DNA from: Sulfurovum sp.
Lineage (GTDB): Bacteria; Campylobacterota; Campylobacteria; Campylobacterales; Sulfurovaceae
Length of the DNA stretch: 39,079 bases
Assembly (NCBI GenBank): GCA_027019175.1
Contig: JALUXB010000065.1
Coordinates: 1-39,079, forward strand
Direction: 5' to 3'
Shown piece after piece: positions 1-39,079 of the stretch. Numbering within the stretch: position 1 is the first letter of the stretch; each line of letters begins with the position of its first letter. Made by a program: the position numbers and the translations under genes. The notes beneath the pieces were generated by a model. That model had not been told where the DNA came from. It saw only the letters and a program-made list of their open reading frames with translations, and made no database searches.

Positions 1-870
1 GATAACAGTGGGGTTCTCCATCCCAAGGGCAAAGAGCAGTGCCATCTGGTCACCTTTGATGTTGTGTCTGTGTGTCAGTACGGCAATGCGGTCGGCATCG
101 CCGTCATAGGCAAAGCCAATGTCACCCTCCTGTGCCAGTGCCGCTTTGAGGTCGGCAAGATTCTTCTCTTCGCTGGGGTCGGGGTGGTGGTTGGGAAAGG
201 TACCGTCAGGTTCGCAGTAGAGCCCCCGGTAGTCAAGTGCCAGTGCATCGAAAATGTCGGTTACGACAGTCCCGGCTACCCCGTTGCCGCAGTCAAGTAC
301 GATCTTCTTTTTCAGCCCTTTGAGATGTGCAAATTCATTGACCATAAAGTCGATATAGGGGGTTTTGACATCAATATCTATGGTGTGTGTATTGTCTGCA
401 AGGACTCTCTGGCTGTCAGCAACGACTTCGTCTCCAAGTGTATAAATAGCATCACCAAAGAAGGGCGCGCGGTCAACCGTGATCTTGAAGCCGTTGTATT
501 CGGGAGGGTTGTGTGATCCGGTAATCATAATGGACGCATCGATCGATGCGTCCAATTGAGGATTGAGGATTGAGGATTGAGGATTGGGGGTGAGGGTTCT
601 AATGGGCTGATAGTTGGCAAAATAGTTGACAGGTGTGGCGACCATGCCCATGTCAAGCACGGTACAGCCTGCGGCATTGAGCCCTGAGGCGAGGTAGTCC
701 CGCAGCTTTGGCGAGTGGGAACGGGCATCATACCCAATGGCAACAATACGGTTGCCGCCGATCTTTTGGCCAAGATGGTACCCGATACGTTTAACGCTCT
801 CTTCATTGAGCTCTTTTTCGAAAATACCGCGAATATCATATTCGCGAAAAATAGACTTTGGGATGGACAT
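1..870 (-). CDS. manB: Phosphomannomutase/phosphoglucomutase, N-terminal 290 residues (cut by window edge)
   Basis: This enzyme interconverts hexose-6-phosphate and hexose-1-phosphate and supplies sugar nucleotides for surface glycans. The start is the ATG at 870, followed by MSIPKSIFREYDIRGIFEKE, typical of the family N-terminus; an upstream GGAAG serves as ribosome binding site. The phosphoserine loop reads MITGSHNPPEYNGFK, and the metal loop DGDADR is present near the left edge. The C-terminal half lies outside the window. Oddly, just before the phosphoserine loop there is an extra segment reading NPQSSILNPQ then LDASIDASIM. It is encoded by four heptamer repeats (555-582) and a perfect 22-bp palindrome (532-553). 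The reading frame stays open through it. Because it sits beside the active-site loop, it may alter activity. The choice between phosphomannomutase and phosphoglucomutase is not resolved. Confidence 0.93.
   Translation of the reverse strand, partial: MSIPKSIFREYDIRGIFEKELNEESVKRIGYHLGQKIGGNRIVAIGYDARSHSPKLRDYLASGLNAAGCTVLDMGMVATPVNYFANYQPIRTLTPNPQSSILNPQLDASIDASIMITGSHNPPEYNGFKITVDRAPFFGDAIYTLGDEVVADSQRVLADNTHTIDIDVKTPYIDFMVNEFAHLKGLKKKIVLDCGNGVAGTVVTDIFDALALDYRGLYCEPDGTFPNHHPDPSEEKNLADLKAALAQEGDIGFAYDGDADRIAVLTHRHNIKGDQMALLFALGMENPTVI
532..553. repeat. Perfect 22-bp palindrome inside manB
   Basis: The two 11-bp arms are exact reverse complements, centred on ATCGAT. The palindrome encodes DASIDAS, a doubling of the short DAS(I) motif that precedes the phosphoserine loop. 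It lies one base from the heptamer array, so palindrome and array together look like one insertion. Confidence 0.9.
555..582. repeat. Heptamer array, 4 x ATTGAGG, inside manB
   Basis: Four perfect units on the plus strand, followed by a decayed ATTGGGG. In the coding (minus) strand the units read CCTCAAT and encode PQSSILN cyclically. A unit of 7 is not a multiple of 3, so gain or loss of one unit would shift the downstream frame of manB. Confidence 0.95.
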
Positions 871-900
871 ACAGACTTCCTTTGGCAATAGTATGTCGTT

Positions 901-906
901 ATTATA
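901..906 (-). promoter_or_regulatory. -10 box for manB
   Basis: TATAAT on the minus strand, about 30 bases upstream of the manB ATG in the 38-bp gap after der. No good -35 is visible because it would fall inside the end of der. Confidence 0.5.
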
Positions 907-908
907 CC

Positions 909-2324
909 CTACGCTTCCTCAGGTTCAAAACGTTCGCCCCGTTTTCGTGCGACAATATCAAGCGGCACCCCTTCAAAATCGAAGCGGCTTCGGATAAAGT
1001 TGGCAAGGTAGCGTTTGTAACTGAAGTGCAGTCCGTCGGGACGGTTGGTGATAAGTGCAATTTTTGGCGGTTTGCTCTCATACTGCGTGGCGAACTTGAT
1101 CTTGACGACTGCACCGTTATGGCTTGGCACATGGTGGCGTGCCATCGCTTCGCGCAGGGTATCGTTGAGTTTGGAGGTAGGGATGCGCTGTTTATAGCGC
1201 TCATAGATCGCTGTGATCTGGTCGAGGATCTTGTGTACCCGCATACCTGTCTTTGCCGAAATGGTAATAAGCGGTGCATAGTGGAGAAACTTCAGCTCAT
1301 CACGGATGTCATCGACCATCTCTTCATAACGCTTCTCTCCGCGGATGTCCCATTTGTTCACCACAATGAGTGCGCCGAGACGGTACTTCTCGATCAAGCC
1401 TGCAATACGCTCGTCAAGCTCAAGGACACCGGTGGTTGCATCGATCATTAACAGTGCGATGTCTGCCTTTTCAAGCATCGCTTCGGTACGTCCGAGCGCA
1501 TATTTTTCTATGCCCACGATCTTACCCCGGCGTCGGATACCCGCAGTATCGATGAAGGTGATCTTGTAGTCGTTGTATTCTACCGATTCATCGATGGGGT
1601 CGATGGTTGTTCCCGCAACATCGGACACAACGGAGCGCTCCTCTCCAAGCAGTGCATTGAGCAGCGAGCTTTTGCCGGTATTGACACGCCCGATGATCGC
1701 GACATTGATCTCTCTGTCTTCCTCTTCAACAGTAGCGTTGATGTCGGTAATGAATTCACCAAAAGGGTCAGCCTCTTCGGCAGCTTCAAGCTGAAGCTCC
1801 GGCTTCTCTTCACGTGGCGGGATATGCTGCTCCAGCCAGGCATAAAAGTCGTTAAAATAACGGTTATGGCTGACGGACATGGGAAAAGTCGCTTCCGCAC
1901 CAAATTCGTAAAAGTCGAAAAAACGCTCTTCGAACTCACGGTCATTATCAATTTTGTTGACCACGAGTGCCAGCGGCTTGCCAAGCTGCTGCAGATCATA
2001 GAAGAGCTTTTTGTCCTCTTCGTCAGGGATGGTTTTGCCGTCAACCATATAGACGATCACATCGGCTTCTTTTGCAGCGTTGAGTGAAAACGCGGCCACT
2101 TTGGAAAAGAGTTCGCTGCTGTAGTCGATGCCGCCGGTGTCAAGGATCTCGAAATCACGGTTTTCACTGATGGTAACAATGCGTTTTTTCACATCACGTG
2201 TGGTACCGCTCATATCGGAGGTAATCGCATCACGCTGCCTTGCAAGACGGTTGAAAAGTGAGCTTTTGCCGACGTTGGGACGGCCGAGAATGGCAACTTT
2301 TTTAAGGGGTTGTTCTGATGTCAT
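909..2324 (-). CDS. der: Ribosome assembly GTPase Der (EngA)
   Basis: Der is a tandem-GTPase factor for maturation of the 50S ribosomal subunit. The 471-residue protein has the first P-loop GRPNVGKS at residues 14-21, DTGG at about 62-65 and NKID at 123-126. The second P-loop GRVNTGKS is at 212-219, with DTAG and NKWD following, and a C-terminal KH-like domain (PPKIALITNRPDGLHFSYKR). Between the two G domains is an acidic linker of about 40 residues. The ATG at 2324 is preceded by a TATAAT at 2375-2380. The gene lies directly upstream of manB on the same strand with a 38-bp gap that holds a separate -10 box. Length and motifs are normal. Confidence 0.98.
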   Translation of the reverse strand: MTSEQPLKKVAILGRPNVGKSSLFNRLARQRDAITSDMSGTTRDVKKRIVTISENRDFEILDTGGIDYSSELFSKVAAFSLNAAKEADVIVYMVDGKTIPDEEDKKLFYDLQQLGKPLALVVNKIDNDREFEERFFDFYEFGAEATFPMSVSHNRYFNDFYAWLEQHIPPREEKPELQLEAAEEADPFGEFITDINATVEEEDREINVAIIGRVNTGKSSLLNALLGEERSVVSDVAGTTIDPIDESVEYNDYKITFIDTAGIRRRGKIVGIEKYALGRTEAMLEKADIALLMIDATTGVLELDERIAGLIEKYRLGALIVVNKWDIRGEKRYEEMVDDIRDELKFLHYAPLITISAKTGMRVHKILDQITAIYERYKQRIPTSKLNDTLREAMARHHVPSHNGAVVKIKFATQYESKPPKIALITNRPDGLHFSYKRYLANFIRSRFDFEGVPLDIVARKRGERFEPEEA

Positions 2325-2374
2325 GGGTGTTTCTTTCTTTGGGTAAATACGAAGTGTATGTGTTTATTGGGAGT

Positions 2375-2380
2375 ATTATA
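2375..2380 (-). promoter_or_regulatory. -10 box for der
   Basis: TATAAT on the minus strand, about 50 bases upstream of the der start. The region that should hold the -35 reads CTACAA, a poor match. A REP-like palindrome ends about 20 bases further upstream. Confidence 0.45.
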
Positions 2381-2394
2381 CCATATTATTCGAT

Positions 2395-2417
2395 TGTAGG
2401 GTGCGTAATCACGCACC
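2395..2417. repeat. REP-like palindrome, single copy
   Basis: A GTAG(G) lead is followed by GGTGCGT, a 4-base loop AATC and ACGCACC. This is a perfect 7-bp stem in the gap between der and the MscS gene. The same element appears four more times at 34354-34424 and 35498-35554. Confidence 0.85.
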
Positions 2418-2441
2418 TTTTGGATTAACAGAGAGTGATGG

Positions 2442-3626
2442 TCATGTTTCGGCAGGCAGGCTTTCGACATAGATGCTCTGCGAAGGGAAGGCAAAACTGC
2501 TGCCGTTTGCTTCGACGATCTGCATGATCTTCACATGGACATCTTCGCGGATCTCAAGATATTTTGCCCAGTTTGCTGTAGCGGTAAAGCAGTAGATGAA
2601 GATGTTGAGTGACGAATCACCAAAGGAATCAAAATAGACCATCAGTGAATCTTCCTGGCTGATGCCTTCATGGTGTTTAAGCATGGTTTCTATGTCGGCT
2701 TTTATCTTCAGCAGTTGCCCGGAAGTGGTGCCGTAGGTCAGCCCGATGTGCATTTTGATACGCCGGATGCCGCGTCTTGAAAAGTTTTCAATAGGCTGGT
2801 TGGCTACGAGTTGATTGGGAACGGTGATAAGTGTCTTTTCAAATGAACGGATCTTGGTTGTACGCATCCCTACATCTTCGACCACGCCTTCAACCCCGCC
2901 GACTTTCACCCATTCTCCGATACGGATGGATTTGTCTGCAAGCAGGGCAAAGGAGCCGAAGAGGTTGGAAGCGGTATCTTTTGCCGCAAGTGCGAAGGCA
3001 AGACCGCCAAGTCCGAGAGATGCGATCAGTGCGGTGACATTGATACCCCAGACAGTTAAGATGGCTGCAAGGCCGATACCGGCGATGAAAATTTTGACAA
3101 TCGTAAGGATAAAGTTGCCCATCTCTCTGGAAAGATCCGGGTTGAACCGTGATGTTGCTGCATACGCCAGTTCTTTGAGTGCCTCGATAATATTGAGAAT
3201 CGCCCAAAAGAGTGTGTAGATCACCAATGAGTCGAGAAAGTGTTTGATCGTTGGTGTTTCTTTGAAGGTTAGAAGAAAAAACAGATGCAGGGCAATGACA
3301 ATGAAAAGAAAACGTATCGGATGTTTGAGCGCGGAAATAATACGGTCATCATAATATGTTTTTGTCCGTTTACTGAGTTCATGGAGAAAAACAAGTACAA
3401 TATTGGTAAATATTTTGCGGAGACCGAGAATCAGTAGGAAAAGTGCTATTGCTGCAATGAGATTGGCGAGGGGGATCCCCCATATTACGGTAGTCAGTAC
3501 CGGGTAGGCGTCATAGACGGGTGCGAGCTGTTTCTGGACACTGCCGATAATACTGGTGTCGAATGAATTAATGACATTCAGGGACTCTTTTGCCAGTAGG
3601 GTGGTATTTGTTTCTGTTGTTGCCAT
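2442..3626 (-). CDS. MscS-family mechanosensitive channel
   Basis: A small-conductance mechanosensitive channel of the inner membrane that releases solutes under hypo-osmotic stress. The pore helix and following beta domain are clear: GLGGLAFALAAKDTASNLFG, then SIRIGEWVKVGGVEGVVEDV and TVPNQLVANQPIENFSRR. About four hydrophobic helices precede the pore helix, making this a mid-sized MscS-like protein of 394 residues rather than the shorter E. coli MscS. I chose the ATG at 3626; a TTG at 3650 would add eight residues (MWKKSRKT), and neither has a strong ribosome binding site. It is divergent from the DUF3108 gene, with 71 bp between starts. Confidence 0.92.
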   Translation of the reverse strand: MATTETNTTLLAKESLNVINSFDTSIIGSVQKQLAPVYDAYPVLTTVIWGIPLANLIAAIALFLLILGLRKIFTNIVLVFLHELSKRTKTYYDDRIISALKHPIRFLFIVIALHLFFLLTFKETPTIKHFLDSLVIYTLFWAILNIIEALKELAYAATSRFNPDLSREMGNFILTIVKIFIAGIGLAAILTVWGINVTALIASLGLGGLAFALAAKDTASNLFGSFALLADKSIRIGEWVKVGGVEGVVEDVGMRTTKIRSFEKTLITVPNQLVANQPIENFSRRGIRRIKMHIGLTYGTTSGQLLKIKADIETMLKHHEGISQEDSLMVYFDSFGDSSLNIFIYCFTATANWAKYLEIREDVHVKIMQIVEANGSSFAFPSQSIYVESLPAET

Positions 3627-3697
3627 GGTTTTTCTGCTTTTTTTCCACAATCATGCTGTACAATAGTATGTCATTGATGATCAAAGGATGAAATAAT

Positions 3698-4441
3698 ATG
3701 AAAGTGATTATATCGGTTGTGGGCTTAATCGTATTATGTCTGACGGTATTACCGGCAAAAATACTGAAGGCAGATTATGATGTTGCCTACGGTATTGTCG
3801 GTAAAATCGGTGAGGCACATGCACAGATGGAGAGGCACAGCAAAAGCTATACTATCGATATCCGCCTGGCTGCTACAGGCCTTGCAGCAACACTCAGCGG
3901 CCATCGCAAAGAACATCACCGTTCTGTTGGACACATTGAAAACGGTTTGCTTGTCAGTGACCGGTATGAGGTGGTGCGGCGTTACCGTGATACCCGGGTT
4001 GTCAAAACCTATACCATAGATCATCGCAGAAAAAGGGTACTGAAGAACTATCAAAAGTACCGTGGGGGCAAACTGGTGGAACAGGAACAGAAGCGATTGG
4101 GATTTTACAGCAAAAACGATCTTTTGACACTCTATTTCAATCTGGACAGACTGCTCCCCGACAAACACAAGGCCGGTACTTACCAGTTCAGTGCAGTAGG
4201 CGCAGAGAAACAAAAAGGGAAGGTGACGGTGATCCTTCCTACCCCTCAAGAGGAAAAAACATATGTGTCAAAACTTGGCAGCAAAGCTGCATGGTATGCC
4301 ACAGCGATTATTCATCAAAAAATATTTACCAGCAAAGAGGGGCATTTACAGCTTGCAGTCGGAAAAGACGGTATTGCAAACAAAGCGCTGCTTGAAGATT
4401 TGATCCTCTTTGGGGATATTACGGCAACACGCATAAAATAG
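3698..4441 (+). CDS. DUF3108-like exported protein
   Basis: A 247-residue protein with an N-terminal hydrophobic signal (VIISVVGLIVLCLTVLPAKILKA), so it is probably periplasmic. After the signal it resembles the DUF3108 family: DYDVAYGIVGKIGEAHAQ, then a beta-rich stretch and a conserved middle reading LLTLYFNLDRLL. Function in this family is not known. The start is the ATG at 3698 with AAGG about 12 bases upstream. It is monocistronic and converges with the YfaZ-like gene. The family assignment is from remembered pattern rather than a search. Confidence 0.75.
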   Translation: MKVIISVVGLIVLCLTVLPAKILKADYDVAYGIVGKIGEAHAQMERHSKSYTIDIRLAATGLAATLSGHRKEHHRSVGHIENGLLVSDRYEVVRRYRDTRVVKTYTIDHRRKRVLKNYQKYRGGKLVEQEQKRLGFYSKNDLLTLYFNLDRLLPDKHKAGTYQFSAVGAEKQKGKVTVILPTPQEEKTYVSKLGSKAAWYATAIIHQKIFTSKEGHLQLAVGKDGIANKALLEDLILFGDITATRIK

Positions 4442-4494
4442 AACTCAGCCTATTGTTGCGTGCAGAATAAAATCGATCACTTTTGCGTCGCGTG

Positions 4495-5052
4495 TTAGAA
4501 GTTGATCTTGAGTCCACCGTACCAGCTGTCGTTAAGGTTGTAGTCGTGAGATTCGTAATCTGTATCGATGTTACGGTAACCGCCATAGAGATGCACATTG
4601 TTGATGACTTCAACATCTGCTTCAAAACGGTATTCCAGGTACTGGTCTGCATCGACAAATGAGAGTACGGAAGGTGCATAATCAAACCGTGCACTCAAAG
4701 AGGTTGCCGGCATGGGCTCATCGAGAGGGAGTCTCAGTTTTGCTTCACCAAAGAGCGGCATGGCAACATAGCTGTCGCCAAAGACTCCTTCAAGACCGAA
4801 GGTAAAGGTAAGTCCCTCTGCCCCGCTGAGTGTGTTCGAAGCGCCAAAACCGGCTTTAAAGAGGTTGTCATCGTCCGTATGCAGATAGTCCGCACTTAAA
4901 AAATAGCTTGTCCCGCTGCCAAATCCAATGGCGGACGTGATATCCATCTTTCCATTGACTTCAACATCGTCACTGTTCACATTGATTCCGAGGCTGCTTG
5001 CCTGTACCAGAGTAATTCCCAAAACAGCTGCTGTACAGATAAACTTTTTCAT
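4495..5052 (-). CDS. YfaZ-like outer-membrane beta-barrel protein
   Basis: A 185-residue protein with a signal peptide (MKKFICTAAVLGITLVQASS). Alternating beta strands follow, and it ends in GGLKINF, with the terminal phenylalanine typical of outer-membrane barrels. The pattern of many Gly/Tyr/Asp-rich strands and the YLEYRFEADVEVINNVHLYGGYRNID segment resemble YfaZ-type porin-like proteins. The substrate is not known. It converges with the DUF3108 gene and is separated by about 90 bp from ccoS, with no clear terminator seen. Confidence 0.72.
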   Translation of the reverse strand: MKKFICTAAVLGITLVQASSLGINVNSDDVEVNGKMDITSAIGFGSGTSYFLSADYLHTDDDNLFKAGFGASNTLSGAEGLTFTFGLEGVFGDSYVAMPLFGEAKLRLPLDEPMPATSLSARFDYAPSVLSFVDADQYLEYRFEADVEVINNVHLYGGYRNIDTDYESHDYNLNDSWYGGLKINF

Positions 5053-5145
5053 GCATCTTCTCCAATGATATTAATATTTATTCATATCATAACATCACTT
5101 TGATTATGCGCCTATTAGTTGACACCATTTTTGAGAAATTTATGT

Positions 5146-5382
5146 CTAATCAGCAGGACGATACGCATCCTTTTTTTCTTTTTTCTTTTTTTGTGCCTTG
5201 CGTTTCTCTTCCATCATCACGGCATCCCGAAGCTCTTCTTCATTGTCGAACCGTGCCCCGTCAAGAAATTTGGACTGGTCGTCAAACTGTCCTGTTTTCA
5301 GTCCCCAGAGCAGGGCAGCAAGCCCGAGTGCCCCAAGAAAGGTCGAAATACCCAGCATAAGAATGACAATATTTTCTGACAT
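5146..5382 (-). CDS. ccoS: cbb3-type cytochrome oxidase assembly protein CcoS
   Basis: A 78-residue single-pass membrane protein needed to insert cofactors into cbb3 oxidase. The membrane segment is ILMLGISTFLGALGLAALLWGLKTGQFDD; the LWGLKTGQFDD..KFLDGARFD run is typical of CcoS. The C-terminus is a highly charged lysine/glutamate tail (EKRKAQKKKKEKKDAYRPAD), longer than in many homologues. It lies 10 bp downstream of ccoI on the same strand, the usual pairing. Confidence 0.93.
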   Translation of the reverse strand: MSENIVILMLGISTFLGALGLAALLWGLKTGQFDDQSKFLDGARFDNEEELRDAVMMEEKRKAQKKKKEKKDAYRPAD

Positions 5383-5392
5383 GCATGTTTCC

Positions 5393-7801
5393 TTATTTTA
5401 GTTTTAACCATTTAATCCGCATGGAGTTTCCGACAACCACAAGCGAACTCAAACTCATGGCGAGTGCCGCAACAAGCGGATTGACGAAACCGGCAATGGC
5501 AAACGGTACGGCAATGGTATTGTACAGAAGTGAAAAACCGAGGTTTTCCTTGACGGCACGATAGGTACGGCGTGAGATACGGTAAGCCTCATAAAGGCTT
5601 TTGGGTTTCTCATCGAGAAGTACGACATCACTGACACTGATGGCAACATCGGCACCGCTTCCCATGGCTATGGCAATGTCCGAACGGGCAAGGGCAATGG
5701 TGTCGTTAATACCGTCTCCGGCCATTACCACAATATGTTTTTCTTCATGAAATGTGTCAATAAGTGCCGCTTTATCCTGTGGAAGCAGTCTGGCATGGAC
5801 TTCCTTTATACCGACAGCATCTGCCACACTCCGGGCGCTCGCTTCATGGTCTCCTGTCAGCATGACAACCCGGATGCCCATACGCTGAATGTTGGCAATG
5901 GCCTCTTTGGCGCCTTCTCGTATGGTATCGCTCAATTCAAAACGTGCTGCGAGTTTACCGTCTACGGCAAAGTAGAAGAGGGTATGTGCCGTATCATCAC
6001 TGCATGCAATCCCGGATGCCTGCATGAATGCAGCGTTGCCCCCTTTGAGCTTTTTGCCCTCATAGACAGCTTCTACCCCTTTTGCCTGAACGATTTTGAT
6101 GGCATCCAGCGCTACGGGGGGAAAGGTCTTCCCGTTTTTTTCGAGATAACGTCTGATCCCCTCGGAAACCGGGTGTTTGGATGTGGAAACCAGAGCGTAC
6201 AGTAGGTTCTCATCGTATCCTTCAAACGTTTGTTGGTTGACAACGGAAGGTCTGCCTTCGGTAATGGTACCGGTTTTGTCCAGGGCAAGGAGATCACTTT
6301 TCGCCATCGTCTCCAGGTAGCCGGCTTCTTTAAACAAAATGTTGTGTTTGGCCGCCATGCCGATGCCCACAAGCGTTGCCATGGGAGTTGCCATACCCAG
6401 TGCACATGGACAGGCAATGACAATGACAGAGATCCCTGTAATCAGTGCCTCTTCAAACGCTCCGCCAAAGTACCACCAGCCGGCAAAGGTCAGCAGTGCG
6501 AGTGTAAGAATGACGGCTGAAAAATAGCCTGACACCTGGTCAGCCAGCTGTTCGATACGCGGTTTTTTGGTGATGGACTCTTCCAGCAAAGAGACAATGG
6601 AGTAGAGGAGTGAACTTGAAGCATCTTTGGTCGCTTCATAGCGGATGACCGAATCCAGGCAGATTGAACCGCTTAAAACCGGATCCCCTATCTGTTTGAG
6701 TACCGGAAGGTTTTCGCCCGTAAGGGAACTTTCATCAAAAGAGCCTTCTCCCTGGGTGACAATACCGTCAATCACCACCTTCTCACCCGGTTTGAGTTCG
6801 ATGATGTCGCCCATGGTCACATTTTCAACACTGACAAGGGTTTTTTCTCCGTTTTCTACAAGAGTGACCTCTGTCGGGGTACTTCCCATAATAGAATCGA
6901 GCGTATCGACAGCATGTTTTTTACTGAGCACCTCAAGGTATTTTCCGACAAGGACAAAGGTAATGATCATGACCACTGAGTCAAAATAGACTTCGCCATT
7001 GTGGCTTACCATGGCATAGATGGAGTAGATGTATGCCAAAAGTGCACCGGAGGCAACGAGGGTATCCATGTTGACAATGCGGTTTTTGTACCCGTAGTAG
7101 GCGCCCCTGAAAAAGATCCATCCGCTGTAAAAAAGTACCGGTGTGGCAAGGATGAATTCCGCCACATTCAAAATGTCTTTAAAGCGCTGCTCCATCCCGG
7201 TAAAGTAACCGGCATAGTGAGCAATGGCGATCCACATAATATTCATGGCACCAAAGACGGCTACAAGAATACGCGCGTAATACTCTTTCTTTGTTTTTTC
7301 TGCCCGTTCTTCCTGTAACGCAGGGTCGTATGGGTAGGCGTTATATCCGATAGAACGGATCGTTTCGATGATTTTGGAGAGTCGGATTTCGTCAGGGTCC
7401 CAAACTACTTTGGCTTTGTTGTTGGTATAGTTGATGGTCGCTTCAATGACGCCGTCGGTTTTATGCAGTACTTTTTCATTGAGCCAGACACAGGCAGAAC
7501 AGTGGATCCCTTCGATGATAAGGTAAATTTCGTTCAGCCCGTCTTCGGTTGTTTTGATATATTTGTTTTTAAACCCTTCAAGATCAAATTTTTCCAGGTC
7601 ATCATGCTGCTGGGTGGCTGGCTGAAGTTTGGTATCGCCAAGTTTGTCATAGAAGGTGTCAAGCCCTTCACTTTCAAGCAGATGATAGACCCCCTGGCAC
7701 CCTTTACAGCAAAAGTAGAGTGTCTCTTCCCCATGGGTTTCGGTAATCATTACCGATTCATCAAACTCGAGGTGGCAGTGGGTACAGGGAACTTTTGGCA
7801 A
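5393..7801 (-). CDS. ccoI: Copper-translocating P1B-ATPase CcoI (FixI type)
   Basis: Pumps copper across the inner membrane for cbb3 oxidase. From the TTG at 7801 the protein is 802 residues. It has an N-terminal cysteine domain (CTHC at 6-9, CCKGC at 31-35) and a metal-binding domain with CSAC at 101-104. The P1B motifs follow: CPC within IACPCALGMATP, DKTGT and GDGINDTIALARSDIA. The cysteine-rich N-terminus and the adjacent ccoS favour CcoI over a detoxifying CopA. I chose the TTG at 7801 because AAGGA lies 8 bases upstream. An in-frame ATG at 7864 would add 21 residues but overlaps the start codon of the divergent gene at 7863. Confidence 0.93.
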   Translation of the reverse strand: MPKVPCTHCHLEFDESVMITETHGEETLYFCCKGCQGVYHLLESEGLDTFYDKLGDTKLQPATQQHDDLEKFDLEGFKNKYIKTTEDGLNEIYLIIEGIHCSACVWLNEKVLHKTDGVIEATINYTNNKAKVVWDPDEIRLSKIIETIRSIGYNAYPYDPALQEERAEKTKKEYYARILVAVFGAMNIMWIAIAHYAGYFTGMEQRFKDILNVAEFILATPVLFYSGWIFFRGAYYGYKNRIVNMDTLVASGALLAYIYSIYAMVSHNGEVYFDSVVMIITFVLVGKYLEVLSKKHAVDTLDSIMGSTPTEVTLVENGEKTLVSVENVTMGDIIELKPGEKVVIDGIVTQGEGSFDESSLTGENLPVLKQIGDPVLSGSICLDSVIRYEATKDASSSLLYSIVSLLEESITKKPRIEQLADQVSGYFSAVILTLALLTFAGWWYFGGAFEEALITGISVIVIACPCALGMATPMATLVGIGMAAKHNILFKEAGYLETMAKSDLLALDKTGTITEGRPSVVNQQTFEGYDENLLYALVSTSKHPVSEGIRRYLEKNGKTFPPVALDAIKIVQAKGVEAVYEGKKLKGGNAAFMQASGIACSDDTAHTLFYFAVDGKLAARFELSDTIREGAKEAIANIQRMGIRVVMLTGDHEASARSVADAVGIKEVHARLLPQDKAALIDTFHEEKHIVVMAGDGINDTIALARSDIAIAMGSGADVAISVSDVVLLDEKPKSLYEAYRISRRTYRAVKENLGFSLLYNTIAVPFAIAGFVNPLVAALAMSLSSLVVVGNSMRIKWLKLK

Positions 7802-7862
7802 ACGTGGTATCCTTGCTTGGAGAATTTTAAAAGATTTTATCGAAATAAGGATAATATTCCGC

Positions 7863-8252
7863 ATGGAAAATGCATTGACCCTGACCCTCATTCTTGTTGT
7901 ACTGGAACTTTTTGAAGCAGCCATGCAGCGTGCAGATACCCTGTACGGTGTGATACAGCGTCTTTATTTTTGGTACAAAAAGAGTATTTTTCTTTTTTTT
8001 CTGATGCATCCGAGCTTCTATTATATGCTCTTTGTCATTCTTGCTACGGACAGCCTTAACTTCTATACGGTCATGATCATTGCCATGAAAGTGTTTGATA
8101 TCTTCTACAAACTTGAATTGATCAAAGCGATTTTTATCAAACAGCAGATTCCTGCCGAACTGGCCGCAATGCTGGAATGGCGTATGCCCGGATGGTTTTT
8201 CCTCACAGGCGTACTGCTGTACCCTCCGCTCCTTTATTACGGATTGCAGTGA
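7863..8252 (+). CDS. Small integral membrane protein, unknown function
   Basis: A 129-residue hydrophobic protein with about four membrane segments: an N-terminal TLILVVLELFEAA helix, IFLFFLMHPSFYYMLFVILA, a following amphipathic stretch, and FFLTGVLLYPPLLYYG at the end. I do not recognise the family. It starts at the ATG at 7863, with AAGG about 12 bases upstream, and is divergent from ccoI. Its position suggests a link to respiration or copper handling, but that is only inference from context. Confidence 0.65.
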   Translation: MENALTLTLILVVLELFEAAMQRADTLYGVIQRLYFWYKKSIFLFFLMHPSFYYMLFVILATDSLNFYTVMIIAMKVFDIFYKLELIKAIFIKQQIPAELAAMLEWRMPGWFFLTGVLLYPPLLYYGLQ

Positions 8253-8335
8253 AAAAGAGGGGGTGTTTTTTCAAGCAAATACTTTACCATATACCGGACT
8301 TTTAAGCTTCGCTTCAAGCAACCCATGCAAAATTT

Positions 8336-8391
8336 CCATCATCCATCATCCATCATCCATCATCCATCATCCATCATCCATCATCCATCAT
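8336..8391. repeat. Heptamer array, 8 x CCATCAT, at the gdhA stop codon
   Basis: Eight perfect units. On the minus (gdhA sense) strand they read ATGATGG and begin on the last base of the gdhA TGA stop codon. The remainder of the 138-bp gap between the membrane protein and gdhA (8253-8335) shows no gene and no clear terminator. Confidence 0.97.
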
Positions 8392-9752
8392 CACACCGAT
8401 CCCTGATCGATCATTGAGTCAGCTACCTTTCTGAAGCCTGCAATATTGGCGCCGGCTACCAGGTCGCCTTCATGGTCAAATTCTACGGATGTGTCATAAC
8501 AGGTATCGAAGATGTTTTTCATGATCTGTCGCAGTTTAATGTCAACCTCTTCGAAAGTCCAGTGGGACATACTGGCATTTTGGCTCATTTCAAGCTGACT
8601 GGTGGCAACCCCGCCGGCGTTGGCCGCTTTGCCTGGACCGAACCATGTACCTTTTTTCTTGAAGTAGTCAACGGCATCAGGGGTGGTAGGCATGTTGGCG
8701 TCTTCATTGACGAGGATGCAGCCGTTTTTGACCAGCGCTTTGGCATCTTCAAGGTTGAGCTCGTTCTGCGTAGCACTTGGGAAAGCGATGTCACAGGGAA
8801 CATCCCAGACGGCATGACGTCCTTCGGGGTAGTGTGTTACCGGCGTATAGACTGCATCGGGGTGTACCTGGTCGTAGACTTCGAGTGACTGGTGGTTGAT
8901 CTCTTTAATGGCTTTAAGCGTATTGAGATCGATACCGTTTTCATGGTAAATGGTTCCTCTGCTGTCGCTGCAGGTAACTGGAAGCGCGCCCATTTGGTAG
9001 AGTTTTTCTATGGTATAGGTCGCTACATTTCCCGAACCGGAAACACAGCAGCGTTTCCCCTCAAGGCTCTGACCATACTTTTTGAGAATATTCTCGGCAA
9101 AGTAGACCGAACCGTAGCCCGTAGCCTCTTTTCTGGCTTTGGAACCGCCCCAGTTGATGCTTTTTCCTGTGAGTACCCCTTCAAACTGCCGTGTGATTTT
9201 TTTGTACTGACCAAAGAGATAGCCGATCTCACGGGCACCCACACCGATATCACCTGCGGGGATGTCGCGTGTTTCGCCGATGTGCTGGTAAAGCTCCGTC
9301 ATGAAAGCCTGGCAAAAGCGCATAATTTCGTTGTCGCTTTTGCCTTTGGGGTCGAAGTTGCTGCCCCCTTTCGCACCGCCGATCTGCAATCCTGTCAGTG
9401 CATTTTTGAAAATTTGTTCAAAACCGAGGAATTTAATGATACCGAGGTTGACAGTAGGGTGAAAACGCAATCCTCCTTTGTAGGGCCCGATGGCAGAGTT
9501 GAACTGTACGCGGTAGCCGATGTTGGTCTGAATGATGCCGTGGTCGTCTACCCAGCTGACCCTGAAAATAATGGTACGTTCAGGTATGGTAATACGCTCG
9601 AGAATATTGAAATGGTCATACCGTTCGTCTTCTTTCAGCAAAGGGATTAACGAATAGAGGACTTCATGGGCTGCCTGGTAGAACTCCTGCTGCCCGGGAC
9701 TGTGCTGTTCTACCGTATTCAATACTTTTTTAATATGGGCTTCAACGGACAT
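8391..9752 (-). CDS. gdhA: NADP-specific glutamate dehydrogenase
   Basis: Makes glutamate from 2-oxoglutarate, ammonia and NADPH in the cytoplasm. The 453-residue length matches the hexameric bacterial enzyme. The substrate-binding lysine region reads GGLRFHPTVN and then IGGAKGGSNFDPKGKSD. A Rossmann fold follows (CCVSGSGNVATYTIEKL), and the C-terminus has ANAGGVATSQLEMSQNA. The start ATG at 9752 is preceded by GGAG eight bases upstream and a TATAAT at 9780-9785. The stop codon abuts an 8-unit heptamer array, yet the C-terminus (KVADSMIDQGSV) still looks natural. Confidence 0.98.
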   Translation of the reverse strand: MSVEAHIKKVLNTVEQHSPGQQEFYQAAHEVLYSLIPLLKEDERYDHFNILERITIPERTIIFRVSWVDDHGIIQTNIGYRVQFNSAIGPYKGGLRFHPTVNLGIIKFLGFEQIFKNALTGLQIGGAKGGSNFDPKGKSDNEIMRFCQAFMTELYQHIGETRDIPAGDIGVGAREIGYLFGQYKKITRQFEGVLTGKSINWGGSKARKEATGYGSVYFAENILKKYGQSLEGKRCCVSGSGNVATYTIEKLYQMGALPVTCSDSRGTIYHENGIDLNTLKAIKEINHQSLEVYDQVHPDAVYTPVTHYPEGRHAVWDVPCDIAFPSATQNELNLEDAKALVKNGCILVNEDANMPTTPDAVDYFKKKGTWFGPGKAANAGGVATSQLEMSQNASMSHWTFEEVDIKLRQIMKNIFDTCYDTSVEFDHEGDLVAGANIAGFRKVADSMIDQGSV

Positions 9753-9779
9753 TTTCCGGCTCCTTGCTTTGTTTTAACT

Positions 9780-9785
9780 ATTATA
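9780..9785 (-). promoter_or_regulatory. -10 box for gdhA
   Basis: TATAAT on the minus strand, 28 bases upstream of the gdhA ATG. The -35 region has no convincing TTGACA. It is divergent from the rho promoter, 20 bp away. Confidence 0.55.
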
Positions 9786-9805
9786 GTCGCCTTTGCATTA
9801 AAGGT

Positions 9806-9834
9806 TTGACATTTCAGTAAAAAAGGATTATAAT
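9806..9834 (+). promoter_or_regulatory. Consensus sigma70 promoter for rho
   Basis: A perfect TTGACA (9806-9811) and a perfect TATAAT (9829-9834) are separated by 17 bases. The expected transcript starts near 9841, leaving a leader of about 70 bases before rho. Such a full match is unusual in this window, where most promoters show only the -10. Confidence 0.85.
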
Positions 9835-9913
9835 ACACCCACTACATAGCAGTCGGAAGTACTACTATTTATCTCCAATTTAAAGCTAATCCTAAAGAAA
9901 TACAAGAGGAATC

Positions 9914-11242
9914 ATGAGCGACACCAAAAAATCCAACGGTAACGGCAATACCGGCAAAAAAAACAGAACCCACGTTCCCGTTCAGGGCTACAAAATCGAA
10001 GACCTCCAGAAAAAACCCCTCGATGAACTCGTCACCATTGCCAAAGAGGTAGGGGTAGAGAACCCCAATGAATTTCAGCGAAAAGACCTTATTTTTGAAA
10101 TACTCAAATCGCAGGTGAGTCAGGGCGGCTTCATCCTCTACACGGGAATCCTCGAAATCATGCCTGACGGTTACGGCTTCCTGCGTTCCATTGACGGCAA
10201 CTTTGCCAACTCGGGCAACGACACGTATGTCAGCGGTACCCAGGTCAAACGTTTCGCACTGCGTAACGGGGATATTGTTACCGGTCAGGTACGCCCGCCC
10301 AAAGATCAGGAGAAGTACTACGCACTGCTGAAGATTGAAGCGATCAACTATCTGCCGCCGGAGAAATCCAAGCAGCGTCCGCTCTTTGACAATCTTACCC
10401 CGCTCTATGCTACCGAACAGCTGAAAATGGAGTACAACCCCATGAAGCTTACAGGGCGTGTGCTTGACCTCTTTGCTCCTATCGGGAAAGGACAGCGTGC
10501 ACTCATTGTCGCGCCGCCAAGAACGGGTAAAACCGAGCTTCTCAAAGAGCTTGCACACGGTGTGACACACAACAACCCCGATGCCTCTTTGATGGTACTG
10601 CTTGTTGACGAGCGTCCGGAAGAGGTGACCGATATGCAGCGCTCGGTAAAAGGGGAAGTGTACGCCTCCACCTTCGACCTGCCGGCGCAAAACCATGTGC
10701 GTACTGCCGAAATGGTCATTGAAAAAGCCAAAAGACGTGTCGAGATGGGCAAAGATGTGGTCATACTGCTTGACTCCATCACCCGTCTGGCACGTGCCTA
10801 CAATACTGTGACACCAAGTTCGGGGAAAGTCCTCTCAGGTGGTGTCGATGCCAATGCACTCCATAAGCCAAAACGTTTTTTCGGTGCAGCGCGTAACATT
10901 GAGGAGGGCGGCAGCCTTACCATTATTGCCACAGCGCTTATCGACACCGGTTCACGTATGGATGAGGTAATCTTCGAAGAGTTCAAGGGAACGGGTAACT
11001 CCGAAGTGGTTCTCAGCCGCCACGTTGCCGAGCGACGTATCTACCCTGCCATCGATGTGACCAAGTCCGGTACACGTAAAGAGGAGTTGATGGTTGACCC
11101 TGAAACGCTTCAGAAAGTCTGGGCACTGCGCAATGCAATGCAGAACATGGAAGAGGTTGAAGGTCTCAAATTCCTCTACTCCAAAATGCTCAAGACCAAA
11201 AGCAATGAAGAGTTCCTTTCGATGATGAACGAAGGAGCTTAG
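9914..11242 (+). CDS. rho: Transcription termination factor Rho
   Basis: A hexameric RNA-dependent ATPase that ends transcription. The 442-residue protein carries an N-terminal Rho domain, a cold-shock-like RNA-binding domain ([15 protein letters not shown]), the P-loop APPRTGKT near residue 200, and [14 protein letters not shown]. The Q/R-loop regions [26 protein letters not shown] and [13 protein letters not shown] follow. The first 20 residues are Asn/Lys/Gly rich. AGGA precedes the ATG. The gene is followed eight bases after its stop by a degenerate heptamer array and the four-helix-bundle gene. Confidence 0.98.
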
Positions 11243-11253
11243 CGCTTCGCGGA

Positions 11254-11281
11254 TTGATAATGGATGATTGAAGATTGAGGA
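11254..11281. repeat. Degenerate heptamer array, 4 units, left of the four-helix gene
   Basis: Four consecutive 7-mers: TTGATAA, TGGATGA, TTGAAGA, TTGAGGA. The last supplies the GAGGA ribosome binding site of the next gene. It is mirrored in inverted orientation at 11659-11686. Confidence 0.75.
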
Positions 11282-11287
11282 GTAGTG

Positions 11288-11653
11288 ATGGCAGGACAAA
11301 ACGAAATTGTTGATCTTTCGTTTTGTTTTGCTGTTCGTATTGTAAAACTTGCTAACTACTTAAAAAAAGAGAAGCGCGAATTTACCCTCTCAGAGCAGCT
11401 TTTACGTGCGGGAACCTCTATTGGAGCAAATATAACAGAGGCACAGGATGCTCAAAGCAGAAAAGATTTCATCTCCAAGCTTTCCATATCACTAAAAGAA
11501 GCCAAAGAGACGCGATATTGGCTTAGATTACTGATTGAAACCCACTATCTCCCCAATGGTACAGATAATATGAGAACACTTCAAAATGAACTTGATTCAA
11601 TTATTCGTCTTCTGACCGCAATCATTAAATCTGCAAAGAGTAAATCTGTATGA
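11288..11653 (+). CDS. Four-helix-bundle protein (IVP/S23 family, Avd-like fold)
   Basis: A 121-residue protein of the family first seen in 23S rRNA intervening sequences and related to the Avd protein of diversity-generating retroelements. Family marks are FAVRIVKLANYL, the central LLRAGTSIGANITEAQDAQSRKDFISKLSISLKEAKETRYWLRLL, and four predicted helices with no insertions. The function of free-standing members is not established; basic members are thought to bind nucleic acid. The ATG at 11288 follows a GAGGAG contributed by a heptamer unit. It sits between rho and murI, and its stop overlaps the murI start (ATGA). It is bracketed by inverted four-unit heptamer arrays. Confidence 0.88.
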   Translation: MAGQNEIVDLSFCFAVRIVKLANYLKKEKREFTLSEQLLRAGTSIGANITEAQDAQSRKDFISKLSISLKEAKETRYWLRLLIETHYLPNGTDNMRTLQNELDSIIRLLTAIIKSAKSKSV

Positions 11654-12483
11654 AGTCATCATCCATCCTCCATTCTCAATCATCAATTCAAACACTCCGT
11701 GTCGGAGTGTTTGATTCCGGTTTGGGCGGTCTCACCGTAGTCAAGTCTATCCTTGCCACGCTGAAGGGTGTTGACCTCTACTACATTGCCGATACAAAAC
11801 ATGCACCTTACGGTGAAAAAACAAAAGCACAAATTCTTTCCTATTCACTTGACATTACACGCTACTTCATAGAAAAACATCAGATCGATGCGCTGGTGGT
11901 TGCCTGTAACACTGCTACCTCTGCAGCCATTGAAACATTGAGAAAAGCATATCCGGATCTCATTATTGTCGGTACGGAGCCCGGCATCAAACCTGCCATC
12001 GAGACGACACGCAGCGGTAAGGTAGGGGTACTGGCGACACCGGCGACACTGCGGGGGGAGAAATATCAGCAGCTTGTCGATGCACATGTGGGAAAAAGAG
12101 AGATCAGTCTCTATGAACAGGCCTGCCCCGGGCTTGTCGAGCAGATAGAACAGGGAAAAACGGAACATCCCGAAACCGAAACCATGCTGCGCAGATGGCT
12201 GGAACCGATGCGAAAAGAGGGGGTCGATACCATTGTACTGGGCTGTACGCATTACCCTCTGGTTTCCAATCTCATCGAAAAGATCATGGCACATCGGCTA
12301 AATCTCATTCATACCGGAGATGCGATCGCAAAGCGGCTCTTGGCACTTGCACAGGAAAAAGGGCATCAAAATGAGGGTACAACGAAGCTGCATATCTATG
12401 CCACGGGTGTTATAGAAGAAAAGAGTGTCGTAAACCTGATTGGCAGGAAGGTGTCGGTTTCTCCTCTCTCCATCACTTTATAA
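11650..12483 (+). CDS. murI: Glutamate racemase
   Basis: Supplies D-glutamate for peptidoglycan. The 277-residue protein has VGVFDSGLGGLTVVKS, the first catalytic cysteine in VVACNTATS and the second in LGCTHYPLV. The only plausible start is the ATG at 11650, overlapping the stop of the preceding gene as ATGA, so translation is probably coupled. This gives an unusual N-terminal extension of about 16 residues (MKSSSILHSQSSIQTL) before the normal family start (RVGVFDSG). The extension is encoded largely by a degenerate heptamer array at 11659-11686. The extension is therefore likely derived from repeat DNA and is probably not part of the folded enzyme. Confidence 0.95.
   Translation: MKSSSILHSQSSIQTLRVGVFDSGLGGLTVVKSILATLKGVDLYYIADTKHAPYGEKTKAQILSYSLDITRYFIEKHQIDALVVACNTATSAAIETLRKAYPDLIIVGTEPGIKPAIETTRSGKVGVLATPATLRGEKYQQLVDAHVGKREISLYEQACPGLVEQIEQGKTEHPETETMLRRWLEPMRKEGVDTIVLGCTHYPLVSNLIEKIMAHRLNLIHTGDAIAKRLLALAQEKGHQNEGTTKLHIYATGVIEEKSVVNLIGRKVSVSPLSITL
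11659..11686. repeat. Degenerate heptamer array, 4 units, in the murI N-terminus
   Basis: On the minus strand the units read TTGATGA, TTGAGAA, TGGAGGA, TGGATGA, the inverse orientation of the array at 11254-11281. On the plus strand they encode part of the extra MurI N-terminus (SILHSQSSI). Confidence 0.72.
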
Positions 12484-12579
12484 AAAAGTTATATTTATAA
12501 GTAAAATAACTACTTAATATATCAACATAAATTATCATTAAAAAATAACAAAACTAATAAAGCCCTAAGTATTTTGGGT

Positions 12580-12687
12580 CTACAATGGGTATATACGGTT
12601 AGACTGTATGGAAAAAGCCACACTTGTTGTGAAGCAAGGTCGGAAAGGTATATATCCTGTAGAGGATAGTATATCTGCCCATTACAG
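12580..12687 (+). ncRNA. Candidate structured leader RNA before the rhodanese pair
   Basis: About 108 bases in an otherwise AT-rich 277-bp gap fold by eye into a closed multi-stem structure. The outer stem pairs AATGGG (12584-12589) with CCCATT (12678-12683). Inside are a 7-bp stem ATACGGT/ACTGTAT (12593-12599 with 12603-12609), a short CACA/TGTG hairpin, and an ATATA..TCCT/AGGA..TATAT hairpin around 12651-12675. The purine-rich joins (GGAAAAAG, GAAGCAAGGTCGGAAAGG) look like conserved loop material. I compared it from memory with SRP RNA, c-di-GMP, purine, cobalamin and guanidine riboswitches and found no match. It may be a cis-regulatory element or a small RNA. Confidence 0.45.
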
Positions 12688-12714
12688 TGAAATACTGCAA
12701 TGTGTCGTTACCTC

Positions 12715-12731
12715 TTCATAACCTTTATGAA
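12715..12731 (+). promoter_or_regulatory. Inverted repeat in the rhodanese leader
   Basis: TTCATAA and TTATGAA are exact inverse copies separated by CCT, 30 bases before the start codon. It could be a small hairpin in the leader or an operator site. It is AT-rich and not followed by a T run, so it is not a terminator. Confidence 0.4.
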
Positions 12732-12760
12732 TGGCTTCTTAACCACATAAAGGAGAGAGC

Positions 12761-13378
12761 ATGAAACAGATAATGATAGCACTTGGTGCAGCTGCCTGTA
12801 TGCTTCAGGCGGCAACGGTGGAGATTACCGATGGTGTACCGTTTGTCGAAGTAAAAGGCGATGACGGAAAGACCTACAAGATCGAACGTGAACAGCGTCC
12901 GGGAAGCTACCTTACCAATACTTACGCATTGACCTCACGGCCTTCACCGCCGTTTTTTATTCAGCCCTTTGAAGCAGCACCCAAGGTAGAGACCTATGGT
13001 GAGCTTGAGTTGCTTGACTTTATCAAGAATCATCAAGGTGTATTTATTGATGCAAGACTGCCAAATTGGTACTACAAATCGGCCATTCCTACCGCAAGGA
13101 ATATCCCGTTTAAAATATTTTTGAACGATACACCGGAGCGCGAAGCGGTACTGAAATCGCTCGGTGTGGTGTACGACCGGGATGGGGAATATGACTTTAA
13201 AAATGCCAAAGAGCTTCTTTTTTACTGTAACGGTGCATGGTGCGGGCAGTCCCCTACGGCGATTCACGCACTGATAGAGATTGGCTATCCCCCAGAAAAA
13301 CTAAAGTATTATCGCGGCGGTATGCAGGCATGGCAATTGCTTGGACTGACAACGATCATACCAAAGAAGGAGCAGTAA
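12761..13378 (+). CDS. Exported rhodanese-like protein 1
   Basis: A 205-residue protein with a signal peptide (MKQIMIALGAAACMLQAAT) and a rhodanese-like fold in the C-terminal two thirds. FIDARLPNWYYKSAIPTARNIPF is the usual DxR..HIPGAxNIPF region. The active-site loop reads LLFYCNGAWCGQSPTAI, and YYRGGMQAWQLLGL is the C-terminal signature. The loop carries two cysteines in a CxxxWC arrangement instead of a single catalytic cysteine, which suggests a redox-active or disulfide role. It has GGAG eight bases before the ATG and sits one base from its paralogue. Its substrate is unknown; periplasmic sulfur transfer is an inference. Confidence 0.85.
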   Translation: MKQIMIALGAAACMLQAATVEITDGVPFVEVKGDDGKTYKIEREQRPGSYLTNTYALTSRPSPPFFIQPFEAAPKVETYGELELLDFIKNHQGVFIDARLPNWYYKSAIPTARNIPFKIFLNDTPEREAVLKSLGVVYDRDGEYDFKNAKELLFYCNGAWCGQSPTAIHALIEIGYPPEKLKYYRGGMQAWQLLGLTTIIPKKEQ

Positions 13379-13379
13379 G

Positions 13380-13991
13380 ATGAAACGGATTATTATTTTT
13401 CTATCGGTGGCGGCGTTTGCTGTTGCCGGACAATACGATAAAGTAAAGATCACCCCGGAAATTTCGTATATTTATGTATACCATAAAGGTAAGGCGGTTA
13501 AAATTCACCGTATTCAGGATACGAAGAACAAGCTAACCGGGGAGTATGCCAAGACCTATCATCCCGGACATCCCATTCAACCCATCAAAATCAATGATAA
13601 AGTACGCACAATCGGTGAAGTGGAACTGCTTAGCTTTTTGAAAAACAAGGTCAATAAAAAAGAGGGGCTTCTGGTTGATCTGCGCTCGAAAGCATATTAC
13701 AAAAAAGAGTCCATTCCCGGAGCGGTCAATATCCCATTCAAAGTAATCAACGACCATGATAAAATGGAAAAGATCATCCGTGTACTGGGAGCCAAACGGC
13801 TGGCAGACGGTACGCTTGATGCTTCCAAGGCGCGAACAGTAGCTTTCTACTGTCACGGTCTGTGGTGCAAGAAGTCTGCAGCGTTTATCAAAGCCTTTTT
13901 GAAACTGGGGTATCCCGCCGATAAAATTCTCTACTACCGCGGAGGATTCCAAATGTGGAAGATCCTCGGCTTTACAACGGTAACCAACTAA
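13380..13991 (+). CDS. Exported rhodanese-like protein 2
   Basis: A 203-residue paralogue of the preceding gene, with a signal peptide (MKRIIIFLSVAAFAVAG) and the same layout: LLVDLRSKAYYKKESIPGAVNIPF, then VAFYCHGLWCKKSAAFI and YYRGGFQMWKILGF. The CxGxWC loop is kept. The mid-domain insert between the two regions is also conserved, so the pair likely arose by tandem duplication. It starts one base after the first gene's stop and is followed 10 bases later by the membrane-anchored acidic protein, indicating an operon. Confidence 0.85.
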   Translation: MKRIIIFLSVAAFAVAGQYDKVKITPEISYIYVYHKGKAVKIHRIQDTKNKLTGEYAKTYHPGHPIQPIKINDKVRTIGEVELLSFLKNKVNKKEGLLVDLRSKAYYKKESIPGAVNIPFKVINDHDKMEKIIRVLGAKRLADGTLDASKARTVAFYCHGLWCKKSAAFIKAFLKLGYPADKILYYRGGFQMWKILGFTTVTN

Positions 13992-14001
13992 GGAGCCTGT
14001 G

Positions 14002-14448
14002 ATGAAAAAATTTTTAGACAACCTGATTGTATCGCTTGTGGTACTGCTTTTTCTACTCGTGATTGTACTTGTTGTCAAGTACAATATGATAAAGGAAGAT
14101 TATGCCGTTGTATCGGTAGTAAATCCGGAGCAGTCCCCTCCAGATAAAAAAGCACAGAAGAAAGCTTACCTGAAGAGTCTTGAATCCTATGGTGAAGACA
14201 AAGATGTGAAGGTTGATCCGACTAAAGAGAGTACAAAAAATACTGTCAAGGTTCAGAGTGAAGAGACTTCAAACGAGGTAGAAGCGGCATTGAATACAGA
14301 CGGTAAAAAAGCGTATGTGGAGAGTCTTGAGAACTATACGAAGCAAAAAGAAACAACCTCCCGAGAGAGCCTGGAAGATGTCAAACCCAAAACGGCGCAA
14401 AATGGTGATACCATTGGTGATGAGCTTGAAAATATTGTCGGAGAGTAG
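14002..14448 (+). CDS. Membrane-anchored acidic protein with internal repeat, unknown
   Basis: A 148-residue protein with one N-terminal membrane helix (LIVSLVVLLFLLVIVLVVKY) and a highly charged, probably disordered periplasmic tail. The tail contains a repeated motif: KAYLKSLESY near residues 54-63 and KAYVESLENY near 104-113, each followed by a charged linker. I do not recognise a family. I chose the ATG at 14002 because GGAG lies 7 bases upstream; a GTG three bases earlier is too close. It is the third gene of the rhodanese operon and may anchor or tether partner proteins, which is inference. It converges with trpS with 3 bp between stops. Confidence 0.7.
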   Translation: MKKFLDNLIVSLVVLLFLLVIVLVVKYNMIKEDYAVVSVVNPEQSPPDKKAQKKAYLKSLESYGEDKDVKVDPTKESTKNTVKVQSEETSNEVEAALNTDGKKAYVESLENYTKQKETTSRESLEDVKPKTAQNGDTIGDELENIVGE

Positions 14449-14451
14449 GGG

Positions 14452-15417
14452 TTAGAGCAGCCCGACAGCCTCTCTGACCTTCTCCATCTTGGCTGTGGCA
14501 ATGGCACCTGCCTTTTTGGCGCCAAGTGCCAGAATGTCATGGACTTCATCGATGTGGTCAAGATAGTAGGCACGTTTTTCTCTTGCCTCTTCGAGTTCTT
14601 CCCAAATGAGCTCTTTGAGGTATTTTTTGAAGTGTCCGTAGCCTTCTTTGCCGCTTTTGTAACGCTCCTGAAGTTCTCTTTTCCCTTCATCATCCAGAAA
14701 AAGCGCAGCGAGATTGTAGATGTGGCACCCTTCCCACTCCAGTGGTTCACCCAGAGGTGTAGAGGATGAAACGATTTTGTTACAGCGTTTCTGCAGTGCC
14801 TTTTCACTCTCCATGAAGAGGTCTATGGCATTGCCGTAGCTTTTACTCATCTTCTGACCGTCAATACCCGGAATGGTTGCCACCTCTTCATTGACCATGG
14901 CTTCGGGAAGGACAAAGAGTTCACCGTATTCATTGTTGAATTTGACAGCAATGTCACGGGTGATCTCAAGATGCTGTATCTGGTCTTTACCTACGGGTAC
15001 TTTCTGTACATCATAAAGCAGAATGTCCGCAGCCATCAGTACTGGGTAGCTGAAGAGTGCATGCGAAGCTGGAATGCCTTTGGCAACTTTGTCCTTGTAG
15101 GAGTGTGCGCGCTCGAGCAACCCCATCGGTGTGAATTTTGAGAGTATCCAATAGAGCTCCAGCACCTGCGGCACATGGCTCTGTACCCAAAAGGTGGTTT
15201 TTGCCGGGTCGATGCCCACAGAGAGGTAGTCTATGGCTGCATCGATGGTATACTGTCTGAGTGTGTCTGCGTCAGTGGAGCTTGTCAGCGAGTGATAGTT
15301 GGCAATGAATGTAAAGAGCTCATGCTCTTCCTGCAGCTCCACCATCGGCTTCATTGCTCCAAAGTAGTTCCCTATGTGCAGCTTCCCCGAAGCCTGTATC
15401 CCTGTCAGTACCCGCAT
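14452..15417 (-). CDS. trpS: Tryptophanyl-tRNA synthetase
   Basis: Charges tRNA-Trp. The 321-residue length is normal for the class Ic enzyme. The HIGH-like motif is in SGKLHIGNYFGA near the N-terminus, and the KMSKS loop reads GQKMSKSYGNAI. I chose the ATG at 15417 (MRVLTGIQASGK) because AGGAG lies just upstream; an in-frame ATG further upstream would add ten residues and lacks a site. A TATAAT lies at 15462-15467. Translation initiation factors and other tRNA genes are not nearby. Confidence 0.97.
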   Translation of the reverse strand: MRVLTGIQASGKLHIGNYFGAMKPMVELQEEHELFTFIANYHSLTSSTDADTLRQYTIDAAIDYLSVGIDPAKTTFWVQSHVPQVLELYWILSKFTPMGLLERAHSYKDKVAKGIPASHALFSYPVLMAADILLYDVQKVPVGKDQIQHLEITRDIAVKFNNEYGELFVLPEAMVNEEVATIPGIDGQKMSKSYGNAIDLFMESEKALQKRCNKIVSSSTPLGEPLEWEGCHIYNLAALFLDDEGKRELQERYKSGKEGYGHFKKYLKELIWEELEEAREKRAYYLDHIDEVHDILALGAKKAGAIATAKMEKVREAVGLL

Positions 15418-15461
15418 ATGCTCTCCTCTTGCAATCTGCCTTGGCAAATTTTCTTTAGCGA

Positions 15462-15467
15462 ATTATA
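15462..15467 (-). promoter_or_regulatory. -10 box for trpS
   Basis: TATAAT on the minus strand, 45 bases upstream of the trpS start. The -35 region is a poor match. Confidence 0.5.
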
Positions 15468-15501
15468 GCACCCAAACCCAAAAGAGAACCATGTAACATT
15501 T

Positions 15502-15518
15502 TCATCATCCATCATCAT
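15502..15518. repeat. Short heptamer remnant at the wzz stop codon
   Basis: About two and a half TGGATGA-type units on the minus strand encode the NDDG end of the Wzz-like protein and its TGA stop. The exact boundary is uncertain by one base. Confidence 0.6.
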
Positions 15519-16140
15519 TTTTAATGCCTTTGATAAACTCTAAAAAGAATGCGAAAAAGATCGAAAGCATCAGTCCCGTGATAAAGGCTACAATAATAAT
15601 AAGTTTCTTTTTTGGTTTGATTGGTTCAGTGTCGACAGTTACTTTTCCCACAACCTGAGTCATAAGGACTTTTGCACCTTTGTATTGGTAATGTGCAGCC
15701 TTTGTCTGATGTCGTTGCATAATGTAGTCAATAGCACTTTTAAGATGGGGTGTGATAGCGTCTTTGTCTGTAGAATCATAAGTGAGTCGTAAGAGGTTGT
15801 CTGTTTTCTTTGGGACTTCTGCATTTACCTGTTTTGCACTGGTAACAATATCTTTTAACGTGTTTGGATTATCCAGATAGAAAATAGTTGTCGGTTTATT
15901 GTTAAAAACCACTTCTGTAGGGTTGATTATCTCTCCTATCTCAACAAGTGCACCGCCTCGGTAAATTGGTTTCGCTGTAAATGCGTAAATCAAAGCCAAC
16001 AGCGTTACAACAGCAGTAACACCCCAAATAAGTTTCTTTCTTCGGACAAGTACTGCCCAGAGCTCACGCAGGTCTATTGTATCTTGTGGGGTACATGGTG
16101 TTTCGTTTTGCAATTCTTTTTCCTTTGAGTAGTTTTTCAT
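15505..16140 (-). CDS. Wzz-like polysaccharide chain-length protein
   Basis: A 211-residue inner-membrane protein with two helices: IWGVTAVVTLLALIYAF near residues 39-55 and LIIIVAFITGLMLSIFFAFFLEF near the C-terminus. The intervening periplasmic domain begins with the family signature KPIYRGGALVEIGEI. Such co-polymerases set polymer length, usually with a Wzy polymerase; none is seen in this window, while an ABC exporter is. The C-terminal NDDG and stop codon are encoded by a heptamer remnant. It is the last gene of the polysaccharide locus, separated from the WbaP-like gene by a 12-unit heptamer array. Confidence 0.85.
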   Translation of the reverse strand: MKNYSKEKELQNETPCTPQDTIDLRELWAVLVRRKKLIWGVTAVVTLLALIYAFTAKPIYRGGALVEIGEIINPTEVVFNNKPTTIFYLDNPNTLKDIVTSAKQVNAEVPKKTDNLLRLTYDSTDKDAITPHLKSAIDYIMQRHQTKAAHYQYKGAKVLMTQVVGKVTVDTEPIKPKKKLIIIVAFITGLMLSIFFAFFLEFIKGIKNDDG

Positions 16141-16192
16141 CTAATAGTATTATTGCATATGAGTACTTGACAATAGTGGAAATCTGTGTCAA

Positions 16193-16280
16193 AATCCTCA
16201 ATCCTCAATCCTCAATCCTCAATCCTCAATCCTCAATCCTCAATCCTCAATCCTCAATCCTCAATCCTCAATCCTCAATC
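16193..16280. repeat. Heptamer array, 12 x AATCCTC, between the wbaP-like gene and wzz
   Basis: Twelve perfect units (16193-16276) plus a partial AATC. On the minus strand they read GAGGATT and start 2 bases after the WbaP-like stop codon. The gap of 142 bp contains little else: about 50 bases precede the wzz start. It is the longest array in the window and uses exactly the same unit as the one inside manB. Confidence 0.97.
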
Positions 16281-16282
16281 GA

Positions 16283-17599
16283 CTAATACGCTCCTTCACG
16301 TTTCAAAACGACTTTGACTGTTTTGAAAAGAATGACAATATCAAGCCAAAGTGACCAGTTAGAGACATACCACTTGTCCGTGGACACCCTGAAATCATAG
16401 TCTGTATCACTCCGGCCACTTACCTGCCAAAGACCTGTAATACCCGGCTTTACCATAAAGTAGTAGACAGCATCTTCTTTGTAATACTGGTCTATCTCCT
16501 GCTGTATGACCGGTCTTGGCCCGACAAAGTTCATTTCACCTTTGAGTACATTGAAAATCTGTGGCAGTTCATCGAGCGAGGTTTTACGTAAAAAAGAACC
16601 GATTTTTGTAACTCTGGGGTCATCTTTCAGTTTGAAATTTTCTTCCCACTCTTTACGTATGTCTGGGTCTGTCTCAAGCAGTTTTTCCAAACGTTCCTGT
16701 GCATCGGCATACATGCTTCTAAACTTGAGTGTCGGAATGGTTTTACCATGTTGTCCCACACGATTGTGCGTAAAAAATACGGGTCCTGGTGATTCGCGTT
16801 TAATGAGAATGGCAAAAATGCCAATGAGAGGCAGAATAACAGGTAAAAGTAGAATAGCCAGTATATAGTTGAAGCCTTGTTGAAATAGAAGACGATAAGT
16901 GCTTTTGAGCCGGTTCTTGAAAACAATAAGGTTGGTACGCGTATTGGAGAGTTGGTAAATGTGTGAATGGGTTAGGTCGTAATCATCGATCAAGGGAATG
17001 AAAACCACTTCATGCTTCTGCTGTATCTGTGTTTCAATAATCTTTTTGAGGCTGTTAGCATCACTTCCCTGTGAGTTGACAAACAGAATGGATGGAATTT
17101 CATGACTCCTTGGACGATTGTAGCCCAGATAAGGGTTACCGTAGATCTCTTTGATAAGAAAGGGGTCATCACCATATATAGCGGCTTTTTTTTGCCAAAT
17201 TCCCACTCTGTAGAGCAGTTTCTTGAGTATGTTCTTTTCCAGTGGGATGAAAAATGTCATAAGCACAAAGGAGATACCGATGACCAGACGGGAGTAGTCT
17301 GTCGCTGCTTTGGTCATGGCCAGATAGGCGAAGATAAAAATGGCAGAGAAGAGCAGCCCCTTGAATACCTGTCTGCTCTCATGCCAGAAGTCGTAACGAT
17401 AGGTATAAATGCCTTCATAGGCGAAGAGAACAATGGGAATCACATAGATGGGGTAGAGTGTCATATACTCCTGTAGAGTAACTGTGTGGGGACTGAGGTT
17501 TGGCAGTATATCTCTTAAAAGGTCGGCAAGGTAGACCGAAAATAGAATGAAAAGCAGGTCTGTGGCTATAAAGATGATTTTTGAAAAAAAATCTTTCAT
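16283..17599 (-). CDS. WbaP-like polyprenyl-phosphate sugar-1-phosphate transferase
   Basis: Transfers the first sugar-1-phosphate to undecaprenyl phosphate and starts the glycan. The 438-residue protein has an N-terminal region of about four to five membrane helices and a central domain. The conserved catalytic part contains KRESPGPVFFTHNRVGQHG, LKFRSMYADA, KTSLDELPQIFNVLKGEMNFVGPRP and PGITGLWQVSGR. It ends in KREGAY. The sugar (galactose or glucose phosphate) cannot be told from sequence. It overlaps the DUF4422 gene upstream by 4 bases. Its stop codon lies 2 bases from the 12-unit heptamer array. Confidence 0.93.
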   Translation of the reverse strand: MKDFFSKIIFIATDLLFILFSVYLADLLRDILPNLSPHTVTLQEYMTLYPIYVIPIVLFAYEGIYTYRYDFWHESRQVFKGLLFSAIFIFAYLAMTKAATDYSRLVIGISFVLMTFFIPLEKNILKKLLYRVGIWQKKAAIYGDDPFLIKEIYGNPYLGYNRPRSHEIPSILFVNSQGSDANSLKKIIETQIQQKHEVVFIPLIDDYDLTHSHIYQLSNTRTNLIVFKNRLKSTYRLLFQQGFNYILAILLLPVILPLIGIFAILIKRESPGPVFFTHNRVGQHGKTIPTLKFRSMYADAQERLEKLLETDPDIRKEWEENFKLKDDPRVTKIGSFLRKTSLDELPQIFNVLKGEMNFVGPRPVIQQEIDQYYKEDAVYYFMVKPGITGLWQVSGRSDTDYDFRVSTDKWYVSNWSLWLDIVILFKTVKVVLKREGAY

Positions 17600-18366
17600 C
17601 TTTTTGCCCCTCCTGATAATTTTCGCTTAAGAAAGGGAATGATCTTGCCAATGGTGCCGCTGCCCTCAATCTGTGCAACAGAGAGCGTCTTTACATGGTA
17701 TTGGCGGTGTAGTACCCATACATTCAACAGTCGTTCGGCGACAAAGCCGTAAATGCGTTTTTGGTAATCATCGTAATTGCTTGTGTCCGTACGCTTTTCC
17801 AGTTCGAAAAGTATTTCAAACAGCCATGCTATATATGACTCAAATTCAGCTACCGGCATGATGAACATATTGTAAAGGTGCAGTCTTCTCTGGGACATGA
17901 ATGTATCGAAAGTATCCAAGAACTCCGGGCACTGCTCCTCCATGATCTTTCGTGTCATATCCAGATCCTTTTCGTAGTGCGCATGCGCGTAGTGGGATCG
18001 GATGGACTCAATGTAGTAGTTGCGTTTGCGCGGCAGAATGATGTCGTAAGTGTCCATATGTTCAGCTATCTCCTTTTCGGAGAGTATGGCTGTTTTCAAA
18101 AATGGAAGAGAGCCTTTGAAGTAGCGTCTGTAGTGCACAAGTCCGCAATAGTCGATATCTTTGAAAAAGCCGTTTTTCCATGCCCAGTAGAGTGCCGTAA
18201 GTTCGCAGAAGGAAGGGTTTTTGTCGGAAATATTCTCTCCGCTGTCATCCCCTGATATTCCAAACTCTGATGATGTGGTCACTTTGCCGACATGTATGGG
18301 TGTGTAGAGGGCATTTTGAGGAAAGTCATAGGGCTTGTGGGCTGCAACGAGTATTCGTGATTTCAT
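17596..18366 (-). CDS. DUF4422-domain glycosyltransferase
   Basis: A 256-residue protein with the N-terminal KSRILVAAHKPYDFP and the central ENISDKNPSFCELTALYWAWKNG, then YCGLVHYRRYF, which are characteristic of DUF4422 proteins in capsule and O-antigen loci. These are presumed glycosyltransferases; the sugar is unknown. C-terminal NVWVLHRQYHVKTLSV also fits. It overlaps the WbaP-like gene by 4 bases and follows the GT2 gene after 52 bases with nothing recognisable, so it is part of the same transcript. Confidence 0.86.
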   Translation of the reverse strand: MKSRILVAAHKPYDFPQNALYTPIHVGKVTTSSEFGISGDDSGENISDKNPSFCELTALYWAWKNGFFKDIDYCGLVHYRRYFKGSLPFLKTAILSEKEIAEHMDTYDIILPRKRNYYIESIRSHYAHAHYEKDLDMTRKIMEEQCPEFLDTFDTFMSQRRLHLYNMFIMPVAEFESYIAWLFEILFELEKRTDTSNYDDYQKRIYGFVAERLLNVWVLHRQYHVKTLSVAQIEGSGTIGKIIPFLKRKLSGGAKR

Positions 18367-18418
18367 GTCGATATTATATCGTCAAATACCTCTAATGCCC
18401 TTACAGAATGCTATTGTT

Positions 18419-19351
18419 TCATTGAGAGGTTTTACTTTTGGCACATTCTCGTATCTGGTCAAAAGATTTAGAATAGTCCCTTTTCAAGCCATCAAAAAAA
18501 GCCATGTGTATCAGTTTTCTGTATGAAGCTTGTAGATCTTTTGGGTATTTTTTGGTTTGTAAAAAAAGTTGCAAATATTTTGCTATTGCATAGGGGTATA
18601 CACTTAGTCTATTCATATTTCTATATAGTTCGATTCCATTTCTAAATGTGTAGTACACCTTCCACAACGGAGCATAGATCCCCTCATCTGTATTTTCAAG
18701 AGTTTCTGTATCATGAATGAACTTGATCTGAGGGATAAAAAGGTGTTTGTACCCTTTTTGTGTCCAATACAACGAATATATTAAATCGTCAGCATAAATA
18801 AACAGATCTTTTTTGGGGAAATATTGCTCCTCTCTGATCAAGGATACCTTGATAAAATATCCGACAAATGAAGACATATCGATCGTCAATTGATCGGCTT
18901 GCTGATGTGCTGAATCTTCCACATAGAATTTCAGTGATGTAAAAGGGTTATATCTGGGAATATTCATGGAACATATCGAACCATTTGGAAGGTACACTGC
19001 TGCTGCAGCACTTGCGACATCGTTGTCAAGTTTCATTTGCAAGAATTGTTCTATAGCGCCTCTTTGGGGATATGCATCATCATCATAGCATACCAACCAA
19101 TCAGACACCAAAGTATCAGCAACATATTTAAACCCTTTATGAAATCCACCTGCACCCCCAATGTTTTCAGGTAGGTGGAGAAGATGTAGCCTGGGATCCT
19201 TAAGTGAATCCAGCCACGCTTTGGTTTCGTCTGTTGAAGCATTATTGACTATGACAATATCAGAAAAAGATTCCGAAAGAGAGGCTTGGACAGTTCTTTT
19301 TAACTTGCCAATACGGTTGAAGGTGACAATAACTGCTGCAATTTTTTTCAT
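18419..19351 (-). CDS. Family 2 glycosyltransferase, GlfT1-like
   Basis: A 310-residue GT-A enzyme. VIVTFNR is at residues 8-14, VNNASTDET at 35-43, ENIGGAGGFHKGF at 62-74 and the metal-binding DDD at 90-92. The GGAGGFHKG and YDDDAYP segments resemble GlfT1/WbbL-type enzymes that act on rhamnose or galactofuranose-containing linkers. With glf and the larger GlfT2-like gene nearby, adding the first galactofuranose or a rhamnose is plausible inference. It overlaps the GlfT2-like gene by 4 bases. It and the next several genes are visibly richer in A/T than the flanking genes. Confidence 0.85.
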   Translation of the reverse strand: MKKIAAVIVTFNRIGKLKRTVQASLSESFSDIVIVNNASTDETKAWLDSLKDPRLHLLHLPENIGGAGGFHKGFKYVADTLVSDWLVCYDDDAYPQRGAIEQFLQMKLDNDVASAAAAVYLPNGSICSMNIPRYNPFTSLKFYVEDSAHQQADQLTIDMSSFVGYFIKVSLIREEQYFPKKDLFIYADDLIYSLYWTQKGYKHLFIPQIKFIHDTETLENTDEGIYAPLWKVYYTFRNGIELYRNMNRLSVYPYAIAKYLQLFLQTKKYPKDLQASYRKLIHMAFFDGLKRDYSKSFDQIRECAKSKTSQ

Positions 19352-21114
19352 ATAGTATCTTTATCTGGGAAAAACTGTTTCTCCCAGTATTCCTTTGAAG
19401 TCAGGTAAGTATATTTGTCTTGATACTCTTTTGTTAATGTTTTGCGTTTTTTAAACATCTTATATGAGAGATTCATTGATTCCATTAAAAGGGTAAAAAA
19501 ACGTTTTTTATTTTGTTGTAGTGTAAACCCTTGTCTTGTCTTACTATCATAAAGCAGCACTTCTTTTCTTCTAAAATAGGCACCTATTCTATGTTCATTT
19601 TTATTTAAAATAATTAACTTTTTATTTAACAAAAAACTTGGCATAAGATGGCTATTTAATGTTATCAGTTTTATTGTTTTCATAGGCCAATGCCACTTTA
19701 GTTCCGGACAGTATTCTGAACCTTTATAATCATCAATGTTGACTTCTACCATCTTTTCTTGATTATTCAATGGTCCTATTTTTGAAAAAATATTTTTCAT
19801 GTCAATATTGTTTTCAAAAAAAGCAGGACCTTTTAGAACATCTTTCATTGCTTCATTTTGTGCTTCCACTGAAGCATATTTATACATAAAAGCATAACGA
19901 ATAATAAAACGCCAAAAAACTTTCATTATCGACAGATAATCATTATTAAGTTTCGGGACTTGTAAATGATGAAGAAGATGGGAACGTGTATCTAAATATT
20001 GAGTTAAAGGTGACTCTTTTGCAAAAAAATCATCACCCCAAGTTGCAATCCCATTCATAGTAATTTGTTGAAATTGTTCCTGTAATCCAAAATTCACATC
20101 ATCACCTCTAACAAAAAAAGGATAAGGATATTCGGCAATAGCTATGGGGAAAGCAAAAAACCACCATCCTCCATAATCGAAAGTTACGCTTTTGTCATTA
20201 TCTAATATTTGGTGAATATCATAAAGATTGAAACCACTTTTTAATGGCATACAGTGTTGATTAAAATTTGCACCGTTTTCCCATTGAATATTGGGTTTGT
20301 CGCCAAGTAACATGGAACCGGCAACTGCAAGTCTTTCGTCTTTGGCATATGCCAATAATTGGTACGTTCTAAAGATGGATTCCGTTTCACATGATGCGTC
20401 ATCGTCCATAAATAGACAATGTGTAAAATCATCATTTTCTTCTTTTAGATGGTACAAACCTCTTGCAAAACCACCGGAACCACCCAAGTTTTCATTGGGA
20501 ATGAGTGTAAGTTTTGAATCTTCCTCAAGTGCCACATTTTTACCATTATCGACAACCAAAAGATGTGCATCTATCTCTGTTTTATGCAAAAAGTCCAAAA
20601 TTCTGGAAACACTTGCTTTCACAGCTTCTTGTCTGTTAAAAGTTGTGATAGACAGACCCAGTTTTACAATATTTTCAGCATCCTGACTCGTAGCCCAATG
20701 GGCAGTTTTAAGTTGACTCTCAGTGAGCCCCTTTAACGTAAAATATAACAATCCTCCTTGTAAAGACTGAGGTATAGAAATGGTGATTTTACTTTGAGAT
20801 GGCTTGATTTCATTGATGCTGACAGTATGGATTACATGTTCTTCATCCATATGATAAAGAGTGCACAATAGATGACCTTCGGTTTCCAGATATAACTCTA
20901 TATCTTCAATAGTAGTATTTTCTTGCCATTTTCCAAGACTAAAACTATTGAAATAGGTATCAAAAGGGACTGAAGCCCCTTCTTTAAGATACAAAGTACT
21001 ATCTTCATAAGAGTACCATGATAGATTATCTGATTTAAAATAAAGACGCTCTTCAAGACATAGGTTCTTAGTTGGATATATGATATTCGCTATTGGTGTA
21101 GATTTTGTTTTCAT
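19348..21114 (-). CDS. GlfT2-like galactofuranosyltransferase
   Basis: A 588-residue protein with an N-terminal beta-rich domain (about residues 1-145) and a GT-A domain. LSITTFNR is at 154-161, NENLGGSGGFARG at 207-219, the catalytic DDD at 237-239, and DYGGWWFFAFP at about 313-323. The double-tryptophan and this two-domain layout are typical of the processive mycobacterial GlfT2. A later GDDVNFGLQ completes the pattern. It would polymerise UDP-galactofuranose, supplied by Glf. It starts with ATG after an AT-rich 153-bp gap (21115-21267) in which I see no gene and only weak -10-like sites. Confidence 0.88.
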   Translation of the reverse strand: MKTKSTPIANIIYPTKNLCLEERLYFKSDNLSWYSYEDSTLYLKEGASVPFDTYFNSFSLGKWQENTTIEDIELYLETEGHLLCTLYHMDEEHVIHTVSINEIKPSQSKITISIPQSLQGGLLYFTLKGLTESQLKTAHWATSQDAENIVKLGLSITTFNRQEAVKASVSRILDFLHKTEIDAHLLVVDNGKNVALEEDSKLTLIPNENLGGSGGFARGLYHLKEENDDFTHCLFMDDDASCETESIFRTYQLLAYAKDERLAVAGSMLLGDKPNIQWENGANFNQHCMPLKSGFNLYDIHQILDNDKSVTFDYGGWWFFAFPIAIAEYPYPFFVRGDDVNFGLQEQFQQITMNGIATWGDDFFAKESPLTQYLDTRSHLLHHLQVPKLNNDYLSIMKVFWRFIIRYAFMYKYASVEAQNEAMKDVLKGPAFFENNIDMKNIFSKIGPLNNQEKMVEVNIDDYKGSEYCPELKWHWPMKTIKLITLNSHLMPSFLLNKKLIILNKNEHRIGAYFRRKEVLLYDSKTRQGFTLQQNKKRFFTLLMESMNLSYKMFKKRKTLTKEYQDKYTYLTSKEYWEKQFFPDKDTI

Positions 21115-21267
21115 TGTTTGTTGTATTCCTTTAAAGCTAAGTCTACTTAATCATTCATTTCGATTTTATAGTTGTACATTAATATCACACTATCACATAA
21201 ATTTTTTACAATAGATTGATATATGAAAAATATTTTTATTCTTCTTTGAATATAATGGAACATATAA

Positions 21268-22065
21268 TTAAGATATTTTAATGAGTACCCTTTCCCCACA
21301 ATAAGCTAAATACTCATACTGAACATTATGTTCTTTTGAAAATTCAAAAAATGCTTTCATTTCATGTTCCTGATAGTTTGGATAGTTGAAAAACTCATCA
21401 AAAATAATGAGAGTGTCTTTGACTATATATGGTGACAAGTGCTCAAATATGGTTTTTGTCGATGAATACAGGTCGCAGTCGACATGAAGCAATGCTATGT
21501 TTTCGTTATGTTCTTTTGTGTAAACTGGTAATGTCTGATCGAACCAGCCCTTGATCAATGTAACATTGGTATTTACTTCAGGCATATTTCCATTCATATT
21601 GAAATCAAAAGAGTGATATCCTTCCCAAACCTCCGGTAAGCCTTCAAATGAGTCAAAACCGTAAAACTTCATCTCTTCTTTCTTTGAGGACATATAGTTA
21701 ATAGAGTATCCCGTGAATACGCCAAATTCAAGTATATTGCCTTCAACTGTTATGTTTTCAACGGCATAGGTAAGAAACTCTTCATAGTTTGTAATACAAA
21801 TTGCTTTTTTAAGGTTTTCTGTAATGAATGCCACTGTTTGAGTTTGCGCAACTTCACACACGGCATGAAAGAGATTCTCTGGTGTTCTTGGATTTTTATC
21901 TAAAAGATAATTTAATCTTTGCTCTAAATTACTAATATGATTACTTGCCTGTCGGGTTTGCTCTTCAATAGCTTTTTGCTGCTCAGCGATCTTGGTTAGC
22001 AGTTCTACCTGTTGTTCACTTTTATATAGGAACTGATTTATCTTATTTTTAATTTTATTGATCAT
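21268..22065 (-). CDS. SAM-dependent methyltransferase, TylF/MycF-like
   Basis: A 265-residue protein with an N-terminal coiled coil (about residues 10-60, rich in Gln/Glu with heptad Leu/Ile). The methyltransferase domain has ILEFGVFTGYSINYMS as the SAM-binding loop, FDSFEGLPE, LLHVDCDLYSSTKT and IIFDEFFNYPN. These match TylF/MycF-type sugar O-methyltransferases. In ABC-dependent polysaccharides a methyl cap can end the chain, often with a coiled coil as a ruler; that role is inference. I chose the ATG at 22065, overlapping the wzt stop as ATGA, over an ATG 15 bases upstream. Confidence 0.85.
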   Translation of the reverse strand: MINKIKNKINQFLYKSEQQVELLTKIAEQQKAIEEQTRQASNHISNLEQRLNYLLDKNPRTPENLFHAVCEVAQTQTVAFITENLKKAICITNYEEFLTYAVENITVEGNILEFGVFTGYSINYMSSKKEEMKFYGFDSFEGLPEVWEGYHSFDFNMNGNMPEVNTNVTLIKGWFDQTLPVYTKEHNENIALLHVDCDLYSSTKTIFEHLSPYIVKDTLIIFDEFFNYPNYQEHEMKAFFEFSKEHNVQYEYLAYCGERVLIKIS

Positions 22066-23312
22066 TTCAATACTTCCCATTTATATTTTGGTACAAACAA
22101 CCCATCTTCTGGGTTCTCCTCTGAAATCACACTGACCTCATATACTCTTTCCTGTAAATCATAGGGTACAATAATCAACTCATTCCAGAGACCAATACTT
22201 ACCTGATAGTTTCCCCGAAGCAGTTGAAAACTTTCGAATGTACAGCGTATTTTACCTTCTTTTGTTTGTGTATCCAAGGAAATGTTTTGAAACAGTGGTG
22301 AGATACCAAAGCAGTGTATTCCTTTTATATCTTCGAAGAAAGCGATACTGAGTGTAAGACTCTCTATGGGGTTAACGATTTTATAGCTTACTTCAATACT
22401 GAAAGTCTCCAAAGTATTAATTCTGGTAACAGTATTGAAATCCACTTTATTCTGATTAAAATAAACATTTTCTATGATGGCTTGTCCCGTACCAAAACGT
22501 GCTTTTTTTTGTTGCCACAAAAACTCTTTTGATATATGGTTGAGATCATTTTCAGTTTCGTTTGACTCCTTGGATGAAGGAGCATCTTTTGCCGTATAGG
22601 CATCTAAAACACTCATTGATTGTCCATCCATTTTCTTTTTGCCGTTTTCCATCCAAACAACTCTATTGACGATCCTTCTCAATACGGTCAGGTCATGTGA
22701 AACAAAGATAAGCGTTTTGTCTTTATGTGCTATAAATTGTTGTATTTTTGTAATACATTTTTCAACAAAAAATACATCTCCAACACTTAATGCTTCATCT
22801 ACAATAAGAATGTCCGGATCCAGGTTGATAATGACAGAAAAGGCAAGTCTTGCAAACATACCTGAACTGTACATCTTCACAGGTTGATGAATAAATTCTC
22901 CAATATCGGCAAAAGAGACAATTTCATCTATCTTTTCATCCATCTCTTCTCTACTGAAGCCCATCAGTGTACCATTAAGGTAAATATTTTCAACTCCGGT
23001 CATTTCCGGATTGAAGCCTGCACCAAGCTCCAAAAGAGAAGCTATTTTTCCATTAACCTGTATGGTTCCGGAAGTAGGTGTCAGTACTCCTGTGATCATC
23101 TTAAGTAGTGTAGATTTCCCTGCACCATTTTTCCCGATAATCCCGACAGTTTCCCCCTTTTTTATTTCAAAGGAGACATCATTCATAGCATAAAAGTCAT
23201 GGTGGTATGATTTTTTAAATGGATTGAGTGCTTCTTTAAGTCTGTCTTGTGGTTTGTCATAGAGATGATAAATTTTTGTAACGTTCGTTACTTTAATGGC
23301 TATGTCATTCAT
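22062..23312 (-). CDS. wzt: Polysaccharide ABC exporter, ATP-binding subunit Wzt
   Basis: The nucleotide-binding subunit for export of lipid-linked glycan. Walker A GIIGKNGAGKST lies within the first 80 residues. The signature YSSGMFARLAF, Walker B ILIVDEALSVGD and the switch histidine in SHDLTVLRR follow. At 416 residues it has an extra C-terminal beta domain of about 160 residues, as in Wzt proteins that recognise a chemically modified glycan end. The neighbouring methyltransferase could make that modification. It overlaps wzm by 1 base (TAATG) and the methyltransferase by 4. Confidence 0.93.
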   Translation of the reverse strand: MNDIAIKVTNVTKIYHLYDKPQDRLKEALNPFKKSYHHDFYAMNDVSFEIKKGETVGIIGKNGAGKSTLLKMITGVLTPTSGTIQVNGKIASLLELGAGFNPEMTGVENIYLNGTLMGFSREEMDEKIDEIVSFADIGEFIHQPVKMYSSGMFARLAFSVIINLDPDILIVDEALSVGDVFFVEKCITKIQQFIAHKDKTLIFVSHDLTVLRRIVNRVVWMENGKKKMDGQSMSVLDAYTAKDAPSSKESNETENDLNHISKEFLWQQKKARFGTGQAIIENVYFNQNKVDFNTVTRINTLETFSIEVSYKIVNPIESLTLSIAFFEDIKGIHCFGISPLFQNISLDTQTKEGKIRCTFESFQLLRGNYQVSIGLWNELIIVPYDLQERVYEVSVISEENPEDGLFVPKYKWEVLK

Positions 23313-24103
23313 TACAATACATCCGCAAAGTGTGGTCTAAGTTTTTTAAAGGTCATACCGCCAAGAATGAAAAAAGTTCCAGCAACTATCCAGTAATAGA
23401 GCGTCATCTCCCAATCTTCCCAAAACCATTTATGATAGATTAAACTGTTTCTATAGCCCTCAATAATATATACCAACGGATTGAGCTTTATGATCCAGTG
23501 ATATCTCTCCGGGATCATATTGATCGACCAAAAAATCGGTGTGAGCCAAAAGGCGAATTGCAATACCATATTGACAAACTGTCCCATATCTCTGAAAAAA
23601 ACGACAACGGAAGAAGTCAGCCATGACAATCCTAAAAGCAATATGACAGTTGCCAAGAGATAGTATGGTAGTTGTATCCAGTGGATATCAGGATAATAAC
23701 CATAGTAGATAAACATACCTATCATAAAGACAATAAAAAACAGATGTATCACCAAAGAGGACATTAATGGAATAAGAGGAAGTAAGCTAACACGAAAAAC
23801 GACCTTTTTCACCAGAAATGAATTTGAAAGAATACTATTTGTACCATTTATCAGCGCTTCTGAAAAGAAAAACCACGGTATCATGCCCGCAATCAGCCAA
23901 AGTATGAATGGAACATTGTCTACAGGCTGTGATTTGAACCCCACTTGAAAAACAAACCAAAAAATCAATATGGTCATTAGGGGTTGTATAATTGCCCAGG
24001 CGACACCAAGAAAGTTTCCTATATATTTTTGTTTAAAATCATTTTTGACAAGATCTAAAAGTAATTTATGATTTTGCCAAATCGCTTTTAAAAATTCGAA
24101 CAA
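23312..24103 (-). CDS. wzm: Polysaccharide ABC exporter permease Wzm
   Basis: The membrane subunit partner of Wzt. The 263-residue protein has about six membrane helices and the family marks YIGNFLGVAWAIIQPLMTILIFWFVFQ and WLTPIFWSINMIPERYHWIIKLNPLVYIIEGYR. It transports undecaprenyl-linked polymer to the periplasmic side. One base separates it from glf upstream. Confidence 0.93.
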   Translation of the reverse strand: MFEFLKAIWQNHKLLLDLVKNDFKQKYIGNFLGVAWAIIQPLMTILIFWFVFQVGFKSQPVDNVPFILWLIAGMIPWFFFSEALINGTNSILSNSFLVKKVVFRVSLLPLIPLMSSLVIHLFFIVFMIGMFIYYGYYPDIHWIQLPYYLLATVILLLGLSWLTSSVVVFFRDMGQFVNMVLQFAFWLTPIFWSINMIPERYHWIIKLNPLVYIIEGYRNSLIYHKWFWEDWEMTLYYWIVAGTFFILGGMTFKKLRPHFADVL

Positions 24104-24104
24104 A

Positions 24105-25250
24105 TTATTGATCCCTCAATCTCTGAAATACACGCAAAGCATTTTCTACGGCATCATCCATGTCAAAATATTTGTATTCGGCAAGTCTACCGACAAGCGT
24201 TAGGTTGGGTATTTCCTGAGAATATTTTAAATACTTGTCAAAGTTCTTTTGATTTTCATCTGTGAATATAGGGTAATAAGGTGTCGTCTTCCCCGGGATA
24301 TGTGCTTGAGGATACTCTTTCAGTATTGTGGTATTGGGTGTATTGACTGGGTGAATGTGTTTAAATTCCGTAATACGCGTAAAGTCATACTGGTTAGGAT
24401 AATTGACGGTTGCTGCTTCCTGGTACTTCTCTTGTGAAAGAGTCTCAAATACCATTTTGACACTTCGGTAAGGTAGTTCGCCAAACTTGTAGTCAAAGAG
24501 CTCATCTATCTGACCAGTATAAATAACATGACCGTCAAATTTTTGACCGAACAGGTAAAAGTCTTTCTCTTTTAATGAACATATCTCCTTAAAGTCAGTA
24601 TTGAGCATTAATTTGATATTTGGATGGTCCAGCATTTTTCTAAAAAGAGCCGTGTAGCCATTGGTAGGGAGTTGTTGGTAAGTATCATTGAAGTATCGGT
24701 CATCTCTACCAATAAAGACAGGTACTCTGGCTGTAACAGCACCATCCATTTCTTCCGGCTTCATCCCCCACTGTTTAGCGGTATAGTTTACAAAAATCTT
24801 TTCATAGATGTAATCTGCTAAAAACTGTAAATCTTTGTCGGTTGATTTTTTAAGTTCCAAAATAGGTACTTTGGAGTTATAGTCATAGGCTTCAAGCAAT
24901 TTCTCTTCAAGTTTTTTTGCCAAGTGGGGCGGAAATGCATCATAGATAGTATTGAAGTTAAAAGGGATAGCTACTTCTTTTCCGTCTATATAGGCTAAGA
25001 CTTTATGGTTGTAGACCTCCCATGTAGTAAATTGGGACAAGTAGTCTACTACCTCTTTGTTGTTAGTATGAAAAAGGTGTGGACCGTAAGTATGAATACG
25101 TATATTGCTCTCATTTTTCTCATCATAGCAGTTGCCACCAATGTGGTCACGCCTTTCTATAATAAGCACTTTTTTGTTAAGTTGCGTTGCGATTCTCTCT
25201 GCAAGTACTGCTGCAGAAAGTCCTGCACCAACAATAATATAGTCTACCAT
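24105..25250 (-). CDS. glf: UDP-galactopyranose mutase
   Basis: A flavoenzyme that converts UDP-galactopyranose to UDP-galactofuranose. The 381-residue length is normal. The FAD-binding N-terminus reads YIIVGAGLSAAVLAERIA, followed by RRDHIGGNCYDE; later conserved parts are YGPHLFHTNN, FNFNTIYDAF and VGRLAEYKYFDMDDAV. Its presence shows that the glycan contains galactofuranose. It is 3 bases from galE, whose product makes its substrate. Confidence 0.97.
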   Translation of the reverse strand: MVDYIIVGAGLSAAVLAERIATQLNKKVLIIERRDHIGGNCYDEKNESNIRIHTYGPHLFHTNNKEVVDYLSQFTTWEVYNHKVLAYIDGKEVAIPFNFNTIYDAFPPHLAKKLEEKLLEAYDYNSKVPILELKKSTDKDLQFLADYIYEKIFVNYTAKQWGMKPEEMDGAVTARVPVFIGRDDRYFNDTYQQLPTNGYTALFRKMLDHPNIKLMLNTDFKEICSLKEKDFYLFGQKFDGHVIYTGQIDELFDYKFGELPYRSVKMVFETLSQEKYQEAATVNYPNQYDFTRITEFKHIHPVNTPNTTILKEYPQAHIPGKTTPYYPIFTDENQKNFDKYLKYSQEIPNLTLVGRLAEYKYFDMDDAVENALRVFQRLRDQ

Positions 25251-25253
25251 AGA

Positions 25254-26267
25254 TTATCCTTCTATATAATTATATCCATTGGGATTGTTCGACTGCCACC
25301 GCCAGCTATCTTCACACATTTTGTTGATATCCATCGTGGCTTCCCAGTCAAGTAAATTTTTTGCTTTGTCCGCATTTGCATAACAGGCGGCAATATCGCC
25401 TGCGCGTCTTGGCATGATTTTGTAGGGGATCTTTTGTCCTGAGGCGTTTGCAAAGGCGTTGACGACATCGAGTACACTGTATCCGTTGCCGGTACCCAGG
25501 TTGATGGCTTCACATACGGGTTTGTCAAGAAACTCCAGTGCTTTGAGATGCCCTTTTGCCAGGTCGACGACATGAATGTAGTCGCGTACGCCGCTTCCGT
25601 CATGGGTGTCGTAGTCGTCACCGAAAACCGAAAGGAATTCCCGTTTGCCCACGGCAACCTGCGTAATGAACGGCATCAGGTTGTTGGGAATGCCCTGCGG
25701 ATCTTCTCCTATGGTACCGCTTTCATGGGCACCTACCGGGTTGAAGTAACGCAGTATGGCAATACTCCAGTTGTTGTCGGAAACATAGAGGTCTCTTAGC
25801 ATCTCTTCTATGACGAGCTTTGTCTGTCCGTAAGGATTGGTCGTTCTCAGTGGGTGCTCTTCGGTAAGGGGAAGGAAGTCCGGGTCGCCATAGACGGTCG
25901 CAGAGGAGCTGAAGACGATCTTTTTAATGCCGTTTTTCTGCATGGCTCGTAGAAGACACAGGGTGCCGTGAACATTGTTGTCATAATACTCCAGCGGTTT
26001 TTCTACCGATTCACCAACCGCTTTGAGCCCCGCGAAGTGGATGACACCATCACAGCCTGCAATGGCCTGTTCTATCAGAGCTTCATCGCGGATATCTCCC
26101 TCAACGAATTGCAGTTTTTTTCCAGTGATCGCCTCTACGCGCCTTAATGCCTCTACACTTGAGTTGGACAGGTTGTCGTAGACAACAACTTCATACCCTT
26201 CGTTCAGCAGTTCCACACAGGTGTGTGAACCGATGTACCCCGCTCCGCCCGTGACAAATATTTTCAT
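25254..26267 (-). CDS. galE: UDP-glucose 4-epimerase
   Basis: Interconverts UDP-glucose and UDP-galactose. The 337-residue SDR enzyme has [17 protein letters not shown], the [10 protein letters not shown] region and the catalytic [12 protein letters not shown] (YxxxK). The C-terminal [11 protein letters not shown] is typical. It lies between galU, which makes UDP-glucose, and glf, which uses UDP-galactose, so the three form a short route to UDP-galactofuranose. Its start abuts the galU stop with no spacing. Confidence 0.98.
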
Positions 26268-27095
26268 CTATCTGCTTTTTCCGTAAAAATAGTTCGTAGC
26301 TTCCACAAACCCATCTACCGAACCGCAATCGAACCGTTTACCTTTGAACTTGTAAGCGATGACCTTGCCATTTTTCGCCTGCTCAAGCAGCGCATCGGTA
26401 ATCTGAATCTCTCCGCCTTTTCCCGGTTTGGTTTTTTCAAGGATCTCAAAAATGTCAGGCGTGAGGATGTAGCGTCCGATGATCGCCATGTTTGTAGGAG
26501 CATCTTTGGGGTCTGGTTTTTCTACCATATTTGTAACCCGGTATGTGTCGTCAGTGTTGTCAACAAGGTTTCCGGCAATGACACCGTATTTGTGTGTTTG
26601 ATCCATAGGGACTTCTTCGATGGCAACAATGGAGCATTGGTATTTCTCAAATACCTTTACCATCTGCTTGAGTATCGGGTCGCTGCCGTCATTGTCACAG
26701 AGATCGTCGGCAAGAACAACAGCAAAAGGTTCACTGCCAATAAGTGTTTCACCTGTGAGAATAGCATGTCCCAGCCCTTTCATCTCCAGTTGTCTGGTGT
26801 AGGAAAAAGTACATTTTGTAATGACGGAACGGATCTCTTCAAGCAGAGGCTCTTTGGACGTACCCTTGATCTGGTGCTCCAGTTCGTAGCTGATGTCGAA
26901 GTGGTCCTCGATGGCACGTTTTCCACGCCCGGTGACGATGGCCATGGTGGTAATGCCCGCTTCCAGTGCCTCTTCGACACCGTACTGGATGAGGGGTTTT
27001 GTCAAGACCGGCAGCATCTCTTTGGGAGTGGCTTTGGTAGCAGGAAGAAAACGGGTGCCGTACCCGGCTGCGGGGAATAAACATTTTTTTATCAA
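26268..27095 (-). CDS. galU: UTP-glucose-1-phosphate uridylyltransferase
   Basis: Makes UDP-glucose. The 275-residue protein has FPAAGYGTRFLPATKATPKEMLPV, LADDLCDN and RFDCGSVDGFVEATNYF. The start is the TTG at 27095 with GGAGA five bases upstream. A promoter candidate lies at 27160-27189, so galU and the downstream genes may have their own transcript apart from rfbACDB. Confidence 0.97.
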   Translation of the reverse strand: MIKKCLFPAAGYGTRFLPATKATPKEMLPVLTKPLIQYGVEEALEAGITTMAIVTGRGKRAIEDHFDISYELEHQIKGTSKEPLLEEIRSVITKCTFSYTRQLEMKGLGHAILTGETLIGSEPFAVVLADDLCDNDGSDPILKQMVKVFEKYQCSIVAIEEVPMDQTHKYGVIAGNLVDNTDDTYRVTNMVEKPDPKDAPTNMAIIGRYILTPDIFEILEKTKPGKGGEIQITDALLEQAKNGKVIAYKFKGKRFDCGSVDGFVEATNYFYGKSR

Positions 27096-27159
27096 GAGAG
27101 TCTCCGTAGATGGCGGTTATTGTTTATAATACCGCTATATTTGTAACATAGTTGAGAGT

Positions 27160-27189
27160 ATTATAGCAAAAAGTGATTAGACTTGGCAA
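27160..27189 (-). promoter_or_regulatory. Promoter candidate upstream of galU
   Basis: On the minus strand TTGCCA (27184-27189) and TATAAT (27160-27165) are 18 bases apart. The 118-bp gap to rfbB contains no gene. Confidence 0.55.
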
Positions 27190-27213
27190 ACTTGATGAAG
27201 GTTGAGTTTTGAA

Positions 27214-28287
27214 TTATTGTTCAAGATACTTCCTTAAATACCAATCGACAGTTTTAACAATACCACTGTCAAAGTTCTCATCTGCCCTCCATCCAAGTTC
27301 ATTCTCAAGTTTGGTGGCATCAATGGCATAACGTTTGTCGTGTCCTGCTCTATCTTCTACAAAAGTAATAAGTTCTTTATAGCTTTTGTTATTTTCTCTT
27401 GGTACTTTTTCATCGAGTATAGAAGTGATGCTGTCTACAATTTGGAGGTTTGTTCTCTCATTTCTTCCTCCAATGTTGTATACATTTGCTTCCTTGCCTG
27501 TATGATAGACCAAATCTATTCCTTTACAATGGTCAAGTACATAGAGCCAGTCACGGATATTCTTACCATCACCATAGATAGGAATAGGCTCACCTGCCAA
27601 ACATTTGCGGATAATAGTGGGAATAAGCTTTTCATCATGTTGTTTAGGTCCATAGTTGTTTGAACAGTTTGTGATGACAGTATTGAGCCCATATGTCTCT
27701 TGATAGCTTCTGACTATCATATCGGAGCTTGCTTTGGAAGCTGAGTATGGAGAGTTGGGAGCGTATGGTGTCTCTTCTGTAAAGAGATCTGTCGGATCAT
27801 CGGAGAGTGTTCCGTAGACTTCATCTGTAGAAATATGGTGGAATCTTGGTAGTGTTGGATGTTGGATGTTGGATGTTGAATTCGTTTGTGAATATTTTTC
27901 TTTGTATTTGAATGGGGCGTCCATCCAATGTTTGTAAGCAACATCGAGGAGTGTGAAGGTACCTTTTACATTGGTCTCTACAAATACAGCTGGATTTTTT
28001 ATAGAGTTATCGACATGGCTCTCGGCTGCAAAGTGAATGACTCCCTGAATGTCATACTCAGTAAAGATAAACTCTACAAGTTCACGGTTACAGATATCAC
28101 CTTTGATGAACTTATACCTTGAATGGTTTTCTACCTCTTTGAGGTTTTCAAGGTTGCCTGCATAAGTGAGCAGATCAAGATTGACAATGTTGTAGTTTTC
28201 ATACTTATCTAAAAAGTAAGGTACAAAGTTTGAACCTATGAAGCCGGCGCAACCTGTAACCAATATGGTTTTGTTTGTATCATTCAT
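27214..28287 (-). CDS. rfbB: dTDP-glucose 4,6-dehydratase
   Basis: Second step of dTDP-rhamnose synthesis. The 357-residue SDR enzyme has VTGCAGFIGSNFVPYFL, HFAAESHVDNSI, STDEVYGTL and the catalytic YSASKASSDM. I chose the ATG at 28287 overlapping the rfbD stop (TAATG) with GGAG upstream. Just before the STDEVYG motif there is an extra low-complexity stretch, SQTNSTSNIQHPTLP, encoded in part by a four-unit heptamer array (27853-27880). This is a naturally variable surface loop in the family, so the enzyme is probably functional. Confidence 0.96.
   Translation of the reverse strand: MNDTNKTILVTGCAGFIGSNFVPYFLDKYENYNIVNLDLLTYAGNLENLKEVENHSRYKFIKGDICNRELVEFIFTEYDIQGVIHFAAESHVDNSIKNPAVFVETNVKGTFTLLDVAYKHWMDAPFKYKEKYSQTNSTSNIQHPTLPRFHHISTDEVYGTLSDDPTDLFTEETPYAPNSPYSASKASSDMIVRSYQETYGLNTVITNCSNNYGPKQHDEKLIPTIIRKCLAGEPIPIYGDGKNIRDWLYVLDHCKGIDLVYHTGKEANVYNIGGRNERTNLQIVDSITSILDEKVPRENNKSYKELITFVEDRAGHDKRYAIDATKLENELGWRADENFDSGIVKTVDWYLRKYLEQ
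27853..27880. repeat. Heptamer array, 4 units of TGTTGGA, inside rfbB
   Basis: Three perfect units and one TGTTGAA variant. In the coding strand (TCCAACA) they encode SNIQHPT. This is the second array of exactly 28 bp inside a sugar-nucleotide gene in this window. Confidence 0.92.
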
Positions 28288-29156
28288 TATCTTTTTTCTC
28301 CTAAAGCTTTTAAACACGCATTAACCGAATCTTTCCAGTAAGGGATAGTGATACCAAACTCTTTTTTTATTTTTGCTTTATTGAGTAAAGAGTAGTATGG
28401 ACGTTTTGCAGGAGTTGGGTACTCTTTGGTCTCTATAGGCTTTATATGACATTCTAATTTTGACATATACATAATCTCTTTGGCGAAGTCATACCAACTC
28501 AGTACTCCTTCGTTACTATAATGATATATCTCGACTTTTTCATTTGTAATCTGTGGCACTATATCTAAGATCGTTTGTGCCAGGTCTTTTGCATAAGTGG
28601 GGGTTCCCACTTGATCGAATATCACTCCAAGCGCATCTCTCTCTTTACCAAGACGCAGCATTGTCTTTACAAAGTTGTTGCCAAAACTGCTGTATACCCA
28701 TGATGTTCTGATGATAATGGAATTTGCCGGGTTGGCCTCCTGCATGGCTTTTTCACCGGCAAGCTTTGTAGCGCCATAAACACTTTTTGGGTTGGTGGGG
28801 TCACTCTCTACATAGGGTCTGTAGTTTGTGCCGTCAAAGACATAGTCCGTGGAGATGTGGATAAGCTTGATGTTTTTCTCTTTTGCAATCTCTGCAAGAT
28901 ACTTTACTGCCAAATGATTGATTGCATTTGCGTTGGCTTCATCTTCTTCGGCTTTGTCAACAGCTGTGTAGGCGGCGCAGTTGATGATAGTATCGATACG
29001 ATTGGTTGCTATGAAACTTTTGATCGTTTTCTGATCGGTAATATCCAGGCTATCCCTGTCTGTAAAGAAATAGAGATTATTACGATCATTGTTGGTAAGT
29101 TCTTTTATCTCACTTCCGAGTTGCCCATTGCTTCCGGTCACGAGAATTTTAGGCAT
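28287..29156 (-). CDS. rfbD: dTDP-4-dehydrorhamnose reductase
   Basis: Last step of dTDP-rhamnose synthesis, using NAD(P)H. The 289-residue SDR-like protein has VTGSNGQLGSEI, INCAAYTAVDKAEED, STDYVFDGT and the catalytic YGATKLAGEKAM. It overlaps rfbC by 8 bases and rfbB by 1. Confidence 0.97.
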   Translation of the reverse strand: MPKILVTGSNGQLGSEIKELTNNDRNNLYFFTDRDSLDITDQKTIKSFIATNRIDTIINCAAYTAVDKAEEDEANANAINHLAVKYLAEIAKEKNIKLIHISTDYVFDGTNYRPYVESDPTNPKSVYGATKLAGEKAMQEANPANSIIIRTSWVYSSFGNNFVKTMLRLGKERDALGVIFDQVGTPTYAKDLAQTILDIVPQITNEKVEIYHYSNEGVLSWYDFAKEIMYMSKLECHIKPIETKEYPTPAKRPYYSLLNKAKIKKEFGITIPYWKDSVNACLKALGEKR

Positions 29157-29724
29157 AGTAGTTCACTCCGTACGCAAAGAGATCATCGGTTTCATGCAGT
29201 TTGGGCTGTACTTTGTCTTTTTGTGAAAGCTTCAGTTCGTTATGAGGCAGCTGCCAGTCAATATGGAGTTCCGGATCATCGAAGGCGATGCCTCTGTCAT
29301 TTTCCGGAGAGTAGTAGTTGTCAACTTTGTAGGCGAAGATAGTATCCTCTTCAAGAACAACAAAGCCGTGTGCAAATCCTCTTGGAACGAGAAGCTGCCT
29401 CTTGTTTTCACTACTGAGTTCAACCGCAACATGTTTGCCAAAGGTAGGAGAGCCTTTTCGAATGTCGACTGCCACATCGAGGACACTGCCCTGAATGACG
29501 CGTACCAGTTTTGTCTGTGCCGCGGGATGAAGCTGATAGTGCAGCCCCCGCAGTACACCTTTTGCACTTTTAGATTCATTGTCCTGGCAAAAGTTTATTT
29601 GGTAGCCTAAAAACGCTTCAAGCTTATCTGCGCGAAATGTTTCTACAAAATAACCCCGTTCGTCACCGTGAACTTGTGGATCGATAATTACAACATCAGG
29701 AATCTCGGTTCTTGTAAATGTCAT
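29149..29724 (-). CDS. rfbC: dTDP-4-dehydrorhamnose 3,5-epimerase
   Basis: Third step of dTDP-rhamnose synthesis. The 191-residue cupin enzyme has [14 protein letters not shown], the catalytic histidine in [22 protein letters not shown], and [12 protein letters not shown]. It overlaps rfbA by 4 bases. Confidence 0.97.
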
Positions 29725-30611
29725 CGTTTTACCACACCTTCTTCGGCTCTGCGAAGCATATACTGTCCGTACTGGTTTTTCTTCAGGGGTTGTGCCAGTG
29801 CAATAAGCTGTTCTTTGGTAATGTATCCCATCTCAAAAGCGATCTCTTCAATACAGGCAACTTTCAGTCCCTGGCGGTTTTCAATAGTCTGGATGAAGTT
29901 GGAAGCTTCCAGAAAGCTCTCGTGGGTACCGGTATCGAGCCAGGCATATCCACGCCCCATTAGTTCGACTTTCAGTGCGTTCTTTTCAAGGTATGCCTGG
30001 TTAACCGAAGTGATCTCCAGCTCTCCGCGTTCTGAAGGTTTGACCTTTTTTGCAATATCGACAACATCGTTAGGGTAGAAATAGAGACCGACCACAGCGT
30101 AGTTGCTTTGCGGGTTTTGCGGTTTTTCTTCGATGCTGGTAACATTGCCGTTCTCGTCAAAAGCAGCCACACCGTAGCGTTCCGGATCTTTGACATAGTA
30201 GCCGAAAACAGTGGCCTTTTGTGCTTCTGTAGCATTTTTCACGGCAGATGCGAGCATCTCGGTTAGCCCATGCCCGTAGAAGATATTGTCTCCAAGGACA
30301 AGACAGACATCATCGTTACCAATGAATTCTTCACCCAAAATAAATGCCTGTGCGAGACCGTCCGGGGAGGGCTGTACTTTATAGGAAAATTGCATACCAA
30401 TGTCCGAACCATCGCCAAGCAGTGCTTCAAAACGGGGAAGGTCTTCGGGGGTAGAGATGATGAGTACTTCAGTAATGCCTGCAAGCATCAGTACCGATAG
30501 CGGATAATAGATCATCGGTTTGTCGTAGATAGGTGCGAGCTGTTTGCTGATGCCTTTGGTAATAGGGTAGAGACGCGTACCGCTGCCGCCTGCGAGGATG
30601 ATACCTTTCAT
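29721..30611 (-). CDS. rfbA: Glucose-1-phosphate thymidylyltransferase
   Basis: First step of dTDP-rhamnose synthesis. The 296-residue protein has [48 protein letters not shown] and [16 protein letters not shown]. It is the first intact gene of the rfbACDB group and lies 10 bases after the broken nucleotidyltransferase gene. Confidence 0.98.
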
Positions 30612-30621
30612 TTTTGTTCCT

Positions 30622-31227
30622 TTAATTTGCCTGCACGCACGTTTTGAGTTTCGTGTAGATATCGATGATGATCTTTTTTTGTGTCAGAAGGGCATTAATG
30701 GCTTGTGTCATCTCTTCTGCTTCGTCATCATACTGTTGGGCTATTTCGTTGCGCAGTTTGCGTAAGTATGTCCACTCTTTTGCAGAGTTTATACATCCAT
30801 ACTTTTCAAGTTTGTTCAGGATGTTTCTAAGAGGAAGAGATTCATTGGTTCCTTCATAACGTTGCAATACCAGTCTGAAGAGTTTATCTCCCATGGTATC
30901 TTGAAGTTTTGAAAAACGGAAAATATACTGATCGATATCCAATGGTATTCCTTTCTCCATAGCCTCTTTCTCGATAACTCTGTTAGCATCTTTGTTGAAA
31001 ATGACATCGATTTTCTGCTCTCCCAGAACATCTTCCAAAAGCTGCAAATAACGAAGCTTCTTTCCAAAGAGATCGGTGTGGTTACTTGTCTGAATGTAGA
31101 GGTCTATGTCGCCGCCTTGTGCCGTGTCATCCACTCTGCTTCCAAAAAGTATGACCCGGGAGTCACTTCCAAAAACGGTGTGTGCGCATTATACAATATG
31201 TTCTGCTTCATGTAGTGTTATGCGCAT
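30622..31227 (-). pseudogene. MNT-type nucleotidyltransferase with HEPN-like tail, broken by a stop at codon 13
   Basis: Reading from the ATG at 31227, which has GAGGGG upstream, gives MRITLHEAEHIV, then TAA at 31189-31191. The same frame continues with CAHTVFGSDSRVILFGSR and VDDTAQGGDIDLYI, the nucleotidyltransferase motif. The rest (to 30622) has a helical tail with KLRNEIAQQYDDEAEEM. No ATG, GTG or TTG lies between the stop and the FGSR motif, so a downstream restart at the GTG at 31134 would lack part of the active site. Related two-domain proteins act with toxins or antitoxins. In the tail the HEPN histidine appears replaced (RNEIAQ). A single base change or a sequencing error could explain the stop. 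It heads the rfb transcript. Confidence 0.7.
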
Positions 31228-31252
31228 ACTGATTCCCCTCTTTTATAGAGTT

Positions 31253-31258
31253 ATTATA
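31253..31258 (-). promoter_or_regulatory. -10 box at the head of the rfb polysaccharide locus
   Basis: TATAAT on the minus strand, 25 bases upstream of the ATG of the broken nucleotidyltransferase gene. The -35 region is weak. This is the most upstream promoter seen for the locus. Confidence 0.5.
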
Positions 31259-31361
31259 GCTGTTTGTAGATTAGAAAAGAGTTGAGTGTGCTTTCATCTG
31301 TTTTACGCTGATTTATGCTACACTTTCGCGACAAAAAAAGCAGTTTGTAGAAACGGAATAT

Positions 31362-32264
31362 ATGAAAGAACACATTAAAAATCTTGACCGGGGCATTGTG
31401 CTGATGCTGCTGGCTTCCCTTACCTTCGCCATGATGGGCGGCTTTGCCAAATTGCTGACACAACAGCTGCCTGCGCTTGAAGTCACCTTTTTTCGTAATA
31501 TTTTCGGGGTGGTCATTATTGCCCTGGCCATCTGGAAAGTACCGCTCAAACAGCAGGGCGGCAAGCCGTTACTGCTTTTCTTCCGTGGTGCCATGGGCTT
31601 TCTTGCCCTGCTTGCCTACTTTTACATTATGGGGAAGATACCGCTGGGCGAGGCGATTACCTATAACAAAACATCGCCGCTTTTTGTGGCATTTTTTGCC
31701 TGGATATTTTTGCGTGAAAAATTGCACTGGAGCGCTATTATTGCGCTCATACTCGGGTTTACCGGCATCATACTCATCGCACAGCCAGAAAACGGCGGCT
31801 TTGACAAATATGACATACTGGGAATATTCTCCGGTATCGGTGCGGCACTTGCCTATACCTCCATACGTGAATTGCGTCGTTACTACGATACCCGTGCCAT
31901 TGTGATGAGCTTTATGCTGGTGGGTACATTGGGACCTCTGCTTTTTATGGCCATAGGAAGTGTTGCGAGTGTGGGCAGTGAGTGGGACTGGATCATCGCA
32001 CCGTTTGAAATGCCAAAAGGTGTGCAGTGGTTCTACATTGTTGCTGTAGGCACGAGTGCAACCGTTTCCCAGCTGCTGATGACCAAAGCGTATGAACTGA
32101 CGAAAGCGGGGATTGTGGGTACCATCAGCTACACCAATATTGTCTTCGGAATGTTCATTGGCATAGCACTTGGCGACCCCATACCCGATATTTGGACGGT
32201 TTTGGGTATAATATTGGTCATTACATCGGGGCTGATTGTTGCTCTGGTCAAAGAAAAACCGTAA
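31362..32264 (+). CDS. EamA/DMT-family transporter
   Basis: A 300-residue inner-membrane protein with ten predicted helices in two EamA repeats. The first repeat ends in FLREKLHWSAIIALILGFTGIILIA; the second contains YELTKAGIVGTISYTNIVFGMFIGIALGDPIPDIWTVLGIILVITSG. The substrate is not known. It is transcribed divergently from the rfb locus and is followed 9 bases later by kdsA. Confidence 0.92.
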   Translation: MKEHIKNLDRGIVLMLLASLTFAMMGGFAKLLTQQLPALEVTFFRNIFGVVIIALAIWKVPLKQQGGKPLLLFFRGAMGFLALLAYFYIMGKIPLGEAITYNKTSPLFVAFFAWIFLREKLHWSAIIALILGFTGIILIAQPENGGFDKYDILGIFSGIGAALAYTSIRELRRYYDTRAIVMSFMLVGTLGPLLFMAIGSVASVGSEWDWIIAPFEMPKGVQWFYIVAVGTSATVSQLLMTKAYELTKAGIVGTISYTNIVFGMFIGIALGDPIPDIWTVLGIILVITSGLIVALVKEKP

Positions 32265-32273
32265 GGATAAAGT

Positions 32274-33074
32274 ATGATACTGATTGCAGGACCCTGTGTA
32301 CTGGAGAGTCGTGACAATGTTATGCGTATTGCCGAGTCACTGGGCAAATACCATGATGACTGTACCAAAGATTTTTATTTTAAAGCAAGTTTTGACAAAG
32401 CCAACCGTACCAGCCTTGACAGCTTCCGGGGACCGGGGCTTGAAGAAGGGCTGAAGATGCTTGCGGAAGTCAAAGACGAGTTTGGCTACAAGATATTGAC
32501 AGATGTACACGACTATACCCAGCCTGCTGCTGTAGCTGAGGTGGCGGATGTGCTGCAGATACCGGCTTTTTTGTGCCGCCAGACAGACCTTTTGGTCGCT
32601 GCGGCAAAGACAGATGCCGTGGTTAACATTAAAAAAGGACAGTTCCTTGCCCCTGCTGCCATGGAACACTCTGTTGCAAAAGTGCTGAAAACACGTGGTT
32701 TCGACGGTGAAGTCAGTTATGAAAATGCACAAAAGTACGGGGTCTGGCTGACAGAACGCGGCACAACCTTCGGGTATGGCAATCTGGTGGTCGATATGCG
32801 CGGTCTGGTGACCATGCGTCAGTTCGCTCCTGTGGTATTTGATGCGACCCATTCGGTACAGATGCCGGCAAGCGGCGGTGCAAGCAGCGGCGGTGACAGC
32901 AGTTTTGTTCCCTACCTTTCACGGGCAGCGGCAGCAGTAGGGGTGGACGGTTTCTTCTTTGAAACCCACTTTGACCCGAGCATCGCTTTGAGTGACGGGC
33001 CGAATATGATACAATTGCAAAAACTTGACAGCCTGATCGAACAGATAGATGCAATCCGGTCGATTGTCGAATGA
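32274..33074 (+). CDS. kdsA: 3-deoxy-8-phosphooctulonate synthase
   Basis: Makes KDO-8-phosphate from phosphoenolpyruvate and arabinose-5-phosphate for lipopolysaccharide. The 266-residue protein has [48 protein letters not shown] and [17 protein letters not shown]. The AGGA before the ATG and close spacing suggest co-transcription with the genes around it. Confidence 0.98.
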
Positions 33075-33099
33075 GAGCGTTAAGGTTTAAGGAAGAAAT

Positions 33100-33330
33100 T
33101 TGGGTAAAATAGACAAAGCCAAAGAGTTCATTAATATGCTGAAAGTCTATTTGGGCATATTAACAGCACTTATTATAGCGACTGTCTCAGGTACTGCAAA
33201 ACTCTTTAATGCTAATGAGATTCATGTTACATTTTGGCTTGGCATCATTACAGTTATGATGCTTTCCTTTATTTTTGTAAAGCTTGCAAAATATATACAT
33301 GAAAAAATCGATGAACTGGAGGATATGTAA
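33100..33330 (+). CDS. Small membrane protein (76 aa), unknown
   Basis: A 76-residue protein with two membrane helices, MLKVYLGILTALIIATVSG and VTFWLGIITVMMLSFIFVKLA. The start is TTG with AAGGA upstream. Its stop overlaps the start of the next tiny gene (TAATG). I recognise no family. The tight coupling to the 36-residue gene suggests the two act together. Confidence 0.75.
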   Translation: MGKIDKAKEFINMLKVYLGILTALIIATVSGTAKLFNANEIHVTFWLGIITVMMLSFIFVKLAKYIHEKIDELEDM

Positions 33331-33440
33331 TGATAGAAACAGTAGCAATCATCATAGCATTTGGATATGCACTTTATGCATTTGTCAGTAGTGCGTATGA
33401 GTTGATGGACGAAAACAAACACAAAGAAGGACACAAATGA
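33330..33440 (+). CDS. Tiny membrane protein (36 aa), unknown
   Basis: A 36-residue frame, [20 protein letters not shown] followed by a charged tail ([11 protein letters not shown]). It has one membrane helix. GGAGGA lies 9 bases upstream. It starts on the last base of the 76-residue gene and overlaps the ribH start (ATGA), so it is coupled on both sides. It is too short for many annotation cut-offs. Confidence 0.7.
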
Positions 33441-33904
33441 AAATCGTAGAAGGAAATCTTTCCGTTGACAAGAGTAAAAAAGTGGCGATCATCAATGCGC
33501 GCTTTAATCACTTCATTACAGACAGACTGGTAGAAGGTGCGAAGGATGCTTACGCAAGACACGGGGGGAACCCTGACGATCTGGATCTCATTCTGGTTCC
33601 CGGAGCGTTCGAGATTCCGTTTGCACTGGACAAAGCACTGGCTTCGGGCAAGTACGATGCGGTGTGCTGTCTTGGTGCAGTTATCAGAGGTGCGACGCCG
33701 CACTTTGACTATGTCTCTGCGGAGGCGACCAAAGGAGTGGCCAATGTGACACTCAAATACGGAAAACCGGCAACCTTCGGTGTACTGACCGTTGACAGCA
33801 TCGAGCAGGCGATCGAGCGTGCGGGTACGAAGGCAGGCAACAAAGGCGCTGAAGCGATGGTAAGTCTTATCGAACTGATCAATCTGTACGGAGAGTTGAA
33901 CTAA
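33437..33904 (+). CDS. ribH: 6,7-dimethyl-8-ribityllumazine synthase
   Basis: Penultimate step of riboflavin synthesis. The 155-residue protein has [47 protein letters not shown] and [16 protein letters not shown]. It overlaps the upstream tiny gene by 4 bases and nusB by 1. Confidence 0.98.
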
Positions 33905-34311
33905 TGGCAACACGACATCAGGCACGTACAGCAGTTGTTGGGCTACTCTATGCCTATGACCTGGGCAATGAAAATATTGCCAAGTTTTCCGATGAGATCC
34001 TTGAAGAGGACAAAATCAGAAACAAGCAGCGTGAGTTCTCACATCAACTCTTTGACGGCACCATTGAAAATCTGGATATGATAGACAAAGAGATAGAAAA
34101 ACATCTGACCGATTGGGACTATGACAGCATCGGAAAAGTAGAAAAGGCCATTTTGCGTCTTGGCGCCTATGAGATTCTTGTGGCAAAGACAGACCGGGCA
34201 ATCATCATCAATGAAGCTGTTGAATTAGCCAAAGCGCTTGCAGATGACAAGTCGCCGAAGTTCATCAACGGTGTTTTGGATGCGATAGGCAAGGAAGAGG
34301 GTAGCGCATAG
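33904..34311 (+). CDS. nusB: Transcription antitermination factor NusB
   Basis: An RNA-binding factor for rRNA antitermination. The 135-residue all-helical protein begins [21 protein letters not shown] and ends with INEAVELAKALADDKSPKFINGVLDAI, both typical. Its start overlaps the ribH stop. Confidence 0.97.
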   Translation: MATRHQARTAVVGLLYAYDLGNENIAKFSDEILEEDKIRNKQREFSHQLFDGTIENLDMIDKEIEKHLTDWDYDSIGKVEKAILRLGAYEILVAKTDRAIIINEAVELAKALADDKSPKFINGVLDAIGKEEGSA

Positions 34312-34353
34312 GCAGCATAACCTTATGCTTTTGTGATTATCTTTTTGATAAAT

Positions 34354-34424
34354 GGTAGAGTGCGTAGTCACGCACCATCCTATTTTCTCAACATATATGT
34401 CGGTGCGTAATTACGCACCCTACA
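34354..34424. repeat. REP-like palindrome doublet before mqnC
   Basis: The first copy (34354-34376) has stem GTGCGT/ACGCAC around AGTC with one mismatch in the lead (GAGTGCGT). The second (34402-34424) is inverted: GGTGCGT, loop AATT, ACGCACC, then CTACA. The two copies could pair with each other. The last bases of the second copy overlap the AGGA ribosome binding site of mqnC. Confidence 0.88.
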
Positions 34425-34433
34425 GGATTTATG

Positions 34434-35495
34434 ATGACAATGAATATGACAAAACGTATGAGCATCGATGAAGCAGTCGAGCTCATCGAAAAGGCCGATT
34501 TAAAGACACTTGGCAAGATGGCGTTGGCAAAGAAGCGTGAGCTGCATCCTAAGAAGATCACTACTTTTGTTGTCGACAGAAACATCAACTACACCAACAT
34601 CTGCTGGGTCGATTGCAAATTCTGTGCCTTCTATACCCATGAGAAAAAAGAGGATGCCTATATCCTCTCGTTTGATGAGATAGACCAGAAGATCGAAGAG
34701 CTGCTGGCTATCGGCGGTACACAGATACTTTTTCAGGGAGGTGTACACCCCAAACTGGAGATCGAATGGTACGAAGATCTTGTCGAGCATATCCATCAGA
34801 AATATCCCCAGGTAACTATTCACGGCTTTTCGGCGATCGAGATTGACTATATCGCGCGCCGCTCCAACCTCTCCATCTCCGAAGTGCTTGCACGGCTTAA
34901 AGCCAAGGGGCTTAGCTCCATCCCCGGTGCGGGTGCGGAGATACTCAGTGACCGTGTGCGTGACATCATCGCACCCAAGAAACTGGATAAAGATACCTGG
35001 CTTGAGGTGCACCGCGAAGCGCACAAGCTTGGCATCAAGTCCACAGCAACAATGATGTACGGTACGGTAGAGACCACACGCGAGATTGTCGAACACTGGG
35101 ACTACATCCGTCAGCTTCAGGATGAAACGGGCGGATTTAGAGCCTTCATCATGTGGAGTTACCAAAGCGACAACACGCAGCTTAAGCGCGAACTGCCCAC
35201 CATCACCAAAACCACCTCCAACCAGTATCTGCGTTACCTTTCCGTAGCCCGTCTTTTTTTGGACAATGTTCCCAATATTCAGAGCTCATGGGTTACACAG
35301 GGAAGCTACATCGGTCAGATGGCACTGCTTTTCGGTGCGAACGATCTGGGCTCAACCATGATGGAAGAAAATGTCGTCTCCGCTGCAGGGGCAAAGAACC
35401 AGATGAACCAGGAAGAGATGATCCGTCTCATCAAAGATGTCGGGGAAAATCCGGCAAAGCGCAATACGGCGTATGAGATTTTGGAAAGGTATTAA
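34434..35495 (+). CDS. mqnC: Cyclic dehypoxanthinyl futalosine synthase (MqnC)
   Basis: A radical SAM enzyme of the futalosine route to menaquinone. The 353-residue protein has the iron-sulfur motif CWVDCKFC (CxxxCxxC) and the lead VVDRNINYTNIC. Later conserved parts are FQGGVHP, SSIPGAGAEIL and FIMWSYQSDNTQL. The paralogue MqnE is similar, but the DRNINYTN and SIPGAGAEIL segments favour MqnC. Several ATGs lie near the start; I chose 34434 because AGGA lies 6 bases upstream. The gene is flanked on both sides by REP-like doublets. Confidence 0.88.
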   Translation: MTMNMTKRMSIDEAVELIEKADLKTLGKMALAKKRELHPKKITTFVVDRNINYTNICWVDCKFCAFYTHEKKEDAYILSFDEIDQKIEELLAIGGTQILFQGGVHPKLEIEWYEDLVEHIHQKYPQVTIHGFSAIEIDYIARRSNLSISEVLARLKAKGLSSIPGAGAEILSDRVRDIIAPKKLDKDTWLEVHREAHKLGIKSTATMMYGTVETTREIVEHWDYIRQLQDETGGFRAFIMWSYQSDNTQLKRELPTITKTTSNQYLRYLSVARLFLDNVPNIQSSWVTQGSYIGQMALLFGANDLGSTMMEENVVSAAGAKNQMNQEEMIRLIKDVGENPAKRNTAYEILERY

Positions 35496-35497
35496 CC

Positions 35498-35554
35498 TGT
35501 AGGGTGCGTAACCACGCACCTTCTATTGTTTTGGTGCGTGGTTACGCACCCTAC
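35498..35554. repeat. REP-like palindrome doublet after mqnC
   Basis: The first copy (35498-35520) has GGTGCGT, loop AACC, ACGCACC; the second (35533-35554) is its inverse, with loop GGTT. The whole doublet is a near-perfect long inverted repeat with a 12-base centre, so it could fold into one long hairpin and also act as a terminator for mqnC. It ends exactly at the ribosome binding site of the next gene. Confidence 0.9.
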
Positions 35555-35564
35555 GGAGAAAAGA

Positions 35565-36851
35565 TTGAAAAAAATAGTTATTGTATTATTTGTATTATTG
35601 CAAGGAACACTCATGGCAGAGACCATACAGAAATTGGATTATAAAGAGACTCAGGTACCGGTTATTTTTGAAGACAGCAAGACGCTGCCCATTGTTTCTA
35701 TGCAGCTTGTCTTTACCAATGCGGGGCATTTGAGCAATACAAAAGATGGTCAGGCCGATATGGCTTCCAAACTGCTCAATGAAGGTACCCAAAAAGACGG
35801 AGCGGTTGGCTTTGCCAAAAAACTGGATGACCGTGCGGTCGATCTGCATGCGCAGGTGGGAAGGGAAAGTTTTGTCATCGAGCTCTCTTCACTCAAAAGT
35901 GAATTTGGCTACGGTATCGACCGCCTGATGGAACTGCTCAAGGATCCTAACTATACCGAGGAAGCACTCTCCCAGGTTAAGCGGCAGAAGATCGGCTGGC
36001 TGACGCAGAAAAAGAGTGACTTCGACTACATTGCTGCGACTAATCTTCGTGAAATGCTTTTTAAAGGAACGCCGCTGGCACGTCCGTATGACGGTACCAT
36101 GGAGAGCGTGAAGACAATGACGCTGAAAGACCTTGAAGGGTTCATTCAGACACATCTTGGGTACAACAATCTTATTGTGGTCATTGGCGGTGATTTGAGT
36201 TTCGATGAGGCAAAGAAGTATGTAGAGAAAATACTGCCGCTTCTGCCGCAGTCCCATACCAAGCCGGCAGGCCCCTTTGCGGCATCGGATAAAAAAGAGG
36301 TTAGGGAGATTGATGAAGATACGCAGCAGGCATACATCTATTTCGGTGCGCCGTTTGACTATTCCTACAAAGCCAAAGACCAGTATAAGGCCAAGATTGC
36401 GGAGTATCTGCTTGGCGGTGCAGGTTTTGGAAGCCGCCTTATGGAGGAGCTGCGTGTCAAACGCGGGCTGACTTACGGTGCCTACAGTGTACTCAGACGT
36501 GCCAAGTACGCTTCCTATCTCAGTGGTTATCTGCAGACCAAACTTGCCACACAGGATGAAGCGGTCAAACTGGTAAGAGAAGTGGTGTCCGATTTTGTAA
36601 AAAAAGGTATTACAGAAGAAGAGTTGACCGCTGCCAAACAGTTTCTTGTCGGCAGCGAGCCATTACGCACCGAGACGCTCAATCAGCGTCTTAACCGTGC
36701 CTACAATGAGTATTACTACGGCAGACCGCTGGGCTTCAGCAAGGCTCAGCTTGAGAAGATCGAAAAAGTAACGCTGGATGAGATGAATGTATTTATTAAA
36801 GCACACCCCGAGTTGGCTGAACTTTCGTTTTCAATTGTGACAAAAAAGTAA
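35565..36851 (+). CDS. M16-family peptidase-like protein lacking the zinc motif
   Basis: A 428-residue exported protein of the M16 (insulinase/processing peptidase) family. A signal peptide is at the N-terminus (MKKIVIVLFVLLQGTLMAET). The region that usually carries HxxEH reads GQADMASKLLNEGT, with the metal ligands replaced, so it is probably a non-catalytic partner subunit. C-terminal half has YLLGGAGFGSRLMEELRVKRGLTYGAYS, the active R/Y region. I chose the TTG at 35565 because GGAGA, five bases upstream, is a good site; the longer frame from 35526 would translate through the REP element. Confidence 0.9.
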   Translation: MKKIVIVLFVLLQGTLMAETIQKLDYKETQVPVIFEDSKTLPIVSMQLVFTNAGHLSNTKDGQADMASKLLNEGTQKDGAVGFAKKLDDRAVDLHAQVGRESFVIELSSLKSEFGYGIDRLMELLKDPNYTEEALSQVKRQKIGWLTQKKSDFDYIAATNLREMLFKGTPLARPYDGTMESVKTMTLKDLEGFIQTHLGYNNLIVVIGGDLSFDEAKKYVEKILPLLPQSHTKPAGPFAASDKKEVREIDEDTQQAYIYFGAPFDYSYKAKDQYKAKIAEYLLGGAGFGSRLMEELRVKRGLTYGAYSVLRRAKYASYLSGYLQTKLATQDEAVKLVREVVSDFVKKGITEEELTAAKQFLVGSEPLRTETLNQRLNRAYNEYYYGRPLGFSKAQLEKIEKVTLDEMNVFIKAHPELAELSFSIVTKK

Positions 36852-36897
36852 AAATGACAATCTGACATCTTTTTTCCGTTTTTTGAGTTCTATGCGC

Positions 36898-36903
36898 TAT
36901 AAT
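36898..36903 (+). promoter_or_regulatory. -10 box for recG
   Basis: TATAAT about 45 bases before the recG start, in the short gap after the M16-like gene. No clear -35. Confidence 0.45.
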
Positions 36904-36948
36904 TGATGCAATACGCTATTGATTTTGGAAAATCAAAAAAGGAAAAGG

Positions 36949-38766
36949 ATGGAAGAGGCCAAAGCGCTGTTTCAAAAACTGAAGATATATTCGCTGCTCG
37001 ACTTGGCACTGGTCGTTCCAACCTCTTACAACGACACTACGCTAAGCCAGACGCTCGAAGTGGGTAAGGTCTGTACGGTGGAAGCAAAAGTGATTGAGAG
37101 CAGTGTCTATAACGGCAAGCTTCGTGTTACGTTTCAGCTGACACGTTTTGGCCGCAGACTCTCTTCAACCTTTTTCCGCACCACCCCCTACCACTACAAA
37201 CTTTTTGAGCCTGGAAGCAGCCACGTTATTCAGGGCAGGATCGATGAATACAGAGGCTACCTTCAGATGCCGCAGCCCCGTTCTGTCAATAAAGTGGGCA
37301 CCGTCACGCCAAAGTACAAAACCGTACTTAAAGAGAGTGAAATACGTACACTCATTGAAGCCTACATAACAGAAAAGAATCTTTTTGATGAAGGGCTTGA
37401 CTCCAAAGAGGTTGCTGCACTGCTGCGTATTCACTTTCCCAATTCACTCGATGATATTTATGAAGAAGGAGCTTTTAAAGCAGAATTTGTTCAGGTATTG
37501 AAGTTTGTCGAAGCCTACAACCATCTTAAAAAGCTGCGGGGCAAACGCATTGATTTTCGGGCAATGGAAGCATTGAACGGTTCTATTGATGCATTTGTAA
37601 CCCATCTTCCTTTTACACTTACGGCTGAACAACAGCAGGTGATCGCACAGATACGCAGCGATCTTGGCAATGCAAAGAGGGCTGCCCGGCGTATGGTCGT
37701 CGGCGATGTCGGATCGGGAAAGACGATGGTCATACTCGCAGCGGCCATGACGGCATTGCCGCACAGAAGCATACTGATGGCACCTACTTCTCTGCTTGCA
37801 TTACAGCTTTACGAAGAGGCGCAGAAACATTTGCCAAAAACAGTGAAGATCGCACTGGTGATGCAGGGGCATGACACGGGTGACTACCGCGAAGCGGATT
37901 TCATCATCGGTACCCATGCACTGCTTTACAAGGAAGACCTTCCCAAAGCGCCGCTTGTCATGGTGGACGAACAGCACCGTTTCGGTACCAAACAGCGTCA
38001 GATGCTTGAAGCATTGATGGATACCGATGAAGATGTGCGCCCCCACTACATTCAGTTCTCCGCTACCCCCATTCCACGTACGCAGGCAATGATGGAGAGC
38101 GAATTGATCGATGTAAGCCTTATCACCACTACACCGTTTGAGAGAGAAGTGGCAACAAAAGTAATTGGCCGTCCTGATTTCCCTGCATTGTTAGAACATA
38201 TACAAGATGAGATAGCGCAAAAGCATCAGGTACTTATTGTCTACCCTTTGGTGGAGGAGAGTACGGAAATTCCCTACCAATCGCTTGAAGAGAGCAGGGG
38301 GTTTTGGGAGGAGCGTTTTGAGAATGTGTATGTGACACACGGCAAAGACAAAGGGAAAGAAGAGGTACTGCTGTCATTCCGCCAACATGGTAATATTTTG
38401 CTGGCAACAACGGTAGTTGAAGTGGGTATTTCCCTGCCGAGACTTACGCTTATTGTCATTGTAGGTGCAGAGAGGCTGGGACTTGCCACACTGCACCAGT
38501 TGCGGGGAAGGGTGGGACGTAACGGGCTGCAAAGCTGGTGCTACCTTTTCAGTAACAAACCCCAAAACGAACGGCTGCAAAAATTCTGCGAAACCACCAA
38601 TGGCTTCGATATTGCCAAACTTGACCTCAAGTTCCGTGACAGCGGAGATATTATTGATGGTACCATTCAGAGCGGACAAAAGTTCAAATGGCTTGATATG
38701 GCGGAGGATGAGAAAGTGGTTGCCCATGCGAAAAACAGACTGGAAGCAGTAAAATTAGAAAAGTAG
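36949..38766 (+). CDS. recG: ATP-dependent DNA helicase RecG
   Basis: Remodels stalled replication forks and Holliday junctions. The 605-residue protein has the wedge domain (OB fold, with TVEAKVIESSVYNGKLRVTFQL), Walker A VGDVGSGKTMV, the DEQH box and SATPIPRT. The C-terminal helicase half follows, with TTVVEVGISLP and QLRGRVGRNGLQSWCYLF. It is shorter than the E. coli enzyme, as usual in Campylobacterota. I chose the ATG at 36949 because GGAAAAGG precedes it; a TTG 30 bases upstream is possible. Confidence 0.95.
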   Translation: MEEAKALFQKLKIYSLLDLALVVPTSYNDTTLSQTLEVGKVCTVEAKVIESSVYNGKLRVTFQLTRFGRRLSSTFFRTTPYHYKLFEPGSSHVIQGRIDEYRGYLQMPQPRSVNKVGTVTPKYKTVLKESEIRTLIEAYITEKNLFDEGLDSKEVAALLRIHFPNSLDDIYEEGAFKAEFVQVLKFVEAYNHLKKLRGKRIDFRAMEALNGSIDAFVTHLPFTLTAEQQQVIAQIRSDLGNAKRAARRMVVGDVGSGKTMVILAAAMTALPHRSILMAPTSLLALQLYEEAQKHLPKTVKIALVMQGHDTGDYREADFIIGTHALLYKEDLPKAPLVMVDEQHRFGTKQRQMLEALMDTDEDVRPHYIQFSATPIPRTQAMMESELIDVSLITTTPFEREVATKVIGRPDFPALLEHIQDEIAQKHQVLIVYPLVEESTEIPYQSLEESRGFWEERFENVYVTHGKDKGKEEVLLSFRQHGNILLATTVVEVGISLPRLTLIVIVGAERLGLATLHQLRGRVGRNGLQSWCYLFSNKPQNERLQKFCETTNGFDIAKLDLKFRDSGDIIDGTIQSGQKFKWLDMAEDEKVVAHAKNRLEAVKLEK

Positions 38767-38789
38767 AGTTAAAGTAAGATTTCGGGTTG

Positions 38790-39079
38790 CTATTTAGCCC
38801 GTTTTTCTAAATAATCAACGATTAATTTCTTCTTCATTTCAATACCAATTCCACGATGAATTTTTAGCAGCATTTTCATAGGAGAGAAGAGACCACCATC
38901 TAATGCATTGGTTGTATTGGGGATGGCAAGTTTCGGGTATCTTTTATAGGTGTATAGATACGGAAAGTTGCTTTTCAAACTTCTGTATGCAGATCTTGTT
39001 CTTCTATGTGTATAATGCCATTTCCCTGTCTTTTCATTGTAGGATTTCTCTTGTAAAAATATGCGATAGCGTTTATACC
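38790..39079 (-). CDS. Transposase, C-terminal fragment (continues past window edge)
   Basis: The frame is open from the right edge (YRIFLQEKSYNEKTGKW...) through PYLYTYKRYPKLAIPNTTNALDG to KRAK and a stop at 38790. The PNTTNALDG..FSPMKMLLKIHRGI pattern is like the C-terminal catalytic part of DDE transposases found in many bacterial insertion sequences, where the Asn-Thr-Asn-Ser/Ala-Leu-Asp/Glu-Gly stretch contains the last acidic residue. The family cannot be set from this end. It converges with recG with a 23-bp gap holding no terminator, so an insertion element probably begins at about 38770. Confidence 0.7.
   Translation of the reverse strand, partial: YKRYRIFLQEKSYNEKTGKWHYTHRRTRSAYRSLKSNFPYLYTYKRYPKLAIPNTTNALDGGLFSPMKMLLKIHRGIGIEMKKKLIVDYLEKRAK

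Follow-up and report, generated by a model that had tools for sequence, protein, structure and literature searches.

The closest described relatives of the RNA considered here are the Vc2 and Vc1 riboswitches of Vibrio cholerae (Rfam RF01051), which are built around a junction of helices P1, P2 and P3 and lie in the leaders of genes for exported proteins. In this class, G20 contacts one guanine of c-di-GMP, C92 pairs with the other guanine, and A47 is stacked between both (PMC4744006, PMC3764141). Also related are the c-di-GMP-I-GGC family (RF03167) and merRNA of Bdellovibrio, in which a c-di-GMP riboswitch forms part of a noncoding RNA (PMC3627812).

The window analyzed here is a stretch of 39,079 nucleotides from Sulfurovum sp. 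(GCA_027019175.1, contig JALUXB010000065.1). On its forward strand, to which all features of the leader and operon belong, a leader precedes an operon of rhodanese-like proteins. The leader has in common with Vc2 and Vc1 the P1/P2/P3 junction, the GNRA loop, residues G20, A47 and C92, the pairs C44-G83 and G14-C93, and its place ahead of genes for exported proteins. It is set apart by a C-G pair at 21-46 in place of G-C, a P3 without the canonical tetraloop receptor, a 5'-terminal hairpin in competition with P1, and a rhodanese operon as the target. Unlike merRNA, it is an mRNA leader. The class is already known, and with a probability of about 0.9 the leader is a further c-di-GMP riboswitch of class I, representing a Sulfurovum subtype; membership is well supported by sequence comparison and ligand binding is predicted.

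Identification of the aptamer

An Rfam scan of the whole window returned a sole gathering-level match, to the c-di-GMP-I riboswitch (RF01051) at 12607-12682, with 40.1 bits (E 1.4e-4) against a gathering score of 35 bits. The same aptamer was recovered in a search of the genome (E 1.9e-6), where it is the weakest of five above-threshold matches, which score 63.7, 62.8, 57.9, 49.8 and 40.1 bits. The other four lie on contigs C79, C62, C6 and C60 of the genome (G000; L001-L004); as read from the sequence, the genes after them include ones for a PAS-domain-like protein and for exported proteins. Furthermore, c-di-GMP-I matches above threshold occur in 60 of the 100 nearest genomes, with up to 21 per genome.

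A sequence-only reading had described 12580-12687 as a multi-stem RNA matching no known class, possibly a riboswitch for a sulfur-related ligand. The RNA itself is real, since the fold reaches -35 kcal/mol compared with -21.8 ± 3.1 for shuffled sequences (z -4.25; 0 of 200 shuffles) and the two internal aptamer hairpins and the 5' hairpin are supported comparatively. The riboswitch reading was also right, as indicated by the covariation among homologues and the match to an Rfam riboswitch family. It was wrong to call the RNA unmatched: RF01051 scores above gathering, and a known Rfam family was the outcome that the reading had itself set against this description.

The Rfam alignment places the equivalent of G20 at 12617, A47-A48-A49 at 12644-12646 and C92 and C93 at 12678-12679; the G, the AAA and the CC are invariant in all 16 homologous leaders described below. 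C22, A23 and A25 correspond to 12619, 12620 and 12622, and G42, C44 and G45 to 12639, 12641 and 12642. The interhelical pair C44-G83 is present (12641 C with 12669 G), as is G14-C93 at the top of P1 (12611 G with 12679 C). The positions matched are those given as conserved or as ligand contacts in published comparisons (PMC3764141, PMC4744006). In the P1-forced fold, the 5' strand of P1 (12603-12611, with G12611 equivalent to Vc2 G14) is paired to its 3' strand (12679-12688) with one bulged U at 12683. P2 (12618-12643) is made up of 12618-12619/12642-12643 and 12623-12628/12633-12638 and carries the GNRA loop GUGA (12629-12632), while the arms of P3 (12646-12676) are 12646-12658 and 12663-12676.

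The canonical 11-nt GAAA tetraloop receptor is absent from P3, and the receptor columns of RF01051 are unmatched in the window. Judged from the RF03167 consensus, which belongs to the same clan and also lacks the receptor, this element appears to be typical of the class but neither universal nor defining. Several homologues in the genus score higher with RF03167 than with RF01051, perhaps through a short P3. Membership of the window's leader in RF03167 was nevertheless rejected: the consensus has G47, the window has A47 (12644) like all 16 leaders, and its score is below the gathering score of 59, with a close relative (L038) scoring 43.2. Given the modest 40.1 bits, the P3 without the canonical receptor and the swapped pair 21-46, the affinity for the ligand could be low; as Vc1 illustrates, intact contacts do not guarantee that a GEMM RNA binds strongly in vitro (PMC4744006).

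Comparison of homologous leaders

Sequences upstream of the orthologous rhodanese gene were gathered both from genomes within the genus and from public contigs whose labels name Sulfurovum or relatives. The aptamer is present in 16 of these leaders, 15 of which bear the 5' hairpin. Covariation was scored on a trimmed alignment of the 15 hairpin-bearing Sulfurovum leaders. Pairing within the aptamer is preserved in 97.5% of cells, compared with at most 47% for slid structures, and two-sided changes occur at 12 of the 19 pairs, a count reached by 0 of 500 shuffles. Such compensatory changes had been named beforehand as support for a structured RNA. They affect all six pairs of the outer hairpin of P2. 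The inner pairs of P1 are intact in every leader having letters in those columns; pair 12610-12680 is G-C in the clade of the window and U-A in nine other leaders. The aptamer has been lost from several orthologous rhodanese operons (upstream regions L041, L042 and L057-L060) and is therefore dispensable in those lineages.

The promoter and the 5'-terminal hairpin

The -10 promoter box, TACAAT at 12581-12586, reads TAGAAT, TACAAT or TAAAAT in homologues. A gap of 6-8 nt separates it from the 5' hairpin in the 15 hairpin-bearing leaders, and it is also found in the sixteenth (L073). A simple scan for sigma-70 promoters detected no complete consensus, and the start of transcription, near 12593, is therefore inferred. 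A closing stem proposed earlier at 12584-12590/12677-12683 proved not to be conserved, with 58% of cells pairing among the 16 homologues compared with 51% after a slide of one column. The stem was rejected on its poor pairing and because its 5' arm overlaps the -10 box. An arm within that conserved box (TACAAT or TAGAAT) is probably outside the transcript, and the stem is most likely a chance coincidence of sequence.

The 5'-terminal hairpin occupies 12593-12609, with arms 12593-12598 and 12604-12609. In the 15 leaders 100% of its cells are paired, four of the six pairs vary through G-U, and the most frequent G-U pair is replaced by A-U or G-C at other loci. A hairpin fit over the wider loci included four switches without the hairpin, possibly inflating the two-sided changes, and that count was set aside. 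Nucleotides 12603-12609 belong both to the hairpin and to P1 (5' strand), an overlap seen in each of the 15 leaders; the two structures are therefore mutually exclusive.

The possibility was considered that the hairpin is a separate element, such as a DNA operator or a stabilizer of the 5' end, and not a competitor of P1. It is near-palindromic as DNA, and it is retained in the orthologues L041 and L042, where the aptamer is gone (no Rfam match), so the hairpin may also serve some function independent of the aptamer. However, it is located at the presumed start site, its 3' arm doubles as part of P1 in 15 of 15 leaders, it is also found ahead of the aptamer at other loci, and variation of its pairs through G-U suits an RNA rather than a DNA palindrome. 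A separate element is thus considered rather unlikely, and competition between the hairpin and P1 is retained in the model below.

Proposed control of the ribosome-binding site

Direct reading of the sequence downstream of the aptamer revealed an alternative hairpin, CATTACAGTGAAATACTGCAATG (12680-12702), that uses the 3' strand of P1 and may serve as its competitor. In L068 and L090 the core of this hairpin is CAGTG-AAA-CACTG, where a G-U pair has become G-C and pairing is kept. Farther downstream, the anti-Shine-Dalgarno strand CCTTTATG (12722-12729) is a perfect 8-nt complement of 12746-12753, within the stretch 12746-12755 that would be sequestered and that contains the Shine-Dalgarno hexamer AAGGAG, beginning at 12750/12751. 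Homologues have other anti-Shine-Dalgarno sequences (L070, L074, L079 and L082), for example CTTACTA in L074/L075 and CTTATTCT in L082.

Each leader was folded from its presumed start to the start codon with P1 either rewarded or forbidden through soft constraints. In these computations, made with programs that ignore the ligand and co-transcriptional folding, the Shine-Dalgarno hexamer was less accessible with P1 in all 16 leaders. As a control, the sequence lying between P1 and the hexamer was shuffled. The summed effect over the 16 leaders was 3.20, compared with 0.28 ± 0.67 for the shuffled sequences; with one leader taken from each of 11 clusters it was 2.28, compared with 0.28 ± 0.63 (0 of 100 shuffles). 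In the window's leader alone, accessibility fell from 0.20 to 0.11 with P1, and 28% of shuffles equaled or exceeded this change. Because the change in the window is small and not above its own shuffles, the OFF direction rests on the homologues. On balance, the modeling favors a translational OFF switch in which binding of c-di-GMP would close the ribosome-binding site.

In the proposed mechanism, transcription would begin near 12593 and the short 5' hairpin would fold first. When c-di-GMP enters the junction of P2 and P3, its guanines would touch G20 and C92, A47 would stack between the two guanines, and the ligand would lock P1 (12603-12611/12679-12688). Locked P1 would break the 5' hairpin and withdraw its own 3' strand from downstream pairing, whereupon the freed anti-Shine-Dalgarno strand (12722-12729) would cover the ribosome-binding site (12746-12755) and leave the rhodanese operon untranslated. 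Without ligand, the 5' hairpin would reform, the 3' strand of P1 would pair downstream, and the ribosome-binding site would open.

The same c-di-GMP-I riboswitch might instead be an ON switch, or might control transcription or the stability of the mRNA, for instance by Rho-dependent termination. The small change in the window's own accessibility leaves room for this reading, and other c-di-GMP-I switches work on transcription or at both levels (PMC11218506). However, the sign of the accessibility effect is uniform in 16 of 16 leaders, the shuffles were beaten in the set of 11 clusters, and no intrinsic terminator was found. An ON or transcriptional mode is possible but somewhat doubtful, and a translational OFF switch remains the preferred reading.

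The cassette at other loci

Elsewhere in the genus, the 5' hairpin and aptamer recur together. In relatives, a cassette of promoter, hairpin and aptamer lies upstream of thrC (Pfam PF14821) or of a gene for a beta-propeller protein; after it, a noncoding sequence of roughly 150 nt, shared between these unrelated genes, forms a long hairpin with the invariant loop GACATTCTTTT(C/T)CC. The RNAalifold consensus of the long hairpin has 34 pairs, 12 of them with two-sided changes; single members gave fold z values of -4.26 in one case and -1.89 in another. The signature of the long hairpin adjoins the cassette in all 13 genomes that have it. The arrangement was noted at L151:1604-1760, L159:1604-1760 and equivalent positions in L153-L158, L162, L164, L166-L168, L170 and L172. 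At these loci Rfam matched nothing except the aptamer, and a signature search found the long hairpin absent from the window's genome.

The long hairpin looks like a candidate c-di-GMP-gated small RNA. The loci upstream of thrC would then resemble merRNA as noncoding RNAs containing a c-di-GMP riboswitch, with the difference that the candidate has a conserved long hairpin and none was noticed for merRNA. More tentatively, the promoter, 5' hairpin and C21-G46 aptamer might constitute a portable Sulfurovum cassette, serving as an mRNA switch here and gating a trans-acting sRNA by c-di-GMP elsewhere, with competition between hairpin and P1 as a form of switching upstream of the aptamer.

Ligand specificity

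The only departure from the consensus near the pocket is the C-G pair at 21-46, where the consensus has G-C. Every one of the 15 aligned leaders has the swap, as do the other switches of the genus whose alignments were inspected. Riboswitches of the cGAMP type (c-AMP-GMP, GEMM-Ib) are marked by an A at position 20. Given the swapped pair and the unusual P3, it was considered whether the fold recognizes something other than c-di-GMP, for instance 3',3'-cGAMP, G21 and C46 being among the energy-contributing residues in a simulation study (PMC9049102). However, G20, A47 and C92 are unaltered, A20 was not seen (12617 is G), and the genome encodes many GGDEF proteins. A change of ligand is therefore regarded as very improbable. 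Enzymes for c-di-GMP are present in the genome, with 13 GGDEF and 8 EAL domains that pass the Pfam cut-offs.

The rhodanese operon

The first gene of the operon (12761-13378) encodes an exported rhodanese-like protein (Pfam PF00581, E 1.4e-11) with an N-terminal signal-like stretch recognized by eye, and the second (13380-13991) another exported rhodanese-like protein (PF00581, E 2.7e-14). A possible third gene (13999-14448) encodes a small protein with an N-terminal hydrophobic helix and no Pfam or NCBIfam family. The sequence-only reading had placed the RNA 75 bases ahead of two sulfur-transfer-like proteins; 12580-12687 ends 73 nt before the ATG at 12761. Both rhodanese-like proteins have the extended active loop CNGxWCxQS. 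The G-x-W-C motif is common to them and to homologues in other classes, with W-C invariant; the loop's first cysteine is less constant, being replaced by aspartate in some homologues. A structure search with the two proteins gave weak matches only. Elsewhere in the window, a gene for a 23S rRNA intervening-sequence protein (PF05635; 11285-11653) lies between rho and murI, and a short tandem repeat (16200-16286, translated as repeated LNPQSSI) lies beside polysaccharide-cluster genes.

In Sulfurovum indicum grown on S0, two adjacent rhodanese-like genes were up 2.77-2.82-fold, and biofilm genes were also up (PMC10045233). The gene number appears to fit the orthologue at 474-475 kb on contig C1 of G016 (L042). 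Because the identity of this orthologue is itself deduced and no recognizable aptamer is present there, these data are a mere pointer to function. The earlier proposal of a new sulfur-responsive riboswitch, which drew on the location ahead of rhodanese-like genes and could appeal to their rise on S0, is scarcely credible in view of the RF01051 match, the intact c-di-GMP contacts, and the genome's other switches of this family, which precede genes of no evident sulfur role. The signal sensed is very probably c-di-GMP, though the gene context may still concern sulfur.

Implications

A literature search of partial coverage found no paper on c-di-GMP riboswitches in Sulfurovum, and on that basis neither the rhodanese context of the switch nor its 5' hairpin design appears to have been reported. 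If the proposed reading is true, the exported rhodanese-like proteins of a sulfur-oxidizing vent genus would be under the control of a second messenger of surface life. As biofilm genes and two adjacent rhodanese-like genes of S. indicum are raised on solid sulfur (PMC10045233), a direct RNA link from c-di-GMP to the rhodanese operon would be testable.
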